This document shows, piece after piece, positions 1-64,000 of a stretch of 64,000 nt of DNA. This DNA comes from Arthrobacter sp. B3I9. Its GTDB lineage: Bacteria; Actinomycetota; Actinomycetes; Actinomycetales; Micrococcaceae. Under the pieces are notes generated by a model. It did not search any database. It was given only the letters and a program-made list of their open reading frames with translations, and was not told the DNA's origin. A program made the translations under genes and the position numbers. Position 1 is the stretch's first letter. Every line of letters starts with the position of its first letter. The stretch lies in assembly GCF_030816935.1 (NCBI RefSeq), contig NZ_JAUSYO010000001.1:3658001-3722000 (forward strand). The letters run 5' to 3'.

Positions 1-886
1 GGACCAGGTCGTGGCCGGAGAACGACTCCTCGATCTGCCCGTTGAGCTCGCCGGTGTTCTTCCACTGCGCGGCAAAAAGCTTCTGGCTCCGGGCGCCGAT
101 GATGCCGGCGGCGACCCCGGAAAGCGGCAGCGCGATCAGGGCGATCAGGGCCAGCTGCCAGGACACCACGAACATCATGATCACGATGCCGAGCACCGTG
201 AGGGCGGAGTTCACCAGCTGCGCGAAGGCCTGCTGGAGCGCCTGCTGGATGTTGTCCACATCGTTGGTGACGCGGGAGAGGGTATCGCCGCGCTGCCGGG
301 TGTCGAAGTAGTTCAGCGGCAGCTTGTTCAGCTTCGTCTCGGTGTCATCGCGCAGCCTGCGGACCACCCGCATGACAAGTACGTTCAGGACATAGCCCTG
401 CAGCCACAGGAAGATGTTGGCCACGAAGTACATCACTAGCACCACGCTGATCAGGAAGGCGAGCTTCTGGAAATCGATGCCGACGCCGGGGACCAGGTCC
501 ATCTTGGAGAGCATGTCGGCGAAATTGTTCTCGCCCTGGGCGCGCAGGCCCTCGACGAACTGATCCTTGCTGGCACCGGTGGGCAGTTGCTTGCCCACCA
601 CTCCCCCGAAGATCACGTCCATGGCCTGCCCGAGGATCCGGGGAGCAATCACATTGAGCACGACGGCGACCGTCACCATGGCCAGGACCGCGATGATGCC
701 GGCCCGCTCCGGCTTGAGCAGCCCCATCAGCCGCTTGGCGGAAGGCCAGAAATGCTCGGCCTTTTTGGCGGGGACGCCGCCGAACATGCTGCCGTCGGCC
801 TCGCCCGGCGTGAACTCTTCCTCGTAGAAGTCATCGTCCGGGGCAGCGGCCGCGGTACTGGTGGTGGCGTTCTCGTTGGTGCTCAT
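1..886 (-). CDS. ABC exporter half-transporter, membrane domain (partial, 3' end outside window)
   Basis: Only the N-terminal 295 residues are visible, because the gene runs off the left edge. An acidic cytoplasmic leader of about 40 residues precedes hydrophobic helices near residues 55-75, 130-150 and 185-215. The segment NYFDTRQRGDTLSRVTNDVD is the hallmark coupling region of type IV (MsbA/LmrA-like) exporter membrane domains. The nucleotide-binding domain must lie outside the window. The ATG overlaps the stop of the upstream exporter gene (ATGA), so the two are co-translated and probably form a heterodimer. The substrate (drug, lipid or peptide) cannot be read from sequence. Family assignment is firm. 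Confidence 0.9.
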   Translation of the reverse strand, partial: MSTNENATTSTAAAAPDDDFYEEEFTPGEADGSMFGGVPAKKAEHFWPSAKRLMGLLKPERAGIIAVLAMVTVAVVLNVIAPRILGQAMDVIFGGVVGKQLPTGASKDQFVEGLRAQGENNFADMLSKMDLVPGVGIDFQKLAFLISVVLVMYFVANIFLWLQGYVLNVLVMRVVRRLRDDTETKLNKLPLNYFDTRQRGDTLSRVTNDVDNIQQALQQAFAQLVNSALTVLGIVIMMFVVSWQLALIALIALPLSGVAAGIIGARSQKLFAAQWKNTGELNGQIEESFSGHDLV

Positions 887-2616
887 GCCACGGCCTCCGC
901 GCTCAGCTGGGATCCGACGATTTCCTGGTAGGTGCTGGAGCTCTCCAGCAGTTCTTCATGCGTGCCACGGTCCACGATCCGTCCCTTGTCCAACACGAGG
1001 ATCTGGTCGGCGTCGGCGATCGTGGAGACGCGCTGGCCGACAATGATCACTGTGGCGTCCGCGGTCTTTGCCTTCAGCGCGCGGCGGAGCCTGGCGTCCG
1101 TCGCGACGTCAAGGGCCGAAAACGAATCATCAAACAAGTACACCTTGGGTTCGGTGACCAGCGCCCGGGCGATACAGAGCCGCTGCCGCTGGCCGCCGGA
1201 GACGTTGGTGCCGCCCTGGGCGACGCGGGAACCCAGCCCGTTCTGCTTTTCCCGCACGAAGCCCGCCGCCTGCGCCACGGTGAGCGCGTCCCACAGGTCC
1301 TCGTCGGTGGCCTCGGGCCTGCCGAAGCGGAGGTTGTGCTCGATGGTTCCGGAAAAGAGGTAGGGCCGCTGCGGCACCATGGCGACGCGCTGGGTGATCT
1401 CGGCGCGGTCAAGGTTGGTGACCGGAACGCCGTCGAGCAGCACTTCACCGGAGGCGGCATCGTAGAGCCGGGGCAGCAGTGCCAGCAGGCTCGTCTTGCC
1501 GGCGCCGGTGGAGCCGATGATGGCCACCGTCTGGCCGGGCTCCGCGGTGAAGCTGATGTCGCTCAGCACGGGTGCTTCGGCGCCCGGGTAGGCGAAGGAC
1601 ACGTTCCGGAACTCGACGCGGCCGGCCTTGGCCAGCGGCGGCACGGGGCTGAGCGGCTCGTGGATGGAGGGCTCGACGTCGAGCACCTCCCCGATGCGGT
1701 CGGCGCAGACCGAAGCGCGCGGGATCATCATGGCCATGAAGGTGCCCATCATGACCGCCATCAGGATCTGGAGCAGGTACTGCAGAAACGCGGTCAGGGA
1801 TCCGACCTGCATCTCGCCGGCGTCGACCCGCTGTCCGCCGAACCACAGCACCGCGGCGGTGGAAACGTGCAGGATCATGCCGATGGCAGGGAACATGAGC
1901 ACGAACAGGGCACCGATCTTCAGCGAAACGTCGGTGAGTTCCTTGTTGGCCGCGCCGAAGCGTCCGGCCTCGTGGGGCTCGCGGACAAAGGCACGGACCA
2001 CCCGGATGCCGATGATCTGCTCGCGGAGGATTCCGTTGAGCCGGTCGATCTTCGTCTGCATGGAGCGGAAGAGCGGCATCAGGCGGACCACGAGGTAGCC
2101 CACAACGACCACCAGCACCGGTACCGAAACCCAGACCAGCCAGGACAGGTTCAGGTCCTCGCGGAGGGCCATGAAGATGCCGCCGATGCACATGATCGGC
2201 GTGGCCACCATGAAGTTCAGGCCCATCAGCACCAGCATTTGCACCTGCTGGACATCGTTGGTGCCGCGGGTGATCAGGGTAGGCGCGCCGAAGACGTTGA
2301 CGTCTTTGGCGGAAAAGCTGGTGACCTTGCGGAACACGCCCCGGCGTAGGTCCCGGCCGAACGCCATGGCGGCCTTCGACCCGTAGTAGACACCGGCGAT
2401 CGCGGTGACGACCTGGACCAGGGCGACGCCGAGCATGACTCCGCCGGTCCGCCAGATGTAGTCCGTATCGCCACGGGACACGCCTTCGTCGATGATCTGC
2501 GCGTTGAGGCTGGGGAGGTACAGGGCCGCGATGGTCGAGGCGAGCTGGAAGATGACGACGGCCGCAATATACGGCAGATACGGCTTGCAATAGCGCCGTA
2601 TGAGAGTGACAAGCAT
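883..2616 (-). CDS. ABC exporter, fused permease/ATP-binding half-transporter
   Basis: A half-transporter of about 577 residues with six membrane helices in the first 300 residues and an ATPase domain after that. Walker A reads GSTGAGKT near residue 365. The signature VSGGQRQR is followed by Walker B VYLFDDSFSALD, where the usual catalytic glutamate is aspartate. That change is typical of one degenerate site in heterodimeric exporters of the MdlA/LmrC type. It overlaps the next half-transporter by four bases, which supports a heterodimer. I prefer the ATG at 2616 to the GTG at 2622, because AAGGA lies about nine bases upstream of the ATG. The substrate is unknown, probably multidrug or lipid export. 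Confidence 0.92.
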   Translation of the reverse strand: MLVTLIRRYCKPYLPYIAAVVIFQLASTIAALYLPSLNAQIIDEGVSRGDTDYIWRTGGVMLGVALVQVVTAIAGVYYGSKAAMAFGRDLRRGVFRKVTSFSAKDVNVFGAPTLITRGTNDVQQVQMLVLMGLNFMVATPIMCIGGIFMALREDLNLSWLVWVSVPVLVVVVGYLVVRLMPLFRSMQTKIDRLNGILREQIIGIRVVRAFVREPHEAGRFGAANKELTDVSLKIGALFVLMFPAIGMILHVSTAAVLWFGGQRVDAGEMQVGSLTAFLQYLLQILMAVMMGTFMAMMIPRASVCADRIGEVLDVEPSIHEPLSPVPPLAKAGRVEFRNVSFAYPGAEAPVLSDISFTAEPGQTVAIIGSTGAGKTSLLALLPRLYDAASGEVLLDGVPVTNLDRAEITQRVAMVPQRPYLFSGTIEHNLRFGRPEATDEDLWDALTVAQAAGFVREKQNGLGSRVAQGGTNVSGGQRQRLCIARALVTEPKVYLFDDSFSALDVATDARLRRALKAKTADATVIIVGQRVSTIADADQILVLDKGRIVDRGTHEELLESSSTYQEIVGSQLSAEAVA

Positions 2617-2818
2617 GCCCACGAGTCCTTAGGAATACCGAATGGTTGAGGCTGAAGCAGAGACCGGAGGAATGACTGCAGATGGAACACCGAAACGATG
2701 ATTCCAGTAGTAGCAGGTGGGGCCGACAGCCTTAGCGCTCCAACTCTACGTAATCCCTTGCGGGCCGGAAACTCCGACGCCAAAAATCATCCCTGCGGCG
2801 TACTTTCGGCGTCCCGGA

Positions 2819-2890
2819 GCTTTGGAGTGCGAAGGCGCTTTGGAATGCGAAGGGCGTCTGGAGTGCGAAGGCAGTTGGGAGTGCAAAGGC
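2819..2890 (+). repeat. Four tandem copies of an 18-bp repeat
   Basis: Four head-to-tail units of exactly 18 bp begin at 2819, 2837, 2855 and 2873. The best unit is GCTTTGGAGTGCGAAGGC and the others differ by two to five bases. The array abuts a strong hairpin. It lies in a 360-bp gap between the exporter operon and the multidrug transporter. The rest of that gap (2623-2818 and 2923-2977) shows no convincing gene. Confidence 0.8.
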
Positions 2891-2922
2891 CCCGCGGCCG
2901 CCTTATTGGCGGCCGCGGGGCC
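2888..2922 (-). terminator. Strong hairpin terminator after the DHA2 transporter gene
   Basis: Perfect 15-bp arms (2888-2902 and 2908-2922, GGCCCCGCGGCCGCC and its complement) enclose a 5-base loop. In the minus direction the stem is followed by TTTGC, a short T run. It lies about 55 bases after the stop of the efflux gene ending at 2978, so it probably terminates the marR-MFS transcript. Confidence 0.75.
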
Positions 2923-2977
2923 TCTTTGCCGCAGGGCCTCTTGGTGCCCGGACGTTCGGAATCCCCCCGGCTTGCAG

Positions 2978-5197
2978 CTATTCGCCGCGGTGCCGGCCGT
3001 GCGTGGCGATGTAGTGGGCCGCCGAGCGCTGCATCTTGCGTTGCTTGGCCAGCTGCCGGCGCAGCACCGTGAGCTCCTCGGCAACCCGGGCCTGCTCGGC
3101 GGCAACGGCACGCTGCTCGGCAGCCTGTTCGGACACGGCCCGCAGCGCCTCTGACAGCTGCAGCTGTTGCTTCGCCAGCAGTTGCTGGGTCTGTACCAGC
3201 ACGGGCAGGACGTCCGCGGCCTCGGTCCGGCCCTCGGTCACGAGGGTCCGTGCCCGCTGGCGGTTCGCTTCCCCCTCAGCCGCACGGTCCGCGCGGGAGT
3301 CCCCCGGACGGGAATCCGGATCGAGAGCGCGGTCGGCCTCCCGGCGGGCGGCATCGGGAAAGCGGGCTTCGGCTCGGTCCCGGCTGAGCACCTCCATGAA
3401 TTCCCGGTCCAGGTCCACGGTGCCGGTTGCGGTGCCGGTGCCGGTTGCTGACGAGGTGACGTTGGCGGCGTCGTTACCGGCATTTCCCCGGCCCGTCCCG
3501 GCGGCACCGCCAGCGGCAGCAGCACCGCCAGCGGCAGCAGCGGCGGCAGCGGCACCAGCGGAAACCGGGGTGGCGTTGCCGGCGTTCCCGGCCGTCTCCG
3601 GCCGGATGTCGACGGTGCGGCGCAGCGGGCGTTCCTTGATGAACAGGATGGCCGCCAGCGCCACCAGGCCGATGATTGCCGAGATCATGAAGACCTCCGC
3701 GATGGCGTCACCGTAGGCGGCCCGCATGATGTCGCGGATCGGTGCCGGCATGTCCTTGAGGTCCATGCTGGCCCCCGACGATCCGGCCGGAACCTGGATT
3801 CCGGCGGCAGCGAGCCCTTCCACGGCGAGTTCCTTGACCCGGTTGCCCAGCACGGCACCGAGGACCGAGACGCCGATGGCGCCTCCGACGGAGCGGAAGA
3901 AGGCAACGGAGGCACTGGCGGTTCCGATGTCCTTGGCCTGGACCGTGTTCTGGACGGCGAGGACGAGGTTCTGCATCAGCAGGCCGAGACCGATGCCGAG
4001 GATGGCCGTATAGAAGCCGGCCAGCCACAGGTCGGTGGTGTGGTCCATGGTGCCGGCCATGCCGAGGCCGCCGATCAGCAGGACAGCGCCGGCGATCAAG
4101 TAGCGCTTCCACTTGCCGGTACGGCTGATGAGCATGCCCGAGGCGACCGAACCGATCAGGTTGCCGGCGATCATGGGCAGGGTGAGCAGGCCGGCTTCCG
4201 TGGGGGTGGCACCGCGTGCCACCTGGTAGTACTGGCCAAGGAACGTCGAGGAGCCGAACATGCCGACGCCGACGGCCACCGAGGCGAGGATCGCAAGGGC
4301 CGTGGTCCGCTCGGAGATGATCTTGAGCGGGATGATGGGCTGGGCTACCCGGGATTCCACCAGTACCAGCAGGCCCAGGAGGACGACGCCGCCGCCCACC
4401 ATGGTGACCGACTGCCACGACCACCAGTCGTAGTAGTCCGGGTTGCCCGCGAACGAAACCCAGATGAGCAGCAGGCTGACACCGGAGGTCAACAGGACGG
4501 AGCCGAGCCAGTCAATCTTGGCGGGGCGCTTGACGTGCTGGATCTTCAGCGTGACCTGCAGCAGGATGAGGGCGACGACGGCGAGCGGGACGCAGACGAA
4601 GAAGGTCCAGCGCCAGCCCAGCGGGCTGTCGACGATGAAGCCGCCCAGCAGCGGGCCGCCCGCCGTGCCGACGGCCATGACGCCGCCCATGTAGCCGGAG
4701 TACTTTCCGCGGTCCCGCGGCGGGATCATCGAGCCGATGATGGCCTGCGCCAGCGCGGTCAGGCCACCCATGGCGATGCCCTGGATGACTCGGGCGGTCA
4801 GCAGCAGCGGAATGGTCTCGGAGAGGCCGGCCATGACGGAGCCGGCCACGAAGATCACGATGCTCAGCTGGACGAGGACCTTCTTATCGAACAGGTCAGC
4901 CAGCTTGCCCCAGATCGGGGTGGTCGCCGCGTTGGCCAGAAGCGCTGCGGTGATTACCCAGGCAAAGTCGGTCTGGGTGCCCTTGAGTTCGGACATGATG
5001 GTGGGCAGCGCGTTGGCAACGATGGTGCTGCTCAGGATTGCGGTGAAGAACGCCGCCAGCAGCCCGGTGAGCGCCTCCATGATCTGGCGGTGGGTCATCA
5101 CCCCAGGTTCCGCTGCGGACTGGGATGCGCGGGATGATCCCGGCGGTGTCTGCGACGGGTCCGTGGACGGCCCCGTCGCGGCAGCGTGGCTAGCCAT
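2978..5197 (-). CDS. DHA2-family (14-TM) multidrug efflux MFS transporter with long C-terminal extension
   Basis: A drug:proton antiporter of about 739 residues. Fourteen hydrophobic segments fill roughly residues 40-540, and FAWVITAALLANAATTPIWG is typical of the DHA2/EmrB family. It should export hydrophobic toxicants across the cytoplasmic membrane. The last 180 residues are unusual: an Ala/Gly low-complexity linker, then a charged stretch rich in Glu, Gln and Ala that looks like a coiled coil, ending in a basic tail. The ATG at 5197 has GAGGAG upstream and sits four bases after the marR stop. The longer upstream reading would overlap marR and was rejected. Control by the adjacent MarR protein is inferred. 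Confidence 0.9.
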   Translation of the reverse strand: MASHAAATGPSTDPSQTPPGSSRASQSAAEPGVMTHRQIMEALTGLLAAFFTAILSSTIVANALPTIMSELKGTQTDFAWVITAALLANAATTPIWGKLADLFDKKVLVQLSIVIFVAGSVMAGLSETIPLLLTARVIQGIAMGGLTALAQAIIGSMIPPRDRGKYSGYMGGVMAVGTAGGPLLGGFIVDSPLGWRWTFFVCVPLAVVALILLQVTLKIQHVKRPAKIDWLGSVLLTSGVSLLLIWVSFAGNPDYYDWWSWQSVTMVGGGVVLLGLLVLVESRVAQPIIPLKIISERTTALAILASVAVGVGMFGSSTFLGQYYQVARGATPTEAGLLTLPMIAGNLIGSVASGMLISRTGKWKRYLIAGAVLLIGGLGMAGTMDHTTDLWLAGFYTAILGIGLGLLMQNLVLAVQNTVQAKDIGTASASVAFFRSVGGAIGVSVLGAVLGNRVKELAVEGLAAAGIQVPAGSSGASMDLKDMPAPIRDIMRAAYGDAIAEVFMISAIIGLVALAAILFIKERPLRRTVDIRPETAGNAGNATPVSAGAAAAAAAAGGAAAAGGAAGTGRGNAGNDAANVTSSATGTGTATGTVDLDREFMEVLSRDRAEARFPDAARREADRALDPDSRPGDSRADRAAEGEANRQRARTLVTEGRTEAADVLPVLVQTQQLLAKQQLQLSEALRAVSEQAAEQRAVAAEQARVAEELTVLRRQLAKQRKMQRSAAHYIATHGRHRGE

Positions 5198-5201
5198 ATG
5201 T

Positions 5202-5687
5202 CTACTCCTCAACAATTTCGGTCGTATTCGTGGGTCCGGCCGTCGTTGCCCGGGCTGAGTTCCTGAGGGACTCAGCAAGTTTCTTGAGGGTGCGTGCCGT
5301 CAGTTCGACGTCGTCCTCGCTCCAGTCCTGCAGCAGGCCCTGGAGGGTTGCCGTGCGCTGGTCCTCGATCCGGCGGAGTTTCTCCGCTCCGGAGGCGGAC
5401 AGGGCGATCAGTTGCGCGCGGCCGTCCTCGGGGTCCGGCCTCCGCAACACATAACCCTGCTCTTCGAGTTCGGCGATATGCCGGCTGAGGACCGGAGCGC
5501 TGACGCCGAGCCGCTCCGCAAGATGCGTGGCCCGTGACTCGCCCTCCCCGACGAAGCGGAGAACACCCTGAAGTGCCACGCCCGTGTCCTGCCCGCGCAT
5601 GCTTGCGGCGGCAACGCAGCGTACGGCGCGCTGGAGGTCGAAAATCTGGTAGACGAGTTCGGCTGCAGCGATGGATTCAACTGACAA
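5202..5687 (-). CDS. MarR-family transcriptional regulator
   Basis: A winged-helix protein of 161 residues. The segment HLAERLGVSAPVLSRHIAEL is the DNA-recognition HTH, and the wing carries GYVLRRPDPEDGRAQ, the Asp-Arg signature of MarR proteins. The start is TTG at 5687 with GGGG nine bases upstream. It is the first gene of a two-gene operon with the multidrug transporter four bases downstream, so it most likely represses that operon and is released by a drug-like ligand. A TTGCC/GGCAA palindrome in its promoter region is a candidate operator. Confidence 0.93.
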   Translation of the reverse strand: MSVESIAAAELVYQIFDLQRAVRCVAAASMRGQDTGVALQGVLRFVGEGESRATHLAERLGVSAPVLSRHIAELEEQGYVLRRPDPEDGRAQLIALSASGAEKLRRIEDQRTATLQGLLQDWSEDDVELTARTLKKLAESLRNSARATTAGPTNTTEIVEE

Positions 5688-5708
5688 TGTAGGACACCCC
5701 TTTTTTGT

Positions 5709-5726
5709 TTGCCCAAGGCAACTATA
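5709..5726 (-). promoter_or_regulatory. Candidate MarR operator and -10 box
   Basis: TTGCC-CAA-GGCAA (5709-5721) is a perfect inverted repeat 22 bases upstream of the TTG start. On the minus strand TATAGT (5726 to 5721) directly abuts it and resembles a -10 box. A repressor bound here would block the promoter. The pairing with the MarR protein is inferred. Confidence 0.5.
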
Positions 5727-5802
5727 TCCGAGATTGGTTACTTTGGGAAACTAAACCTTTCTCGGGAAGCCGTGCACGAACAACGCCCCTTAAACATCGA
5801 GC

Positions 5803-5820
5803 GCGGACCGGCCGGTCCGC
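5803..5820. other. 18-bp perfect palindrome downstream of the ThDP enzyme gene
   Basis: GCGGACCGGCCGGTCCGC is fully self-complementary and lies 70 bases past the stop of the minus-strand gene ending at 5890. It could act as a weak terminator hairpin, but no T run follows in either direction. Confidence 0.35.
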
Positions 5821-5889
5821 CCTCCAGAGGAAGGGCAGACGCGGCGGTCCGCGCTAAGGCATGCAGTGTTGTTTTGTTGGGCTGCCCGT

Positions 5890-7554
5890 TCAGGTGGCCA
5901 GGTGGGTGGGGGCGAACATTTTCAGCAGGGTCTCGACGACGACGACGTTGGGGCCGTCCGCGGCGAAACCGGCTTTGAGCGCATCCCCCACGTCCTCCGG
6001 AGCGACCCGGACGGCGGGGACACCAAAGGCTTCGGCCAGCTTGACGAAGTCGGGCCGGGCGAGTTCCGTGGCGGTGGCCTTGCCGAAGGCACCCACCATG
6101 TATTCGCGCAGGATTCCGTAGCCGCCGTCATCTACGATCAGCCAGGTGACCGGAACGTTGTGCTGTTTGGCGGTGGCCAGCTCCGAGATGGAGTACATAG
6201 CGGAGCCGTCGCCGGATACCGCCAGCACCCGCGAAGAACCGCCGGAATTACCTGTGGTTTCGAGGCCGACAGCACCGCCGATGGCGGCCGGGAAACCGAA
6301 GCCCAGGCCGCCGGCGCCCTGCGCGGAGTGGAACTGGCCCTCGCGGGCGTCCCAGCAGCTCCAGGCCCAATAGGCGGAGATTGTCATGTCCCAGAACGAC
6401 TGCATCCCCGCGGGCACCGCCTCTCGGATGTCCGCCATGAATTTCAGTTCCTTGTCCAGGTCCTGGGATTTCAGCCTCTCAGCAACCTTGGCCAGGGTTT
6501 CTTTGACCAACGACTCGGGCGGGGTGCCGTGCCAGTCGGCCCGGTCGCCATGCGGTTCCACCAAGGCCTCATCGAGGGCGGCGAGGGCCTGGCCGGCGTC
6601 GGCCCGGATGCCCAGTCCGGGGCGGTTGGATTCGAGCACCCGGGGCTCGGCGTCAATCTGGATGATCCGGCCGCGGGGCTCGAAGGTGAAGTAGTTGGAC
6701 GTGACTTCGCCCAGGGAGGAGCCGATGACCACGAGCACATCAGCGTCTTCCAGCAGCTCCGTCATGTGCTGGTCCTCGATCCAGGACTGCAGGGACAACT
6801 CGTGGTTCCAGGGGAATGCACCGTTGCCGCCCGGAGTGCAGATCACCGGCGCGCGCAGCTTCTCCGCGAGGGACACCAGGGACTTTTCGGCGCGGCCGCG
6901 GCGCGTGCCCCCGCCGGCGATGATGGCGGGACGTTCCGCAGCCGAGAGCCACTTGACGGCTTCGCGGACCAGTTCCACGCGGGGCGGATTGTCCGCCGCC
7001 TCGGCGAGGGCGTCCTCCACCGGGGGCACCATGATGGGGTCCAGCAGCACGTTCTGCGGAATTTCGAGCCAGACAGGGCCTTGCGGTGAGGATATCGCCT
7101 CGGTCCAGGCATCCTGGATGGCCGAGGGGATTCCGGAGGCATGCTGGATCAGCCGCTGGCTCTTGGTGACGTTGGCCGCGGAGGCCTTCTGGTCATCGAG
7201 CTGGTGGAGCATGCCCTTGCGCCGGGCACCGAGGCCTTCGAGCGGGATCTGGCTCGCCACGACCACCATGGGGACTCCGGTGGCGTAGGCCTCCTGCAAT
7301 CCGGCCAGGGAGGTCAGCGCGCCAGGGCCGGTGGACAGGAACAGGACGCCGACCTCGCCGGTGGCGCGGGAGTACCCGTCCGCGGCGAACGCCGAATTGT
7401 TTTCCACCCGGGAGGAGACGAAGTGCAGGTTTCCGCGTCCCATGGCATCGAACAGGCCCAGGGCGTGCTGGCCGGGGATGCCGAAGACGGTCTTCGCGCC
7501 GAGCGCCTCGAGGGTTTCGACGACGAGGTCCCCGCCGTTGCGCACGCCGCTCAC
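5890..7554 (-). CDS. ThDP-dependent acetolactate-synthase-like enzyme, probable 2-oxo acid (2-ketoarginine-type) decarboxylase
   Basis: A protein of 554 residues with the three-domain architecture of ThDP enzymes. The Pyr domain carries the catalytic Glu in [18 protein letters not shown] near residue 50. The PP domain binds Mg-ThDP through [17 protein letters not shown] and the following DDGGYGIL. Automated annotation would call this acetolactate synthase, but no small subunit or ilv gene is nearby. It overlaps an agmatinase-family ureohydrolase by four bases. In Pseudomonas the ThDP enzyme AruI (of similar length) decarboxylates 2-ketoarginine and a ureohydrolase later cleaves 4-guanidinobutyrate, so a guanidino-acid role is a reasonable inference. 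The family is certain and the substrate is not. Confidence 0.85.
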
Positions 7555-8666
7555 TGGGTCACGGCCTGTGATGCAAAGCCTGCCGGACGGCGGGATTCCT
7601 GGCCGAGGGCCTGGGCGGCGTATCCGTTGGCAGCACCGAACCTGTCCCCCGGCACGGCGCGGTCCGCCATCTGGGTAACGAGCTCATAGGCGACGTGGCT
7701 GGCGGCAACACCGGTGATGTCGGCGTGATCGTAGGCGGGTGCCACTTCGACGACGTCGGCGCCCACCAGGTTCATGCCGCGGAGGCCGCGGATGATTTCC
7801 AGCAGTTCGCGGCTGGTGATGCCGCCGGCTTCCGGCGTTCCGGTGCCCGGGGCATGCGCGGGGTCCAGGACGTCGATGTCCACCGAGATGTAGAGCGGTC
7901 GGTCGCCGATCCGGTCCCGCACCTTGGCCACGGTCTCCAACACGCCCTGGTAGTAGACATCGGCGGAGGTGACGATTCCGAAGCCGAAGCGGTGGTCGTC
8001 GTCGAGGTCCTTCTTGCCGTAGAGCGGACCACGGGTGCCGATGTGGCTGATGGCCTCGGTGTCCAGGATGCCTTCCTCGACAGCCCGGCGGAACGGCGTT
8101 CCATGCGTGTACTCGGCACCGAAATAGGTGTCCCAGGTGTCCAGGTGCGCGTCGAAATGAAGCATCGCCACCGGCCCGCCGGCGCGTTCCGCCGCTGCGC
8201 GCAGCAGCGGCAAGGCGATCGTGTGGTCGCCGCCAAGGGTCAGCAGTTTGCTGCCGGATGCCGTCAGATCCAGCGCGTTCTGCTGGATGGTCTCGATGGC
8301 ATCGTTGATGTTGAAGGGGTTGACCGCCATGTCGCCGGCATCGGCAACCTGGATGTTCTCGAACGGGCTGACGTCCCACGCCGGGTTGTAGGGGCGCAGC
8401 AGGCGGCTGGCTTCACGGACATGGTTTGCCCCGAAGCGGGCCCCCGGGCGGTAGGAGACGCCGGAGTCGAAGGGGACCCCAACCACCGTCACGTCGGCCT
8501 TGGCCACCTGGTCCAGCCGGGGAAGGCGGGCGTAGGTGGCGGCTCCGGCGTAACGCGGAATGCGGGATGAATCGATGGGGCCAACGTTGCCATTGGCCTC
8601 AATACGCAGCTCTTCCAAAAGAAGCTTCTCCTTCGAGGGTGGACCGACGGGTGTGACAGCCATCAT
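7551..8666 (-). CDS. Agmatinase/guanidinobutyrase-family ureohydrolase
   Basis: A binuclear manganese ureohydrolase that cleaves a guanidino group to urea and an amine. The three metal-binding motifs are all present: GGDHTI near residue 148, FDAHLDTWD near 170 and [19 protein letters not shown] near 258. The double ATG at 8666/8663 lacks a ribosome site. A TTG at 8618 has AAGGAG upstream and would give about 355 residues, close to the length I recall for Arthrobacter guanidinobutyrase. Linkage to the ThDP enzyme favours 4-guanidinobutyrate over agmatine. Specificity cannot be fixed from sequence. The end overlaps the ThDP gene start (ATGA). Confidence 0.88.
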
Positions 8667-8684
8667 ATACTCGAAGTTTCGTAT
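8667..8684. promoter_or_regulatory. Imperfect palindrome just upstream of the ureohydrolase start
   Basis: ATACTCGAAG followed by TTTCGTAT forms a nearly symmetric sequence broken by one extra T. It sits directly upstream of the annotated ATG and overlaps the leader of the alternative TTG start. It could be an operator. No promoter boxes could be confirmed around it. Confidence 0.25.
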
Positions 8685-8698
8685 TGCGCACCCTTTGT

Positions 8699-9127
8699 TT
8701 ACTCCCCGACGAACGAGTCAAAGGCGAAGCCAAAGTCGAGCTGCTCGCCGGAGGTGTCCTTCAGCCCGGGCACCGGCTCGTTATCGAGCACTGTCCGGAG
8801 CACCGGCCCGGACGCACCGCCGCCGTAGGCGTTGCTCGTGACGGCGAGCAGTTCATTGCCCGCCTGGTCGGCCAGCACCGCCTGGACGGGGACCCCCGGA
8901 GGCTGGTTGGCCGATGGGGCCGTTTTCTCCAGCCGGACGGCCCAGTTCGCGGGATAGGAGAAGGACAGGTGCCCGTCGGGGAAGGTAAACGACTTCAGTG
9001 CAGCGGAGGCCTCCGCGCCCGGCGTCCCCGTCGGTGCCGCCACAGACGGAACGGCCGACGCCGAGGGCGAGCCCGTCGAGGTGGCCGACGGTTCCGCGGC
9101 GGACGGCGTTGCCGCCGCCGGGGACAC
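8699..9127 (-). CDS. Small lipoprotein-like protein of unknown function, possibly truncated
   Basis: A 142-residue product. The first 40 residues are rich in Ala, Pro, Ser and Thr, like the linker that normally follows a lipobox. The rest contains [18 protein letters not shown], a motif of secreted or lipoprotein domains. There is no signal peptide or lipobox: the GTG start overlaps the stop of the XRE-cupin gene (TAGTG), and no earlier start is open in this frame. The C-terminus ends abruptly. It may be a remnant left by a rearrangement, or a cytoplasmic protein made by translational coupling. I cannot assign a function. Confidence 0.55.
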
Positions 9128-9702
9128 TAGCGGCTCGCCGCGGGCACCAGCACCCAGAGGACTTCTACAGGGTCATCCGTGGGATTCACCCAGGTGTGCG
9201 GCTCCCTGCCGGGAAATGTCACGGTGTCTCCGGCGGTCAGCTCAAACTCCTCATTGGTGAGGATCAGCCGGATGCTGCCCTTGATCACGTGCAGCACGTC
9301 AACGTCGCAGTCCACGGCATAGAGTTCCGACTCGCCGCGGCCTCGGGGCTCGATCACGGCCTGGATGATCTGGACCCGCCGCTCGGAGCGCGCGGTCAGC
9401 AGCCGCTCCACAATCCCGTCGCCGCCGAGGCTGATCCGGGGACCCTCGCTGTGCTTGGTGAGGTGCGTTTCCGGGGCCGCGAACAGGTCTCCGATCGAGA
9501 TGGAGAGCACCTGGCACAGCGTCACCAGCGAGGCCACGGACGGCGAGGTCAGGTCCCGTTCCACCCTGCTCAGGAATCCCTTGGTCAAGCCCGTCGCGTC
9601 GGCAACCTGCTCAATGGTCAGCCGCTGCGACTGCCGGGCGGCACGGATCCGGGAACCTATAGCAACGGGAACATTGCTCGGTTCGACTGGTAGAGCCTTC
9701 AT
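9127..9702 (-). CDS. XRE-family regulator with C-terminal cupin sensor domain
   Basis: 191 residues from the ATG at 9702, which has AAAGG seven bases upstream. A longer GTG reading at 9717 lacks one. Residues 15-70 form an XRE helix-turn-helix (IEQVADATGLTKGFLSRVER). The C-terminal half is a cupin, with GDTVTFPGREPHTWVNPTDD as the conserved barrel motif that binds a small ligand. This architecture (PuuR-type) usually controls polyamine or amino-acid use. It lies upstream of the ureohydrolase genes and divergent from the symporter, so it probably controls both. TTGCC/GGCAA inverted repeats in the shared promoter region are candidate operators. Confidence 0.92.
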   Translation of the reverse strand: MKALPVEPSNVPVAIGSRIRAARQSQRLTIEQVADATGLTKGFLSRVERDLTSPSVASLVTLCQVLSISIGDLFAAPETHLTKHSEGPRISLGGDGIVERLLTARSERRVQIIQAVIEPRGRGESELYAVDCDVDVLHVIKGSIRLILTNEEFELTAGDTVTFPGREPHTWVNPTDDPVEVLWVLVPAASR

Positions 9703-9747
9703 TATGGAACCTTTCACGGCCGTCCGCTCGGCCCCATCATTTCAGCA

Positions 9748-9775
9748 ATCCTAACGGGGCGGGTGCGCCCGCCAA
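9748..9775 (-). promoter_or_regulatory. Candidate promoter of the XRE-cupin operon
   Basis: On the minus strand TTGGCG (9775 to 9770) is separated by 16 bases from TAGGAT (9753 to 9748), about 45 bases upstream of the ATG. Both boxes are imperfect matches to the sigma-70 consensus, so this is tentative. Confidence 0.35.
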
Positions 9776-9806
9776 CGCCGCAAGCGACAGCGGCGTGTAA
9801 TGAGTC

Positions 9807-9836
9807 TTGACTGTTGCCCGGATCACAGCCTAACCT
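9807..9836 (+). promoter_or_regulatory. Candidate promoter of the symporter gene
   Basis: TTGACT (9807-9812) is followed after 18 bases by TAACCT (9831-9836). The predicted transcript start would fall on the inverted repeats just downstream, leaving a leader of about 165 bases before the symporter ATG. Confidence 0.4.
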
Positions 9837-9839
9837 TTT

Positions 9840-9865
9840 GGCAACAACCGTTGCCTAGTAGGCAA
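9840..9865. promoter_or_regulatory. Overlapping inverted repeats, candidate operator for the XRE-cupin regulator
   Basis: GGCAAC-AACC-GTTGCC (9840-9855) and TTGCCTA-G-TAGGCAA (9851-9865) are both perfect and share the central TTGCC arm. They lie in the divergent region between regulator and symporter, at the expected start of the symporter transcript. This is where a repressor binding as a dimer of dimers would act. Which protein binds is inferred from position. Confidence 0.6.
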
Positions 9866-10008
9866 ATAATCGTTTACCGGTGCATCGGAATCCGTTGGAG
9901 CCGCGCCCGGAGTCTCCCCTTTCAAACCTCTAGACGCAGCCGGACCGCCGTGCGCGATGGTGCGCAGCGAATGTCCCGCACTGCTCGGACCTGCTCCAAG
10001 GAGCCCTT

Positions 10009-11532
10009 ATGGACGCAACCTTCCTCAACATTGCCATCGTGGTGGTGTACCTGGCCGCCATGCTGGCGTTCGGCTGGTGGGGTAAATCCCGCACCAAGAA
10101 CAACAGCGACTTCCTCGTCGCGGGCCGCCGGCTCGGCCCGTTCCTCTACACCGGCACCATGGCCGCCGTCGTGCTCGGCGGGGCGTCAACCGTCGGCGGC
10201 GTGGGCCTCGGCTACAAATACGGCATCTCCGGCATGTGGCTTGTGGTCGCGATCGGCGCCGGCGTGCTGCTGCTGAGCCTGCTCTTCGCCGGCACCATCC
10301 AGAAACTGAAGATTTATACGGTCTCCCAGATGCTCAGCCTGCGGTACGGCAGCCACGCCACCCAGACCTCCGGCATCGTGATGCTGGCGTACACCCTGAT
10401 GCTGTGCGCCACGTCCACCGGCGCCTACGCCACGATCTTCGTGGTGCTCTTCGGCTGGGACCGTGCCCTGGCCATCGCCATCGGCGGCGCAATCGTGCTG
10501 GTCTACTCGACCATCGGCGGCATGTGGTCCATCACCCTCGCGGACCAAGTGCAGTTCGTGATCAAGACGGTCGGCATCTTCCTCCTAATGCTGCCCTTCA
10601 CGCTCAACGCGGCCGGCGGAATCGATGGGATCCGCGCCCGCGTGGACGCCAGCTTCTTCCAGATTGACGGGATCGGCGTCCAGACGATTGTCACCTACTT
10701 CGTGGTGTACACGCTGGGCCTGCTGATCGGCCAGGACATCTGGCAGCGCGTCTTCACCGCCAAGTCCCCCACCGTCGCCCGCTGGGGCGGCGCGACCGCC
10801 GGCATCTACTGCATCCTCTATGGTGCCGCCGGCGCCCTGATCGGCCTTGGCGCCCGCGTCGCGCTGCCGAACATCGACGTCAAGGCCCTCGGCAAGGACG
10901 TCGTCTACGCCGAGGTGGCCACCAACCTCCTGCCGGTCGGCATCGGCGGCCTCGTGCTGGCCGCCGCCGTCGCCGCCATGATGTCCACGGCATCCGGCGC
11001 CCTGATCGCCGCCGCCACGGTGGCACGCGCCGACGTCCTCCCCTTCGTCGCAAGCTGGTTCGGCAAGAACATCAATACGGACGACACCGACAACCCGGAA
11101 CATGACGTGAAGGCCAACCGGAGGTGGGTCCTGGGGCTAGGGATTGTCGCCATTGTCATCGCGATCATCACCAAAGACGTCGTTGCGGCCCTGACCATCG
11201 CTTACGACATCCTCGTCGGCGGGCTGCTGGTTGCCATCCTCGGCGGGCTCATCTGGAAGCGCGGGACCGGAACCGCGGCCGCAGTCTCCATGGCGGTCGG
11301 TTCCGTGGTTACCCTCGGCACCATGATCGTCCTGGAGATCAACGCAGAGGTTCCACTGGACGGCATCTACGCCAACGAACCGATCTACTATGGCCTGGCT
11401 GCTTCGGCGGTGGTGTATTGCGTGGCGTCCCTGCTGACCAAGCCCACCGACCCTGCCGTCATGGCGAAGTGGCGACGTCGGGTGGCCGGCGGCGCCGCCA
11501 AGGAGGAAGCGCTCCCGGTACTGTCCCGTTAG
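10009..11532 (+). CDS. Sodium:solute symporter (SSS family)
   Basis: 507 residues with about thirteen membrane helices and the SSS-type N-terminus WWGKSRTKNNSDFLVAGRRL. TMAAVVLGGASTVGGVGLGY is the usual sodium-binding helix region. AAGGAG lies seven bases before the ATG. It imports a small organic solute with sodium across the cytoplasmic membrane. Divergence from the XRE-cupin regulator and the ureohydrolase operon suggests a guanidino or polyamine-related substrate. That is inference only, since the family also moves sugars, proline, pantothenate and acetate. A bidirectional hairpin follows. Confidence 0.9.
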   Translation: MDATFLNIAIVVVYLAAMLAFGWWGKSRTKNNSDFLVAGRRLGPFLYTGTMAAVVLGGASTVGGVGLGYKYGISGMWLVVAIGAGVLLLSLLFAGTIQKLKIYTVSQMLSLRYGSHATQTSGIVMLAYTLMLCATSTGAYATIFVVLFGWDRALAIAIGGAIVLVYSTIGGMWSITLADQVQFVIKTVGIFLLMLPFTLNAAGGIDGIRARVDASFFQIDGIGVQTIVTYFVVYTLGLLIGQDIWQRVFTAKSPTVARWGGATAGIYCILYGAAGALIGLGARVALPNIDVKALGKDVVYAEVATNLLPVGIGGLVLAAAVAAMMSTASGALIAAATVARADVLPFVASWFGKNINTDDTDNPEHDVKANRRWVLGLGIVAIVIAIITKDVVAALTIAYDILVGGLLVAILGGLIWKRGTGTAAAVSMAVGSVVTLGTMIVLEINAEVPLDGIYANEPIYYGLAASAVVYCVASLLTKPTDPAVMAKWRRRVAGGAAKEEALPVLSR

Positions 11533-11562
11533 GGACGTGCACCGCTAGGCGGTGGAAAGCCC

Positions 11563-11601
11563 GACGGCGGCGCCTCCCCATCCCGGGGAGGCGCCGCCGT
11601 C
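11563..11601. terminator. Bidirectional hairpin between convergent genes
   Basis: Perfect 17-bp arms (11563-11579 and 11585-11601, GACGGCGGCGCCTCCCC and its complement) enclose a 5-base loop. It sits 30 bases after the symporter stop and 22 bases after the stop of the convergent acidic-protein gene. No long T run is present. Confidence 0.7.
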
Positions 11602-11622
11602 GTCGTTCACGGGCGGTGGTGG

Positions 11623-11856
11623 TCACTCCTCTTCGTTCGGTTCGAGGAATTCCTCCCCCTCCAGGGGCACTACCGTCTGCTCATCGCCGAGGAAATCCTC
11701 CTCGTCGAGCGGAACGTGGCGTTCGGCCTCGTCAAAGAGTTCCTCCTCCTCGGTCTCCACAGGTACCACGGGTGCGTCGTCGGCATAGTCGTAGGCGGGA
11801 TCCGACTCGAGGGAATCCCTGGCCGGCTGGATTGGAACGGATCCGGTGCTGTCCAT
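11623..11856 (-). CDS. Small acidic protein of unknown function
   Basis: 77 residues with about one third Asp or Glu and no hydrophobic segment, so it is predicted soluble and largely disordered. Short repeats of the type VPxETEEEELFDEAE, VPLDEEDFLGDE and VPLEGEEFLEPNEEE suggest three diverged copies of an acidic module. The ATG at 11856 has GGAGG six bases upstream. The longer upstream reading has no support. I do not recognise the family. Such proteins can bind metals or basic partners, but nothing here shows that. Confidence 0.75.
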   Translation of the reverse strand: MDSTGSVPIQPARDSLESDPAYDYADDAPVVPVETEEEELFDEAERHVPLDEEDFLGDEQTVVPLEGEEFLEPNEEE

Positions 11857-12114
11857 GGTGAAACCTCCATGCTTCGGCTGGCGGCAATGGTTCAAGGTGA
11901 ACCCGCCCTGGGTTTCATTCGAACACCGGGAACCGGGACGGTCAAGGGTCCCCGGAGGGCGGACGGACTCCGCGGCAGGGCCTTCCGGAAGGCCCGGATT
12001 TGCGGTCCACCTAAACATTCCAGTGAGGATTGCCAGCCGAAAATCCGCGGAAATACGGGGTAGGCTGGAAAGGCAATGGGGCCGGACCATGCCCTATCAA
12101 GCCCAGGAGTTTTC

Positions 12115-13290
12115 GTGTCTCAGCACGCCCAATCTGACCCTCTCAACCCTTGCACCGGTGAATCCCGTCCTGCCTCCGGAGCGGAAGACGGCGCCGCACG
12201 GCCGGGCCCTTTGCCCAGCCCCGCGGACATCAAGCGGTGGCGTCAGTACCTGGCGGACGAACGTGCAGAGGCCGCCGTCTACCGTGACCTGGCGCAAAGC
12301 CGCAGCGGCGAGGAACGCGACATCCTGCTCGCCCTGGCCGAGGCCGAGGGCCGCCACGAGGCGCACTGGCTCAAGCTGCTGGGCGAGAATGCCGGCAGGC
12401 CCCGTGCCGCGTCCCTCCGCAGCCAGCTGCTGGGATTCCTGGCACGGCACTTTGGTTCGGTTTTCGTCCTGGCCCTCGCCCAGCGCGCGGAAAGCCGCTC
12501 GCCCTACGCCAGCGACCCGTCCGCCACCCCGGCCATGGTCGCCGACGAGCAGATCCATGAAGAAGTGGTCCGCGGCCTGGCCACGCGCGGCCGCAACCGC
12601 CTCGCCGGCACCTTTCGGGCGGCCGTCTTCGGCGCCAACGACGGCCTGGTCAGCAACCTTTCCCTGGTGATGGGCATGGCTGCCTCGGGAGTCGCCAGCT
12701 CCGTGGTCCTCCTCAGCGGCGTGGCCGGACTCCTCGCGGGAGCACTGTCGATGGGCGCCGGCGAATTCATCTCCGTCCGGTCCCAGCGTGAACTTCTCGC
12801 CGCGACCCTTCCCACCCAGATCACCTTGGCCGCCGCGCCGTCCCTGGACATCGAGCACAATGAGCTCCTGCTCGTCTACCTCGCCCGGGGAATGTCCCGG
12901 GAGGCCGCCGAGCACCGGGTTGCGGAGCGCATGGGCCTGCTCGACTGCGACTGCGATCCCAGCCTCTCGCTGCGCCCCGAACTGCCCGAAGCCCAGGACG
13001 AGCACGAGGCCGTCGGCACCGCCTGGGGCGCGGCGGCGTCGAGCTTCTGCTTCTTCGCCTCCGGCGCAATCGTGCCGATCATCCCGTTCCTCCTTGGCAT
13101 GACCGGCATCGCCGCCCTGGTGGTCTCCGCCGCGCTAGTGGGCGTGGCCCTCCTCCTCACCGGCGCCGTCGTCGGACTGCTGTCCGGCACCTCCCCCGCC
13201 TCCCGCGGGGTCCGGCAGCTCGCCATCGGCATCGGCGCTGCGGGCGTGACGTATCTGCTGGGAATGGCCTTCGGCGCGGTGGTCGCTTAG
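12115..13290 (+). CDS. Ferritin-like/VIT fusion protein (Mbfa-type iron or manganese exporter)
   Basis: About 391 residues from the GTG at 12115, which has AGGAG six bases upstream. Residues 35-165 form a ferritin-like four-helix domain with di-iron ligands in LADERAEAAVYRDLA and EAEGRHEAHW. The rest is a VIT1/CCC1 transporter with five helices, opening with FRAAVFGANDGLVSNLSLVM. Fusions of this type (Mbfa in rhizobia) export iron and protect against peroxide. It should act in the cytoplasmic membrane. A metalloprotease gene starts inside its stop codon (TAGTG). Iron-responsive control by IdeR is possible, but I saw no IdeR box. Confidence 0.9.
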   Translation: MSQHAQSDPLNPCTGESRPASGAEDGAARPGPLPSPADIKRWRQYLADERAEAAVYRDLAQSRSGEERDILLALAEAEGRHEAHWLKLLGENAGRPRAASLRSQLLGFLARHFGSVFVLALAQRAESRSPYASDPSATPAMVADEQIHEEVVRGLATRGRNRLAGTFRAAVFGANDGLVSNLSLVMGMAASGVASSVVLLSGVAGLLAGALSMGAGEFISVRSQRELLAATLPTQITLAAAPSLDIEHNELLLVYLARGMSREAAEHRVAERMGLLDCDCDPSLSLRPELPEAQDEHEAVGTAWGAAASSFCFFASGAIVPIIPFLLGMTGIAALVVSAALVGVALLLTGAVVGLLSGTSPASRGVRQLAIGIGAAGVTYLLGMAFGAVVA

Positions 13291-14225
13291 TGGACGGTCC
13301 TGACTTCCGGGACCGGACTCCGCGGCACGGCCGCCCACGAACCGCCTGGCGGATTTTCCGCGACCTGGCAGCTGCCGCTGTCATTGCCGGCGCCGCTTTC
13401 CTGGCCGCCGGGCTCATCTACGGTGACCCCCGCTTCGTGGGGCTATTCGAGGTCAGCCGCGGAGCCGGCCCGGACGGTAAGGCGGCAGCCACGGCGCGGC
13501 CGGCGGAGGGCCAGGCCGGACAACAATCCGTTGTTCCCGCCGACGCACCGCGAACCGACGCTCCTCCACCCGGATTCGAGGAACAGCCGGAGCCGCTTGG
13601 CCGGCCGGAAACACCCACCCATTCCAGCGGCTCGTATAAGTTCCTTGCCACGAATGACGACGGAACGCCGGTGGGTTACTCGCCATGCCGCCCGCTGCAT
13701 TACGTCGTCAATGCCGCCCTCGAGCCGGAGGGCGCAGAGAGCCTCGTCGACGACGCGATCGGCACCATATCCCGCGCCACAGGCATCCAGTTCGTCAATG
13801 ACGGTGCCACCGCCGAGGAACCCAACCCGTCCCGCGCGCCGTACCAGAAGGATGCCTATGGCGAGCGGTGGGCCCCGCTGCTGATCGCCTGGACTACCCC
13901 GGAACAGGCACCGCAGCTCAAGGGCCCCGTCATCGGCACCGGCGGCAGCACCCACTTCAGCTTCGGTGGCGGACCCAAGAGCTTCGTCACCGGCAGCCTG
14001 GAGCTGGATGCCCCGCAGATCACCGAGGACCTTCGGCGGGCGTCCGGCGGCGCGTACGCCACCGCGGTAATCCTCCACGAACTCGGTCATGTCATGGGGC
14101 TGGAACACGTGGACGATCCGCTGCAGCTCATGTACCCGGAGATCGGCACCCCGGACGGGCTGGCCGACGGCGACCTGAACGGCCTGCACGAGCTGGGCCG
14201 CGCCCAGTGCCGGAAGGACCTGTAG
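13290..14225 (+). CDS. Membrane-anchored matrixin-like zinc metalloprotease
   Basis: 311 residues with a GTG start overlapping the stop of the VIT gene. A membrane helix near residues 20-45 (AAAAVIAGAAFLAAGLIYG) anchors an extracellular region. A Pro-rich linker follows, then a protease domain of about 170 residues. The metzincin zinc site HELGHVMGLEH near residue 262 supplies three His ligands and the catalytic Glu, and LMYPEIG is the Met-turn. It should cleave proteins or peptides outside the membrane. Coupling to the iron transporter suggests co-expression but not a shared function. Confidence 0.88.
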   Translation: MDGPDFRDRTPRHGRPRTAWRIFRDLAAAAVIAGAAFLAAGLIYGDPRFVGLFEVSRGAGPDGKAAATARPAEGQAGQQSVVPADAPRTDAPPPGFEEQPEPLGRPETPTHSSGSYKFLATNDDGTPVGYSPCRPLHYVVNAALEPEGAESLVDDAIGTISRATGIQFVNDGATAEEPNPSRAPYQKDAYGERWAPLLIAWTTPEQAPQLKGPVIGTGGSTHFSFGGGPKSFVTGSLELDAPQITEDLRRASGGAYATAVILHELGHVMGLEHVDDPLQLMYPEIGTPDGLADGDLNGLHELGRAQCRKDL

Positions 14226-14258
14226 CCGCATCCGCCCGCCTTCGAGGGCGCGCCGGCG

Positions 14259-15392
14259 CTACCCGTCCAGGACGGCGAGCGCCTCCTCCACTGTATTCAC
14301 CAGGAAGATCTTGTTCTCCATCGGCCGGCCCGCGGCCAGGCTTTCCAGCAGCGGCCATGCCGGGAAGCGGCGCAGCCAGTGCTCCCGGCCCACCAGCACC
14401 ATGGGGTTGACGGCCTCCGGAGCGCCGTAGTAGTTCTCGCACGCGTCCTGGAAGATCTCCTGCACCGTCCCGCCTGAGCCTGGCAGGAAGATAGTGCCCC
14501 CGGTGCACAGCTCAAGCAGGATGGCTTCACGGACGGCGTTTGCGAAGTACTTTGCGATGTGGGTGGCGAAATAGTTCGGTGGCTCGTGCCCGTAGAACCA
14601 GGTGGGAATCCCGAGCGACGGCGTCCCGTCCGGGTGGCGTTCGACGACGGCGGAGGCGGCGCGCGCCCATGCGGACACGGAAGGGCGGAAGCCAGGGACA
14701 ACCGCCAGCTCGGCCAGCGCCTGCCGGAAGTGCTTTTCCGGCGCCTCGCTGAGGTAGGCGCCGAGGTTCGCGGCCTCCATCGCGCCGGGGCCCCCGCCCG
14801 TGGCGACCACCCTGCCGCTCCGGGCCAGCAGCCGGCCCAGCAGCGCAGATTCCGCAAAGACGGCAGAGCCGCGGAGGGCCGCGTGGCCGCCCATCACGCC
14901 GACCATGGCACGTCCGGCCCACAGCCCCGAACGTGTCAGCTCGTCGACGGCGATCCCGATCGAGTGGTCATGGAGGGCCGCGGCCAAGGTGGCGTCCAGG
15001 CGTTGCCGCTGGCCCGGCCGGATGCTCCACTGGTACACCCGCGCATCCAGCGTCTGCTCATAGCTCGAACCGGAAATACCGGCATACAGCTCCTGCGGGG
15101 AGTACAACTGTCCGCGGTAAGGGTCGAACGGCATGGCCTCGAGCCGGGGGAAGATCAGCGCGCCACGGCTGCGCAGCAAATCCTCCACTCCGTCGTCGAA
15201 AGTGCAGCCGAGGAAAATCGCTCCCTGGACGTCCAACGCCGCGAGCGGCGCCGTGCGCCCGCGCAGGTCCAGCGACTGCGCATGCCAGGCCCGCATGGTG
15301 CGCGCTCCGGCAGCAACAAGGCGGTCAAAACTGGCAAGGCTTTCGACCTCCAGTGTGCGCGGGCTGGGGTGCAGGCTGCGGGCGGCACTCAA
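14259..15392 (-). CDS. LOG-like Rossmann-fold nucleotide-binding protein
   Basis: About 377 residues from the TTG at 15392, ten bases after the stop of the SRPBCC gene. The longest reading runs back through that gene and was rejected. The C-terminal domain carries ATGGGPGAMEAANLGAYLSE and LPGSGGTVQEIFQ, variants of the PGGxGTxxE motif of LOG (cytokinin riboside 5'-monophosphate phosphoribohydrolase) proteins. The N-terminal 150 residues form a second domain often found in long actinobacterial LOG-like proteins. Activity on nucleoside monophosphates is plausible. The residue between the two glycines differs from the canonical motif, so the substrate is open. Confidence 0.85.
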   Translation of the reverse strand: MSAARSLHPSPRTLEVESLASFDRLVAAGARTMRAWHAQSLDLRGRTAPLAALDVQGAIFLGCTFDDGVEDLLRSRGALIFPRLEAMPFDPYRGQLYSPQELYAGISGSSYEQTLDARVYQWSIRPGQRQRLDATLAAALHDHSIGIAVDELTRSGLWAGRAMVGVMGGHAALRGSAVFAESALLGRLLARSGRVVATGGGPGAMEAANLGAYLSEAPEKHFRQALAELAVVPGFRPSVSAWARAASAVVERHPDGTPSLGIPTWFYGHEPPNYFATHIAKYFANAVREAILLELCTGGTIFLPGSGGTVQEIFQDACENYYGAPEAVNPMVLVGREHWLRRFPAWPLLESLAAGRPMENKIFLVNTVEEALAVLDG

Positions 15393-15402
15393 GGCGTGCT
15401 CT

Positions 15403-15882
15403 CTAGGGGCGCGGGCCGGAGGCGTTGCCGGCACCGGCCAGATGGTTCTCGAGCTTGGCCAGTGTCTTTTCCAGGTTTGCCGGGTGGCGGCGCAGGTATC
15501 CCGCAAGCCGCAGGAGGGATTTCCCGCGGACCTGCCGGGCGTCCCACTGTTCGGTGACCAGGGTGCCGCGCCGGCCGGCGTCGTCCGTGGCGCCCTCGAG
15601 GAGGTAGCGCCAGACGTGGCCGTAGAAGTGCCGCCACGCGATCCGGCGCCCTTCCTCGAACTCGCAAACCGTGTTCAGAATCTTGTAGTCCACGCCGACC
15701 TTCATTTCCATCCCGAACCGGGCACCGAGGGCCAGCCGTTCGGGGCCGCGGGGCTGGGCGCCCTTGACCGTGTCCGAGCCATCGATCACGCTGTGCAGCG
15801 CCGGGGTGGCCAGCACCTCGAAGACCGCTTCGGGAGCGGCCGCGATGAAGCGGCTGCGGGACACGAGATATCTGTTGTTCAT
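15403..15882 (-). CDS. SRPBCC-fold protein (polyketide cyclase/START-like)
   Basis: 159 residues with the SRPBCC start SRSRFIAAAPEAVFEVLATP, a hydrophobic-cavity fold that binds lipids or aromatic ligands. The middle (CEFEEGRRIAWRHFYGHVWRY) matches the usual beta-sheet spacing. It has no signal peptide, so it is probably cytoplasmic. It is the first gene of a pair with the LOG-like protein. Ligand and role are unknown, since members range from dehydrases to stress proteins. Confidence 0.82.
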   Translation of the reverse strand: MNNRYLVSRSRFIAAAPEAVFEVLATPALHSVIDGSDTVKGAQPRGPERLALGARFGMEMKVGVDYKILNTVCEFEEGRRIAWRHFYGHVWRYLLEGATDDAGRRGTLVTEQWDARQVRGKSLLRLAGYLRRHPANLEKTLAKLENHLAGAGNASGPRP

Positions 15883-15908
15883 CCGGCAATCCTAGTCCGG
15901 CCAATCCG

Positions 15909-16759
15909 GTGCAGAATGAACCATGCAGTTTCCTTCCTTCCCCTTCCCCGGCCTCCCCGGCAACGGCCGGCCCCCGCCCCACCAGCGGCCGGCCCCGCAT
16001 CGGCATCCCTGTCCGCCTGAGCGCCTCGACGGACCCGGACCCCCGTGTGGGTGAGGCCAACGCGCTGTTCGACTACATCGTGGAGCTGGTCCGCGAGGGC
16101 GGCGGCGAACCCGTGCTGTTGACTGCAGTGCCGGCGTCCGGAAACCTGGCGGACCCGGAAGGCCAGGCGCTCGACGGGGTCCTGCTCCCCGGCGGCGGCG
16201 ACTTGGACCCGCGGCTCTACGGCGAGGAGCCCGGGGACGCCTGCTACGACGTGAACCACACCCAGGACGAGCTCGACCTTGCCGTGGCACGGCAAGCGGT
16301 CGACGCCGGCCTTCCGTGCTGGGGATCTGCCGGGGACACCAACTCCTCAATGTCCTCTACGGCGGAACCCTTATCCAGGACATGGAGTCCGGCACTGTGG
16401 TGCACCACGAACCGGCGCCCGTGCAGGGTGCCGGCCCGTGGGCGTGGCACGAGGTTGAGGTGCAGCCCGGCTCCAAGGTGGCCGCACTCTACGGGAGCGC
16501 GTCCGGCACTGTGACCGTGAAGATCGCCTCAGGACACCACCAGGCGGTGGCCCGCGTCGCAGACGGGCTCCGGGTCACGGCGCTGGCCGAGGACGGCACC
16601 GTGGAGGCGCTGGAGGATCCGGACCGGTGGGTGGCCTCCGTCCAGTGGCACCCCGAGGCCTTGGAACTTTCCGCCGCCGAGCGGCTGGCGCCGTTCCGCG
16701 GCTTCGTGGAGGTGTGCGGTGCCGCCTCCCCGCCCGCCCCCGGTGAGCCGCTGGGCTAG
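15909..16759 (+). pseudogene. Class I glutamine amidotransferase (PuuD-like gamma-glutamyl-GABA hydrolase), split by a frameshift
   Basis: Two overlapping frames together give one complete protein. Frame 1 (from the GTG at 15909) carries RPRIGIPVRLSAS and VLLPGGGDLDPRLYG. Frame 2 (from about 16316 to 16759) carries the nucleophile elbow LGICRGHQLLNV and the catalytic SVQWHPEAL. The join at 16314-16318 reads CCGTG where the family expects Pro-Val (CCGGTG), so one G is missing. Every catalytic element survives, so the lesion is recent or a sequencing error. In frame, the enzyme would hydrolyse gamma-glutamyl amides such as gamma-glutamyl-GABA. The true N-terminus is uncertain. Confidence 0.85.
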
Positions 16760-16767
16760 CAGTACAG

Positions 16768-18063
16768 CTAGCTCCGCTGCAGCTCCGGGTCGAGGCTGCC
16801 GGCCGGAGCCGGGGCGCCCGAATCGGGCGGGACCTCCGTGGTGACAGGAGTGGCGCCGTTCCGCTTCGCTTTAGCCGCGGCGAACAGCATCACGCCCAGC
16901 CCCAGCACGGTGATTCCTGCGCCCGCCCAGATCGGCGACGTGTAGCCGAGGCCGGCGGTGATGGTCACGCCGCCCAGCCAGGCCCCGAGGGCGTTGCCCA
17001 CATTGAAGGCGCCGATGTTGGCGCCTGAGGCCAGGGTGGGCGCGTTGCTGGCGTACTTCATGACGCGCATCTGCAGGCCGGGGACCGTGGCGAAGCCGAA
17101 ACCGCCCAGAAGCACCATGGCGCCGATGGTCAGCGGTTGGTTGGCCGAGACCAGGGCGAAGGCCACGAGCACCACCACCAGCGCGGAGAGAACCACCACC
17201 AGAGTACGGTCCACGTTCTTGTCCGCCGCTTTGCCGCCGGCGGTGTTGCCGATGAAGAGGCCCACACCGAACAGGATCAGCAGCCACGGGACGGTGCCGG
17301 CGGCGAAGCCCGTGACCTCAGTCAGCGTGAACGCGATGTAGGTGAAGGCGCCGAACATGCCGCCGTAGCCCAGGATCGTGACCAGGATGGACAGCCACAC
17401 TTGGCCGGAGCGGAACGCCCGGAGTTCACCGCGCAGTCCCCCCGGCAACCCGCCCGATGACTGGACCGGGTCCACGACCGGGGACCCGTCCGGGGCAGAA
17501 GAGGCGGCCTGGCCCGGTCCTGTTTTGGGCACCAGGGCCAGAATGCCGGCCAGGGCAAGCACGCCGATGCCCGTGATGGCCCAGAAGGTGGACCGCCAGC
17601 CCGCGGCCTGACCCAGCATCGTGCCGAACGGGACCCCGAGCACGTTGGCCGCGGTCAACCCGGTGAACATGATGGCGATGGCCCCGGCCTTCTTCGTGGG
17701 CGCCACCATGCTGGCGGCAACCACCGCGCCGATGCCGAAGAACGCGCCGTGGGACAGGGCGGCGATGATGCGGCCGACCATCATGGTCCAGTAGTCGGGT
17801 GCGGTGGCCGAGACGAGGTTTCCGGCCGCGAAGACCACCATCAGCACGGCGAGGACGGGTTTCCGTTCGAACCGGGTCACGGCGGCAGTCAGGAGCAGCG
17901 CTCCGACGACGACGGCGAGCGCGTAGCCGGAGATGAGCCAGCCGGCGCTGGCCTCGCTGACCTGGAAGTCGGCGGCCACGTCGGGCAGCAGGCCCATGAT
18001 GACGAACTCGGTGAGTCCGATGCCGAACCCGCCGAGGGCGAGGGCGATCAGGCCAATTGGCAT
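16768..18063 (-). CDS. DHA1-family MFS efflux transporter
   Basis: 431 residues from the ATG at 18063, which has AAAGGAG eight bases upstream. A longer reading crosses the promoter and was rejected. Twelve helices are predicted, with the DHA1 start LGGFGIGLTEFVIMGLLPDV and the motif C-like region GRIIAALSHGAFFGIGAVVA typical of AraJ/CmlA-type antiporters. It should export small hydrophobic compounds or sugars with proton exchange. A marR gene is divergent 175 bases away, and the gap holds three related half-sites, so repression by that MarR protein is likely. Confidence 0.9.
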   Translation of the reverse strand: MPIGLIALALGGFGIGLTEFVIMGLLPDVAADFQVSEASAGWLISGYALAVVVGALLLTAAVTRFERKPVLAVLMVVFAAGNLVSATAPDYWTMMVGRIIAALSHGAFFGIGAVVAASMVAPTKKAGAIAIMFTGLTAANVLGVPFGTMLGQAAGWRSTFWAITGIGVLALAGILALVPKTGPGQAASSAPDGSPVVDPVQSSGGLPGGLRGELRAFRSGQVWLSILVTILGYGGMFGAFTYIAFTLTEVTGFAAGTVPWLLILFGVGLFIGNTAGGKAADKNVDRTLVVVLSALVVVLVAFALVSANQPLTIGAMVLLGGFGFATVPGLQMRVMKYASNAPTLASGANIGAFNVGNALGAWLGGVTITAGLGYTSPIWAGAGITVLGLGVMLFAAAKAKRNGATPVTTEVPPDSGAPAPAGSLDPELQRS

Positions 18064-18112
18064 GGCGAAGCTCCTTTGGAACTGTACGGGAGGATGTGTC
18101 GGGCGTAAGCTA

Positions 18113-18187
18113 TTAGTTGCAAACGCGTTATTTATCATTGCACAAGCAGATACCGCGCGCAAGCAACTACTGCGCGTAAGCAACTAG
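18113..18187. promoter_or_regulatory. Three related half-sites in the MFS/marR divergent region
   Basis: TTAGTTGCAAACGCG (18113-18127) is the inverted form of GCGCGCAAGCAACTA (18155-18169) and GCGCGTAAGCAACTAG (18172-18187). The last two are direct repeats spaced 17 bases apart. All share the word AGCAACTA or its complement TAGTTGC. They lie between divergent promoters, the expected place for MarR binding. Confidence 0.55.
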
Positions 18188-18237
18188 TTTGCGGTTGCGG
18201 AATCCCTGGAACAGGCCGACATGAAGGAAACACACTG

Positions 18238-18687
18238 ATGGGCATCAAGGACGACGCTGTCGAGGTACGGACGCAAGGCTGGCGGACCCTGGCGGCCCTG
18301 CACGGGCTGATCGAGGCAGAGCTGGAGCGCTCGCTGCAGGCCGAAGCCCAGCTTTCCGTGGTGGAGTACACAGTGCTGGACGCCCTGAGCCGTCAGGACG
18401 GGTGGCACATGCGGATGCAGCAGCTGGCCCGCGCCACCGCCCTGAGTGCCAGCGCGACGACGCGCCTGGTCAACCGGCTCGAGGACCGCGGCCTGCTGAC
18501 CCGGATCCTCTGCGCCGACGACCGCCGCGGCATCTACACAGAGCTCACCGCGAGTGGCATCAAACTCCTGGAACAGGCCCGGCCCACCCACAACGCCACG
18601 CTTGAGCGGGCCCTGGCGGAGGCGCAGGAGATTCCCGAGCTCGCCACCCTCGTCGACGCACTCCCCCGCCTGCATGCGGAGGTCTGA
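18238..18687 (+). CDS. MarR-family transcriptional regulator
   Basis: 149 residues, a winged-helix repressor. MQQLARATALSASATTRLVN is the recognition HTH and DRGLLTRILCADDRRGIYTE is the wing with the conserved Asp-Arg-Arg. It is divergent from the DHA1 transporter and probably represses both genes through the AGCAACTA half-sites. The inducer is unknown. Confidence 0.92.
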   Translation: MGIKDDAVEVRTQGWRTLAALHGLIEAELERSLQAEAQLSVVEYTVLDALSRQDGWHMRMQQLARATALSASATTRLVNRLEDRGLLTRILCADDRRGIYTELTASGIKLLEQARPTHNATLERALAEAQEIPELATLVDALPRLHAEV

Positions 18688-18735
18688 GCCGGGGCTTGAC
18701 CCGGGCCCGAGCCTCGGGGTCCGGGCTTGTAAGAG

Positions 18736-20139
18736 CTACGCCGCGGCGAGCTGCTTGAAGTGATGCTCGAGGTCTTCGAGGCTTTTGTCCTTTGTCTCGG
18801 GCACATACCTGACGGCGAACAGAATCGCCCCGACGCCCAGCACGGCGAAGACGAAGAAGGTGCTGGAGAGCCCAATCGCGGCGAGCAGCAGCGGAAACCC
18901 GAAGCCAACCAGGAAATTCACCATCCACAGCACGAATGCCGAGGCGCCCATACCCAGCCCCCGGATCTTGAGTGGAAAAATCTCGGAAAGCATCAGCCAG
19001 GTCACCGGTGATATCGCACCCTGCTGGAAGGCGAGGAAGGTGACGGTCAGGGCCAGGATCACGAAGCCGCGGCCGGTGCCCTCGGGGAGGATGAGCGAGA
19101 ACAGCCCGATCAGCAGGAGCGCCGCCGTCGTTCCGCATTGCCCGGTGACCAGCATCCTCCGCCGTCCGGCCTTGCCCAGCAGCCAGATCCCCACGAACGT
19201 GGCCAGCACGGAGATCACGCCGTTGGCGATGTTGGCCGTCAGCGCGGCCTCACGGCCGAAGCCCGATTCCGCGAGGATCTGCGTGCCGTAATACATGATC
19301 GAGTTCACGCCGGTGATCTGCTGGATGACAGCCAGGCCGATTCCGACCACGAACAGATGCCGCAGCCAGGGTGCCCGAAGATCGGCCCAGGACCCCATCT
19401 GCGCCTTGGCGTCCTCCACCGCCATGGCCTTGACGTCCTCGAACTCGGCCCGGGCCTCCGACCGGGAGCGGATTTGTTGCAGCACCTTCAGCGCTTCACC
19501 GAAACTGCCGACGGAGGCCAGCCAGCGGGGTGTTTCGGGCATGAAATACATCCCGATCCAGAGGGCGATGGCCGGCAGGGTGGCGACCACCAGCATCCAG
19601 CGCCAGATTCCGCCGGATTCGCCGAAGCTGTTGCCGAGGTAGGCGTTGAAGATGAAAGCCAGCAACTGGCCGGTAACGATCATCAGCTCGTTCCGCGTGA
19701 CGATCCGGCCCCGGCGGGCGCTTGGCGAGACCTCGGCAAGATAAACCGGCACGGTGACTGAGGCTCCGCCGACGGCCAGCCCCAGAACGAAGCGCGCGAG
19801 GATCATGACCACGGTGTTCGGCGCGAAGGTGCAGGCAAGGGTGCCCACGAGGAATACAGCGGCAAGGGCGAGGATCATCCTGCGGCGTCCGTTCCGGTCC
19901 GCAAGCCTGCCGCCAAAGAGGGCGCCGAAGGCCGCGCCGACCAGCAGCGAGGACGTGACCAGCCCCTCGGTCAGGGGCGTGAGGCCCAGGTCCTCCTGCA
20001 TGTAGGGCAGCGCGCCGTTGATCACGCCCGTGTCGTAGCCGAAGAGCAATCCGCCCAGGGTGGAGACGATGGTGGCCGTCCGCAACGTCCTGCGGTGGCT
20101 GCCGTCCGGCCTCGGCTGCGTCTGGGTAGGGGCGCTCAT
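18736..20139 (-). CDS. Sugar porter MFS transporter (IolT/XylE-like)
   Basis: 467 residues with twelve helices. Signature motifs of the sugar porter family are present: GGLLFGYDTGVINGALPY in helix 1, RGRIVTRNELMIVTGQLLAF, PETPRWL after helix 6, QQITGVNSIMYYG in helix 7 and PETKDKSLEDLE at the C-terminus. It is a proton symporter for a hexose, pentose or inositol. QQITGVNSIMYYG resembles the myo-inositol transporter IolT, but the substrate is not proven. No catabolic genes are adjacent. The ATG lacks a clear ribosome-binding site. Confidence 0.92.
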   Translation of the reverse strand: MSAPTQTQPRPDGSHRRTLRTATIVSTLGGLLFGYDTGVINGALPYMQEDLGLTPLTEGLVTSSLLVGAAFGALFGGRLADRNGRRRMILALAAVFLVGTLACTFAPNTVVMILARFVLGLAVGGASVTVPVYLAEVSPSARRGRIVTRNELMIVTGQLLAFIFNAYLGNSFGESGGIWRWMLVVATLPAIALWIGMYFMPETPRWLASVGSFGEALKVLQQIRSRSEARAEFEDVKAMAVEDAKAQMGSWADLRAPWLRHLFVVGIGLAVIQQITGVNSIMYYGTQILAESGFGREAALTANIANGVISVLATFVGIWLLGKAGRRRMLVTGQCGTTAALLLIGLFSLILPEGTGRGFVILALTVTFLAFQQGAISPVTWLMLSEIFPLKIRGLGMGASAFVLWMVNFLVGFGFPLLLAAIGLSSTFFVFAVLGVGAILFAVRYVPETKDKSLEDLEHHFKQLAAA

Positions 20140-20210
20140 TTTTCAAGGATGGCACGGCATAAGCCATTGCGGACAAATGCAGGCGGCGGTAGCCTTAAAC
20201 AACCAAAGAG

Positions 20211-20279
20211 TTGATCAACCCAAGGATTGAATAAGAGCCACTTGAACAACTCGGCCTGAACAACGCAGCACTTGAACAG
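20211..20279. promoter_or_regulatory. AT-richer region with a palindrome and TGAACA repeats between the sugar porter and arsR
   Basis: GTTGATCAAC (20211-20220) is a perfect palindrome. It is followed by three TGAACA words at 20244, 20258 and 20274, spaced 14 and 16 bases. The region is less GC-rich than its surroundings and lies between divergent genes, so it probably holds promoters and operator sites. No binding protein can be assigned. Confidence 0.35.
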
Positions 20280-20333
20280 GCCTAGGTTGGTCAGCAAAGC
20301 GGCGAGTAGAGATCGGGAAGGGAGGCGGTCCTG

Positions 20334-20693
20334 GTGCAGCTCAACGATGATGAACACCTCGATGCCGCCTTCCTCGCCCTGGCCGACCCCGTCCGCCGCC
20401 GCATCATCGCCCGGCTCAGCCGGGGCCCGGCTACCGTAAACGAACTGGCGGAACCCTTCGCAATCACCAAACAGGCGGTCTCGAAGCACATCCAGGTCCT
20501 CGAGCAGGCACAACTGGTCACCCGCACCCGCGATGCCCAGCGCCGGCCCGTCCACCTGAACCCTGCACGGCTGGAGGCGCTCACCGCATGGATCGACCAG
20601 TACCGGCTGGTCCGTGAGGGGCAGTTCCGCCGCCTGGACGCCGTGCTTAGCTCAAACGCCGCGGACAGCGGCACGCAAGCAAAGGACTTTTGA
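20334..20693 (+). CDS. ArsR-family HTH transcriptional regulator
   Basis: 119 residues from a GTG with GGGAGG nine bases upstream. LALADPVRRRIIARLSRGPA and ITKQAVSKHIQVLEQAQLV are the ArsR winged-helix core. There are no clustered Cys residues for metal sensing. It overlaps the region of the AHSA1-type gene that follows. ArsR/SRPBCC pairs of this kind are common in actinobacteria, and the regulator probably controls its own operon. Confidence 0.92.
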   Translation: MQLNDDEHLDAAFLALADPVRRRIIARLSRGPATVNELAEPFAITKQAVSKHIQVLEQAQLVTRTRDAQRRPVHLNPARLEALTAWIDQYRLVREGQFRRLDAVLSSNAADSGTQAKDF

Positions 20694-20695
20694 TC

Positions 20696-21178
20696 ATGAC
20701 CAACCCACTGAAAGTCACCGTTCCGGAGGGTCTTCCCTTCATCGATTACGAGCGTGAGTTCGATTTCCCCGTCGCCGACGTCTTCCGGGCCCACAAGGAT
20801 CCCGAGCTGATCGCCCAATGGCTCGGCCCGCGTGGCCTCAAGATGGAGATTGACCACTACGACTTCCGCAGCGGCGGCGGCTACCGCTACACGCACGTGG
20901 CACCGGACGGCAGCACTTACGGCTTCAGCGGCGTCTTCCATACCGTCCGGGAAAACGAGTTCGCCGTCCAGACCTTCGAGTTCGACGGCTATCCGGACGT
21001 GGTCAGCATCGAGTTCATGACCCTCGAAGACCTCGGCGGCGGCCGCACCCGCCTGACCGGACACTCGGCCTACCCCACCGTTGAGGCCCGCGACGGCATG
21101 GCCCAGTCCGGAATGGAAAGCGGCATGTCCGAAGGCTACGAGCGGCTCGATGAGCTTCTCAGCGGAGCGAAGGTCTAA
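20696..21178 (+). CDS. AHSA1/SRPBCC-domain protein
   Basis: 160 residues from the ATG at 20696, two bases after the arsR stop. The fold is seen in IDYEREFDFPVADVFRAHKD, in GGGYRYTHVAPDGSTYGFSG and in the closing helix GMESGMSEGYERLDELL. These Aha1-like proteins bind hydrophobic ligands, and in pairs with ArsR they are often stress-induced. The ligand is unknown. No membrane or signal segment is present. Confidence 0.88.
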   Translation: MTNPLKVTVPEGLPFIDYEREFDFPVADVFRAHKDPELIAQWLGPRGLKMEIDHYDFRSGGGYRYTHVAPDGSTYGFSGVFHTVRENEFAVQTFEFDGYPDVVSIEFMTLEDLGGGRTRLTGHSAYPTVEARDGMAQSGMESGMSEGYERLDELLSGAKV

Positions 21179-21191
21179 GAACACAGACTGT

Positions 21192-21240
21192 ACGACGGCG
21201 GCAGCGCACCTTTACCGTGAAGGCAACCGGCCGCCGTCGT
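21192..21240 (+). terminator. Hairpin after the ArsR/SRPBCC operon
   Basis: ACGACGGCGGC (21192-21202) pairs with GCCGCCGTCGT (21230-21240). The 27-base loop contains a smaller CCTT/AAGG stem. It starts 14 bases past the stop. No T run follows, so it may be a weak terminator. Confidence 0.5.
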
Positions 21241-21279
21241 GCTTAAACATCCCCCGCCTCCTACCGCGGTTAAACGCCG

Positions 21280-21340
21280 CAGCGCGGGGCCGCTTCCGCC
21301 GGTCCACCAAGGTGGAACGGCAACAAGCGACCCCGCGCTG
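21280..21340 (-). terminator. Large hairpin after sucD
   Basis: CAGCGCGGGG-C-CGCTT (21280-21295) pairs with AAGCG-A-CCCCGCGCTG (21325-21340), broken by one C/A mismatch. The loop holds an inner TCCACC/GGTGGA stem. It lies about 40 bases downstream of the sucD stop and probably terminates or stabilises the sucCD mRNA. Confidence 0.55.
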
Positions 21341-21378
21341 GGGTGTGCTCGGGAGCTGTGGGCCCCGGAGCTGTGGGC

Positions 21379-22281
21379 CTAGAGCGCCGCGTAGACTTCG
21401 CGCAGCAGCTTGGCGGTCTCGGACGGCGTCTTGCCGACCTTGACGCCGGCAGCCTCGAGGGCTTCCTTCTTGGCCTGGGCGGTGCCCGCGGAGCCGGAGA
21501 CGATGGCGCCGGCGTGGCCCATGGTCTTGCCTTCCGGGGCGGTGAAGCCGGCCACGTAGCCGACGACCGGCTTGCTGACGTGGGCCTTGATGTAGTCCGC
21601 GGCACGCTCTTCGGCGTCGCCGCCGATTTCGCCGATCATGACGATCGCCTTGGTTTCCGGGTCGGCTTCGAACGCCTCGAGTGCGTCGATGTGCGTAGTG
21701 CCGATGACCGGGTCGCCGCCGATGCCGATGGCGGTGGAGAAGCCCAGGTCGCGCAGTTCGTACATCATCTGGTAGGTCAGGGTACCGGACTTGGAGACCA
21801 GGCCGATGGGGCCCTTGCCCGTGATGTTGTTCGGCGTAATGCCGACCAGCGCCTCGCCGGGGGTGATGATGCCGGGGCAGTTCGGTCCGATGATGCGGGT
21901 GACCTGCTTGCCGTTGGCGTCGACCTTGGACTGGGCCAGCGCCCAGAACTCGGCCGAGTCCTGGACCGGCACGCCTTCGGTGATGACGACGACCAGGCCG
22001 ATGCCGGCCTCGATGGCTTCGACAACAGCGTCCTTGGTGAAGGCCGGCGGAACGAACACGATGGAGACGTCGGCGCCGGTCTCGGCCATGGCTTCCTTGA
22101 CGGTGCCGAAGACGGTGATTTCGTTATCGCCGTGCAGGACCGTGGTGCCGGCCTTGCGGGCGTTGACGCCGCCCACAATGTTGGTGCCGGCCTTGAGCAT
22201 GAGGGCGGTGTGCTTGGTGCCCTCGCCGCCGGTGATGCCCTGGACGATGACCTTGGAGTCCTTGTTCAGATAGATAGACAT
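21379..22281 (-). CDS. sucD: Succinate-CoA ligase, alpha subunit
   Basis: 300 residues, the usual length. The CoA-binding Rossmann domain shows [17 protein letters not shown], and [18 protein letters not shown] is the family signature. The phosphohistidine loop reads [18 protein letters not shown]. With SucC it interconverts succinyl-CoA and succinate with nucleotide phosphorylation in the citric acid cycle. AAGGGA lies eight bases upstream of the ATG and sucC is 12 bases upstream, so the two are co-transcribed. Confidence 0.97.
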
Positions 22282-22293
22282 AGTCGTGTCCCT

Positions 22294-23463
22294 TTACTTC
22301 GCTGCGTTGGCGAGCTCGGCAGCCTTGTCGGCGCCCTCGTCCATGGTGGCGGCCAGGGTAACCAGCGGGTGGTTGGCCTCGGCCAGGATGCGGCGGCCTT
22401 CCTCGACGTTGTTGCCATCGAGGCGCACGACCAGCGGCTTGTTCGCGGAGGAGCCCAGCTCGGCGAGTGCGCCGACGATGCCCTTGGCGACAGCGTCACA
22501 GGCGGTGATGCCGCCGAAGACGTTGACGAAGACGGACTTGACCTGCTCGTCGCCGAGGATGACGTCGAGGCCTGCTGCCATGACCTCGGCGGAAGCTCCA
22601 CCGCCGATGTCCAGGAAGTTGGCCGGCTTGACGTTGCCGTGGTTTTCGCCGGCGTAAGCGACGACGTCGAGCGTGGACATGACCAGGCCGGCGCCGTTAC
22701 CGATGATGCCGACTTCGCCGTCGAGCTTGACGTAGTTGAGGTCCTGGGCCTTGGCCTTGGCCTCGAGCGGGTCGGCTGCGTCCTTGTCTTCAAGGGCGGA
22801 GTGCTTGGGGTGGCGGAACTCCGCGTTCTCGTCGAGCGAGACCTTGCCGTCGAGGGCAACGATGTCGCCGGCGCCGGTCTTGACCAGCGGGTTGACCTCT
22901 ACGAGGGTGGCGTCTTCCTTCTTGAACACGTCCCAGAGCTTCAGGATGACGGCGGCGACCTTGCCGCGCAGTTCCTCGGCGAAGCCAGCGGCGGCGACGA
23001 TTTCGTCGGCCTTGGCCTGGTCGATGCCTACGGCGGGGTCGATCGCGATCTTGGCCAGGGCTTCGGGCCGCTCGACGGCGAGCTGCTCGATCTCCATGCC
23101 GCCCTCAACCGAGCACATGGCCAGGTAGTTGCGGTTGGCCCGGTCCAGGAGGACGGAGAAGTAGTATTCCTCGGCGATGTCCGCACCCTGGGCGATCATG
23201 ACCCGGTGAACGGTGTGGCCCTTGATGTCCATACCGAGGATGTTGGTGGAGTGTTCCAGCGCCTCGTCGGCGGTCTTGGCGACCTTGACGCCGCCGGCTT
23301 TGCCGCGGCCTCCGGCCTTGACCTGCGCTTTGACGACAGTTACGCCGCCGATCTTCTCGGCAGCTGCCTTTGCTTCTTCAGGGGTGTGCGCCACGATGCC
23401 AGCAAGCACGGGTACACCGTGCGCCTCGAACATATCGCGCGCCTGATATTCAAACAGGTCCAC
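22294..23463 (-). CDS. sucC: Succinate-CoA ligase, beta subunit
   Basis: 389 residues with the ATP-grasp start [39 protein letters not shown] is the nucleotide-grasp lysine and glycine loop. [16 protein letters not shown], followed by [16 protein letters not shown], forms the C-terminal CoA-ligase domain. It supplies the nucleotide site of the heteromer with SucD. The start is a GTG with AAGGA nine bases upstream. It is the first gene of the sucCD operon. A TAGAAT box about 200 bases upstream is a possible promoter element. Confidence 0.97.
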
Positions 23464-23889
23464 GGTTTAGTGTCCTTCTACGTCGAAGTAGTTTCTGTAC
23501 AGCCGGACCCCACGTTCTCGCGGTTACCGGGCTGCGGAATAAACGCACCCTGCGACAGGCTTGGAAACGAGCCCCACGGCGCAATGCTCCTCTCTCGAAC
23601 TCTAGTCCTTTCTTTCGAGGAGCCGTTCCAGAGTACCCGTTCTGTGAGTAAGGACACTATTCTATGGAGCGTAGAAAATCCGCTAGATTCCGGGGTTTTT
23701 CGGCCCTTCGACGGGCTCAGCAGGGCCCGGTTGAGGTGTCCGAGATTGGTCCGTAACGGTTCCGTCGGTGACCGAAACAGGCTGCCTCCGATGGCGTTGG
23801 CACACGCGGCGCAGCTTTGGCCCGCAGTGGCTGCGCCGCTACGTCCCGGCGCTGGCTACGCTTCGACTTTGGCTACGCGTCGACTTTGG
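23464..23889. other. 426-bp gap between pcrA and sucC
   Basis: It holds the leader and presumed promoter of sucC, with a minus-strand TAGAAT at 23664 to 23659 as a -10 candidate and no clear -35 partner. At its far end are extra copies of the last bases of pcrA. I find no gene, and the plus-strand frame across it is part of a long antisense shadow. Confidence 0.5.
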
Positions 23890-23904
23890 TCACGCCTCGA
23901 CTTT
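23854..23904 (-). repeat. Three tandem 17-bp copies of the 3' end of pcrA, including its stop codon
   Basis: Units begin at 23854, 23871 and 23888 on the plus strand, with the pattern GGCTACGCGTCGACTTT and a few substitutions. The innermost unit encodes the last codons Lys-Val-Glu-Ala and the stop of pcrA. The outer two repeat Lys-Val-Asp/Glu-Ala-stop beyond the gene in shifted frames. Confidence 0.85.
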
Positions 23905-26400
23905 GGTCAGCGGGGCGTAGCGCAGCAGGAGCCGCTTCTCGCCGATATCGAACTTAACCTTGGCCACGGTCTTGTCCCCCGCGCCTTCGACCGCCAGGAC
24001 GGTGCCGTTCCCGAAGCTCGTGTGGTTGACCTTATCCCCCACGCTGACGGCAACGATCTCCTTCTGCGGCTGTACCCGGTTCTTGGCGATGGCGGCCGGG
24101 ACGTCGGCGTTGAAGCCAGCGGACGCGCTAGCCTCCGTGCCACGCGCGGTGCCGGCGCCCCAGAACGACCCGCTGTAGCGGCTGGAACCGATGGAGCCAC
24201 CGCTCCCCCAGCCCCCGGCCTGCCGGCTGGAGCCTTCGCGCTTCCACTCAACCAGCTCGGACGGGATCTCCTCGATGAACTGGCTGGCCGGGTTGTACTG
24301 GCTTTGACCCCACATATTGCGCACCTCGGAACGGGTCAGGTACAGCCGCTTCCGGGCCCGGGTCAGGCCCACGTAGGCCAACCGGCGTTCCTCCGCCAGC
24401 TCCTTCGGGTCCGTGGCGGAGCGTTGGTGCGGGAACAGCCCGTGCTCCATGCCGGTCAGGAACACCACCGGGAATTCGAGTCCCTTGGCGGTGTGAAGGG
24501 TCATCAGGGTGACGACGCCGAGCCGCTTGGCTTCGGCGACGGCGGCGTCGATGTCGGCCCCGGGGGCGTCCGGGATCTGGTCGGCGTCGGCCACCAGCGA
24601 GACCTGCTCCAGGAAGGCGCCCAGCGATCCTTCCGGGTTTTCCTGTTCGTATTCGCGTACGACGGCGACCAGCTCGGCGAGGTTCTCCACCCGCGACTCG
24701 TCCTGCGGGTCGGTGCTGGAGCGCAGCCCGGCAAGGTAGCCGGTCTGTTCCAGCACGGCTTCGAGCGCCGCGGCGGCACCTGAGCCGGAGGCCACTTCGG
24801 CGAGGTCGTCCAGCAGTTTCACGAAGCCGAGCACGGCGTTGACGGACCGGGTGGCCATGCCCGGCGCTTCCTCGGCGCGGCGGGCGGCGGCCATGAAGGA
24901 GATCCGGTCGCGCTGGGCGAGGGAGGCCACGGCCCCTTCGGCACGGTCGCCGATGCCGCGCTTGGGTTCGTTCAGGATCCGGCGCAGGTTGACGTCGTCG
25001 TCGGGGTTGACCAGCACCCGCAGGTAGGCGAGGGCGTCCTTGATTTCCTTGCGCTCGTAGAAGCGGGTGCCTCCGACCACCTTGTAGGGCAGGCCCACGC
25101 GGACCAGGACATCCTCGATGGAGCGGGACTGGGCGTTGGTGCGGTAGAAGATCGCGACGTCGCCGGGGCGGAGGTTGCCCTCATCCTGCAGCCGGTCGAT
25201 CTCCTTGGCGATGAATTGGGCCTCGTCATGCTCGTTCTCACCCACATAGCCGACGATCTTCTCGCCGTCGCCCTCGGCCGTCCAGAGCCGCTTTTCCGGG
25301 CGGTTCGGGTTGCGGGAGATCACCGAGTTCGCGGCGCTGAGGATCGTCTGGGTGGAGCGGTAGTTCTGTTCCAGCTTGATGGTCCGGGCGTCGGGGTAGT
25401 CCTTTTCGAACTCCACGATGTTGCGGATGTCCGCGCCGCGGAAGGCGTAAATGGACTGGTCTGAATCTCCGACGACGGTCAGCTCGGCCGCGCCGGGGCC
25501 TTCACCGACGATCTCGCGGACGAGCGCGTACTGGGCATGGTTGGTGTCCTGGTATTCGTCAACCAAAACGTGGCGGAACCGGCGCCGGTAGGAGTCGGCG
25601 AGCGCCGGGAAGGCCCGGAACATGTAAACGGTCTCGGCGATCAGGTCATCGAAGTCCATGGCGTTGGCCTGGCGCAGGCGCTGGGTGTAGCCCTTGAAGA
25701 CCTCGGCGACGGCCTGGTCGAAGGGGTCGTTGTAGTTGGCGCTGGAGGCGTAGCTGTCCGCGTCGATGAGCTCGTTCTTGAGCGCGGAAATCTTGTGCTG
25801 GATGGCCTTGGGCGCGAACCGCTTAGGATCGAGGTCCAGGTTCTTGGCCACGAGCGTGATCAGGCGCAGCGAGTCCGCGGAGTCGTAGATGGAGAAGTTG
25901 GAGTTCAGGCCGATGTTCTTGGCTTCGCGCCGCAGGATCCGGACGCAGGAGGAGTGGAACGTGGAGATCCACATCGTCTTGGCACGGCCGCCGACCAGGT
26001 GCTCGATCCGCTCCCGCATTTCGGCGGCAGCCTTGTTGGTGAACGTGATCGCGAGGATCTCGCCGTGGTGGGCGCGCCGGGTGGCAATAAGATAGGCGAT
26101 GCGGTTACTCAGCACACGCGTCTTGCCCGAGCCGGCACCGGCCACGATGAGCAGGGCACTGCCGGCGTGTTTGACCGCCTCTTCCTGCTGCGGGTTCAGG
26201 CCCTCCAGGAGCTCGGCGGCACCGGGCAGCTTGGGCCGGTCGTGGTCCCCCGCGCGTCCGTCGTCTGCGCCGCGTGGCATCCATCCGGCCCCGGATCCCA
26301 CCGCGGCCGTGCCTGTTCCGGCGGACGATTTAGTGGCCGTCGCCGTCCTGGTGGCAGCTTGGAAGGGTCCGTCGGCGAAAGGGTCAAACAACATATCCAT
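23890..26400 (-). CDS. pcrA: ATP-dependent DNA helicase PcrA/UvrD
   Basis: 836 residues, a superfamily 1A helicase translocating 3' to 5' on DNA. Motif I is AGAGSGKTRVLSNRIAYL, motif Ia TFTNKAAAEMRER, motif II VLVDEYQDTNHAQY, motif IV EQNYRSTQTIL, motif V TLHTAKGLEFPVVFLTGMEH and motif VI RRLAYVGLTRARKRLYLT. The C-terminal 60 residues form the Tudor-like domain (VSVGDKVNHTSFGNGTVLAV) that binds RNA polymerase. It acts in nucleotide-excision repair and removal of recombination intermediates. The N-terminal 60 residues are low complexity. A pcrA-sucCD arrangement is recalled from other actinobacteria. Confidence 0.97.
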   Translation of the reverse strand: MDMLFDPFADGPFQAATRTATATKSSAGTGTAAVGSGAGWMPRGADDGRAGDHDRPKLPGAAELLEGLNPQQEEAVKHAGSALLIVAGAGSGKTRVLSNRIAYLIATRRAHHGEILAITFTNKAAAEMRERIEHLVGGRAKTMWISTFHSSCVRILRREAKNIGLNSNFSIYDSADSLRLITLVAKNLDLDPKRFAPKAIQHKISALKNELIDADSYASSANYNDPFDQAVAEVFKGYTQRLRQANAMDFDDLIAETVYMFRAFPALADSYRRRFRHVLVDEYQDTNHAQYALVREIVGEGPGAAELTVVGDSDQSIYAFRGADIRNIVEFEKDYPDARTIKLEQNYRSTQTILSAANSVISRNPNRPEKRLWTAEGDGEKIVGYVGENEHDEAQFIAKEIDRLQDEGNLRPGDVAIFYRTNAQSRSIEDVLVRVGLPYKVVGGTRFYERKEIKDALAYLRVLVNPDDDVNLRRILNEPKRGIGDRAEGAVASLAQRDRISFMAAARRAEEAPGMATRSVNAVLGFVKLLDDLAEVASGSGAAAALEAVLEQTGYLAGLRSSTDPQDESRVENLAELVAVVREYEQENPEGSLGAFLEQVSLVADADQIPDAPGADIDAAVAEAKRLGVVTLMTLHTAKGLEFPVVFLTGMEHGLFPHQRSATDPKELAEERRLAYVGLTRARKRLYLTRSEVRNMWGQSQYNPASQFIEEIPSELVEWKREGSSRQAGGWGSGGSIGSSRYSGSFWGAGTARGTEASASAGFNADVPAAIAKNRVQPQKEIVAVSVGDKVNHTSFGNGTVLAVEGAGDKTVAKVKFDIGEKRLLLRYAPLTKVEA

Positions 26401-26471
26401 GGTTTAACAAGTCTAGGCGGTGCCACCGACAGCAGCGTCCGCCCCACGGGACATGCCCTCCCCAGCTTAGG

Positions 26472-26506
26472 GCCATTGGACATGCAGCCACTATGTCCAT
26501 CCTTCG
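26472..26506 (+). repeat. 35-bp inverted-repeat element shared with the second repeat cluster
   Basis: The element contains TGGACAT, nine bases, then ATGTCCA, a perfect 7-bp inverted repeat. A copy of equal length and orientation, with most bases identical, occurs at 28397-28431. Both copies are embedded in GGGACATGC-type repeats. Confidence 0.8.
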
Positions 26507-26509
26507 CGG

Positions 26510-26682
26510 CCAAGGATGAGCATGCCCCCCAGACCGGAGCCGAACAATGAGCTTGCCCCACCGGGCTGGGTCCAAGAATGGCATGTCGCACCGGACCGGA
26601 GCCGAACAATGAGCATGTCCCGCGGATGGGCCCAAAACTGAGCATCTCCCCCGCACCGGAGCCGAACAATGAGCATGTCCCG
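26510..26682 (-). repeat. Cluster A: six degenerate 30-bp tandem repeats with a GGGACATGC core
   Basis: The word CCGAACAATGAGCATGTCCC or a variant begins at 26510, 26540, 26572, 26602, 26632 and 26662, giving a period of 30-32 bases. Three of the six also carry the identical 5' extension CCGGAG. The minus-strand core is GGGACATGC. The array fills the gap between the phosphatase-like gene and pcrA. It is not a CRISPR array, because the whole unit is conserved and there are no unique spacers. Confidence 0.85.
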
Positions 26683-26708
26683 CGGGGAAAGGCGCGAAAC
26701 GGCCGCTG

Positions 26709-27527
26709 CTAGACGACGGAGCCGGACTCGAGGGCGGCACGGAGCTCCCGAACAGCCCTCGCGCCTCCGGCCAGGAACCACTCCAGTCCATTGACCCGGA
26801 CGACGTCGACCGCGCCGCCAGCCGCGAAGACCAGCGCCTTGCCGGGAAGCCAGTCCCATTCGGGGCAGCTGTGCTGGAACCAGCAGCCTACCTGCCCGTC
26901 GGCCACGCGGCTGAGGTCGCACGAGCCTGACCCGTTCATCCGCAGCGACGCCGCCGACGTCGCGGCCGCATGCCACGGCATGGCGCACATCGGGTCTGCT
27001 AGCCAGGTGGGATGGATATACGTGGCGGCTCCGAGTTCGGAGAGCGGAGTATCCGCCCTGCTGGAACCGTCGGCGCTCCCGGGCTCGAAGCTGGTCAGCC
27101 GTTCCCCGTTCAGCGTCGTGGCCCGGGCGGTTCCGCCCAGCCAGAGCTTGTCCTCCTCCGGCTGGAAGACCGCGCCGAGCAGCACACCAGAGGAGTCCTT
27201 CAACGCGATCGCGGAACACCAATAGGTCGACCCATGCAGGAAGTTGTAGGTTCCGTCCACCGGGTCGATGACCCACGTGCGTCCACTCGTTCCGGCCACC
27301 GAGGCGCCCTCTTCACCGAGAATGCCGTCATCCGGCCGGCAGCGCCGAAGCTGCTCCAGAACATATGCCTCGGCAGCATGGTCCGCGGCAGTGACAACAT
27401 CCGAGACCGAGGTCTTCTGCTGGCCTTCCAGCCCGGCCTCCCGCATCAGCAATGCCAGCTGTCCGGATTCCCGCACGAGGGCCTCGGCCAATTGATAGTC
27501 GTCCAGGCCGGGGTCGAGATCCGCCAT
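26709..27527 (-). CDS. Inositol-monophosphatase-family protein
   Basis: About 272 residues from the ATG at 27527. A GTG at 27566 is an alternative. The metal-binding motifs of the Mg-dependent, Li-sensitive phosphatase family are present: GILGEEGASV near residue 70, then VIDPVDGTYNFLHGSTYWC. The family dephosphorylates inositol, histidinol or adenosine phosphates. The C-terminal WDxAAG motif is only loosely matched (WDWLPGKALVFAAGG), so the substrate is uncertain. It is divergent from a membrane-protein gene, and the repeats of cluster A lie just past its stop. Confidence 0.87.
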   Translation of the reverse strand: MADLDPGLDDYQLAEALVRESGQLALLMREAGLEGQQKTSVSDVVTAADHAAEAYVLEQLRRCRPDDGILGEEGASVAGTSGRTWVIDPVDGTYNFLHGSTYWCSAIALKDSSGVLLGAVFQPEEDKLWLGGTARATTLNGERLTSFEPGSADGSSRADTPLSELGAATYIHPTWLADPMCAMPWHAAATSAASLRMNGSGSCDLSRVADGQVGCWFQHSCPEWDWLPGKALVFAAGGAVDVVRVNGLEWFLAGGARAVRELRAALESGSVV

Positions 27528-27644
27528 GCTGTGCCGGCCCAGCCGGTGTTTTCCTAGTTCGGTCACGCCTTCCACCCTATCGGCGGCCAGCGGTGGTGAA
27601 CAGGCAAGGCCAGTCAGGACGCTGGGCCGCGCGATAATGTAGCC

Positions 27645-28298
27645 ATGGCCAAAACCCCCGCACAGCGAATCAAGAAGCACGGCGCCAAGGCAGTCGTTCC
27701 GCAGCATGAGCTACCGCCGGTGATCAATCCCAGCACCAAACGGACGCCGCAGAAAGCGCAGAGCAACAGCAATCTGATCCTGATCGCGGGCGTCGTGGCC
27801 AGTCTGTTCCTGTTCTGGTACCTCCACCTGCTCACCCTGAACCAGCTCACCCAGCTTTCCGGCGGCCTGGCCATGCCGGATTCCCTGGTCGGCGGCTTCG
27901 ACCAGCGCTTCGTGGAGCAGCTGCGGACCGCGATGGATCAGGATGCCCGCGGCCAGCTCAATTACGTCCACAAGACGGCGGGCACACTCTTCCCGCTGAT
28001 TTTCGGCTTCAGCTGGCTGCTGTTGATCGGTACGAATGTGGCGCGCAAGTCCTGGCGCTGGGCGCTTTGGGCCATTCCGCTGGTTTTTGCCGCTGTGCGG
28101 CTGTGGGGCAATGCGACCATAGACGCCATGATGTCCGCCGAGACCGTCGACGCCGGCCAGGTGGCTCTCGCGTCCGGCCTCACCGTGGCCGGTTGGGTGC
28201 TACTGCTGCTCAGCCTCCTGGCCGGCGCCGCTGCGGTGTTCCTCGGCCGGAAGCCCGCGCCGTCCGCTGCCCAACCCGCGGGACATGCCCACCCGTAG
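27645..28298 (+). CDS. Four-helix membrane protein of unknown function
   Basis: 217 residues: a basic cytoplasmic N-terminus of about 45 residues, then four membrane helices near residues 46-66, 112-132, 140-158 and 178-200. Between helices 1 and 2 lies a soluble loop of about 45 residues with many charges. I do not recognise the family. The last residues (PAGHAHP) and the stop codon are encoded by the first unit of repeat cluster B, so the array has shaped the C-terminus. It is divergent from the inositol-phosphatase-like gene. Confidence 0.8.
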   Translation: MAKTPAQRIKKHGAKAVVPQHELPPVINPSTKRTPQKAQSNSNLILIAGVVASLFLFWYLHLLTLNQLTQLSGGLAMPDSLVGGFDQRFVEQLRTAMDQDARGQLNYVHKTAGTLFPLIFGFSWLLLIGTNVARKSWRWALWAIPLVFAAVRLWGNATIDAMMSAETVDAGQVALASGLTVAGWVLLLLSLLAGAAAVFLGRKPAPSAAQPAGHAHP

Positions 28299-28515
28299 CG
28301 CCACCACCACGGGACATGCCACCAGTAGCGCCACCACCACGGGACATGCCCACTCGTAGCAGTCAGCACCACGGGACATGCACAGTCCTTGTCCTCGCCA
28401 CTGGACATTATCCCGCTATGTCCATTCTTGGTGGGTTCCGGGGGGCATGTCCCCGTGGCGTAGCACCGCCCGGAGGACATGTCCATCCGTAGCGTCTGAG
28501 AGTGGGCATGTCCCC
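28280..28515 (+). repeat. Cluster B: eight degenerate repeats of about 30 bp with a GGGACATGC core
   Basis: Core words begin at 28280, 28311, 28341, 28373, 28403, 28443, 28475 and 28505. The period is 30-32 bases except one step of 40. Early units read GGGACATGCCCACCCGTAGC plus CGCCACCAC. Later ones invert the core to GGGCATGTCCCC. GGACATGTCC at 28475-28484 is a perfect palindrome. The array lies between convergent genes. Confidence 0.88.
28397..28431 (+). repeat. Second copy of the 35-bp inverted-repeat element
   Basis: It has the same TGGACAT-9-ATGTCCA inverted repeat as 26472-26506, in the same orientation and length. Differences are limited mainly to the 7-base centre. It is nested within repeat cluster B. 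Confidence 0.8.
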
Positions 28516-28561
28516 GCCTCGAAAGGGGCAGGCCCCGCCAAGAGAACGGGCCTAGCGGAGA

Positions 28562-29587
28562 TCAGCCCTCGGTAGAGAGGAGGTCCCTGGCCTGCGCAGC
28601 GCGTTGCTGGGCTCCGGCCGCTTCAAAGTGTTCGGCGGCATGTAGCAGATGGTCCCGCGCCGCGTCGCGGTTGCCTATCTTCAAGTGCGCACGGCCCAGC
28701 AGAAGACAGGCCTCGCCAAGGATTTGGGGTGACGGCTTATCCGGGTCCGCACGAATCTGGTCCAGAAGATCAATTGCTGCCTGCGCCTCTCCCGCCAGGA
28801 AGTTCCAGTGGGCCCGGTTCAGCTTCATCAGCAGGTAGTCGTTGGAACTTCCGCCGATGATGTCCGTGGCCAGCTCCGCACGTTCAATGCAGCGCAGGGT
28901 GTCCGCGTCGGCTACATCGGCCGCCAGCCGCATAGCCGCCGAGGCCTTGTTGAATTTTGCCCAGATATCGAGGTTTCTGGCGGGCGAAAGGGTTGCCGCG
29001 GCGAGCTCGTGGTAGTGCAGGCCTTCTTCCACCTTGTTGTAAAGGAAGGCGACGTTGCCGATGACCCAGTAGCCCTTGCCGGCCAGCTGATCGTCGACCT
29101 CTGTCTCGATAGCATCGGCCAAGCCGAGGCTTTCCGTCCAGGCCTCCTCCAGCCTCCCGCTGTCAGCCAACGCAGCGATTAGGGCCTGGCGCGCCTTCAC
29201 ATTCGTTTCGATCTCATTCTCGTCTGCGACCAGTGCCACCGCAGCGCGCGCCGCATCTGCGGCCTCTTCCAACGCACCCTCGCCTTGGCGGGCCATGGCC
29301 AGAAGGATGTATGCCTGGGCTTGGACGTGTGGTGCGTTGGTTGCAGCATGACCGCCGACCAGCGACGCTGCTATCGCTGCACAGGCAGCGAAATCCCCGG
29401 CGTCGAGGAGATTTTCTGCCTGCAGGAACGTCATCTTCCACCAGGAGTCCGCGTCTCCTTCGCTGAGGGCAATTTCCGCGGCACTGTGCGCGCTGACGGC
29501 TGCGTCGCTGAAGGCATGATTGGTCCGGTGCTCATAGGCCTGCAGTTCGGCGGTCGCGTAAAGCGGTGAAACGGTGTTCCTTGGCAT
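28562..29587 (-). CDS. TPR-type helical repeat protein without a DNA-binding domain
   Basis: 341 residues, nearly all alpha-helical. Paired helices of about 34 residues with small residues at TPR positions recur, for example EALEEAADAARAAVALVAD, VEEGLHYHELAAATL and LLGRAHLKIGNRDAARDHL. There is no HTH, signal peptide or membrane segment, so it is a cytoplasmic scaffold or peptide-binding protein. GATAAT lies seven bases before the ATG and there is no ribosome-binding site, which suggests a leaderless mRNA. It is divergent from a gene for a short secreted peptide, recalling Rap/Phr-type pairs in Firmicutes. That link is my inference. Confidence 0.8.
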   Translation of the reverse strand: MPRNTVSPLYATAELQAYEHRTNHAFSDAAVSAHSAAEIALSEGDADSWWKMTFLQAENLLDAGDFAACAAIAASLVGGHAATNAPHVQAQAYILLAMARQGEGALEEAADAARAAVALVADENEIETNVKARQALIAALADSGRLEEAWTESLGLADAIETEVDDQLAGKGYWVIGNVAFLYNKVEEGLHYHELAAATLSPARNLDIWAKFNKASAAMRLAADVADADTLRCIERAELATDIIGGSSNDYLLMKLNRAHWNFLAGEAQAAIDLLDQIRADPDKPSPQILGEACLLLGRAHLKIGNRDAARDHLLHAAEHFEAAGAQQRAAQARDLLSTEG

Positions 29588-29593
29588 GGGTCA

Positions 29594-29599
29594 ATTATC
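29594..29599 (-). promoter_or_regulatory. Candidate -10 box for a leaderless TPR-protein mRNA
   Basis: Minus-strand GATAAT (29599 to 29594) ends seven bases before the ATG, so transcription would start at or next to the start codon. The -35 region is weak (TTCATT, 18 bases upstream). The absence of any ribosome-binding sequence fits a leaderless transcript. Confidence 0.4.
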
Positions 29600-29731
29600 C
29601 GTCGTGCTAGAAGCGGAAATGAACAAAGCCCGCAAGCAGGAACAGTGAAGGACTTGCGCAGGACTGGCGCAGCCAACACAGGATCCGGTACAAAGGTCCC
29701 AATTGTTATCAAACAGAAGCGCACCCGCCCC

Positions 29732-29737
29732 TATACT
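29732..29737 (+). promoter_or_regulatory. Candidate -10 box of the secreted-peptide gene
   Basis: TATACT matches the sigma-70 -10 consensus at five of six positions and lies 48 bases before the peptide ATG. No -35 box at ideal spacing is visible (TTGTTA is 23 bases upstream), so an activator may be needed. Confidence 0.4.
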
Positions 29738-29785
29738 GGCGATGTACCCCTAGTCACAGCAGTCACTTACGTATCAGGAGCACTC

Positions 29786-29938
29786 ATGAAGAAATCAGTT
29801 GCAACACTCATCGTCGCCGGTGCACTGGCCGTTGCCGGCCTCTCCGCAACCTCTGCGATCTCCGCTAGCAGCGACAACGCCGGGCAGGGCTCTGTTCAGG
29901 CTGTTAACTGGTGGCCGAACTCGACTCCGAAGAACTAA
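29786..29938 (+). CDS. 50-residue secreted peptide with Trp-Trp motif, candidate signalling peptide
   Basis: The ATG has AGGAG seven bases upstream and the gene ends at a strong terminator, so it is a real single-gene transcript. Residues 1-3 are basic, 4-20 are hydrophobic, and small residues at 21-27 suit signal peptidase cleavage. The predicted mature part is about 23 residues: SSDNAGQGSVQAV, then NWWPNSTPKN. The adjacent tryptophans recall the WW motif of streptococcal XIP pheromones, which bind TPR-containing ComR. The neighbouring divergent gene encodes a TPR protein. A longer 97-residue reading from 29645 has no ribosome site and crosses the promoter. Confidence 0.75.
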   Translation: MKKSVATLIVAGALAVAGLSATSAISASSDNAGQGSVQAVNWWPNSTPKN

Positions 29939-29956
29939 CTGACGGAGCAAGCCGCG

Positions 29957-29998
29957 ACGGCGGGTACCGGGCCATTGGGTCCGGTACCCGCCGTTTTT
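29957..29998 (+). terminator. Strong Rho-independent terminator of the peptide gene
   Basis: Perfect 14-bp arms (29957-29970 ACGGCGGGTACCGG and 29981-29994) surround a 10-base loop and run straight into five T residues, then GCTTT. It also lies downstream of the convergent GGDEF-EAL gene. Confidence 0.92.
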
Positions 29999-30047
29999 GC
30001 TTTACTCCCGAACGAACACCGGCCGCCGGATGAGCGGACCGGCGGCG

Positions 30048-31571
30048 CTACCGCGCTTCGCTGATCATTTCCGCCAGTCTCGACGCCGGAACGGGCCGGC
30101 CGAAATAATAGCCTTGCCCGCTGGCGCAACCCAGCCGCGCCAGCTCTGAGGCCTGCTCTGCAGTCTCGATACCTTCGGCGACGGCCTTGAGCCCGCAGGC
30201 GTGAATGAGGTGGAGCACTGCCTCGACGAAGTTCCCCTGTTCCTCGTCACCGCCCAGCCCGTCGATCAGGCTGCGGTCGATCTTCACGACGTTGACGGGC
30301 AGCTTGCGCAGGTAGCTGATCGAGGAATAGCCGGTGCCGAAGTCGTCGATCTCCAGCTGAACCCCTAGCCGCCGGAGTCCGCTCAGGGAGTATCTGTCGA
30401 CGTCACCGCCGTTCACGGCCATGGACTCTGTCAGCTCCACGACGAGATTCGCAGCGTCAACCCCCGTTTCACGGAGGATGTCACGGACGTGTTCAATCAG
30501 GTCCAGATCTTGCAGCTCGGTTGTCGAGATGTTGACCCGTACGTTGAAGGTCGGATCCAGGTCCAGCTCCCGCTGCCAGTCCCGCAGCTGACGCACGGCG
30601 TTCTTCAGAACCCAGTGGCCGAGATCCAGGATCATGCCCGTCTCTTCGGCCAGCGGAATGAACTGGTCGGGCATGAGCAGGCCCCGGCTCGGGTGGTTCC
30701 ACCTCACTAGAGCCTCAACGCCTTCCATGCGGCCGGTCGCAAGCTCCACCACGGGCTGATAGTGCAGGGTGAGCTGGTCCTCGCGGATCGCTTCGCGCAT
30801 CTCACTGATCATCACGCTCTGAAGCCGGCGGGCATGCAACAGCGCGGGTTCGAACACCTTGACGCTGCTCTGCGGCTGGGCCTTGGCCGCATACATGGCG
30901 GTGTCGGCTTCCATCACCAGATCGTCAACCGACTGCCCGGGCTCGGCAACACGCACCCCGATGCTCGTGCCGCAGGTGATCCGGAGATCACCGACGTCGA
31001 CGGTCTCGCTGAGCGCTTTGAGAATCCTGTTGGCTACCCGGCGCGCCCGGACGAGGGTGGATTTGGGAAGCATGACGGCGAACTCGTCGCCGCCGAGGCG
31101 GGCCACGGTATCCGTCTCCCGTACCGAGTCCTGCAACCGTTTGGCAATAACCCGGAGGACGTCATCTCCCGCGCTGTGTCCCAGCGAGTCGTTGATGCCC
31201 TTGAACGAATCCAGATCGAGGATCAGCAGCGCCGGCGGCATTTCGCCCCGCGAGGTTTCCGCCAGGGCGTGGCTCAGCGCCGAGTTGAGGGCCGTCCGGT
31301 TGGCTAACTGCGTCAGCGGGTCGGTCAGCGCCATCCGCTCCAGCTCGACCTGGGCTTGGCGGAGCATCGCGGTGCGGCTCTCGACGCGCTCTTCCAGTTC
31401 CTGGTAGATGGTCTGCAGGTCGTCGGCCATCAGGTTGATGCCGGCGATGACGGCAGCGATGTCGTCGCGCGCTCCGGAGTGCGGGATCCTGGTGCTCAGG
31501 TCACCGCCGGCAATCCGGACAATACCCTCGACCAGGGCGTGCAGCCTGGGGTCAGGAGGATCAGTGCTCAC
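30048..31571 (-). CDS. Cyclic-di-GMP GGDEF-EAL dual-domain protein
   Basis: 507 residues. The N-terminus resembles a HAMP-like helical segment (residues 10-60) and a coiled coil, with no membrane helix. The diguanylate cyclase domain has the intact site RLGGDEFAVML, preceded five residues earlier by RETD, a good inhibitory I-site. The phosphodiesterase domain has EGVEALVRW, DDFGTGYSSISYL and GQGYYFGRP, so both activities could be functional. It should set cellular c-di-GMP. The GTG start overlaps the end of the STAS-like gene by 11 bases, so input may come from that protein. Confidence 0.93.
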   Translation of the reverse strand: MSTDPPDPRLHALVEGIVRIAGGDLSTRIPHSGARDDIAAVIAGINLMADDLQTIYQELEERVESRTAMLRQAQVELERMALTDPLTQLANRTALNSALSHALAETSRGEMPPALLILDLDSFKGINDSLGHSAGDDVLRVIAKRLQDSVRETDTVARLGGDEFAVMLPKSTLVRARRVANRILKALSETVDVGDLRITCGTSIGVRVAEPGQSVDDLVMEADTAMYAAKAQPQSSVKVFEPALLHARRLQSVMISEMREAIREDQLTLHYQPVVELATGRMEGVEALVRWNHPSRGLLMPDQFIPLAEETGMILDLGHWVLKNAVRQLRDWQRELDLDPTFNVRVNISTTELQDLDLIEHVRDILRETGVDAANLVVELTESMAVNGGDVDRYSLSGLRRLGVQLEIDDFGTGYSSISYLRKLPVNVVKIDRSLIDGLGGDEEQGNFVEAVLHLIHACGLKAVAEGIETAEQASELARLGCASGQGYYFGRPVPASRLAEMISEAR

Positions 31572-32022
31572 TCGCGTATTGCCCTAACCACTCGACAGCC
31601 GCTGCCTCCGACGTGAAGAACTGCGCAGGGACCTTCTCGGTTTTGGAGCGCAACAAGTAGTGGGCAATGACGCGGTCCACCGGGGTTTCACCCACCAGTG
31701 CGAAGGCGGAAGCGGCGATTGATGAAACGTAAACCTGCCGCGCCTCGACGCTGACGCCAAGCACTCCGGTGATGACGACCACTACCGGCACTCGCCTGCC
31801 ATTCGCGAGGGCACGGACGGCGGCCCCGGCAGCCCGCGCCTCGGCTCCCGCGATTTCCTCGTTCGGAGGCAGGGTGATTTGGATCATTCCGTTTTCCAGC
31901 GGGCGCACTCCGATGGGAGCAGCCTCACCGGACGCGGCATCGGGGGTACGGGCAGGGGCGACGGCGGACGCCGTGCGGTTGGGGAGGCGTTCTTCGGGCG
32001 TGGCCAGCGCTTCAACGGTCAT
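31561..32022 (-). CDS. STAS/SpoIIAA-like protein of unknown function
   Basis: 153 residues. A disordered Ala/Pro-rich N-terminus of 40 residues precedes an alpha/beta domain (ENGMIQITLPPNEEIAGAEA, VPVVVVITGVLGVSVEARQV, EWLGQYASEH) of the SpoIIAA/STAS-like type seen in actinobacteria. The conserved phospho-acceptor Ser of anti-sigma antagonists is not obvious. It overlaps the GGDEF-EAL gene by 11 bases, so the two proteins are made together and probably interact. The family call is from pattern recognition only. Confidence 0.7.
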   Translation of the reverse strand: MTVEALATPEERLPNRTASAVAPARTPDAASGEAAPIGVRPLENGMIQITLPPNEEIAGAEARAAGAAVRALANGRRVPVVVVITGVLGVSVEARQVYVSSIAASAFALVGETPVDRVIAHYLLRSKTEKVPAQFFTSEAAAVEWLGQYASEH

Positions 32023-32162
32023 CGGACGGGACCCCGCCAGGCTCGCCTGCGGGAGGCAACCACTGCATCAAAACGCGGCGAGGCTAGCTGATCAAACATT
32101 CGTCCCCATAGACTACAAAATCGGCAACCCGGCATGCACGGACAGACAGCTCGCGCACGAGC

Positions 32163-32180
32163 CACCGGAACGTTCCGGTG
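32163..32180. promoter_or_regulatory. 18-bp perfect palindrome between the DUF998 and STAS-like genes
   Basis: CACCGGAACGTTCCGGTG is fully symmetric. It lies 140 bases upstream of the STAS-like start and 66 bases downstream of the DUF998 stop, both on the minus strand. It could be an operator for the c-di-GMP operon or part of a terminator. The absence of a T run favours an operator. Confidence 0.45.
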
Positions 32181-32245
32181 AGTGCCCTCATGATAATGCA
32201 GACCCGCTCACTTCGAAGACACAAACACCAAGGGTTGCGCAGTCG

Positions 32246-33001
32246 TCACCCGGCGGCCCGCGTTACAACCGCACTCCGCACGCGCTGGGCGACCACCAAA
32301 CCTCCCGCTGCCATGCCGATCGTGATCGGGTACCCCATCAGCCGCTCCAGGGTCCCCGGTTCCGGCACTGCCATTCCGGTCACTCCGGCCGTGATGAGTG
32401 CTCCGAGGGTCACCCCGCCGCAAACGAGGATGAACCAGCCCAGCGGGGTCTGCCGAACCCAAAGCCAGCCCAGGAGCAACAGGGACAGTGCCCCCGCCAC
32501 GAAATACGTTACTGCCCCTGCCTCGTGCCAGCCGGACCCCACATCCTCCGGCACCAGGCCCACAACAACGGTGCCGGCCCCCGCGGTGAAACTGGACAGC
32601 CGTGCGCCTAGGGCAACGCGCGACGGCGAGCGCCGGCCGGCGCGCCGCTGGATCATGACGCCGCTCCGCGCAGCAACGCACAGCAGGGCCGAGCTCAGCA
32701 GCAGCGCCCCGACCATCATCCCGACGCCCTGCACCACGAACGAGGCGTTCATCAGCAGGTGGGCCGGGGAGCACACGTCACGGCCGTCGAACACGCCGCA
32801 GTTCAGGGCGCCAAGATCGCTGATGTAGCCCGTCCGGCGGCTGTAGGGTTGCCGGCCCGCCCACGCCCCGATCACGGCCGACTCGGCCACGAAATACTGG
32901 AGCACGCTGAGCAGGGCGAGGGCTCCGACATAAAACCTGGTGGTAGCCACATCGGGGATGTACAGAACGTCTTCCGGTGCGGCCGGAGCTGGGGCTGTCA
33001 T
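32246..33001 (-). CDS. DUF998 family membrane protein
   Basis: 251 residues from the ATG at 33001. The longer reading adds a non-conserved, proline-rich leader. Six hydrophobic helices are predicted, and RRTGYISDLGALNCGVFDGR is the conserved DUF998 segment that follows helix 1. The family is widespread in actinobacteria and archaea, sits in the cytoplasmic membrane and has no established function. It appears monocistronic. Confidence 0.87.
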   Translation of the reverse strand: MTAPAPAAPEDVLYIPDVATTRFYVGALALLSVLQYFVAESAVIGAWAGRQPYSRRTGYISDLGALNCGVFDGRDVCSPAHLLMNASFVVQGVGMMVGALLLSSALLCVAARSGVMIQRRAGRRSPSRVALGARLSSFTAGAGTVVVGLVPEDVGSGWHEAGAVTYFVAGALSLLLLGWLWVRQTPLGWFILVCGGVTLGALITAGVTGMAVPEPGTLERLMGYPITIGMAAGGLVVAQRVRSAVVTRAAG

Positions 33002-33219
33002 GCCAAGAGCGTAGTACGGCGTCCACCCTGGTGTGCTTGAGCGTGGTTCTGGTGGCAGTTTGGGGTGTGCTGGCCTGTTGGTCCCGAACCGTTGCCTCCA
33101 TCCGTCTCCGCACAAGTACCGCCAGGTTTTGAAGGACCAGGAGACCAGTGACGGGCCGGCCCGGAACCGCTAGGATGCGCATACGCGAGACGCCCCCGAG
33201 GAGCCAGAAGGTGGGACCA

Positions 33220-33642
33220 ATGCAGCTTGACGAGGTTATCGACCAGTTTCATCAAGCGTTGAATGACTTTGCTAGAGGCGACCCGGAGCCCGTCAAGGCC
33301 ATGTTTTCCCACAGCGGAGATGTCTCTCTTGCTAATCCCTGGGGCCCGCCGGTGGTGGGCCGGGAGCGAGTATCGGGAGCCCTCGAATCAGCGGCGGCAC
33401 GATTCAAAGATGGACGCGTCACGGCTATTGATGCCCTCACCAAGCACGTCACTACAGATCTCGCCTGTTTTTTGGACATGGAACACTGGCAAGCCAAGGT
33501 CGGAGGGGGCGATGAAGCGTCGCCATTTGACCTGCGGGTTACAAGCATTTACCGGCTCGAAGGGAACCGTTGGGCACTTGTGCACCGCCACGCGGATCCG
33601 ATCACCACGCCGAAGGCCCCGGACGCCGTTTTAGGACATTGA
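33220..33642 (+). CDS. NTF2-like/SnoaL-type fold protein (DUF4440-like)
   Basis: 140 residues from the ATG at 33220, with AAGGTGG six bases upstream. The cone-shaped NTF2 fold is suggested by QFHQALNDFARGDPEPVKAM, the loop WGPPVVGRERV and the closing strands FDLRVTSIYRLEGNRWALVH. Such proteins are ketosteroid-isomerase-like enzymes or ligand-binding proteins. There is no signal peptide, and a catalytic role cannot be assigned. The longer reading from 33148 lacks a ribosome site. Confidence 0.83.
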   Translation: MQLDEVIDQFHQALNDFARGDPEPVKAMFSHSGDVSLANPWGPPVVGRERVSGALESAAARFKDGRVTAIDALTKHVTTDLACFLDMEHWQAKVGGGDEASPFDLRVTSIYRLEGNRWALVHRHADPITTPKAPDAVLGH

Positions 33643-33769
33643 CACCGGAATCAGGCGATGGATGCGGCGTGGCCCTCCCAAGCACGTTGACGAAAACCCT
33701 AGGGGCACCTTGTATGCTTATATCCGTGTCCGAACGGGGCCGGCCAACGGCCGACCAGCGCGGACGCCC

Positions 33770-33842
33770 GCCCTCGTAGCTCAGTGGATAGAGCACGGCT
33801 CTCCTAAAGCCGGTGTCGTTGGTTCGATTCCAATCGAGGGCA
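33770..33842 (+). tRNA. tRNA-Arg (anticodon CCU)
   Basis: A 73-base cloverleaf. Acceptor arms GCCCTCG and CGAGGGC pair perfectly. The D arm is GCTC/GAGC, the anticodon stem CGGCT/AGCCG encloses CTCCTAA with anticodon CCT, and the T arm is GTTGG-TTCGATT-CCAAT. The discriminator base is A and no CCA is encoded. It reads AGG codons, which are rare in GC-rich genomes. TATGCT at 33713-33718 is a possible -10 box. Confidence 0.97.
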
Positions 33843-33843
33843 C

Positions 33844-34338
33844 TTGAACTTGCCAGCATCGGGCACCGCTCCGGACTTCGACCTCCGCGCTTATCTGCAG
33901 GGCAGCTGGAGCGTGGAACGCACACTGCTGGACCGGTCCACCGGCACCCGCGGAACCTTCACCGGCGTCGTGCGCTTCACCCCCCTTAGCGGCCCTGACG
34001 ACGACGGCGCCCTCCGCTTCCGCGAAGAAGGCACCGTCGCCTGGACCACCTCGAGCGGAACGCCGTTCACCTCATCGGCCAGCCGGGAGTACCTGCTGCG
34101 CCCCTCCGGAGCCCCGGACACGATGGACATGTTCTTTCCCGACGGCCGCCCGTTCCACCGCATGGGGTTCGGCACCGACACCAGCCACGCGGAGCACTGG
34201 TGCGATCCGGACGACTACCGGGTGGAGTACACCCTGGTGGGGCCGGACGAGTTCCGCTACCGCTGGGACGTCACCGGGCCAGCCAAGGACCAGCTGCTCG
34301 AATCCGTGCTTCGCCGTGTGCCGGGCGCGGCTGCGTGA
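33844..34338 (+). CDS. DUF6314 family protein
   Basis: 164 residues from a TTG one base after the tRNA, or 162 from a second TTG at 33850. The second has GAGGG at an ideal nine bases, and that sequence is the tRNA acceptor arm. AYLQGSWSVERTLLDRSTGT and HWCDPDDYRVEYTLVGPDEF match the lipocalin-like DUF6314 pattern, a family with no known function. It overlaps the Nudix gene (GTGA), so the two are probably co-translated. Co-transcription with the tRNA is likely given the spacing. Confidence 0.8.
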   Translation: MNLPASGTAPDFDLRAYLQGSWSVERTLLDRSTGTRGTFTGVVRFTPLSGPDDDGALRFREEGTVAWTTSSGTPFTSSASREYLLRPSGAPDTMDMFFPDGRPFHRMGFGTDTSHAEHWCDPDDYRVEYTLVGPDEFRYRWDVTGPAKDQLLESVLRRVPGAAA

Positions 34339-34739
34339 ACCCGCTCATTGTGGTCTCCGCCGTCTGCGTCTTCGACGACGCCGGACGCCTCCTGACCGTC
34401 CGCAAACGCGGCACGGACATGTTCATGCATCCTGGCGGGAAGCCCGAGGCGGGCGAGAGCCCAGCCCAGACGGCGTCCCGCGAGCTCGAAGAAGAGGTGG
34501 GGATCGTGCTGGCGCCGGAGGCACTGGCGCTGCTGGGTACCTGGCTCGCCGACGCCGCGAACGAGCCGGCCACCCAGATCGAGGCCACTGTCTTCACCGC
34601 GCCCGGGACCTGGAGCGCCCGGCCCTCCGCCGAGATTGCCGAGATCCGCTGGCTGGATCTGGCCGCAGACCTGCCGGATGACCTTGCCCCGCTGCTGACC
34701 GACCACGTGCTGCCGGCCCTGGGGGGCCTGCCGGGCTAG
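34335..34739 (+). CDS. Nudix hydrolase
   Basis: 134 residues from the GTG at 34335, overlapping the stop of the DUF6314 gene. The Nudix box is complete: GGKPEAGESPAQTASRELEE continuing EVGI, which holds the metal-binding glutamates. These enzymes hydrolyse a nucleoside diphosphate linked to X, for example oxidised nucleotides. The substrate is unknown. The C-terminus shares its CTAG with the convergent ABC transporter stop. Confidence 0.92.
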   Translation: MNPLIVVSAVCVFDDAGRLLTVRKRGTDMFMHPGGKPEAGESPAQTASRELEEEVGIVLAPEALALLGTWLADAANEPATQIEATVFTAPGTWSARPSAEIAEIRWLDLAADLPDDLAPLLTDHVLPALGGLPG

Positions 34740-36649
34740 TGCTCCGGCACGGCCTCCTCGGCGACAGCCGTCGCCTCGGCGAACTGGGTCCGGTACAGCT
34801 CCGCGTAGCGGCCATCAGCGGCGAGCAGCTCAGCGTGGGTGCCGCGCTCCACGATCGAGCCGTCCTCCACCACCAAAATAGCGTCGGCGGCGCGGATCGT
34901 GGAGAGCCGGTGGGCAATCACGACGGCGGTGCGGCCTTCCAGGGCGGCGCCGAGGGCCTCCTGCACCGCGGCTTCGTTGGTCGAGTCCAGGGCGGCCGTG
35001 GCCTCGTCCAGGATCACCACGCGCGGCTGCGCGATCAGCAGCCGGGCGATGGTCAGGCGCTGCCGTTCGCCGCCGGAGAGCCGGTAGCCGCGCTCCCCCA
35101 CCACGGTGTCCAGGCCGTCGGGCAGGGACCGGATCATGTACTCGAGCCGGGCGCGCCGCAGCACCTCCCACATCTGCTCCTCGGTGGCGTCCGGGCGGGC
35201 CAACCGCAGGTTCGAGGCGATGCTTTCGTGGAACAGGTGCCCGTCCTGCGTCACCATGCCGAGGGTCTGGCGCATTGAATCGAACGTGAGGTCGCGGACG
35301 TCCACGCCGGTGCCCGGCGCGGTGCCGCCCAAGCGGACAGCGCCGGAATCGACGTCGTACAGGCGGGAGAGCAGCTGCGCGATGGTCGACTTGCCGGCAC
35401 CCGAGGAGCCCACGAGGGCGACCGTCTGGCCGGGTTCCACCCGGAAGCTGATGCCGTGCAGCACCTCCTCGCCGCCGCGTGTGTCGAGCGTGGACACGTC
35501 CTCGAGCGACGCGAGCGAGACCTTGTCCGCGGAGGGGTATGCGAAGCGGACGTCGTCGAACTCGACCGCGAGCGGGCCCGGCGGCGAGGCCACCGCATCC
35601 TGTTTCTGCTGGATGAGCGGCTGGAGGTCCAGGATCTCGAAGACCCGCTCGAAACTGACCAGGGCGCTCATGATCTCCACCCGGGCGTTGGACAGCGCGG
35701 TGAGCGGGGCGTAGAGGCGCGTCAGGAGCAGCGCCAGCACGACGACGTCGCCGGCTGCCAGCTGCCCGCCGAGCGCCAGCCAGCCGCCCAGCCCGTAGAC
35801 GAGCGCCAGGGCAAGGGCCGAGACGAGCGTCAGGGCCGTAACGAACGTGAACTGCAGCATGGCCGTACGCACCCCGATGTCCCGGACGCGTCCCGCCCGG
35901 AGGGCAAACTCGCGGGACTCCTCATCGGGGCGGCCGAAGAGTTTCACCAGCGTGGCACCCGGGGCGGAGAACCGCTCGGTCATCTGCGTGCCCATGGCGG
36001 CGTTGTGCTCTGCGGCCTCCCGGCGCAGGTCCGCCAGCTTCGAACCCATCCGGCGGGCCGGGATCAGGAAGATCGGCAAGAGGATCATCGCCAGCACTGT
36101 CACGAGCCAGGACTTGCCCAGCATGACCACGAGCGTCAGGACGAGGGCGACGACGTTGCTCACCACGCCGGAAAGGGTGCCGGCGAAGGCGGACTGCGCG
36201 CCGATCACGTCGTTGTTCAGCCGGCTGACCAGCGCGCCGGTGCGGGTGCGGGTGAAGAAGGCAATCGGCATCTTCTGGACGTGGTCGAACACCTTGGTGC
36301 GCAGGTCCACGATCACGCCCTCGCCGATGGTGGAGGACAGCCAGCGCGTCACCAGGCCGATCCCCGCTTCGGCCACGGCGACGATGGCGATCAGCGATGC
36401 CAGCCAGAGCACCGTGCCGGACTCAGCGTGGGCGATGATCGCGTCCACCACCTGGCCTGCGAGGACCGGGGTGGCGACGGCCAGCACGGCCATCAGGATC
36501 GAGAGCAGCACGAAGGCGATCAGCTTGCCCCGGTGCGGCCGGGCGAAGCCGAGCACGCGCTTGAGCGTCTCCTTCGAGAACGGCTTGGAGCCGCTCGAGG
36601 CGCGCGTGATGTTGTAAAGGGAGCTCCAGGCAACCCGGTCCATGCTCAT
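34736..36649 (-). CDS. ABC exporter, fused permease/ATP-binding half-transporter
   Basis: 637 residues, an MsbA/LmrA-type half-transporter. Six membrane helices fall in residues 40-340, with FFTRTRTGALVSRLNNDVIG as the coupling helix. The ATPase has Walker A GSSGAGKST, signature LSGGERQR and Walker B VVILDEATAALD with an intact catalytic Glu, so a homodimer would be active. It overlaps the ABC-F gene upstream by four bases (ATGA), which links the two in one operon. Export of a ribosome-targeting or other toxic compound is a fair inference, not proven. Confidence 0.93.
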   Translation of the reverse strand: MSMDRVAWSSLYNITRASSGSKPFSKETLKRVLGFARPHRGKLIAFVLLSILMAVLAVATPVLAGQVVDAIIAHAESGTVLWLASLIAIVAVAEAGIGLVTRWLSSTIGEGVIVDLRTKVFDHVQKMPIAFFTRTRTGALVSRLNNDVIGAQSAFAGTLSGVVSNVVALVLTLVVMLGKSWLVTVLAMILLPIFLIPARRMGSKLADLRREAAEHNAAMGTQMTERFSAPGATLVKLFGRPDEESREFALRAGRVRDIGVRTAMLQFTFVTALTLVSALALALVYGLGGWLALGGQLAAGDVVVLALLLTRLYAPLTALSNARVEIMSALVSFERVFEILDLQPLIQQKQDAVASPPGPLAVEFDDVRFAYPSADKVSLASLEDVSTLDTRGGEEVLHGISFRVEPGQTVALVGSSGAGKSTIAQLLSRLYDVDSGAVRLGGTAPGTGVDVRDLTFDSMRQTLGMVTQDGHLFHESIASNLRLARPDATEEQMWEVLRRARLEYMIRSLPDGLDTVVGERGYRLSGGERQRLTIARLLIAQPRVVILDEATAALDSTNEAAVQEALGAALEGRTAVVIAHRLSTIRAADAILVVEDGSIVERGTHAELLAADGRYAELYRTQFAEATAVAEEAVPEH

Positions 36650-38346
36650 TTGTTGGTGCCTTTCGGGGCGGTACCTTGTCCGCCTGAGGATGCCGGGGAG
36701 GTGTCCCCCAGCAGTTCGGTGACGACGCCGTTGTCCACGTTCCAGCGTGCGTCAAGGCGCACGTTCTCCAGCAGCCGGCGGTCGTGGGTGACCAGGAGCA
36801 GCGCACCGTCGTAGCTTTCGAGGGCTTCCTCGAGCTGTTCGATGGCAGGCAGGTCAAGGTGGTTGGTGGGCTCGTCAAGGACCAGCAGGTTCACGCCGCG
36901 GGCCTGGAGCAGCGCCAGGGCGGCCCGGGTCCGCTCCCCGGGCGAGAGCGAGTCGACCGGGCGGGAGGTGTGGTCGGCCTTGAGCCCGAACTTGGCCAGC
37001 AGGGTGCGGACTTCGGCGGGCGTCATGTCCGTCAGGACGGCTTCCACCGCGTCGCCCAGCTTCAGTTCACCGGCCAGCAGCCCGCGCGCCTGGTCGATCT
37101 CGCCCACAGCCACCGAGGCGCCCATGGAGGCGGCGCCGGCATCGGGCGCCTGCACGCCGAGCAGGAGGCGCAGCAGGGTGGACTTGCCGGCGCCGTTGGG
37201 CCCGGTGATGCCGATCCGTTCGCCCGCGTTCAGCTGCAGGTTCACCGGCCCCAGGGTGAAGTCCCCCTGCCGCGCCACGGCGTCGCGCAGCGTCGACACG
37301 ACGGCGCTGGAGCGCGGGGCCTGGCCGATGCTGAACTGCAGCTGCCATTCCTTGCGCGGTTCCTCCACCTCGTCCAGGCGCGCGATGCGGGACTCCATCT
37401 GCCGGACCTTCTGTCCCTGCTTTTCGGAGGACTCGGTGCTGGCAGCACGCCGGATCTTGTCGTTGTCCGGGTTTTTCTTCATGGCGTTCCGGACGCCCTG
37501 CGAGCTCCACTCCCGCTGCGTCCGGGCACGCGAGACGAGGTCCGCCTTGGTGGCGGCAAACTCCTCGTAGCGTTCCCGGGCGTGACGGCGCGCCACCGCC
37601 CGTTCTTCGAGGTAGGACTCATATCCGCCGTCGTAGACGGCCACGGCGTTCTGGGCCAGGTCCAGTTCCACGACGGTGGTCACGCAGCGGGCCAGGAATT
37701 CGCGGTCGTGGGAGACCAGGACCGCCCCGCCGCGCAGGCCCTGCACGAACGCTTCGAGCCGGGCGAGGCCGTTCAGGTCCAGGTCATTGGTGGGCTCATC
37801 CAGAAGGACGATGTCGAAGCGGCTCAGCAGCAGGGCAGCCAGCGCCACCCGGGCGGCCTGGCCGCCGGAGAGCCCGGTCATGCCGGCGTCGGGCCCCACC
37901 TCCAGGCCGAGGTCGGCGAGCACCGGCCGGATGCGGTCCTCAAGGTCGGCCGCGCCGGACGCCATCCAGCGGTCGAAGGCCAGGGAGTAGGCGTCATCTG
38001 CCCCCGCGGCGCCGGAACCCAGGGCCTCGGCAGTGGACTCCACCTCGAGGGTCGCCTGGGCGCATCCGGTCCGGCGGGCGATGTACCCGCCCACGGTTTC
38101 ACCGGCAACGCGTTCATGTTCCTGCGGCAGCCAGCCCACGAAGGCGTCCGCGGGGGCAAGGCTGACCGTGCCCTCCTGTGGCGCGTCGACGCCGGCCAGC
38201 AGCCGGAGCAGCGTTGATTTGCCGGCGCCGTTGGCACCCACGACGCCGACCACGTCGCCTGGCGCGACAGTCAGGGAAAGTTTTGAGAAGAGGGTGCGGT
38301 GGTCGTGACCACCGGAAAGGTCTTTGGCAACAAGGGTTGCAGTCAT
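36646..38346 (-). CDS. ABC-F family ATPase (probable ribosome-protection or translation factor)
   Basis: 566 residues with two ABC ATPase domains and no membrane helices, the ABC-F layout. Domain 1 has GANGAGKST, LSGGQAARVALA and VLLDEPTNDLDL. Domain 2 has GPNGAGKST, LSPGERTRAALA and LVLDEPTNHLDL. The linker between them (about residues 235-335) is charged and helical, like the P-site tRNA interaction motif of resistance ABC-Fs. Such proteins displace antibiotics from the ribosome or rescue stalls. Co-transcription with an ABC exporter supports a resistance role. The leader contains a hairpin and a tiny ORF. Confidence 0.92.
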   Translation of the reverse strand: MTATLVAKDLSGGHDHRTLFSKLSLTVAPGDVVGVVGANGAGKSTLLRLLAGVDAPQEGTVSLAPADAFVGWLPQEHERVAGETVGGYIARRTGCAQATLEVESTAEALGSGAAGADDAYSLAFDRWMASGAADLEDRIRPVLADLGLEVGPDAGMTGLSGGQAARVALAALLLSRFDIVLLDEPTNDLDLNGLARLEAFVQGLRGGAVLVSHDREFLARCVTTVVELDLAQNAVAVYDGGYESYLEERAVARRHARERYEEFAATKADLVSRARTQREWSSQGVRNAMKKNPDNDKIRRAASTESSEKQGQKVRQMESRIARLDEVEEPRKEWQLQFSIGQAPRSSAVVSTLRDAVARQGDFTLGPVNLQLNAGERIGITGPNGAGKSTLLRLLLGVQAPDAGAASMGASVAVGEIDQARGLLAGELKLGDAVEAVLTDMTPAEVRTLLAKFGLKADHTSRPVDSLSPGERTRAALALLQARGVNLLVLDEPTNHLDLPAIEQLEEALESYDGALLLVTHDRRLLENVRLDARWNVDNGVVTELLGDTSPASSGGQGTAPKGTNK

Positions 38347-38393
38347 TAGTCCATCCTCTCACCGCGGCCGGATCCGGGCGCCCGCAGGGGCAT
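38346..38393 (-). CDS. Possible 15-codon leader peptide ahead of the ABC-F gene
   Basis: A short frame encodes MPLRAPGSGRGERMD and ends in TAA, which overlaps the ABC-F ATG (TAATG). A ribosome finishing this peptide would be placed on the next start. The upstream sequence GGGGG touches the ATG, too close for a good ribosome site, so translation is not certain. Confidence 0.35.
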   Translation of the reverse strand: MPLRAPGSGRGERMD

Positions 38394-38447
38394 CCCCCAC
38401 GCCAGCCAAACACCGGCGCCGGCGGCTGGATTCCGCCGGACGCAAAG

Positions 38448-38492
38448 GAACCCGCTGGTCCGGACTTGGGGGGTGTACGGACCAGCGGGTTC
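38448..38492 (-). promoter_or_regulatory. 15-bp hairpin in the ABC-F leader, possible attenuator
   Basis: GAACCCGCTGGTCCG (38448-38462) pairs perfectly with 38478-38492 across a 15-base loop. On the minus strand CTTTG follows the stem. It begins about five bases downstream of the expected transcription start and lies about 100 bases upstream of the ABC-F ATG. Confidence 0.6.
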
Positions 38493-38503
38493 GACCAACT
38501 AGC

Positions 38504-38532
38504 ATAGTTCAATCAGGCCCTCCCGTAAAATC
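38504..38532 (-). promoter_or_regulatory. Candidate promoter of the ABC-F/ABC exporter operon
   Basis: On the minus strand TTTACG is followed by 17 bases and TATGCT. The spacing is ideal and each box matches four of six consensus bases. The transcript would begin just before the 15-bp hairpin. Coordinates are approximate to a few bases. Confidence 0.5.
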
Positions 38533-38601
38533 CGCCCCGGAAGATCCTGCGCCAGCGCACGACCTATGCCGCCCGCCCACCGAGCCTGCAGGAAGCCGTA
38601 G

Positions 38602-39333
38602 ATGCCCTTACCAGCCAAAGCGTTTCAACTCTGGCTTCATGGTGTTGCCCCGACGGCAACCACCGCGGACATCTGCAGGATTTCCGGCATCAAACGCACC
38701 ACCCTTGCCCAGCAACTGGTGCGCGGCAAGGTGGCGGAAACCACGCTTGTCCGCATCTCCCGCGCCCTGGGGCTCAGTCCCCTGGCGGCCCTGGGTTCCT
38801 TTCCGAACTTCGCGGAACTCGCCGACGAACAGCAACCGCCCACTGCCGCCGAACTCGTCAGCCAGATTGCCACGGTGGACCTGCTGCGCGCGGTCATCGA
38901 GCGTTCCTCCCCTGCGCACGGCGGCGGGGACGGGCTGTCCGCCCTCATCCCCGCCCCGCATGGGACCTCGGTCCGCAACTGGGTGGACGCGATCGACGAC
39001 GGCGAGCTGCGGCACCGGGTGTCGCAAGCCACCAGGGTGGCGCCCCAGAACTTCTCGGCGCAGCTGACGGCAAACCGGCTTTCACCGGAGCTGGCCGTCG
39101 CCACCGCCCGAGCGGCCGGAGTGGGATCCACCGGCGGGCTCGTCGCCACCGGCCTCATCACCGAGGAAGAGGCCGGCTGGGCGCCGGACGCGAAGCAGTC
39201 AGCCTTGGCTGCACTGTCGGATGGAGAGCTCACGGCACTCGCAGGGGAACGGTTGCAGGCATTGGGAAAGGCCCTCCGGCGCCAGGAGCACGAACAGGCA
39301 CAAACAGACAAGATTTGGGAGAACCTCGGATGA
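38602..39333 (+). CDS. HTH-domain protein of unknown function
   Basis: 243 residues. Residues 18-62 (ADICRISGIKRTTLAQQLVR, then ISRALGLSPLAAL) resemble an XRE-type helix-turn-helix. The remaining 180 residues are helical and Ala-rich with no recognised domain. AGGAAG lies seven bases before the ATG. The stop overlaps the ATG of the next gene (ATGA), so it is co-translated with a membrane protein. It could be a regulator or a cytoplasmic partner of the two membrane proteins that follow. Confidence 0.78.
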   Translation: MPLPAKAFQLWLHGVAPTATTADICRISGIKRTTLAQQLVRGKVAETTLVRISRALGLSPLAALGSFPNFAELADEQQPPTAAELVSQIATVDLLRAVIERSSPAHGGGDGLSALIPAPHGTSVRNWVDAIDDGELRHRVSQATRVAPQNFSAQLTANRLSPELAVATARAAGVGSTGGLVATGLITEEEAGWAPDAKQSALAALSDGELTALAGERLQALGKALRRQEHEQAQTDKIWENLG

Positions 39334-40043
39334 TTGCCGTGCTGCAATGGACAACGCTGGCACTTTGTGCCGTCGTGGCCATCGCCCGCATCCCGAGCGC
39401 CCTGCGGGGCCAGAACCGGTCCGTCTTCGGCCTCTTCGTACTGGCAACCATCGCCATTCTCCTGAGCATCGACCTCCCCTATAGGGTGGTGGATTCGTGG
39501 CTCGGCGCCGAGAACTACGCGAACCTGATCCTGCGCTTCGTTGTTTACAGCACGGTGCTCCTCGCCGGCTACCGGATAGCCAAGGCCTTCGACGCCCCGG
39601 AGAGCATCCGCCTCGTCGTCGGTCCGCTCGGTCTTGGTGTCCTGTGCGCCGTCGGTATCGCAACCGTGGCACTTTTCCTGTTGGCGGACACTACAGGCAC
39701 TGCGACGGGGCTGAACTCTCTTCCGTCAAGGAGCCCCGAGAATGCGGCCCTCATTGAAGGGTATGCGGCAGCAGGTCGCCTGTATCCGTCCTTTGTGGCA
39801 GTCTGCGTCCTTCCCGCCACGTGCCGGGCCGTCAGCCAGAGACTGCCCAAAGCCATCCGCCTGGCAGCATTGCTGCTGACCGTGGCGTTCGCAACCCTGG
39901 CTTTGGGGTCGCTCTATCCGCTGATCCCCCGGGAAGCTGGCTTTGTAAAGTACGTCATCAACTACACCTCGGCGCTGTGCTTCACGGTTGGACTGACGTT
40001 GGTCTGGGTGTCCAGCCTCATGGCCAACCGGGTGCGCCGCTAA
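39330..40043 (+). CDS. Multi-helix membrane protein, paralogue 1
   Basis: 237 residues with about seven hydrophobic segments. It starts MIAVLQWTTLALCAVVAIAR and continues with the loop RIPSALRGQNRSVFG, which the next gene shares (RVPDAVRGRNRTVFG). GGGAG lies eight bases upstream of the ATG. The protein is predicted to span the cytoplasmic membrane. I see no transport or enzyme motif. Its size and pattern loosely recall the MAB_1171c-type putative transporters found next to HTH genes, but that resemblance is weak. Confidence 0.8.
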   Translation: MIAVLQWTTLALCAVVAIARIPSALRGQNRSVFGLFVLATIAILLSIDLPYRVVDSWLGAENYANLILRFVVYSTVLLAGYRIAKAFDAPESIRLVVGPLGLGVLCAVGIATVALFLLADTTGTATGLNSLPSRSPENAALIEGYAAAGRLYPSFVAVCVLPATCRAVSQRLPKAIRLAALLLTVAFATLALGSLYPLIPREAGFVKYVINYTSALCFTVGLTLVWVSSLMANRVRR

Positions 40044-40184
40044 GGTGATCAGATGGGCGACGGGCCGGCGGGGCATATCGATGGCCGGGAACGACAGTGG
40101 CGGAACGAATTTAAAGCAGCAGACTGACTTCGAGGGAAAGGATTCTGAGTTGGGCGGGCGACCGATGTGGGCGAGCTGGGGACG

Positions 40185-40910
40185 ATGATAGCCCTTGAAT
40201 GGGCCACGCTCGTCGTGTGCTGCACGGTTCTCTTGCTCCGCGTCCCGGATGCCGTGAGGGGCCGAAACCGGACCGTTTTCGGTATCCTGCTGCTGGCCAC
40301 GCTGTGCAGTCTGCTGGCCGTTTCGGGGCCCTACGAAGCTATCGACCGGGCCCTCGGCGGCTGGAACGTCACCAATCTGGTCCTGCGGTACCTGGTGTTC
40401 GCCACGGTCCTGCTGATCGGCCTCCGGGTCACCAAAGGCCTCGGAGCGGAGCGGGGATACCGTTTCATCGCAGGCAGGCCGGGGCGGTGGGCCCTCGGAA
40501 TCAGCTGCCTCGCAATTGGCATAATCTTCTTCCTCATGGACACCCGGGGCTCGTCCGCCGGTCTGGAAGGGCTCTCGGGCGACGGGCGCAATGCTGTCCT
40601 CGGTCCGCTGTACGCCGCCGCCGGACGCAGCTATCCGGCGTTCGTCTCCGTCATCCTGGTGCCACCCCTGCTGGACGCCATCCGAAGCCGGCTGCCGCCG
40701 CTTGTACGTGCCGGCGCGCTCGCGACCCTTCTCGGCGCCGTCGCCGTGGTGCTCAGCGTTCCGGCGTGCTTCGCCCCGCCCCGGTTTGCCCTAGGGCAGC
40801 ACCTGGCCAATTATTCAGCGGTCCTGGGGTATGTCGTAGGCCTCGCACTGTTCTGGTTCGCCGGCCTGATTGCCCAGCCGCGGGGTCACACGCGCGCAAC
40901 ATTCCGGTAG
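40185..40910 (+). CDS. Multi-helix membrane protein, paralogue 2
   Basis: About 241 residues from the ATG at 40185, chosen because MIALEWATLVVC aligns with the start of paralogue 1. A GTG at 40167 is also open. Helix order, the RVPDAVRGRNRTVFG loop and the central AAGRSYPAFVSVILVPP segment match paralogue 1 (AAGRLYPSFVAVCVLPA), showing tandem duplication followed by divergence. Function is unknown. A two-way hairpin lies downstream. Confidence 0.8.
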   Translation: MIALEWATLVVCCTVLLLRVPDAVRGRNRTVFGILLLATLCSLLAVSGPYEAIDRALGGWNVTNLVLRYLVFATVLLIGLRVTKGLGAERGYRFIAGRPGRWALGISCLAIGIIFFLMDTRGSSAGLEGLSGDGRNAVLGPLYAAAGRSYPAFVSVILVPPLLDAIRSRLPPLVRAGALATLLGAVAVVLSVPACFAPPRFALGQHLANYSAVLGYVVGLALFWFAGLIAQPRGHTRATFR

Positions 40911-41040
40911 AAGTTCTGGCAACCATTCACAAAATCATTAGACCGTGAGAGAATCATGAATGTGTGAAAGCGACGAAAGCTTCGTGAACGGAAGTAAGCC
41001 GTGCGGGGCCGAAGAAGTCGTCCGAGCGCCATTGGGGGGA

Positions 41041-41077
41041 TGAGTGGTAGCGGTCCAATCTGGACCGCTCCCACTCA
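41041..41077. terminator. Bidirectional hairpin between the membrane-protein cassette and the mannosidase gene
   Basis: TGAGTGG-T-AGCGGTCCA (41041-41057) pairs with TGGACCGCT-C-CCACTCA (41061-41077) with one T/C mismatch and a 3-base loop. The plus-strand side is followed 17 bases later by CCCTTTTTGG. It is 26 bases past the end of the convergent mannosidase gene. Confidence 0.75.
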
Positions 41078-41102
41078 GCCTGTTTAACACCCTTTTTGGC
41101 GC

Positions 41103-44100
41103 TCAGCGGACAAACCGCAAGGTCACCAGCTGGAAGGGCCTGAGCACCAGCTCCGCCGAATTCCGGCCCGCAGTCACACCAGGGGCGTCCACCGGACGCT
41201 CCAACAGATCGACGGTGTAGGCACCCGTCACCTCGAAGTTGGCCGTCACCAGACCGGCCGAACGCTCGCCGAGGGATTCGTACACGCGCACCACCACGTC
41301 CCCGGAACCATCCTCTGCGAGCTTGACCGCCTCGATCACTAGAGCCGGGTTGGACATGGTAAACAGCGGTTCGATTCCGTGGGCTCCCTTGGCAATCCGC
41401 GGTGCAAGGTTGGTGCGGTAGCCCTCTTCGACGGCGTCGGCGATGCTGGCACCGGGCCTGATCGTCACCCCCAGCTCGTGCCGGCCGCGGTCCGCGCCCG
41501 GGTCGGGGAACTTCGGCGCCCGGAGCAGCGAAAGGCGCACGGTGGTGGTGGTCCCTCCGTCGTCACGGACATCCCGGGTGACGTCATGGCCATAGGTGGA
41601 GGTGTTCGAAACGGCGACGCCGTACCCGGGCTCGCCAACATGGATCCAGCGGTGCGCGCAGATTTCGAACTTGGCCGCTGCCCACGAGGTATTGACGTGG
41701 GTGTCGCGGAAAACGTGTCCGAACTGCGTCTCCGCGGCTGACCGGTCCGCGCGGACATCGAGGGCAAAGCCAAGCTTGAGGAGTTTCTCCCTCTCCTGCC
41801 AGTCGACCGTCGTCGTGATCGACAGGGAATCGGCGCCCGGGGACAGCGAGATGCGCTGGGTCACCGGCGAGGCCCCGGCCAGCCGCTCCACCACGACGAC
41901 GGCGTCCGTGCTTTCCCCTCCGGGATCGCTTTCCAGCGTGACCGAGTGCGCCTCTGTCAGCGCGAGGACATTGCGGCGGTAGAAGGAATCAATGTCCCAG
42001 GCGTCCCAGGCGTTGGGCGTGTCCCGGTGCAGCTCCAGCAGGTTTCCGAAGTGCCCGGGCGCGATCGCCTCCCGGCCGCTGGCGTAGTCCGTCAGGGACG
42101 CCAGCAATCCGTCGGGGCTGACCACGGCCCGGATCAGCCCGTTGTCCAGGACGTATCCGCCCCCGGCTTCGGTCACGCGCACCGGCTGGCCGGGGCGGAC
42201 CGGTTCGGCCCCGGCCAGGGCCGGGACACCATGCCTCCCGTGCGGCGCCGCATTGAGCAGGAAGTCCCGCTCGCCGGCGCCGAGCACCTCAGCGGCGGCA
42301 CCGGAGATAATCACCTCGAGATGGTCGGCGACGGCGGCATAGTTGCGTTCGGCGTCCTGGTGGACCCAGGCGATGGCGCTGCCGGGGAGGATGTCATGGA
42401 ACTGCTGCAGCAGGACCAGCCGCCAGAGGCGTTTGAGCTCCTCCGCCGGGTACCGGTACCCGGTGCGGACCGTAGCCGTGGCGCACCAGAGCTCCGCCTC
42501 CCGCAGCAGGTGTTCGCTGCGCCGGTTGCCACGTTTGGTGTTGGCCTGGCTCGTGTAGGTGCCGCGGTGGAGTTCCAGATACATTTCCCCCACCCAGACG
42601 GGGAGCGGATCGTACTCGGCCTGGGCCCGGGCGAAGAAGTTGGCTGCGGAACCGAGCTGCACCTTCGGGGATCCTTCAAGGTCCGCCGTGCGGAGCGCCG
42701 CCGCCAGCATCTCCCGCGTGGGGCCGCCGCCGCCGTCGCCGTAGCCGAACGGGACCAGCGACATGGTGCCGCGGCCGTGGTCGCGGTAGTTCCGTTCAGC
42801 GTGGGCGAGTTCGCGGCCGCTGAGTTCGGAGCTGTAGCTGTCCACCGGAGGGAAGTGGGTGAACAGCCGGGTGCCGTCTATCCCCTCCCAGTTGAAGGTG
42901 TGGTGGGGCATCCTGTTGACCTGGTTCCAGGAGATCTTCTGGGTCAGGAACCACTTGGTGCCGGCGGCCTTGACGATCTGCGGGAGGGCCCCGGAGTAGC
43001 CGAAGGAGTCCGGCAGCCACGCTTCCTGGCATTCCACGCCGAATTCGTCCAGGAAGAAGCTCTTGCCTTCCAGAAACTGGCGGGCCAGAGCCTCACCGCC
43101 GGGCATGTTGGTGTCCGACTCAACCCACATGCCGCCCACGGGAACGAATTGGCCCGATTTGGCCTTTTCCCGGATGCGGCCGAACAGCTCCGGATAGTAT
43201 TCCTTGATCCAGGCCAGCTGCTGGGCCGAGGAGCAGGAAAATACGAACTCGGGGTTCTCGTCCATGAGGGCGACCACATTCGAGAACGTCCGGGCGCACT
43301 TGCGGACGGTTTCCCGCACCGGCCACAACCAGGCGGAGTCGATATGGGCATGCCCGGTGGCCACGAGCCGGTGCGCGGAGGCGTTGGCGGGTCCGGCCAG
43401 GACACCGGCGAGCGCGGCGCGGCCGGCGGCAGCGGTTCCGGGGACGTCGTCGGGATCCAGGACGTCCAGCATGCGCTCGAGTGCCCGCAGTATCTCGTGG
43501 CGCCGCGGCTGGTCCCTGGGCAGCTCGTGCATGAGGCCGCTCAGCGTCCAGATGTCCTGCTGCAGCTCCCAGACGGTCTGGTTCAGCTCAGCGATGAAGA
43601 TCTGGCCCAGCCGGTAGATCGGCGCCGTGCCCGATGTCGCTTTGTCCCCGAAAGGGGTTGCCGCGAAGGTCCATCCTTGCGAGAGGTCCGGGTTTGCGGC
43701 TGCCTCGACATAGAAATCGACGGACATGCCGCTGCCGAGAAGCTTCAGCGGGATGTACTGGCTCCTCGGGGAGACCGCCTTGATGATGCTGCCGTCGGGC
43801 CGCCAGGCGATGCCCTCACACTGGAATCCCGGAAGGTCCGTGCCGAACCCGAGATCCACGACGACCTCCACCGCGGTGTCCGGCGTGGTTCCCCAGGAAT
43901 CCGGCACCTCCCCCTGAATCCGGAACCAGGTGGTGCTCCAGGGCCGGCCCCACGGCGCGCCGTGTTCCTGCGGAGCGAAGTCCTGCTGGAGAGCCTCCAT
44001 GACCGGAACCGGTTCGTCGGGCACCTCCCAGCTGCTCAGCTCGAGCGGGGCGCTGCGCGGGTAAACGGCCGGAATGATGCGCTCGCGCAGAAAGCGGTCC

Positions 44101-44135
44101 AGCCGGACTTCCGTGAGACGGCGGTCATCGTGCAA
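41103..44135 (-). CDS. Glycoside hydrolase family 38 alpha-mannosidase
   Basis: 1010 residues, the length of bacterial GH38 enzymes. GHAHIDSAWLWPVRETVRKC supplies the first metal ligands, and EAWLPDSFGYSGALPQIVKA contains the nucleophile Asp. C-terminal beta domains hold RISLSPGADSLSITTTVDW and the final FQLVTLRFVR. It removes alpha-mannose from glycans. There is no signal peptide, so it probably acts in the cytoplasm on imported oligosaccharides. The start is TTG with GAGG six bases upstream. No transporter is adjacent, so it seems to stand alone. Confidence 0.95.
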   Translation of the reverse strand: MHDDRRLTEVRLDRFLRERIIPAVYPRSAPLELSSWEVPDEPVPVMEALQQDFAPQEHGAPWGRPWSTTWFRIQGEVPDSWGTTPDTAVEVVVDLGFGTDLPGFQCEGIAWRPDGSIIKAVSPRSQYIPLKLLGSGMSVDFYVEAAANPDLSQGWTFAATPFGDKATSGTAPIYRLGQIFIAELNQTVWELQQDIWTLSGLMHELPRDQPRRHEILRALERMLDVLDPDDVPGTAAAGRAALAGVLAGPANASAHRLVATGHAHIDSAWLWPVRETVRKCARTFSNVVALMDENPEFVFSCSSAQQLAWIKEYYPELFGRIREKAKSGQFVPVGGMWVESDTNMPGGEALARQFLEGKSFFLDEFGVECQEAWLPDSFGYSGALPQIVKAAGTKWFLTQKISWNQVNRMPHHTFNWEGIDGTRLFTHFPPVDSYSSELSGRELAHAERNYRDHGRGTMSLVPFGYGDGGGGPTREMLAAALRTADLEGSPKVQLGSAANFFARAQAEYDPLPVWVGEMYLELHRGTYTSQANTKRGNRRSEHLLREAELWCATATVRTGYRYPAEELKRLWRLVLLQQFHDILPGSAIAWVHQDAERNYAAVADHLEVIISGAAAEVLGAGERDFLLNAAPHGRHGVPALAGAEPVRPGQPVRVTEAGGGYVLDNGLIRAVVSPDGLLASLTDYASGREAIAPGHFGNLLELHRDTPNAWDAWDIDSFYRRNVLALTEAHSVTLESDPGGESTDAVVVVERLAGASPVTQRISLSPGADSLSITTTVDWQEREKLLKLGFALDVRADRSAAETQFGHVFRDTHVNTSWAAAKFEICAHRWIHVGEPGYGVAVSNTSTYGHDVTRDVRDDGGTTTTVRLSLLRAPKFPDPGADRGRHELGVTIRPGASIADAVEEGYRTNLAPRIAKGAHGIEPLFTMSNPALVIEAVKLAEDGSGDVVVRVYESLGERSAGLVTANFEVTGAYTVDLLERPVDAPGVTAGRNSAELVLRPFQLVTLRFVR

Positions 44136-44230
44136 GGTGTTCCTCTTAGCGCCGGAATGGATAAAGCCGGAGTGGGTCCAATCAATGGATAAAACCTACT
44201 CCGCGCTTCGGCATCCAGCCAAGGCCGCTG

Positions 44231-45101
44231 CTACGTCACCGGGGCCGGGACTGAGATCCGGCCGCGTCCCGCATATACGTTGAGTGATGTGCCGCGGCTG
44301 AACCCGGCGAGAGTCATTCCGCTCGCCTCGGCGAGTTCGACGGCGAGGCTCGATGGCGCGCTGACGGCCGTCAGCACGGGGATGCCGGCCAGGGACGCTT
44401 TCTGCACGAGTTCGAACGAGGCCCGGCCGGAGACCTGCAGTACGGTCCCGCTCAGGGGCAGCAGCCCCTCACGCAGCGCCCAGCCGACCACCTTATCCAC
44501 CGCGTTGTGGCGGCCTACATCCTCGCGCAGGCACAGCAGTTCGGCAGAGCCGTCGTCGGCAATCCGGAACAGCCCCGCGGCGTGCACGCCGCCGGTCACC
44601 TCGAACACGGACTGGGCTTCCCGGAGCGCGTCCGGCAAGGACGCGAGGACCTCCACCGGGACCGTGAGCGGGTCCGTCGCAGGACTGAAGTGTGATGACT
44701 TGTGGACCGCCTCGATGGAATCCGTGCCGCAGATGCCGCAGGAACTGGACGTGTAGACGTTCCGTCCGGTATCGGGCAGCACGACGTCGGGGCGCAGCTG
44801 TGCCTCCACGACGTTGAACGTCTGGACCCCGTTCTCGTCCTCTCCGGCGCAGAACCGGAGGGACACCAGCTGGTCAGGGCTCCAGATCACCCCCTCGGAA
44901 ACGAGGAAACCGGCAACCAGGTCAAAGTCGTTTCCCGGCGTCCGCATGGTGACGGAGTAGGAAAGTTGCCCCAGGCCGGATCTCCAGCGGCTCCTCCACT
45001 GCCAGAACGTCCTCCCGGTACCGGACCGGGAACTCAAGGGCCTGCGGCGAGCCGTCCAGGACAATCTTGTGCACCTTGCGGCGCTGCGTCACACGACCCA
45101 T
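44231..45101 (-). pseudogene. fdhD: Formate dehydrogenase accessory sulfurtransferase FdhD, split by a frameshift
   Basis: The N-terminus MGRVTQRRKVHKIVLDG (ATG at 45101, AAGGAG upstream) runs to EEPLEIRP. The remainder (SYSVTMRTPGNDFDLVAGFL to the end) is in another frame. At 44974-44978 the minus strand reads CGGCCTGGGG where CGGCTGGGG would keep frame, so one extra C is present. The essential Cys pair SSSCGICGTDSIE and the RHNAVDKVVG region are intact. FdhD transfers sulfur to the molybdenum cofactor of formate dehydrogenase. It lies after moeA in a molybdopterin gene group. The lesion may be real or a sequencing error. Confidence 0.88.
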
Positions 45102-45179
45102 CAGAAACTCCTTAGCAACATGCAATCATCATGCCAAGCAACGGCCGGTGGTGCCAGCGCCAGCCACAGCCAGCAGGGT

Positions 45180-46742
45180 TCAGTCGAACAGGGCGCTCCA
45201 GTCGACCGGGCCGCCCGTGCCCGCAGGCTTCCGGGCCGGACGTTTGGGAGCGGCCTTGGGCTTCGACGCAGGGCTCCCCGGTTCCGGGATCGGCGAACCC
45301 CACGGCAAGGCGAAGGCAGGGACCAGCTCCCCCAGCTGGACGCCGTGGGGCGGCACCACCAGCACGCCCTCGGCTGCCGACAGCCCCCTCATCATGCCCG
45401 GTCCGGTGTGTTGTGCCGGCGATGCCATCCCGTACAGCAGCCTGAAGGGCATCAGCCTGGTCCTTCCAGGGTCGGGCTCGATCGTCGAACCGCAGGGGAC
45501 CTCCACCACCGGTGGGATTGGTCCGTGGCCGAGTGCGGCCAGGAGCGGTCCCGCCAAGGTGGAAAGAGCCATCATCGCTGCCAGCGGATTACCGGGCAGG
45601 CCAACGATGAAGCGTCCGTCGGGCAGTTCCGCCAGCACAGCCGGATGGCCCGGCCGCATCGCGATGCCGTCGACCAGGAGCCGGCCGCCGAGTTCGTCGA
45701 CGGCGCGCCGCAGGTGGTCGGTTCCGGAACGGCCGGTGCCCCCGGTGGTGATGACGACGTCGGCAGGCAGAGTCCCGACGTCGGCCTCCTCCTCCGCGGC
45801 AGCCTCAGGACCAGCCGGTTCCTGGTCCTCGAGGGCGGCCAGCCACTCGCGGTAGCTGTCGCCGATCTTGACCGCGCCGCTGCAGATGCCGCCGAGCATC
45901 TCCACCACACCGGCGAGTTGCGGGCCGAAGGTGTCACGGACCTTGCCCGGTTCCGGCACTCCTGCCGGAACAACCTCCGAACCGGTAAACACCAGCCGGA
46001 CCACGGGCTTGCCCAGGACGGGGAGCACGTCGTGGCCGGCGAGGGCCGCCAGGGCCAGATGGGCGGGATTGAGCAGCGTGCCGGACTTCACCAGCAGCTC
46101 CCCCGCGCCCGCTTCCTCCCCGGCCTTGCGGATGTGCTCCCCGTTCCGGGGCTCACCGGGCTTGGCGGCACCGCTGGTCCGCAGCACCGGCAGGCCGTCC
46201 TCATCGGGTTCGATGCTGCCGCTCTCGCTGCGGAGCACCGCTTTGGCCCCGGGCGGGATCAAACCGCCGGTAACGATCGGGCTCGCCTGGTGCGGAGCCA
46301 GCCGCTGGCCGGGTTCGGCCAGGATCCAGGGGCCGCTGCCGTTGACAGCCCAGCCGTCCATCGCCGAAGACGCGTAGTGCGGGATGTCCTGCAGCGCTTC
46401 GACGTCGGCGGCGAGGACCCGCCCCAAAGCGTTCCGCAGCGGCACCGGCGCGGCGGGAATCGGCGCGGCGCAATGGAACGCGAGTTCCCGGGCCTCCTGC
46501 CACGTGTGGGCCAGGTGCCGGTGCGTTGCATCGGGTCCGGCCGCGGCGCCCTTGTTCTCGCCCGCGGCATGCTCCGCTGCCGCCTTCTCCGCTGCCACAT
46601 TCTCCGCTGTGGCGTGCTCCTGTACGGATTCCTCCCATGTGGCTTGCTCGGCTGTCGCATTCTCCCCGGTGTCCGGTATTCCACCGGGCGCCGGATTGCC
46701 TCCGGCGGCTGGAGCGCCACCGGAAGGGGGCGCAGGCGTCAT
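45180..46742 (-). CDS. moeA: Molybdopterin molybdotransferase
   Basis: 520 residues. The MoeA core covers about residues 75-480: IPHYASSAMDGWAVNG, the MPT-binding ITTGGTGRSGTDHLRRAV, and GLPGNPLAAMMALSTLAGPL. It inserts molybdate into adenylated molybdopterin. The first 75 residues are an unusual Ala/Glu-rich tail (ENATAEQATWEESVQEHATA and similar) absent from most MoeA proteins and probably disordered. The C-terminus also has a Pro/Lys-rich tail. The ATG overlaps the stop of the DUF6457 gene. The order mobA, DUF6457, moeA, fdhD forms one operon. Confidence 0.93.
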   Translation of the reverse strand: MTPAPPSGGAPAAGGNPAPGGIPDTGENATAEQATWEESVQEHATAENVAAEKAAAEHAAGENKGAAAGPDATHRHLAHTWQEARELAFHCAAPIPAAPVPLRNALGRVLAADVEALQDIPHYASSAMDGWAVNGSGPWILAEPGQRLAPHQASPIVTGGLIPPGAKAVLRSESGSIEPDEDGLPVLRTSGAAKPGEPRNGEHIRKAGEEAGAGELLVKSGTLLNPAHLALAALAGHDVLPVLGKPVVRLVFTGSEVVPAGVPEPGKVRDTFGPQLAGVVEMLGGICSGAVKIGDSYREWLAALEDQEPAGPEAAAEEEADVGTLPADVVITTGGTGRSGTDHLRRAVDELGGRLLVDGIAMRPGHPAVLAELPDGRFIVGLPGNPLAAMMALSTLAGPLLAALGHGPIPPVVEVPCGSTIEPDPGRTRLMPFRLLYGMASPAQHTGPGMMRGLSAAEGVLVVPPHGVQLGELVPAFALPWGSPIPEPGSPASKPKAAPKRPARKPAGTGGPVDWSALFD

Positions 46743-47026
46743 GCCTCGGGGGCTTCGGCGGAGGCGTAACCTTGGGCAAGTTTCCGGGCGACGCCCATCG
46801 CGGCCTGCATCGATGCGGTGTCAGGGGTCTGCCCGGCCCCGGAGGCCAGGCCGGCCGCGAGGCCGGCGATGAAAGTCGTCAAGGGGGCGGCAGGGCGCAC
46901 TACGGCATGCGCCGCTACGCCCGCAAGGGCCAGGACTTCGTTGACGTCGACCTCGACCTCTTCCAGTTCGAAGGCCTGGAGCAGTGCGCGGCACCAGTCT
47001 TCCAGAGTTTCATCCTGGCTCTTCAC
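46739..47026 (-). CDS. DUF6457 family protein
   Basis: 95 residues starting at a GTG that overlaps the mobA stop. LEDWCRALLQAFELEEVEVD and VNEVLALAGVAAHAVVRPAA PLTT match DUF6457, a short helical domain found next to or fused with MobA in actinobacteria. It probably assists molybdenum-cofactor nucleotide attachment. No catalytic residues are evident. Both ends overlap neighbours by four bases, a sign of tight translational coupling. Confidence 0.85.
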   Translation of the reverse strand: MKSQDETLEDWCRALLQAFELEEVEVDVNEVLALAGVAAHAVVRPAAPLTTFIAGLAAGLASGAGQTPDTASMQAAMGVARKLAQGYASAEAPEA

Positions 47027-47706
47027 CGTTTTCCTCCAAGGTCGCGATCAGTTCCTTCAGCTCCGGGCGGCTCCTCAGGTACAGCTGCCGGAGGGCGGCC
47101 GGAGACACCCAGCGCGGCGGCGTCGTCCCAGGTGTCGACGTCGTCTGTCGAACCCGGGGGAACACGAAGTCCCCGTACGTCAAGACTAGCAAGGAGGGCG
47201 AATACAGAGGCGTTTGCCAGTGCGCCCCGCCGGGCGGCGTCTGCAATCGAGCGTTGTAGCGCAGCCGTGCCATAAAAGCCGGCGAGGGGCTGCCGTCGCC
47301 CGTCCGCTGAGACCGCGAGGACGCCATCCCCCTCCACCCCGGCAGCAAGTGACTCGCGCATGGCGGTGACTGCGGCAGCGGCCCTGGGCATGTCGCAGGC
47401 CAGCACCAGGGTCAACGGGGGAACGGTCCGCGCCGGGCGGGCGGCCTCGCGGTGGGCTTCGAGGGCAGCCATCCCGGCGGCAAGGGCGGCCGCCGGGCCG
47501 GCGAACGGAGGTTCTTCCCGGCACTTCAGCACCCCTGCCGGAAGCGGTCCGGGGTCCGGTCCGACCACGACCACGCTCCCCGCTCCGCGTGCGGCCCGCA
47601 GCGTCAGTTCAAGGAGGGTCCGGCCGCCGGAGACCAGGCGCGACTTAGGTGTGCCGCCCAACCGGGAGGACCGCCCACCGGCGAGAATGACAGCATCGAA
47701 TTCCAC
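47023..47706 (-). CDS. mobA: Molybdenum cofactor guanylyltransferase
   Basis: 227 residues. The nucleotidyltransferase start DAVILAGGRSSRLGGTPKSR is the GTP-binding loop with the conserved Lys. LVLACDMPRAAAAVTAMRES carries the metal-binding Asp. It attaches GMP to molybdopterin to give the guanine dinucleotide form used by formate dehydrogenase-type enzymes. The start is GTG at 47706. It is the first gene of the operon with DUF6457, moeA and fdhD. Confidence 0.9.
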   Translation of the reverse strand: MEFDAVILAGGRSSRLGGTPKSRLVSGGRTLLELTLRAARGAGSVVVVGPDPGPLPAGVLKCREEPPFAGPAAALAAGMAALEAHREAARPARTVPPLTLVLACDMPRAAAAVTAMRESLAAGVEGDGVLAVSADGRRQPLAGFYGTAALQRSIADAARRGALANASVFALLASLDVRGLRVPPGSTDDVDTWDDAAALGVSGRPPAAVPEEPPGAEGTDRDLGGKR

Positions 47707-47808
47707 CCGCCCAGCCTAGCGCGCCGTCACTGAGATCCCATCGGCGAGACAACCGGCGCGAGACGTCATGCACTCGTGAAAGGTTGGACGCTGACACCAG
47801 CGGGCAGG

Positions 47809-48309
47809 TCAGGCGGCGGATTCCGGCAGCAGGAAAGGGTCCCAGTCAGGGGCGGGCTTTTCCAGTTCCTTGATCTGCCAGACCGTACCCTTTGGCGGGC
47901 CCGGCGCGAAGCCGAGCTTCCACCCCATCTCCGCAGGGGTGTGATCACCCTTGGCGTTGTTGCACCGGAGGCACGCGGCCACCAGGTTCTCCCAGGAATC
48001 GGCGCCGCCCCTGGACTTGGGCTGGACATGGTCAATGGTGTGGGCGGCTTTGCCGCAGTACGCGCAGCGTTGCCCGTCCCGGCGAAGCACCCCCCGCCGG
48101 CTGACCGCCGTAATGGTGTTATACCGGGGCCGGATGTACCGATTCAGCAGAATCACCGACGGCCGGCCAAGGATGTCCTGTGGCCCGACGACGGGGTCGT
48201 CGCCTTCGGCCACCACGCTGGCCTTTCCGGTAAGCACAAGAACGAGCGCCCGGCGGAAGGTGACTACCGCGAGCGGTTCATATCCAGCATTCAGAACGAG
48301 TGTGCGCAT
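47809..48309 (-). CDS. HNH endonuclease-family protein
   Basis: 166 residues from the ATG at 48309, with AAGAGG eight bases upstream. The ATG at 48315 is too close to that site. RRDGQRCAYCGKAAHTIDHV and then SWENLVAACLRCNNAKGDHT form the zinc-ribbon HNH fold with two Cys pairs and the active-site Asp-His. The 70-residue N-terminal part (TLVLNAGYEPLAVVTFRRAL) is conserved in actinobacterial members. It is likely a metal-dependent DNA nuclease of unknown biological role. No restriction or phage genes are nearby. Confidence 0.9.
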   Translation of the reverse strand: MRTLVLNAGYEPLAVVTFRRALVLVLTGKASVVAEGDDPVVGPQDILGRPSVILLNRYIRPRYNTITAVSRRGVLRRDGQRCAYCGKAAHTIDHVQPKSRGGADSWENLVAACLRCNNAKGDHTPAEMGWKLGFAPGPPKGTVWQIKELEKPAPDWDPFLLPESAA

Positions 48310-48499
48310 CCGCATACCTCTTCACGGCCGCACCCGCCAGGGGCACGAGGGCCGGCTGCCCTCTGCATGGTCGGGCTATGGATCGACACCACAAGAGTAA
48401 ACACCGAAAGGCCAGATCACCGAATTTTTGTCCGTGGCAAACTTCGTGTCCGCCGGAAAAGAACCCCATGCCGGCCGGAAAAGACCGGGGGAAAAGCAA

Positions 48500-48531
48500 G
48501 GAGGACCCCCGCCATAAGGCGGAGGTCCTCC
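48500..48531 (-). terminator. Terminator after the NlpC/P60 gene
   Basis: GGAGGACC-C-CCGCC (48500-48513) pairs with GGCGG-A-GGTCCTCC (48518-48531) across an ATAA loop. On the minus strand the stem is followed by CTTGCTTTTCCCC. It sits 20 bases past the stop. Confidence 0.8.
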
Positions 48532-48550
48532 GGATGCTGACGAGCGGTGC

Positions 48551-49384
48551 TTAGCCGCCGACGCGGATGAAGACAGGGCCGGAGCCGACGTTGGCGCTGT
48601 ACAGTGCGGTGGTTCCGCCGTTCCAGCCGCCGTGCACGGCCATGCCGTTGCCGACGTAGACGGCGATGTGGGCCATGCCGACGCCACCGTTCTGGTAGTA
48701 GGCAAGGTCGCCGGGGAGAGCTTCAGCAGCGCTCACCGTGCGGCCGAGGGACAGGTATCCGGCCGGCCAGCCGTGGAAGTTGATGCCCGCTGCGGCCAGT
48801 GACTTCGTGGCCAGCGCGGTGCAGTCCTGCGACACGCCGAGCTGGGCGTACGCTGCGGCAGCGATGGTTGCTCCCCTGCCGCTGGCGACGGACAGACCCT
48901 GCGTGCTTGCCGAGGTGCCGGCGGCAGCCTGCGTGGCAGCGGCGGCCCGGGTGCCCGCAGCGGCGGGGGTGCCAGCGGCGGCCGGGGTGCCCGCAGCGGC
49001 GGGGGTGCTAGCGGCAGCCGGGGTGCCGGCGTCGGAGTTCCGGACCTCCACGGCCGGCTTCGGGGCCTCGACGACAGGAGCCGGCGAGGTGGAAACGGCA
49101 GGCTTCTCATAGGAAATCGCAATGGTGGAAGCGGCCGAAATGGTGGCCGGCGCACCGGACTGCACCTCGAAGGCGGAAGCGGAGGTGGACTCGCGCTGAA
49201 CGTTGATTTCGGCGGCGTTGGCTGCAATGCCGCTGGTCAGTACGAGACCGGAAGCGGCAGCTACGACGGCGGCCTGGCGGCCCATGGTGCCAGCGTTGTC
49301 GCCGACGGCCTTAGCAATGACAGCAAGCGACCTGGTCTCGGTGACCTCGGCGCGGTGCCGTGCAGAGTGTGCACGAGTAGTCAT
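48551..49384 (-). CDS. Secreted NlpC/P60 peptidoglycan endopeptidase
   Basis: 277 residues. After a basic N-terminus, GTMGRQAAVVAAASGLVLTS GIAANAA is the hydrophobic segment of a late signal or anchor. Residues 110-165 are a low-complexity linker with repeats of GTPAAA. The C-terminal domain has the catalytic Cys in GVSQDCTALATKSLAAAG, the His in GMAHIAVYVGNGMAVHGG and the usual fold. It cleaves peptide stems of peptidoglycan. A c-di-AMP riboswitch lies about 325 bases upstream, so expression should fall or rise with c-di-AMP. RBS-like GAGAGAA precedes the ATG. Confidence 0.9.
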   Translation of the reverse strand: MTTRAHSARHRAEVTETRSLAVIAKAVGDNAGTMGRQAAVVAAASGLVLTSGIAANAAEINVQRESTSASAFEVQSGAPATISAASTIAISYEKPAVSTSPAPVVEAPKPAVEVRNSDAGTPAAASTPAAAGTPAAAGTPAAAGTRAAAATQAAAGTSASTQGLSVASGRGATIAAAAYAQLGVSQDCTALATKSLAAAGINFHGWPAGYLSLGRTVSAAEALPGDLAYYQNGGVGMAHIAVYVGNGMAVHGGWNGGTTALYSANVGSGPVFIRVGG

Positions 49385-49487
49385 TAAGTTCTCTCTTTCG
49401 TGTTCCTTGGACCGCGCTTTTTAGGCGCGGAGTAAGGACGCTCCGGCATCTTGGGGGTACGCCGGATCGCCCCGAAAAATGGGTTAC

Positions 49488-49691
49488 TTAGCGAAGGGTG
49501 TACTGCGAAGACGCGCCAAAAGCGGTAGCTGCGCGCAGGTGCGATGCCTGCAGGCCGGACTCGGCAGAGATTGAGTCGGCGGAGTGAGATCCATTCCGGG
49601 CGCCGGCAAGGGCAGCACGGGACATGGATTTCAGCGGGCTCAACAGAGCCGCGCCAGCGCGGTGACGCGCAGCATTATGGCGTGAAGACAC
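49488..49691 (-). CDS. Possible small ORF between riboswitch and NlpC/P60 gene
   Basis: About 67 residues from a GTG at 49691, with GGGAGAGG about ten bases upstream. It begins MSSRHNAARHRAGAA, similar to the start of the NlpC/P60 protein downstream (MTTRAHSARHRAEV), then becomes Ser/Ala-rich without a catalytic domain. It may be a leader ORF or the remnant of a duplicated hydrolase gene. No function can be assigned. Confidence 0.4.
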   Translation of the reverse strand: MSSRHNAARHRAGAALLSPLKSMSRAALAGARNGSHSADSISAESGLQASHLRAATAFGASSQYTLR

Positions 49692-49709
49692 GAAAGTAGC
49701 CTCTCCCAA

Positions 49710-49879
49710 TGCCTACGAGGTGAGCTGTCGGATTCGGATGGGAGTCACCCGGCCGCGCTGCTCCCTGGGAAGCTTTGCGACTTAACCCCTAGGTCTTCTC
49801 GCGAAGACCGAAATTGGTTCCCCCGCCCCTGCCAGACGATGTCATGCGAACGGACCTTGAGCGGTGGCAGAGTTAGGCA
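49710..49879 (-). promoter_or_regulatory. c-di-AMP (ydaO/yuaA) riboswitch 1, ahead of the NlpC/P60 gene
   Basis: On the minus strand the RNA begins TGCCTAACTCTGCCA and closes with CCGAATCCGACAGCT, then CACCTCGTAGGCA. TGCCTA and TAGGCA form the P1 stem (49874-49879 with 49710-49715). The conserved GGCGGGGGAACCAATTT block is present. These are the diagnostic elements of the ydaO class, which in actinobacteria commonly precedes cell-wall hydrolase genes. Length is 170 bases. Confidence 0.9.
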
Positions 49880-49892
49880 ATCCACTCAAGAG

Positions 49893-49915
49893 CGCCAACT
49901 TCGGAGAAGTTGGCG
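49893..49915 (-). other. 10-bp hairpin at the start of the riboswitch 1 transcript
   Basis: CGCCAACTTC and GAAGTTGGCG pair with a 3-base loop. It sits about ten bases downstream of the promoter's predicted start and 14 bases before the riboswitch. It may protect the 5' end, or terminate the upstream M23 transcript. Confidence 0.5.
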
Positions 49916-49923
49916 TGCTTCAA

Positions 49924-49952
49924 ACGATACAGCAGTACTGATGAAATGTCAC
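49924..49952 (-). promoter_or_regulatory. Promoter of the riboswitch 1/NlpC transcript
   Basis: On the minus strand GTGACA (49952 to 49947, five of six consensus bases) and TATCGT (49929 to 49924, four of six) are separated by exactly 17 bases. It lies between the M23 gene and riboswitch 1, so the hydrolase is transcribed on its own. Confidence 0.6.
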
Positions 49953-49999
49953 ATTCAGATCACGGCGGGTTCCCAAAAGGCGAGAGTCGCCCATCGCTA

Positions 50000-50815
50000 T
50001 TAGAGCCAGCCGGTGGGGTCAACGACGTCGCCGTTGACCATTACTTCAAAGTGCAGGTGGCAGCCGGTGGACGCGCCCGTGGTTCCGCTCATCGCGATGA
50101 CATCGCCGCGGGAGACCTTTTGTCCGACCTTCACGCTGGAGGAGGACAGGTGGTTGTAGGTGGTCTCCAGGCCGTTGCCGTGGTCGATCACCACACGGTT
50201 GCCGCCGCCGTACGGGTGCCAACCCGTGAAGGTAACTGTTCCGCTGGCCGCGGCACGGACAGCCGTACCGCATTGCGCAGCGTAGTCCTGGCCCCGGTGG
50301 AACTCGCCTTGGCCGCCGGTGATGGGACTCACCCGGAAACCGAACGGCGAGGCCGTTTCCATCTTCTCCAGGGGCGCACCAAGGGTGCCGGAAGAAGCAG
50401 CGCGGGTGATGGTTCCCACGGACTGTGCGCTCAGCAGCTGCTTCAGCTTTCCGTCGGGGTCACCCTGGGTGCTCACGGCGGTGCGGCTGAAGTCGATCTT
50501 GGTGGAGGCGGCGGTCACGGCAGGCTGTGAAGCAGCGGCGACGGCGACAGCGGCTGTGTCGCTGGCCATGACCGGCCCGGTGGCGGGCACTGTGACCGTC
50601 AAGACCAGCCCGGTAGCGGCAAGGGCGATGCCGGCACGCTGCCCGAAGCCGCTGGCGGCGGCAAAGTCCGTCACCTGGCGAAACGTGCTCCGGCGGCCGC
50701 GGCGCTCATCGCGGTGCGCATCACGCGGGCGGTCTGCCTGAACGGCGACGGCCGGGCGCGGCTCAGGAGCGGGGCCGAAGGCGCGGCGGCGGCCCGGGGT
50801 GGTCTGGGTGGTCAA
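50000..50815 (-). CDS. Secreted M23 (LytM) peptidoglycan endopeptidase
   Basis: 271 residues from a TTG with GAGAGG nine bases upstream. A basic N-terminus precedes GIALAATGLVLTVTVPATGP, the hydrophobic signal or anchor near residue 65. The LytM domain fills the last 120 residues. GEFHRGQDYAAQCGTAVRAA gives the first zinc ligands and TGCHLHFEVMVNG the HxH pair, so the enzyme should be active on peptide cross-bridges. Its long leader holds a second c-di-AMP riboswitch, giving shared control with the neighbouring NlpC/P60 enzyme. Confidence 0.93.
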   Translation of the reverse strand: MTTQTTPGRRRAFGPAPEPRPAVAVQADRPRDAHRDERRGRRSTFRQVTDFAAASGFGQRAGIALAATGLVLTVTVPATGPVMASDTAAVAVAAASQPAVTAASTKIDFSRTAVSTQGDPDGKLKQLLSAQSVGTITRAASSGTLGAPLEKMETASPFGFRVSPITGGQGEFHRGQDYAAQCGTAVRAAASGTVTFTGWHPYGGGNRVVIDHGNGLETTYNHLSSSSVKVGQKVSRGDVIAMSGTTGASTGCHLHFEVMVNGDVVDPTGWL

Positions 50816-50835
50816 GAATGGTTCCTCTCTGGACG

Positions 50836-51051
50836 GCCTGCGGAGTTAGCTGTCGGATTCGGGCCAAAGATCAAAGACCCGGTCCGCCGTAAACAGGCGT
50901 CCAGACACAGGGGAATCGCAAAATCCCACGGTGGAGTGCGCCTGCCGCTGGCGGACTTCACCCCGAGGCTGCTCTATAGCAGCCGGAATTGGTTCCCCCG
51001 CCTCTGCCAGAAGGTGACTCGACTTCTGATCCGCTGGCAGAGCTCGGCTGC
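50836..51051 (-). promoter_or_regulatory. c-di-AMP (ydaO/yuaA) riboswitch 2, ahead of the M23 gene
   Basis: The minus strand carries GAGCTCTGCCAGCGGATC, then GGCAGAGGCGGGGGAACC, then AATTCCGGCTGC, and closes with CCCGAATCCGACAGCT plus AACTCCGCAGGC. The invariant blocks match riboswitch 1 almost base for base. An insertion of about 45 bases lengthens a peripheral stem. The closing P1 stem is less clear than in riboswitch 1, so the ends are approximate. Confidence 0.88.
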
Positions 51052-51087
51052 GGATCAGGTAACGGTTTGGTATCGTACTGCAGATTA

Positions 51088-51115
51088 ACTATAGGCGATT
51101 AATCCCGCTCAGTAA
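51088..51115 (-). promoter_or_regulatory. Candidate promoter of riboswitch 2
   Basis: On the minus strand TTACTG (51115 to 51110) and TATAGT (51093 to 51088) are spaced 16 bases apart, directly upstream of the riboswitch. TATAGT is a good -10 box and the -35 is weak. Confidence 0.5.
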
Positions 51116-51178
51116 TAATCCCGTTATCTCCTTGTGGACATCCCAGGGGTCAGGCCGCAAGTGCTGGTGTGGACGGGC

Positions 51179-51874
51179 TCAGCCGACCGTAACGAAGACG
51201 TGGGCCGCGACCTCCGGCGGCAGCTCGAGCGCACCTTCGAAGTCCGGCACGCGGACTGAAATGTACTCCCCCACGCGTTCCAAGGACACGAGTGCCCCGG
51301 GCCGGATGCCGCCTTCATCCAGCTGGACGAGCAGTTCCGGCTCGACCTGGATGGGTTCGGCCAGGCGGTTCACGGTGATCCGGGACCCGGCGCCGTAGCC
51401 GGTCATGGCTTCAAGCAGGTTCACGACGCCGTCGGCGAAGGGCTGGGAGGGCAGGCCGCCCAGTTCCGCGAGACCGGGAATCGGATTTCCATACGGGGAA
51501 ACGGTCGGGTGATCGAGCATCTCGAAGATGCGCCGTTCCACACGCTCGCTCATCACGTGTTCCCAGCGGCAGGCCTCCTCGTGGACATACGCCCAATCAA
51601 GGCCGATGACGTCGGCCAGGAGCCGCTCGGCGAGGCGGTGCTTGCGCATAACCTCGATGGCACGTTTCCGGCCGGTCTCGGTCAGTTCAAGGTGCCGGTC
51701 GCCGGACACCACCACAAGGCCGTCGCGCTCCATGCGGCCGACAGTCTGCGACACCGTGGGGCCGGAGTGGCGCAACCGTTCTGCGATGCGGGCACGGAGG
51801 GCGACGATGTTCTCTTCTTCAAGTTCCAGGATGGTCCGAAGATACATCTCGGTTGTATCGATCAGATCCGTCAT
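51179..51874 (-). CDS. ideR: Iron-dependent DtxR/IdeR-family repressor
   Basis: 231 residues, the length of IdeR. The N-terminus [18 protein letters not shown] includes the metal-ligand Met of DtxR. The HTH is [17 protein letters not shown]. Helix [20 protein letters not shown] carries the Cys, Glu and His ligands of the ancillary and primary iron sites. MntR proteins lack the Cys, so iron is the likely co-repressor. The C-terminal SH3-like domain is present. It should control iron uptake and storage genes. Confidence 0.92.
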
Positions 51875-53318
<1,444 letters not shown>

Positions 53319-53347
53319 GCGCCCGTTCCGCTCACAGTACGGAAGCT

Positions 53348-54694
53348 TCAGCGTTCGACGGCGTCGTCCGGGTTTGATTCCCGGGCGGCGCCGCCCGCTT
53401 TAACCGCGGGGTCCTGGGCAGTCCGGCCCGCGGCGCGCGATTCCAGCCGGAAATGGTGCAGGCCCCGGGCCCGCCGGTCGAAGCGGATCCTCAGCTGGCG
53501 CGCACGGACAATCCACACCAGGCCGATCAGGGCCGCCAGGACGCCGGACGCGGCAGCGACGCCCATCGACCAGCGCGGCCCGGCGACGTTGGCCACCCAG
53601 CCGACCAGCGGCGCGCCGATGGGTGTCCCACCCATGAAGATCGCCATGTAAAGGGCCATCACCCGGCCCCGCATGACGGGGTCCGTCGTGCTTTGGACGT
53701 AGCCGTTTGCGCTCGTCATCATGGTGATCGCGAAAAGCCCCACCGGCACGAGCGCCACCCCGAACCAGAAATAGCTGGGGGTGAGGGCGGCAATGCCGGA
53801 GGTCACGCCGAACGCGCCGGCCGCCCCGAAGATGAACCGCAGCCTTGGCTTGCCGCGTCCGGCGGAGAGCAACGCCCCGGCCACGGAGCCGATGGCCATG
53901 ATCGAATTCATCAGCCCGAAGGCACTCGCGTCCAGGCCGAACTCGGTGCCTACCATGGCGGCGATGAACAGCACGAAGTTAAGCCCCAGCGTCCCCACGA
54001 TGAAGACCGCGACCAGCACCACAACGATGTCGGGCCGGAAGCGGACGTACCGCAGGCCCTCGCGGATACGGCCCTTGCCTGCCGCGGCCCGCGGCAGCTG
54101 GCGAAGCGAGGCGGCGGGAATCCTCCAGAGGCTCAGCAGCAGCGCCAGGAACGTGACGGTATTGATGAGGAAGACCCAGCCGGAGCCGACGGCGACCGTC
54201 AGGAATCCCGCCACCGCAGGTCCGATCATCCTCGCCACGTTAAAGGAGGCACTGTTGAGCGCCACGGCGTTGGGCAGGAAGTCGTCACGGACCAGTTCGG
54301 AGACAAAGGTCTGCCGCACGGGGGCGTCCAGTGCGGACACCACGCCAAGGAGCAAGGCGAAGCCGTAAACGTGCCAGAGCTGCGCGCCGCCAGAGAGCAC
54401 GAGGACCCCGAGGCCCGTACTCAGCAAGGCCATGGCCGATTGTGTGAGGATCAGCAGCTGTTTGCGGTTGAAGCGGTCAGCCACCAGCCCGGCCACGGGC
54501 GCAAGGAAGAGTTGCGGGCCCAGCTGCAGCGCCATCGTGACGCCCATCGCTCCGGCGTCCTGCTCCGTGAGGCGGTCAAAGACCAGCCAGTCCTGGGCCG
54601 TGCGCTGCATCCAGGTCCCGATGTTGGAGATCAGGGCCCCGATGAACCAGATCCGGTAGTTCAGGATGTGCAGGGATTTGAAAGTGGACGTCAT
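53348..54694 (-). CDS. MFS transporter (EntS-like)
   Basis: 448 residues with twelve helices. NYRIWFIGALISNIGTWMQR and TAQDWLVFDRLT match the MFS-3 (EntS/TMEM180-like) subgroup, and VADRFNRKQLLILTQ is the cytoplasmic A-loop. A positively charged C-terminal tail of 50 residues follows the last helix. Relatives export siderophores or drugs. Proximity to ideR makes a siderophore exporter conceivable, but no siderophore biosynthesis genes are present. A homologous MFS gene near serC and DUF3027 is recalled from mycobacteria. Confidence 0.88.
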   Translation of the reverse strand: MTSTFKSLHILNYRIWFIGALISNIGTWMQRTAQDWLVFDRLTEQDAGAMGVTMALQLGPQLFLAPVAGLVADRFNRKQLLILTQSAMALLSTGLGVLVLSGGAQLWHVYGFALLLGVVSALDAPVRQTFVSELVRDDFLPNAVALNSASFNVARMIGPAVAGFLTVAVGSGWVFLINTVTFLALLLSLWRIPAASLRQLPRAAAGKGRIREGLRYVRFRPDIVVVLVAVFIVGTLGLNFVLFIAAMVGTEFGLDASAFGLMNSIMAIGSVAGALLSAGRGKPRLRFIFGAAGAFGVTSGIAALTPSYFWFGVALVPVGLFAITMMTSANGYVQSTTDPVMRGRVMALYMAIFMGGTPIGAPLVGWVANVAGPRWSMGVAAASGVLAALIGLVWIVRARQLRIRFDRRARGLHHFRLESRAAGRTAQDPAVKAGGAARESNPDDAVER

Positions 54695-54735
54695 GCCCGG
54701 CCTTCACCCCCCGTTCTCCCGAAGTGTTCCAACCC

Positions 54736-55719
54736 CTAGTCAGCCTCTTCGTCCGGTAGCACCGGCTGGACAAAGCCGTCGACGTCGGCTTCTTCGTCGT
54801 CGTCGTGCTCGAGGTCGGCGTCGGGTTGGCCGGCGTTTGTAACTGCCGACTCGGCGTCGGCCGCGTCCGTGTCTACCGCATCCGCGTCGGCCGCGTCCGT
54901 GTCCACCGCATCGGCGTCGGCCACGTCCGGCTCTACCACATCGGCGTCGGCCGCGTCCGTGTCTACCGCATCGGCGTCGGCCGCGTCCGTGTCTACCGAA
55001 TCGGCGTCGGCCACGTCCGGCTCGTCGGCATCCTGCCCGGCAGCGGCGGGGGCCGACTCGGCGGATTCCTCGTCCTGGGCGTCCTGGTCGGCGGACTCCT
55101 CGTCCTGGGCGTCCTCCGGGCGGACCCGCTCGGCCCAGGGGACCCACTCGGGCGCCAGTATCGAGTCTTCGGAGGGCAGCAGGCCCAGCTCATCGACCGT
55201 GACCACCTTGGACCGCGAGTTGCGCGTGAGCACGGCGTACCACTGCCAGCCCCCGTAGCCGGCGAGCTTCGATTCGAAGAGATGCGTGACCAGGCGGTCA
55301 CCCTCGGTGCGCGCACCCAGGTGCCGGCCGATCTGCTCTGCGGCGGCAATGGTTTCCACGGCAGCGCGGGCGACGTCGACGGCGGCGGCGAGAACGGCGT
55401 CGGGCTTGCCCGTTCGCCAAACCGGAACACCGGCACGCGGTGTCGTCGCGGCCACGGATCCCGGCGCCTTTGCTTCCACAGCGATCACTCCAGCGGCGTC
55501 TGCTCCGGCAACAGCTGCTTCGGCCGCATCTTCGGCGGCCGTATCCACGTCGGCCACACCGACGCCAGCCGCATCTTCGTCGGCCACGTCCACGTCAGCT
55601 GCATCAACGTCAACCGCATCCACGTCAAGTGCCTCCACGTCGGCTGTGTTCTCTCCGGCTGTGTTTATTCCGGCGGTGCCGCGAGCCTCGGGCGCGTTCT
55701 GCTCAGGTTCCGCTGCCAT
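54736..55719 (-). CDS. DUF3027 family protein with long acidic repeats
   Basis: 327 residues. The conserved DUF3027 core lies at about residues 108-205, from KPDAVLAAAVDVARAAVETI to EDSILAPEWVPWAERVRPED. Around it are low-complexity acidic tails: a 90-residue N-terminal one, and a C-terminal one with repeats of DADAVDTDAA. The gene follows the cold-shock gene with eight bases between. The family is conserved in actinobacteria and has no known function. Position next to a cold-shock protein suggests RNA or ribosome work, which is inference. Confidence 0.88.
   Translation of the reverse strand: MAAEPEQNAPEARGTAGINTAGENTADVEALDVDAVDVDAADVDVADEDAAGVGVADVDTAAEDAAEAAVAGADAAGVIAVEAKAPGSVAATTPRAGVPVWRTGKPDAVLAAAVDVARAAVETIAAAEQIGRHLGARTEGDRLVTHLFESKLAGYGGWQWYAVLTRNSRSKVVTVDELGLLPSEDSILAPEWVPWAERVRPEDAQDEESADQDAQDEESAESAPAAAGQDADEPDVADADSVDTDAADADAVDTDAADADVVEPDVADADAVDTDAADADAVDTDAADAESAVTNAGQPDADLEHDDDEEADVDGFVQPVLPDEEAD
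54840..55040. repeat. DNA repeat array encoding the acidic DUF3027 tail
   Basis: Multiple imperfect units of about 18 and 36 bases (for example GTCTACCGCATCGGCGTCG on the plus strand) encode the DADAVDTDAA peptide repeats. The array is prone to slippage, so strain-to-strain length changes are likely. Confidence 0.8.
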
Positions 55720-55727
55720 CAGGAGCC

Positions 55728-56111
55728 TTACGCGTCCAGCTCGTCGGCGACCTTACGAAGGGCCACCGCGATCGCCTTGGCTTTGTTGCCCTCCGGGTAC
55801 TTGCCCGCCGAGAGAGTTCCGGAAAGGTTGTCCAGAACGGTCACAAGATCCTGGACCAGCGGGGCAAGATCCTTGGCGCTGGGACGCTTGGCCTTGGCGA
55901 TGGACGGCGTCTTGTCCAGCACGCGCAAGCCCAACGCCTGGGCGCCCTTGCGGCCGTCAGCTACGCCAAACTCCACACGGGTCCCCGCCTTGAGGTCCGT
56001 TACGCCCTCGGGAAGCGCCGATTTGGGCAGGAAGACTTCCTGGCCGTCTTCAGCCGCGAGGAACCCGAAGCCCTTTTCCTTGTCATACCACTTGACCTTG
56101 CCGGTAGGCAC
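55728..56111 (-). CDS. Cold-shock-domain protein with helical C-terminal extension
   Basis: 127 residues from the GTG at 56111. The longer reading adds 24 non-conserved residues. GKVKWYDKEKGFGFLAAEDG is the RNP-1 region of the OB fold and EVFLPKSALPEGV the RNP-2 region. The last 55 residues form a basic-acidic helical extension (LVQDLVTVLDNLSGTLSAGK) typical of the longer actinobacterial CspB. It binds single-stranded RNA or DNA. It is co-transcribed with the DUF3027 gene, eight bases away. Confidence 0.92.
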   Translation of the reverse strand: MPTGKVKWYDKEKGFGFLAAEDGQEVFLPKSALPEGVTDLKAGTRVEFGVADGRKGAQALGLRVLDKTPSIAKAKRPSAKDLAPLVQDLVTVLDNLSGTLSAGKYPEGNKAKAIAVALRKVADELDA

Positions 56112-56285
56112 GTAATCAACCTTCTTCGTTCTGCTGGTGACACAGCCGGCGGCCACCGCATCCACATTGATATGCGGGTTCAAGGTATGGCTGCCTGGAC
56201 CGTGTTGGTCTGTTCCTTCAAGGTTATCCTGCCATGGGCACTATGACAGTGTGAGGCGCGGGGCGGGACTGTTAGCGTTGGCCAC

Positions 56286-56519
56286 ATGAGACCATTGCGC
56301 TTCCGCCGGGCCCTGCAGATTATCGCGGCCGGAGTCGCCGTACTGTCACTGCTGGCAGTCGGAGCAGTCATGGCCCTGGCCTTCGGCAGGCTCGTTGCCC
56401 CGGTCTGGCTCACCTCCACGGCGCTCTACGGCCTGCCCGTAGCCTTCCTGCTGATGCTGGTGCTCGTGGCCGACGCGGTTACGGCCCGACGCCGGACGCG
56501 GCAGCCCGGCGGAGGGTAG
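56286..56519 (+). CDS. Small two-helix membrane protein
   Basis: 77 residues with two predicted membrane helices (IIAAGVAVLSLLAVGAVMAL and ALYGLPVAFLLMLVLVADAV) and a basic C-terminal tail. The ORF is short and lacks a clear ribosome-binding site, but its spacing to the next gene (11 bases) and its composition support it. I do not recognise a family. Confidence 0.6.
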   Translation: MRPLRFRRALQIIAAGVAVLSLLAVGAVMALAFGRLVAPVWLTSTALYGLPVAFLLMLVLVADAVTARRRTRQPGGG

Positions 56520-56529
56520 CGTTGAACTG

Positions 56530-59022
56530 ATGTCCCTCATCCGCGCCCTCAGCAAGGAACTGGAAGCACGCAGCGACGACTCGCTGCGGGCCCTGTTCTC
56601 GGCGCGGCCGGACCTCATTTCCCCCGGAGTTCCGGACTTCGCAGCCCTCGCTGCCCGCGCGAGCAGCCGGGTGAGCGTGCAGCGTGCCCTGGAGCGGCTC
56701 AACCGGCCCGAAATGCAGGTGCTGGAAACGCTGCATCTGTGTACCAACACCGACACCGGGCACAGCGCCTCGTCAGCGATGCTGAAGAAGCTCATCAATG
56801 GCGCCTCCCTGGCCTCTCTGGACCGCTTGCTGCACTCGCTGCAGGAGCTGGCGCTGGTGCACCGGGCCGAGCCTCCGCACGGGGTTACCCCGGCACAGTC
56901 ACGGCATCGGTACTACCTGCCGGTGGGGAGCCTCAAGGACGTCATCGGCATCTACCCGGCCGGCCTCGGGCGCAGTTACACGGAGTTGGTCCGGCTGCAG
57001 CCGGCGTTTGCGCAGCGCGTGGTCCAGCTCGTCGGGGAACTGCACCGCAGCGGGGCGGCTGTCGCCCCTGCCACGACGCCGATGGAGGCGGCCCTGTCAC
57101 TGCAGCACTGGACGGCGACGCCGGAATCGCTCCAGCGGATCCTTGCCACCGCTCCGGAACGCACCACTGCCCTCCTGGACCGGTTCGGCAACTGGGCCAT
57201 GGGCGCCGTCCCGCAGGCCCAGCGCCGCGCTTCCGTCATCCACCAGGCCTCCGACGTCGGGCCCGTGGACTGGCTGCTGGCGCGCGGCTTGCTGGTGCCG
57301 CTGGATGCCGCCCACGTCGAGCTTCCGCGCAGCGTGGGCGTCTCCCTCCGCGGCGGCTTCGTCATTGAGAACTTCGCCCTGACACCCCCTGTTCCCCGGC
57401 TGGGCTTCACGAGCGCCGCACTGCGCCGGAACGCGGCCCTGGGTGCCATCGCCGAGACCCTCCGGCTGGTCGGCGAACTGCTTCACGTGATCCGGGAACA
57501 GCCGCTGGCAACGCTTCGCAGCGGCGGCGTCGGCGTGCGCGAGATGAAGCGCCTGGCCGACGCGCTGCGGATCGAACTGCGCGACGCCGGAGTGCTGGCC
57601 GAGCTGTGCGCCCTCGCGGGATTACTGCGCCTCGACGTCGACAGTTCCTCCTGGGTCCAGCCGCCGCAGCTGGAGTGGCTTGCGCTGCCGCGCCAGGAAC
57701 AGTGGCTCTGGCTGGTCAACGCCTGGCTCGCCAGCGAGCGCGCTCCGTCGCTCGTGGGGCAACCCGTTACCGGCGGCGCCCCGGCGCCCTCGGCGCACCG
57801 GGGCACGGCGGGGGCCATGATCAATGCGCTTTCTGCGGAGGCGCAGCGGCCGGACGCGCCTGTGATCCGGAAACGGATTCTGGAGATCCTTCGGGAACTC
57901 AGCCTGGAAGCCTCGACACTGGACGGCCAGGCCCCCGTGCTCGACGCGGCGGCCGTGCTGGAACGCGCCGACTGGTCACAGCCCCGGATGGCCCGGCGCT
58001 TCAGCTCGCTGGTCCGGGGGGTCCTGGCAGAGGCTGAACTGCTGGGGTTGATGGGATCCGGAGCCCTAAGCCAGATCGGCGCCGCGATCGCCGCCGGAGA
58101 GCCCGAAGAGGCACTGGGCATCCTTGGCGAACACCTCCCCGCGGCGCTCAACCATGTCCTGCTGCAGGCGGACCTCACCGCCGTGGCGCCGGGCTATCTC
58201 GCCCCCGAACTGAGCGAGAAGCTCCTGACCATGGCTGACGCCGAGGGCCAAGGACCAGCCACCATCTACCGGTTCTCCGTCTCGTCGGTCCGTCGCGCCC
58301 TCGACGCCGGCCAGGACGGGCAGGCCCTGCTGGACTTCCTGCGCCAGCATTCCGCCACCGCCATTCCGCAGCCCCTCACCTACCTGATCGAAGACACCGC
58401 GGCCCGGCATGCCAGGCTCCGGGTCGGGGCTGCCGCCAGCTTCATCCAGAGCGAGGACGAAACGGCGTTGCTGGAGCTGCTCAACGCATCCGCGGCGTCC
58501 GGGCTGAGCCTGTCCCGCATCGCCCCGACCGTGCTCGTCTCCTCCGCCCCGCCCCGTGAAACCGCCCAGGTGCTCCGGAGCCTGGGGCTATCCCCGGCCG
58601 TGGAGGAGTCCGAGTCGGCCGTCGTCCGGCTGCGCCGCGCCACGCCCGCCCCGAACGGCACCTCGCGGCCGGTGTACACCCCGCCGCGCACCGCTCCGCC
58701 GGAGGCTGACGTCGACGCGCAGCTGGCCGTGCTGCGCGGTGGCCGCCCTGCAGCCGACGGAACCGGGGCCCATCCCGCCGCCGCCGGCAGCGAGGAGGCC
58801 GTCCAGCTGGGGCTCGAGACCTTGCTCAAGGCGATCAGGCTCAAGCAGCGGGTGGTGATGAACGTCGTGGACGGGATGGGGAATGCGGTTCCCGAAACAG
58901 TTGTTCCGCTAGCTGTGAACGGTGGACGCGTACGGGTCTTTGATCCGGCGAAGGAGACCGAACGTGTGCTGTCCATCCACCGGATTATTGATGTAGAAGC
59001 GGCTGAGGAATTGCTCCAGTGA
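56530..59022 (+). CDS. Helicase-associated (Helicase_C_3/XPB partner) protein
   Basis: 830 residues of mostly helical sequence without Walker motifs. VNGGRVRVFDPAKETERVLS at the C-terminus and the WYL-like beta segment before it match the helicase-associated family encoded next to bacterial XPB. The region around residues 370-560 corresponds to the Helicase_C_3 domain. The gene overlaps the XPB gene by four bases. In mycobacteria the same order is recalled for the XPB gene and a conserved hypothetical. It presumably binds XPB. No enzymatic activity is shown. Confidence 0.85.
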   Translation: MSLIRALSKELEARSDDSLRALFSARPDLISPGVPDFAALAARASSRVSVQRALERLNRPEMQVLETLHLCTNTDTGHSASSAMLKKLINGASLASLDRLLHSLQELALVHRAEPPHGVTPAQSRHRYYLPVGSLKDVIGIYPAGLGRSYTELVRLQPAFAQRVVQLVGELHRSGAAVAPATTPMEAALSLQHWTATPESLQRILATAPERTTALLDRFGNWAMGAVPQAQRRASVIHQASDVGPVDWLLARGLLVPLDAAHVELPRSVGVSLRGGFVIENFALTPPVPRLGFTSAALRRNAALGAIAETLRLVGELLHVIREQPLATLRSGGVGVREMKRLADALRIELRDAGVLAELCALAGLLRLDVDSSSWVQPPQLEWLALPRQEQWLWLVNAWLASERAPSLVGQPVTGGAPAPSAHRGTAGAMINALSAEAQRPDAPVIRKRILEILRELSLEASTLDGQAPVLDAAAVLERADWSQPRMARRFSSLVRGVLAEAELLGLMGSGALSQIGAAIAAGEPEEALGILGEHLPAALNHVLLQADLTAVAPGYLAPELSEKLLTMADAEGQGPATIYRFSVSSVRRALDAGQDGQALLDFLRQHSATAIPQPLTYLIEDTAARHARLRVGAAASFIQSEDETALLELLNASAASGLSLSRIAPTVLVSSAPPRETAQVLRSLGLSPAVEESESAVVRLRRATPAPNGTSRPVYTPPRTAPPEADVDAQLAVLRGGRPAADGTGAHPAAAGSEEAVQLGLETLLKAIRLKQRVVMNVVDGMGNAVPETVVPLAVNGGRVRVFDPAKETERVLSIHRIIDVEAAEELLQ

Positions 59023-60665
59023 ATGACGGACCCCTGATCGTCCAGAGTGACAAGACCATCCTGCTCGAGGTCGACCACGAACTGGCCACCGAGGCCCGAC
59101 ACGCCATCGCGGCCTTCGCGGAACTGGAGCGCGCCCCGGAGCATGTACACAGTTACCGGTTGACGCCCCTGGGCCTCTGGAATGCCCGGGCCGCCGGGCT
59201 CGACGCCGAAAAGGTTCTCGACACGCTGCTGAAGTACTCCCGGTTCCCGGTGCCACATTCGCTGCTGATCGACGTCGAAGAGACGATGTCCCGCTATGGG
59301 CGGCTGCGGCTTGAAAAAGACCCGCAGCACGGCCTGGTCATGCGCACCTCCGACTATCCCGTGCTGGAGGAGGTGAGCCGTGCCAAGAAGATCGCGCCCT
59401 TGCTGGGGCCGCGGATCGACGGGGAGACCGTGGTGGTGCACTCTTCCCAGCGCGGACAGCTCAAGCAGCTTCTGCTTAAGCTCGGCTGGCCCGCCGAGGA
59501 CCTGGCCGGCTACGTCGACGGGACGCCGCATGCGATACTGCTGGACGAATCCGACTGGAAACTGCGCCCGTACCAGCGGCTGGCGACGGAAAACTTCTGG
59601 GCTGGCGGCAGCGGCGTCGTCGTGCTCCCCTGCGGGGCCGGCAAAACGCTGGTAGGCGCCGCGGCGATGGCCACAAGCTCCACCACCACCCTCATCCTGG
59701 TCACCAACACCGTGTCCGCCCGCCAGTGGAAGGACGAACTGCTCAGACGGACCTCCCTGACCGAAGAGGAGATCGGCGAATATTCGGGCTCCGTCAAGGA
59801 GGTCCGGCCAGTCACGATCGCCACCTACCAGGTCCTGACTACGAAGCGGGGCGGACTGTACCCGCACCTGGAGCTTGTGGACGGCAATGACTGGGGACTC
59901 ATCATCTACGACGAGGTCCATCTGCTGCCCGCCCCGATTTTCCGGATGACGGCGGACCTGCAGGCGCGCCGCCGGCTCGGCCTCACCGCCACCCTGGTCC
60001 GCGAGGACGGTCGGGAGGGCGAGGTCTTCAGCCTGATCGGGCCCAAGCGCTATGACGCGCCGTGGAAGGACATCGAGGCCCAGGGGTACATTGCACCGGC
60101 GGACTGCGTGGAGGTCCGGATCGACCTGCCGCGCGATGAGCGCGTCGCGTACGCCATGGCCGAGGATGCGGACAAATACCGGCTGTGCTCCACGTCAGAG
60201 TCCAAGACCCACGTGGTGGAGCAACTCGTCGCCGAGCACGCCGGTGAACAGCTCCTCGTGATCGGGCAGTACATCGACCAGCTGGACGAGCTCGGCGAGC
60301 GCCTGAAGGTACCCGTCATCAAAGGCGAGACGTCCGTGAAGGAGCGCCAGAGGCTCTTCGACGCCTTCCGCGCCGGTGAGGTCCAGACCCTGGTGGTGTC
60401 CAAGGTCGCCAACTTTTCGATCGACCTGCCCGAGGCCTCCGTTGCCATCCAGGTCTCCGGGTCCTTCGGTTCCCGACAGGAGGAAGCCCAGCGGCTCGGA
60501 CGGCTGCTGCGGCCCAAGAAGGACGGCCGCGCGGCCCGTTTCTACTCGCTCGTGGCCCGCGACACCCTGGACCAGGACTTCGCGGCCAAGCGCCAGCGCT
60601 TCCTGGCCGAGCAGGGCTACGCGTACCGGATCATGGACGCGAAGGACGTGGGCGCAACCGGCTAG
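59019..60665 (+). CDS. XPB-family DNA repair helicase
   Basis: 548 residues from a GTG that overlaps the stop of its partner gene. Superfamily 2 motifs are complete: Walker A LPCGAGKTLVGAAAM, the DEAH-like box YDEVHLLPAP, TATLVREDGRE containing the RED motif of XPB, and QRLGRLLRPKKDGRAARFYS as motif VI. It is a 3' to 5' helicase related to the eukaryotic TFIIH subunit, with a proposed role in nucleotide-excision repair. The N-terminal 180 residues carry the damage-recognition-like domain. Confidence 0.95.
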   Translation: MNDGPLIVQSDKTILLEVDHELATEARHAIAAFAELERAPEHVHSYRLTPLGLWNARAAGLDAEKVLDTLLKYSRFPVPHSLLIDVEETMSRYGRLRLEKDPQHGLVMRTSDYPVLEEVSRAKKIAPLLGPRIDGETVVVHSSQRGQLKQLLLKLGWPAEDLAGYVDGTPHAILLDESDWKLRPYQRLATENFWAGGSGVVVLPCGAGKTLVGAAAMATSSTTTLILVTNTVSARQWKDELLRRTSLTEEEIGEYSGSVKEVRPVTIATYQVLTTKRGGLYPHLELVDGNDWGLIIYDEVHLLPAPIFRMTADLQARRRLGLTATLVREDGREGEVFSLIGPKRYDAPWKDIEAQGYIAPADCVEVRIDLPRDERVAYAMAEDADKYRLCSTSESKTHVVEQLVAEHAGEQLLVIGQYIDQLDELGERLKVPVIKGETSVKERQRLFDAFRAGEVQTLVVSKVANFSIDLPEASVAIQVSGSFGSRQEEAQRLGRLLRPKKDGRAARFYSLVARDTLDQDFAAKRQRFLAEQGYAYRIMDAKDVGATG

Positions 60666-60702
60666 CTGGCGTCCACCGAACACACATCTGCCATTCAGAA
60701 AA

Positions 60703-60719
60703 CTCCCAGTGTCTGGGAG
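60703..60719 (+). promoter_or_regulatory. Hairpin enclosing the ribosome-binding site of the response-regulator gene
   Basis: CTCCCAG (60703-60709), TGT, then CTGGGAG (60713-60719) is a perfect 7-bp stem. The GGGAG of its right arm is the ribosome-binding site five bases before the ATG at 60724, so folding would hide it. Confidence 0.55.
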
Positions 60720-60723
60720 CATC

Positions 60724-61443
60724 ATGGGAGTCATGAAAAAGAACGGTCCAGAAGCCAAGCTGCTTGTCGTCGATGATGAACCGAACATCCGCGAGCTGCT
60801 TTCCACTTCCCTCCGCTTCGCCGGCTTCGAGGTCGTTTCGGCCGGGAACGGGCGGGACGCGCTTGCCGCAGCCGAGCTCCACTCCCCCGACCTCGCTGTG
60901 CTGGACGTCATGCTGCCGGACATGGATGGATTCACCGTCACCCGCCGCCTGCGTGCAGCCGGCAAACACTTCCCCGTGCTGTTCCTGACTGCCAAGGACG
61001 ACACCGAGGACAAGGTGATGGGGCTTACGGTGGGCGGCGATGACTACGTCACCAAACCTTTCAGCCTCGACGAAGTCGTGGCGCGCATCCGCGCCGTGCT
61101 GCGCCGTACCCAGCCCCTGCAGGACGACGACGCGGTGATCCGGGTGGATGACCTGGAGCTCGACGACGACGCCCACGAGGTGCGCCGCGGCAGCACCGTG
61201 ATCGAGCTGTCCCCCACCGAGTTCAAGCTCCTGCGCTACCTCATGCTCAACCCCAACCGTGTCCTGTCCAAGGCGCAGATCCTGGACCACGTCTGGGAAT
61301 ACGACTTCAACGGGGATGCCTCGATTGTGGAGTCCTACATCTCGTATCTCCGCCGCAAGGTGGACATCGACCCGGAGGCCCCGGCTTTGATCCAGACCAA
61401 GCGCGGCGTCGGCTACGTGCTGCGGACGGCAGAGAAGCGCTGA
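60724..61443 (+). CDS. OmpR/PhoB-family response regulator
   Basis: 239 residues from the ATG at 60724. The receiver has LLVVDDEPNIRELL (acidic pocket), phospho-acceptor Asp in LAVLDVMLPDMDGF and Lys in VTKPFSLDEVVARI. The winged-helix output domain contains IELSPTEFKLLRYLMLNPNR and VESYISYLRRKVD. The next gene encodes its kinase, two bases downstream. The longer reading overlapping XPB is not supported. It resembles the mycobacterial TrcR/TcrA type. The regulon is unknown. Confidence 0.95.
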   Translation: MGVMKKNGPEAKLLVVDDEPNIRELLSTSLRFAGFEVVSAGNGRDALAAAELHSPDLAVLDVMLPDMDGFTVTRRLRAAGKHFPVLFLTAKDDTEDKVMGLTVGGDDYVTKPFSLDEVVARIRAVLRRTQPLQDDDAVIRVDDLELDDDAHEVRRGSTVIELSPTEFKLLRYLMLNPNRVLSKAQILDHVWEYDFNGDASIVESYISYLRRKVDIDPEAPALIQTKRGVGYVLRTAEKR

Positions 61444-61445
61444 CC

Positions 61446-63086
61446 TTGCTGCTGCGCTGGAAATCGGCCCCGCTGAGGTCACAGCTCGTCGCCATCATGA
61501 CGGCCTTGATGCTGGTGGCCCTGACAGCGACCGGCGCCGGTACCCTGACGCTGCTGCACAGCTACCTGCAGGGGCAGGTCGACGACAAGCTCAAAGCCGC
61601 CGTCGAATCGGTGCGCCAGCAGAATTCCTTCAGCCAGCTGCAGGAACAAAACCCGAACATCCCCACCGACTATTCCCTCATGCTCTTCAGCCCCGGGCTG
61701 CCGCCCTATCCCTTCGGCGGGGACAAGGCATCGCGCCCGGACATCAGCAATATCTCCGCCGCCGAGGCCAGGGTCCGCCAGCAGCAGCCCTACCAGGTCA
61801 GCGGCACGGACGGACACAACTGGCGGGTCGTGGCCCTCAGCGTGGTGGACTCCAACGACCGCACCGCGGTGGTGGTGATCGGGCTCCCCCTCGCGCCGGT
61901 GGACTCCGTGATGGAACATGCCGTCCTGGTGGTGGTCGGCGTCGGGCTGCTGACCCTGGTGCTGGCCTTCCTGATCGCCACCTGGAGCATCTCCCGGTCC
62001 TTCCGTCCGTTGGCCCGGGTGGAGAAGACCGCGGCGGCCATCGCCGCCGGGGACCTGTCACGGCGCGTGGAAATCGAAAACCCGAGCACCGAGGTCGGCC
62101 GGCTCGGCAGCTCGCTGAACGCCATGCTGGCCCACATTGAAACTGCCTTCGCCGCCCGGATGGCGTCCGAGGAGCGGATGCGCCGCTTCGCCGCTGACGC
62201 CTCCCACGAACTGCGGACCCCGCTCGTGACCATCCGCGGATTCTCGGAACTGTACCGGCACGGTGCCCTGTCCACCCCGGAGGACGTCGCCACCGCGATG
62301 GGGCGGATTGAAAGCGAAGCCAAGCGCATGGGAACCATGGTCGAGGACCTCCTGCTGCTGGCCCGCATCGACGAGCAGCGCCCGCTGGCGCGGAAGCCCG
62401 TGGACCTGCTGTTGCTGGCCCATGATGCGGTGGTGGATACCCAGGCAAGCGACCGCAGCCGCGCCATCTCCCTCAGCGGGCTCGACGGCGGCCCTGCCAC
62501 CGCCGCGCCGGTGCTCGGCGACGAGGCCAAACTGCGGCAGGTGCTGGGCAACCTGGTCGGCAATGCCCTGCGCTACACCCCGGAGGGCAGCCCCATCGAG
62601 CTCGCCGTCGGTGTGCGGACATCGGAGGACGGCCGGCGGCACTCGGTGATTGAGGTCCGCGACCATGGTCCTGGGGTCCCCGAGGAGGAGGCCGCCCGGA
62701 TTTTCGAGCGGTTCTACCGCGCGGACACCTCCCGGACACGGGAAACCGGCGGCAGCGGACTGGGGCTCGCCATCGTTGCTGCCATCGTCGGATCCCATTC
62801 GGGCACGGTCCAGGCCACAAAGACCGACGGCGGCGGCGCCACCTTGGTGGTCAGCCTTCCATACCTGGACGGAGCCTTCGCCGACGAGGACGCGGCCGAT
62901 GACGGCAGGCCCGATGAGGCGACCGCCGACGACGGCATACACGATGAGGTGACCGCCGACGACGGTACGGCACACCACGGCACTGTTGGCGACGACACGG
63001 CAGGCAGGGCTAGGGCGGGCAGCCACGGCGCGGCCGAGGCGGACAGCCACGGCGCGGCCCAGCCGGACAACCGCCTTTCCCCATAA
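61446..63086 (+). CDS. Sensor histidine kinase with acidic, repetitive C-terminal tail
   Basis: 546 residues from a TTG two bases after the response-regulator stop. Two membrane helices (residues 15-38 and 158-180) bracket an extracytoplasmic sensor of about 120 residues. HAMP follows (RSFRPLARVEKTAAAIAAGD), then the H box FAADASHELRTPLVTIRGF with the phospho-His, N box LRQVLGNLVGNALRYTPEG, and G boxes DHGPGVPEEEAARIFERFYR and GGSGLGLAI. The last 70 residues are a non-conserved Asp/Gly/His-rich tail with repeats such as TADDG and SHGAA. Confidence 0.94.
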   Translation: MLLRWKSAPLRSQLVAIMTALMLVALTATGAGTLTLLHSYLQGQVDDKLKAAVESVRQQNSFSQLQEQNPNIPTDYSLMLFSPGLPPYPFGGDKASRPDISNISAAEARVRQQQPYQVSGTDGHNWRVVALSVVDSNDRTAVVVIGLPLAPVDSVMEHAVLVVVGVGLLTLVLAFLIATWSISRSFRPLARVEKTAAAIAAGDLSRRVEIENPSTEVGRLGSSLNAMLAHIETAFAARMASEERMRRFAADASHELRTPLVTIRGFSELYRHGALSTPEDVATAMGRIESEAKRMGTMVEDLLLLARIDEQRPLARKPVDLLLLAHDAVVDTQASDRSRAISLSGLDGGPATAAPVLGDEAKLRQVLGNLVGNALRYTPEGSPIELAVGVRTSEDGRRHSVIEVRDHGPGVPEEEAARIFERFYRADTSRTRETGGSGLGLAIVAAIVGSHSGTVQATKTDGGGATLVVSLPYLDGAFADEDAADDGRPDEATADDGIHDEVTADDGTAHHGTVGDDTAGRARAGSHGAAEADSHGAAQPDNRLSP

Positions 63087-63198
63087 AGGGCTCACTCCAA
63101 GCGATCCTTGGCGTCCCACTCGGCGCCACCAGTTCCCCGGATCGTCCCGACCTCGCGGCCGCGCTTTGCCGGCCAGCGCCAGAGCTCCTGATGCCGCC

Positions 63199-63612
63199 CT
63201 ACTCGCCGAGAAACAGGTCGCTTTCCGTCGTCAGCGCGATCTCGCCGACGGGCCGCCCCGACGTCCCGTGGTAGCCGCGGTTCGTATAGCCGGCCTCGAG
63301 CAGGTAGGCTCCGCCGGCGAGCTGGGGAAGGTCGACAGCAAGGACGATGCCGTACGAGTAGCCGGGTTCGAGCCCGAGGTAGCTGTCGTCGTCATCGGGC
63401 CTGAGCTTCGGCTTGATCTTCGGCGGGTGGGTTTCGAAGCGGGTCTCCCCGGCGGGGTCGCGCACGACGAGCGTGATGAACGCCCCTGCCGGTGCGAGCA
63501 GCTTCGGCACCCAGGCCACTTCGTCGGCGGTGTCCGGCTGGTGCAGGCTGACGTGAACTCGCAGCGGCGCCGTCGCCAGCACGTCCATAAGCAGCGTGAG
63601 GGACCCGCTCAC
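63199..63612 (-). CDS. Protein of unknown function, beta-rich
   Basis: 137 residues from the GTG at 63612, which overlaps the stop of the upstream gene. The sequence is rich in beta-forming residues (LRVHVSLHQPDTADEVAWVP, AFITLVVRDPAGETRFETHP) and ends with SGRPVGEIALTTESDLFLGE. There is no signal peptide. I do not recognise a family. The longer reading in the track crosses the neighbour in another frame and was rejected. Two-gene coupling suggests they act together. Confidence 0.7.
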   Translation of the reverse strand: MSGSLTLLMDVLATAPLRVHVSLHQPDTADEVAWVPKLLAPAGAFITLVVRDPAGETRFETHPPKIKPKLRPDDDDSYLGLEPGYSYGIVLAVDLPQLAGGAYLLEAGYTNRGYHGTSGRPVGEIALTTESDLFLGE

Positions 63613-64000
63613 CACTTCTGCGCCTTCTTGTGGGCTTTGACCCGTGTGGCCAGCGCGTCGACCGCCGGCGCCTGTGCGCGGTAGGGCGGGTCGCCGGGTG
63701 AGTCGCCCATCGCGTTCCACTTCATGCGGGCCGCTTTCATCTCGGCGTCGAAGAGCGTCTTCGCCTGCGGCTCGAGGATCTTCTCGGCGTCCGCCTGGGC
63801 CGGCGTGGCTGTGGTGTCGACTTGGAGCTTGGCCACCTTCTTGTCGGCCTCCGTCATCCCCACCCGGGCGAGTTTCAGCCACTCGTTGCTCCAGTGGTAA
63901 TCCTCGTGGAGGTCTTCCGCCCGGTACGCGGACCAGTGGTCCGGGATGCCTTCTCGATTGTCCTTAAAGTCCTTGAGAATGGCCGTGACATTGCCGCTGG
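63609..64000 (-). CDS. Protein of unknown function (partial, N-terminus outside window)
   Basis: The visible 129 residues continue past the right edge. Segments such as DHWSAYRAEDLHEDYHWSNE and MTEADKKVAKLQVDTTATPA are charged and helical, ending with TRVKAHKKAQKW. No membrane segment is seen. The stop overlaps the GTG of the next gene (GTGA), so the pair is translationally coupled. I cannot assign a family. Confidence 0.75.
   Translation of the reverse strand, partial: SGNVTAILKDFKDNREGIPDHWSAYRAEDLHEDYHWSNEWLKLARVGMTEADKKVAKLQVDTTATPAQADAEKILEPQAKTLFDAEMKAARMKWNAMGDSPGDPPYRAQAPAVDALATRVKAHKKAQKW

Follow-up and report, generated by a model that had tools for sequence, protein, structure and literature searches.

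A TPR protein and a divergently encoded W-P peptide precursor as a candidate receptor and signal in Arthrobacter and related Micrococcaceae

Introduction

A gene for a TPR protein and a gene for a short peptide diverge from each other in the 64,000-nucleotide stretch of the Arthrobacter sp. B3I9 genome that was analysed here as a whole (the window). Do the two genes form a receptor and its signal, and, if they do, on what would the receptor act? Receptors in the cytoplasm for re-imported peptides have been described for Bacillota and their mobile elements. RRNPPA receptors are defined by a superhelix of 5-9 TPRs, and the text of the paper that says so, in which 13,513 bacterial genomes were searched, contains neither 'Actinobac' nor 'Actinomyc' (PMC9765709). 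In other papers, RRNPP is described for Firmicutes (PMC13220807), a detector was run on Firmicutes and viruses and the signals of Actinomycetota are typically enzyme-made small molecules (PMC10075063), and a paper that deals with Bacillota describes multi-copy Phr precursors (PMC11343458). The original prediction for this locus knew of no established equivalent in Arthrobacter-type bacteria, and we found none in the open-licence literature searched, which yielded no paper dealing with DUF7793, with the peptides described here or with RRNPP-type systems in Actinomycetota.

Results

Candidate receptor and peptide precursor in the window

The TPR gene (28562..29587, minus strand) encodes a protein of 341 amino acids, which its reading frame, Pfam, an AlphaFold2 model, its relatives and its clade mark as a candidate HTH-less TPR receptor. 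In the Pfam search every TPR match of this protein fell under the gathering cut-off, and HTH was unmatched. The model was a 17-helix TPR superhelix with a mean pLDDT of 90.4. These results agree with the original prediction of a TPR-only protein of 341 residues without HTH, and at the level of the fold the modelled protein would belong with the 5-9-TPR superhelices of RRNPPA receptors. TPR folds are widespread, and the top fold matches of the model were eukaryotic LGN; Rap and NprR were also matched. Residues 1-328 of the model aligned to residues 49-375 of RapI, so that the first 48 residues of RapI are without counterpart in this match. By sequence, no match to the TPR part of Rap, NprR or PlcR was obtained; Rap was compared among solved structures. 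Between the TPR gene and a membrane-protein gene, at 28280-28520 of the window, several short near-repeats around GGGACATG/GGCATGTCC were seen, and similar letters occur near 5190 of L119, the locus of the paralogue described below.

The peptide gene (29786..29938, plus strand) encodes a precursor of 50 amino acids with an export-signal-like start, one WWPN core and the C-terminal end AVNWWPNSTPKN. Its start codon lies 198 bp from that of the TPR gene, and the two open reading frames confirm the predicted arrangement, a signal-peptide-like 50-residue precursor divergent from a TPR gene. Export signals were assessed throughout from charge and hydropathy alone, without SignalP. Reading the DNA directly, we found a -10-like TATACT (29732..29737, plus strand) and an AGGAG ribosome-binding site (29776..29780, plus strand), and a terminator search gave an intrinsic terminator with an 18-pair stem (29956..29995, plus strand). 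A scan of 29500-30100 with the sigma-70 consensus returned no promoter and left TATACT unmatched; a TATACT/TATAAT-like box was seen in most HTH-less relatives whose upstream DNA was printed.

Compared with its relative in L006, the window's precursor (L004) had a pS of 0.43 and a pN of 0.045, which indicates that it evolves as a protein. Pooled over the 105 pairs among fifteen 50-aa precursors, pN/pS was 0.43. In the same pairs the value was 0.28 in the signal part and 0.63 in the last 11 residues; that is, the end of the precursor is its freer part.

Pairing of receptor and precursor among relatives

The same genome carries a paralogue, P0021 (L119, 3547-4815), with the same kind of TPR part and with HTH_31 and HTH_3 above the Pfam cut-off. 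The N-terminal HTH by which DNA-binding RRNPPA receptors are also recognized is present in P0021, and none was matched in the window receptor. In the model of P0021 the HTH had a pLDDT below 50, and its pose was left unused. The divergent precursor of P0021 has relatives in 197 of the 198 genomes of the genus.

A TPR relative of some kind was likewise found in 197 of these 198 genomes, and a copy of the window type in 118 of them (counted by hand, with at least 43% identity and above every HTH-type row); window-type loci from 85 of the 118 were taken for analysis. As a precursor we accepted a small divergent frame that starts with charged residues, has a hydrophobic stretch and contains [WYF]P. 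Of 272 receptor genes, counted with duplicate fetches and close relatives, 255 had such a frame upstream; 0.038 per 810 bp would be expected by chance, as estimated strand by strand from 2.02 Mb of background sequence in these loci. After 34 duplicate rows and one fragment were dropped, the set comprised 237 receptors, namely 140 with HTH and 97 without, the latter from the window's genus (85) and four other genera (12). The HTH-less type was called by tblastn with the first 62 residues of the paralogue, plus Pfam for two members; L300, whose alignment begins at HTH residue 1, was counted as HTH-type, and L144, a piece of 204 aa, was left out of the tree and the de-duplicated counts.

A divergent small WP precursor adjoined 95 of the 97 HTH-less receptors and 124 of the 140 HTH receptors; in clusters at 80% identity the numbers were 47 of 48 and 15 of 28. 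Thus, nearly every HTH-less receptor is paired, and the association is looser among the HTH receptors. Independent occurrence of the two genes in most relatives, the test set in the original prediction, was not what we found, and the functional pairing that it proposed is supported by this co-occurrence and by the other WP peptides, often tandemly repeated, that occupy the matching divergent position at paralogous receptors of the window's genome and of other genera. As in RRNPPA systems, the receptor gene is adjoined by the gene of a small propeptide, exported as judged by hydropathy. In one of the HTH-less exceptions (L077, genome G079) the precursor lies about 1.6 kb away with other frames between, perhaps because of an insertion, and the GGDEF-EAL gene described below is kept; in the other, in L289, the receptor lies 234 bp from the contig end.

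Two HTH-less receptor genes stand in tandem in L289, L290 and L292 (genus g31), and L290 and L292 also have two different WP precursors, as if whole pairs had been duplicated. Sixteen distinct HTH-type receptors had no adjoining WP precursor (L266-L268, L275, L277, L279, L281, L291, L293, L295, L296, L298-L302); they are either orphans or have precursors located elsewhere.

Conserved core of the peptides and residues of the receptors

Tandem copies behind an export signal are a familiar form of pheromone precursor. Distinct HTH-less precursors had 1-6 WP units, two or more in 39 of 95, and distinct HTH-branch precursors 1-8, two or more in 118 of 124. For example, the precursor of L067 has six GWWPN units, that of L271 eight G(D/N)WPH units, and that of the HTH paralogue in the window's genome three GNWPDPM units. 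W-P itself was required by the selection rule. No such requirement applied to the G at the second place before W, and in distinct precursors this G was found in 362 of 365 units of the HTH branch and 144 of 174 units of the HTH-less branch. The conserved core is W-P, and the residue before W may be W, N, Y, D, E, I or L.

In the receptors, W49, W50, W174, N178, H193, W209, F212, N213, R220, R258 and W261 were conserved in 92-100% of 76 representatives drawn from the two branches, and these residues probably face the concave groove. Receptor position 260 (H/R) was considered as a reader of the residue before W-P and rejected; it tracks the HTH-less/HTH clade, not the ligand.

An operator-like site in the HTH branch

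An inverted repeat, TTGACA-N28-TGTCAA, spans the peptide promoter of the HTH pairs. Among 124 distinct HTH pairs it was exact in 117, had two mismatches in 3 and four or more in 4; among the 95 HTH-less pairs none had it within two mismatches. When nine gap lengths were tried, exact matches appeared only with 28. Counted by clusters (80% identity, with adjacent peptide), the repeat was exact in 10 of 15 HTH clusters. This pattern fits a self-regulated peptide gene at which the receptor would bind. The window's genome has one exact site, at the paralogue's peptide promoter, and one-mismatch sites at three more places; set against one site for the reversed control pattern, these did not point to a wide regulon.

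Immediately ahead of the peptide gene's TATACT box, L029, L067, L069, L087 and other HTH-less loci have the palindrome GACACGGCGTGTC, which was found in none of 159 HTH regions within two mismatches. We rejected it as a site of the whole HTH-less clade: of 95 intergenic regions, 12 have it exactly and 23 within two mismatches, and the window lacks an exact copy, so that it is limited to part of the clade.

Clade and distribution

In a maximum-likelihood tree of the 76 representatives, for which the root is not shown and several long branches were flagged by the tool, all 48 HTH-less rows lay on one side of one branch (98/86). With a root among the HTH forms, this fits a single HTH loss. Of 295 family genomes searched with P0021, 144 had a receptor of one type or the other, and these came from 17 of the 32 genera; carriers named among the best 80 of 140 contigs were Arthrobacter, Pseudarthrobacter and Paenarthrobacter. 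P0021 had no match in plasmid or phage records, and carriage by such elements was set aside.

In an order-level sample of 297 genomes, 18 matched at E <= 1e-15. Three of these lay outside the family, all in one other family, and held four receptor loci with 26-31% receptor identity, two paired and two without a precursor by our rule. Both paired receptors had HTH above the Pfam cut-off; one precursor has three GGSWPT units (L325) and the other ends in DTWPA (L326). A sequence search for the peptides of this second family gave no convincing match, and the two were seen by their position beside the receptor. Before the precursor in L326, at 2755-2810, stands an inverted repeat CAACTTG...CAAGTTG, unlike TTGACA-N28-TGTCAA.

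Linkage of the HTH-less pairs to a c-di-GMP enzyme

Beyond the window's peptide gene lies a gene (30048..31571, minus strand) for a HAMP-GGDEF-EAL protein of 507 aa, with Pfam matches above the cut-offs and, as judged by eye, without a membrane segment. By its linkage, this soluble protein is a candidate for the output of the receptor. The DNA first fetched contained a GGDEF-EAL relative for 94 of the 97 HTH-less receptors, and in longer stretches (L308, L309) it followed the remaining three (L288 and two in L292) on the same strand at a distance of 4.6 to 6.1 kb. That is, GGDEF-EAL lies within about 6 kb of all 97 HTH-less receptors and of 0 of 140 HTH receptors, whose flanks were similar or longer. 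Two gene orders occur: the enzyme lies beyond the peptide, as in the window, for 56 receptors, and downstream of the receptor on the same strand for 38. In L104 the receptor and enzyme genes are 2 bp apart. The linkage was found in five genera (the window's, g8, g28, g31 and g32). The window's genome has seven EAL genes, and GGDEF-EAL relatives occur in 196 of the 198 genus genomes, many without an HTH-less receptor; the enzyme is thus not dependent on the receptor.

The gene start of the enzyme is overlapped by 11 bp by a gene (31561..32022, minus strand) for a SpoIIAA/STAS-like DUF7793 protein of 153 aa (PF25056), which has relatives. DUF7793 relatives were found in 49 HTH-less receptor rows and in 0 HTH rows, most window-type loci being too short to show them; by coordinates, 38 immediately preceded the enzyme gene, and the other 11 lay past a kinase gene on the opposite strand. 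On the other side of the pair, the membrane-protein gene (27645-28298) is syntenic in 53 of 80 loci and was in none of the printed loci with the second gene order.

A gene for a REC-GAF-HisKA-HATPase protein lies ahead of the pair in 32 loci (30 in the genus, two in g8); none was found adjoining the window's copy. In eight chosen genomes listed with the HTH type only, relatives of the kinase and the enzyme occur together and the pair is absent. The pair therefore seems to have entered, or to have been lost from, a c-di-GMP operon. An operon-like run of REC-GAF-histidine kinase, GGDEF-EAL and a second EAL protein was seen in L310-L317, which come from genomes listed with the HTH-type receptor only.

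Discussion

We consider it quite probable that the window's pair serves peptide-receptor signalling. The fuller statement, that the pair is the signal-and-receptor core of an RRNPP-like family of Micrococcaceae, we hold with moderate confidence, its output step being left open. The best reading of the sequences is that this family may have two outputs, transcription in the HTH branch and c-di-GMP in the HTH-less branch.

Sequence features, conservation and tandem copies suggest that the precursor leaves the cell and is cut down to a short peptide containing the W-P core. The peptide would be re-imported, probably via an oligopeptide permease; nine SBP_bac_5 proteins encoded in the window's genome would make import possible. 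It may then bind the concave face of the TPR protein, as the conserved residues suggest. In the HTH branch, the receptor would act at TTGACA-N28-TGTCAA over its own peptide promoter. In the HTH-less branch, the window included, the linkage points to a receptor that might contact the GGDEF-EAL enzyme, perhaps with DUF7793, and the peptide signal would thereby alter c-di-GMP. Direct control of c-di-GMP is a tentative view, somewhat short of an even chance. The same caution applies to the whole course of events, which we regard as possible rather than probable: a re-imported pheromone binds an HTH-less TPR receptor that gates the soluble enzyme by contact, and this receptor arose by one HTH loss from a transcriptional receptor as the pair joined the c-di-GMP operon.

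Peptide and receptor could be real and the target another protein, the c-di-GMP genes being mere neighbours. The near-ubiquity of GGDEF-EAL in the genus, with or without the receptor, and the window's gene order, which places the enzyme beyond the peptide and not behind the receptor, would suit this explanation. However, linkage in every HTH-less receptor and in no HTH receptor, with two gene orders in five genera, and the near-contiguous receptor and enzyme genes in part of the clade make it unlikely.

It is very improbable that the peptide has an extracellular role, such as that of an antimicrobial or surface peptide, with the TPR protein regulating it or protecting from it. Small precursors with cationic starts and tandem units would also suit exported bioactive peptides, and import is a proposed step; but no transporter or modification gene was noticed adjoining the pair, an HTH-branch peptide present in 197 of 198 genomes would be odd for a weapon, and the receptor residues are conserved together with the W-P core. 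We give equally little credence to the idea that the HTH-less protein tunes the HTH-bearing paralogue, whether as a decoy or as its dimer partner. Both types have the TPR domain, they are found together within single genomes, and the HTH-less protein would have lost the HTH while keeping the pocket. Against this, each receptor has its own, different peptide, the HTH-less receptors sit with GGDEF-EAL and without the operator, and G335 and G347 each give one match, to the TPR part only (at a cut-off of 1e-10, which would allow a remote HTH type). Inherited synteny of an ordinary exported peptide and an ordinary TPR gene without shared function, which the origin of most loci in one genus and the equally syntenic membrane-protein gene might suggest, is hardly credible, since paralogous loci with different gene neighbourhoods show the arrangement again, as do other genera and two of the four distant second-family loci.

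Returning to signalling with two outputs, we note that the loci share ancestry and that the neighbour at 27645-28298 is also syntenic (53/80), that clusters reduce the HTH pairs to 15 of 28 and the exact operator to 10 of 15, and that the precursor is under weaker constraint at its C-terminal end (0.63) than in the signal part; each of these weighs against it. If it is true, a whole soil genus would signal by ribosomal peptides, and synthetic peptides would allow an immediate test. The HTH-less branch would then offer a compact natural example of an output shifted from DNA to a second-messenger enzyme, and quorum sensing would be wired straight into c-di-GMP in Actinomycetota.

Among known systems, the TPR domain of LGN/Pins is alike in fold only; it is eukaryotic, has 13-14% identity and is without an exported ligand. 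From Rap-Phr of Bacillus, its phages and plasmids, the present pairs differ in the divergent precursor and the GGDEF-EAL linkage. Rap targets a response regulator, and no such target is known for the window receptor. ComR/XIP joins a TPR receptor to a Trp-rich short peptide with a WW motif. The likeness once proposed between that motif and the window's peptide is loose: the Trp-rich short peptide is shared, but the conserved core in the present family is W-P, and other residues can take the place of the first W. P0021 has no significant sequence match to RRNPPA receptors beyond the HTH (PlcR E 0.04, ComR E 0.4). It resembles the HTH-bearing ones (PlcR, NprR, ComR, Rgg, PrgX) in joining an HTH to a TPR superhelix, in the adjoining gene of a small precursor with predicted export and in the site over the peptide promoter; it differs from them in belonging to Actinomycetota, in the W-P core of its peptides and in that binding is predicted.
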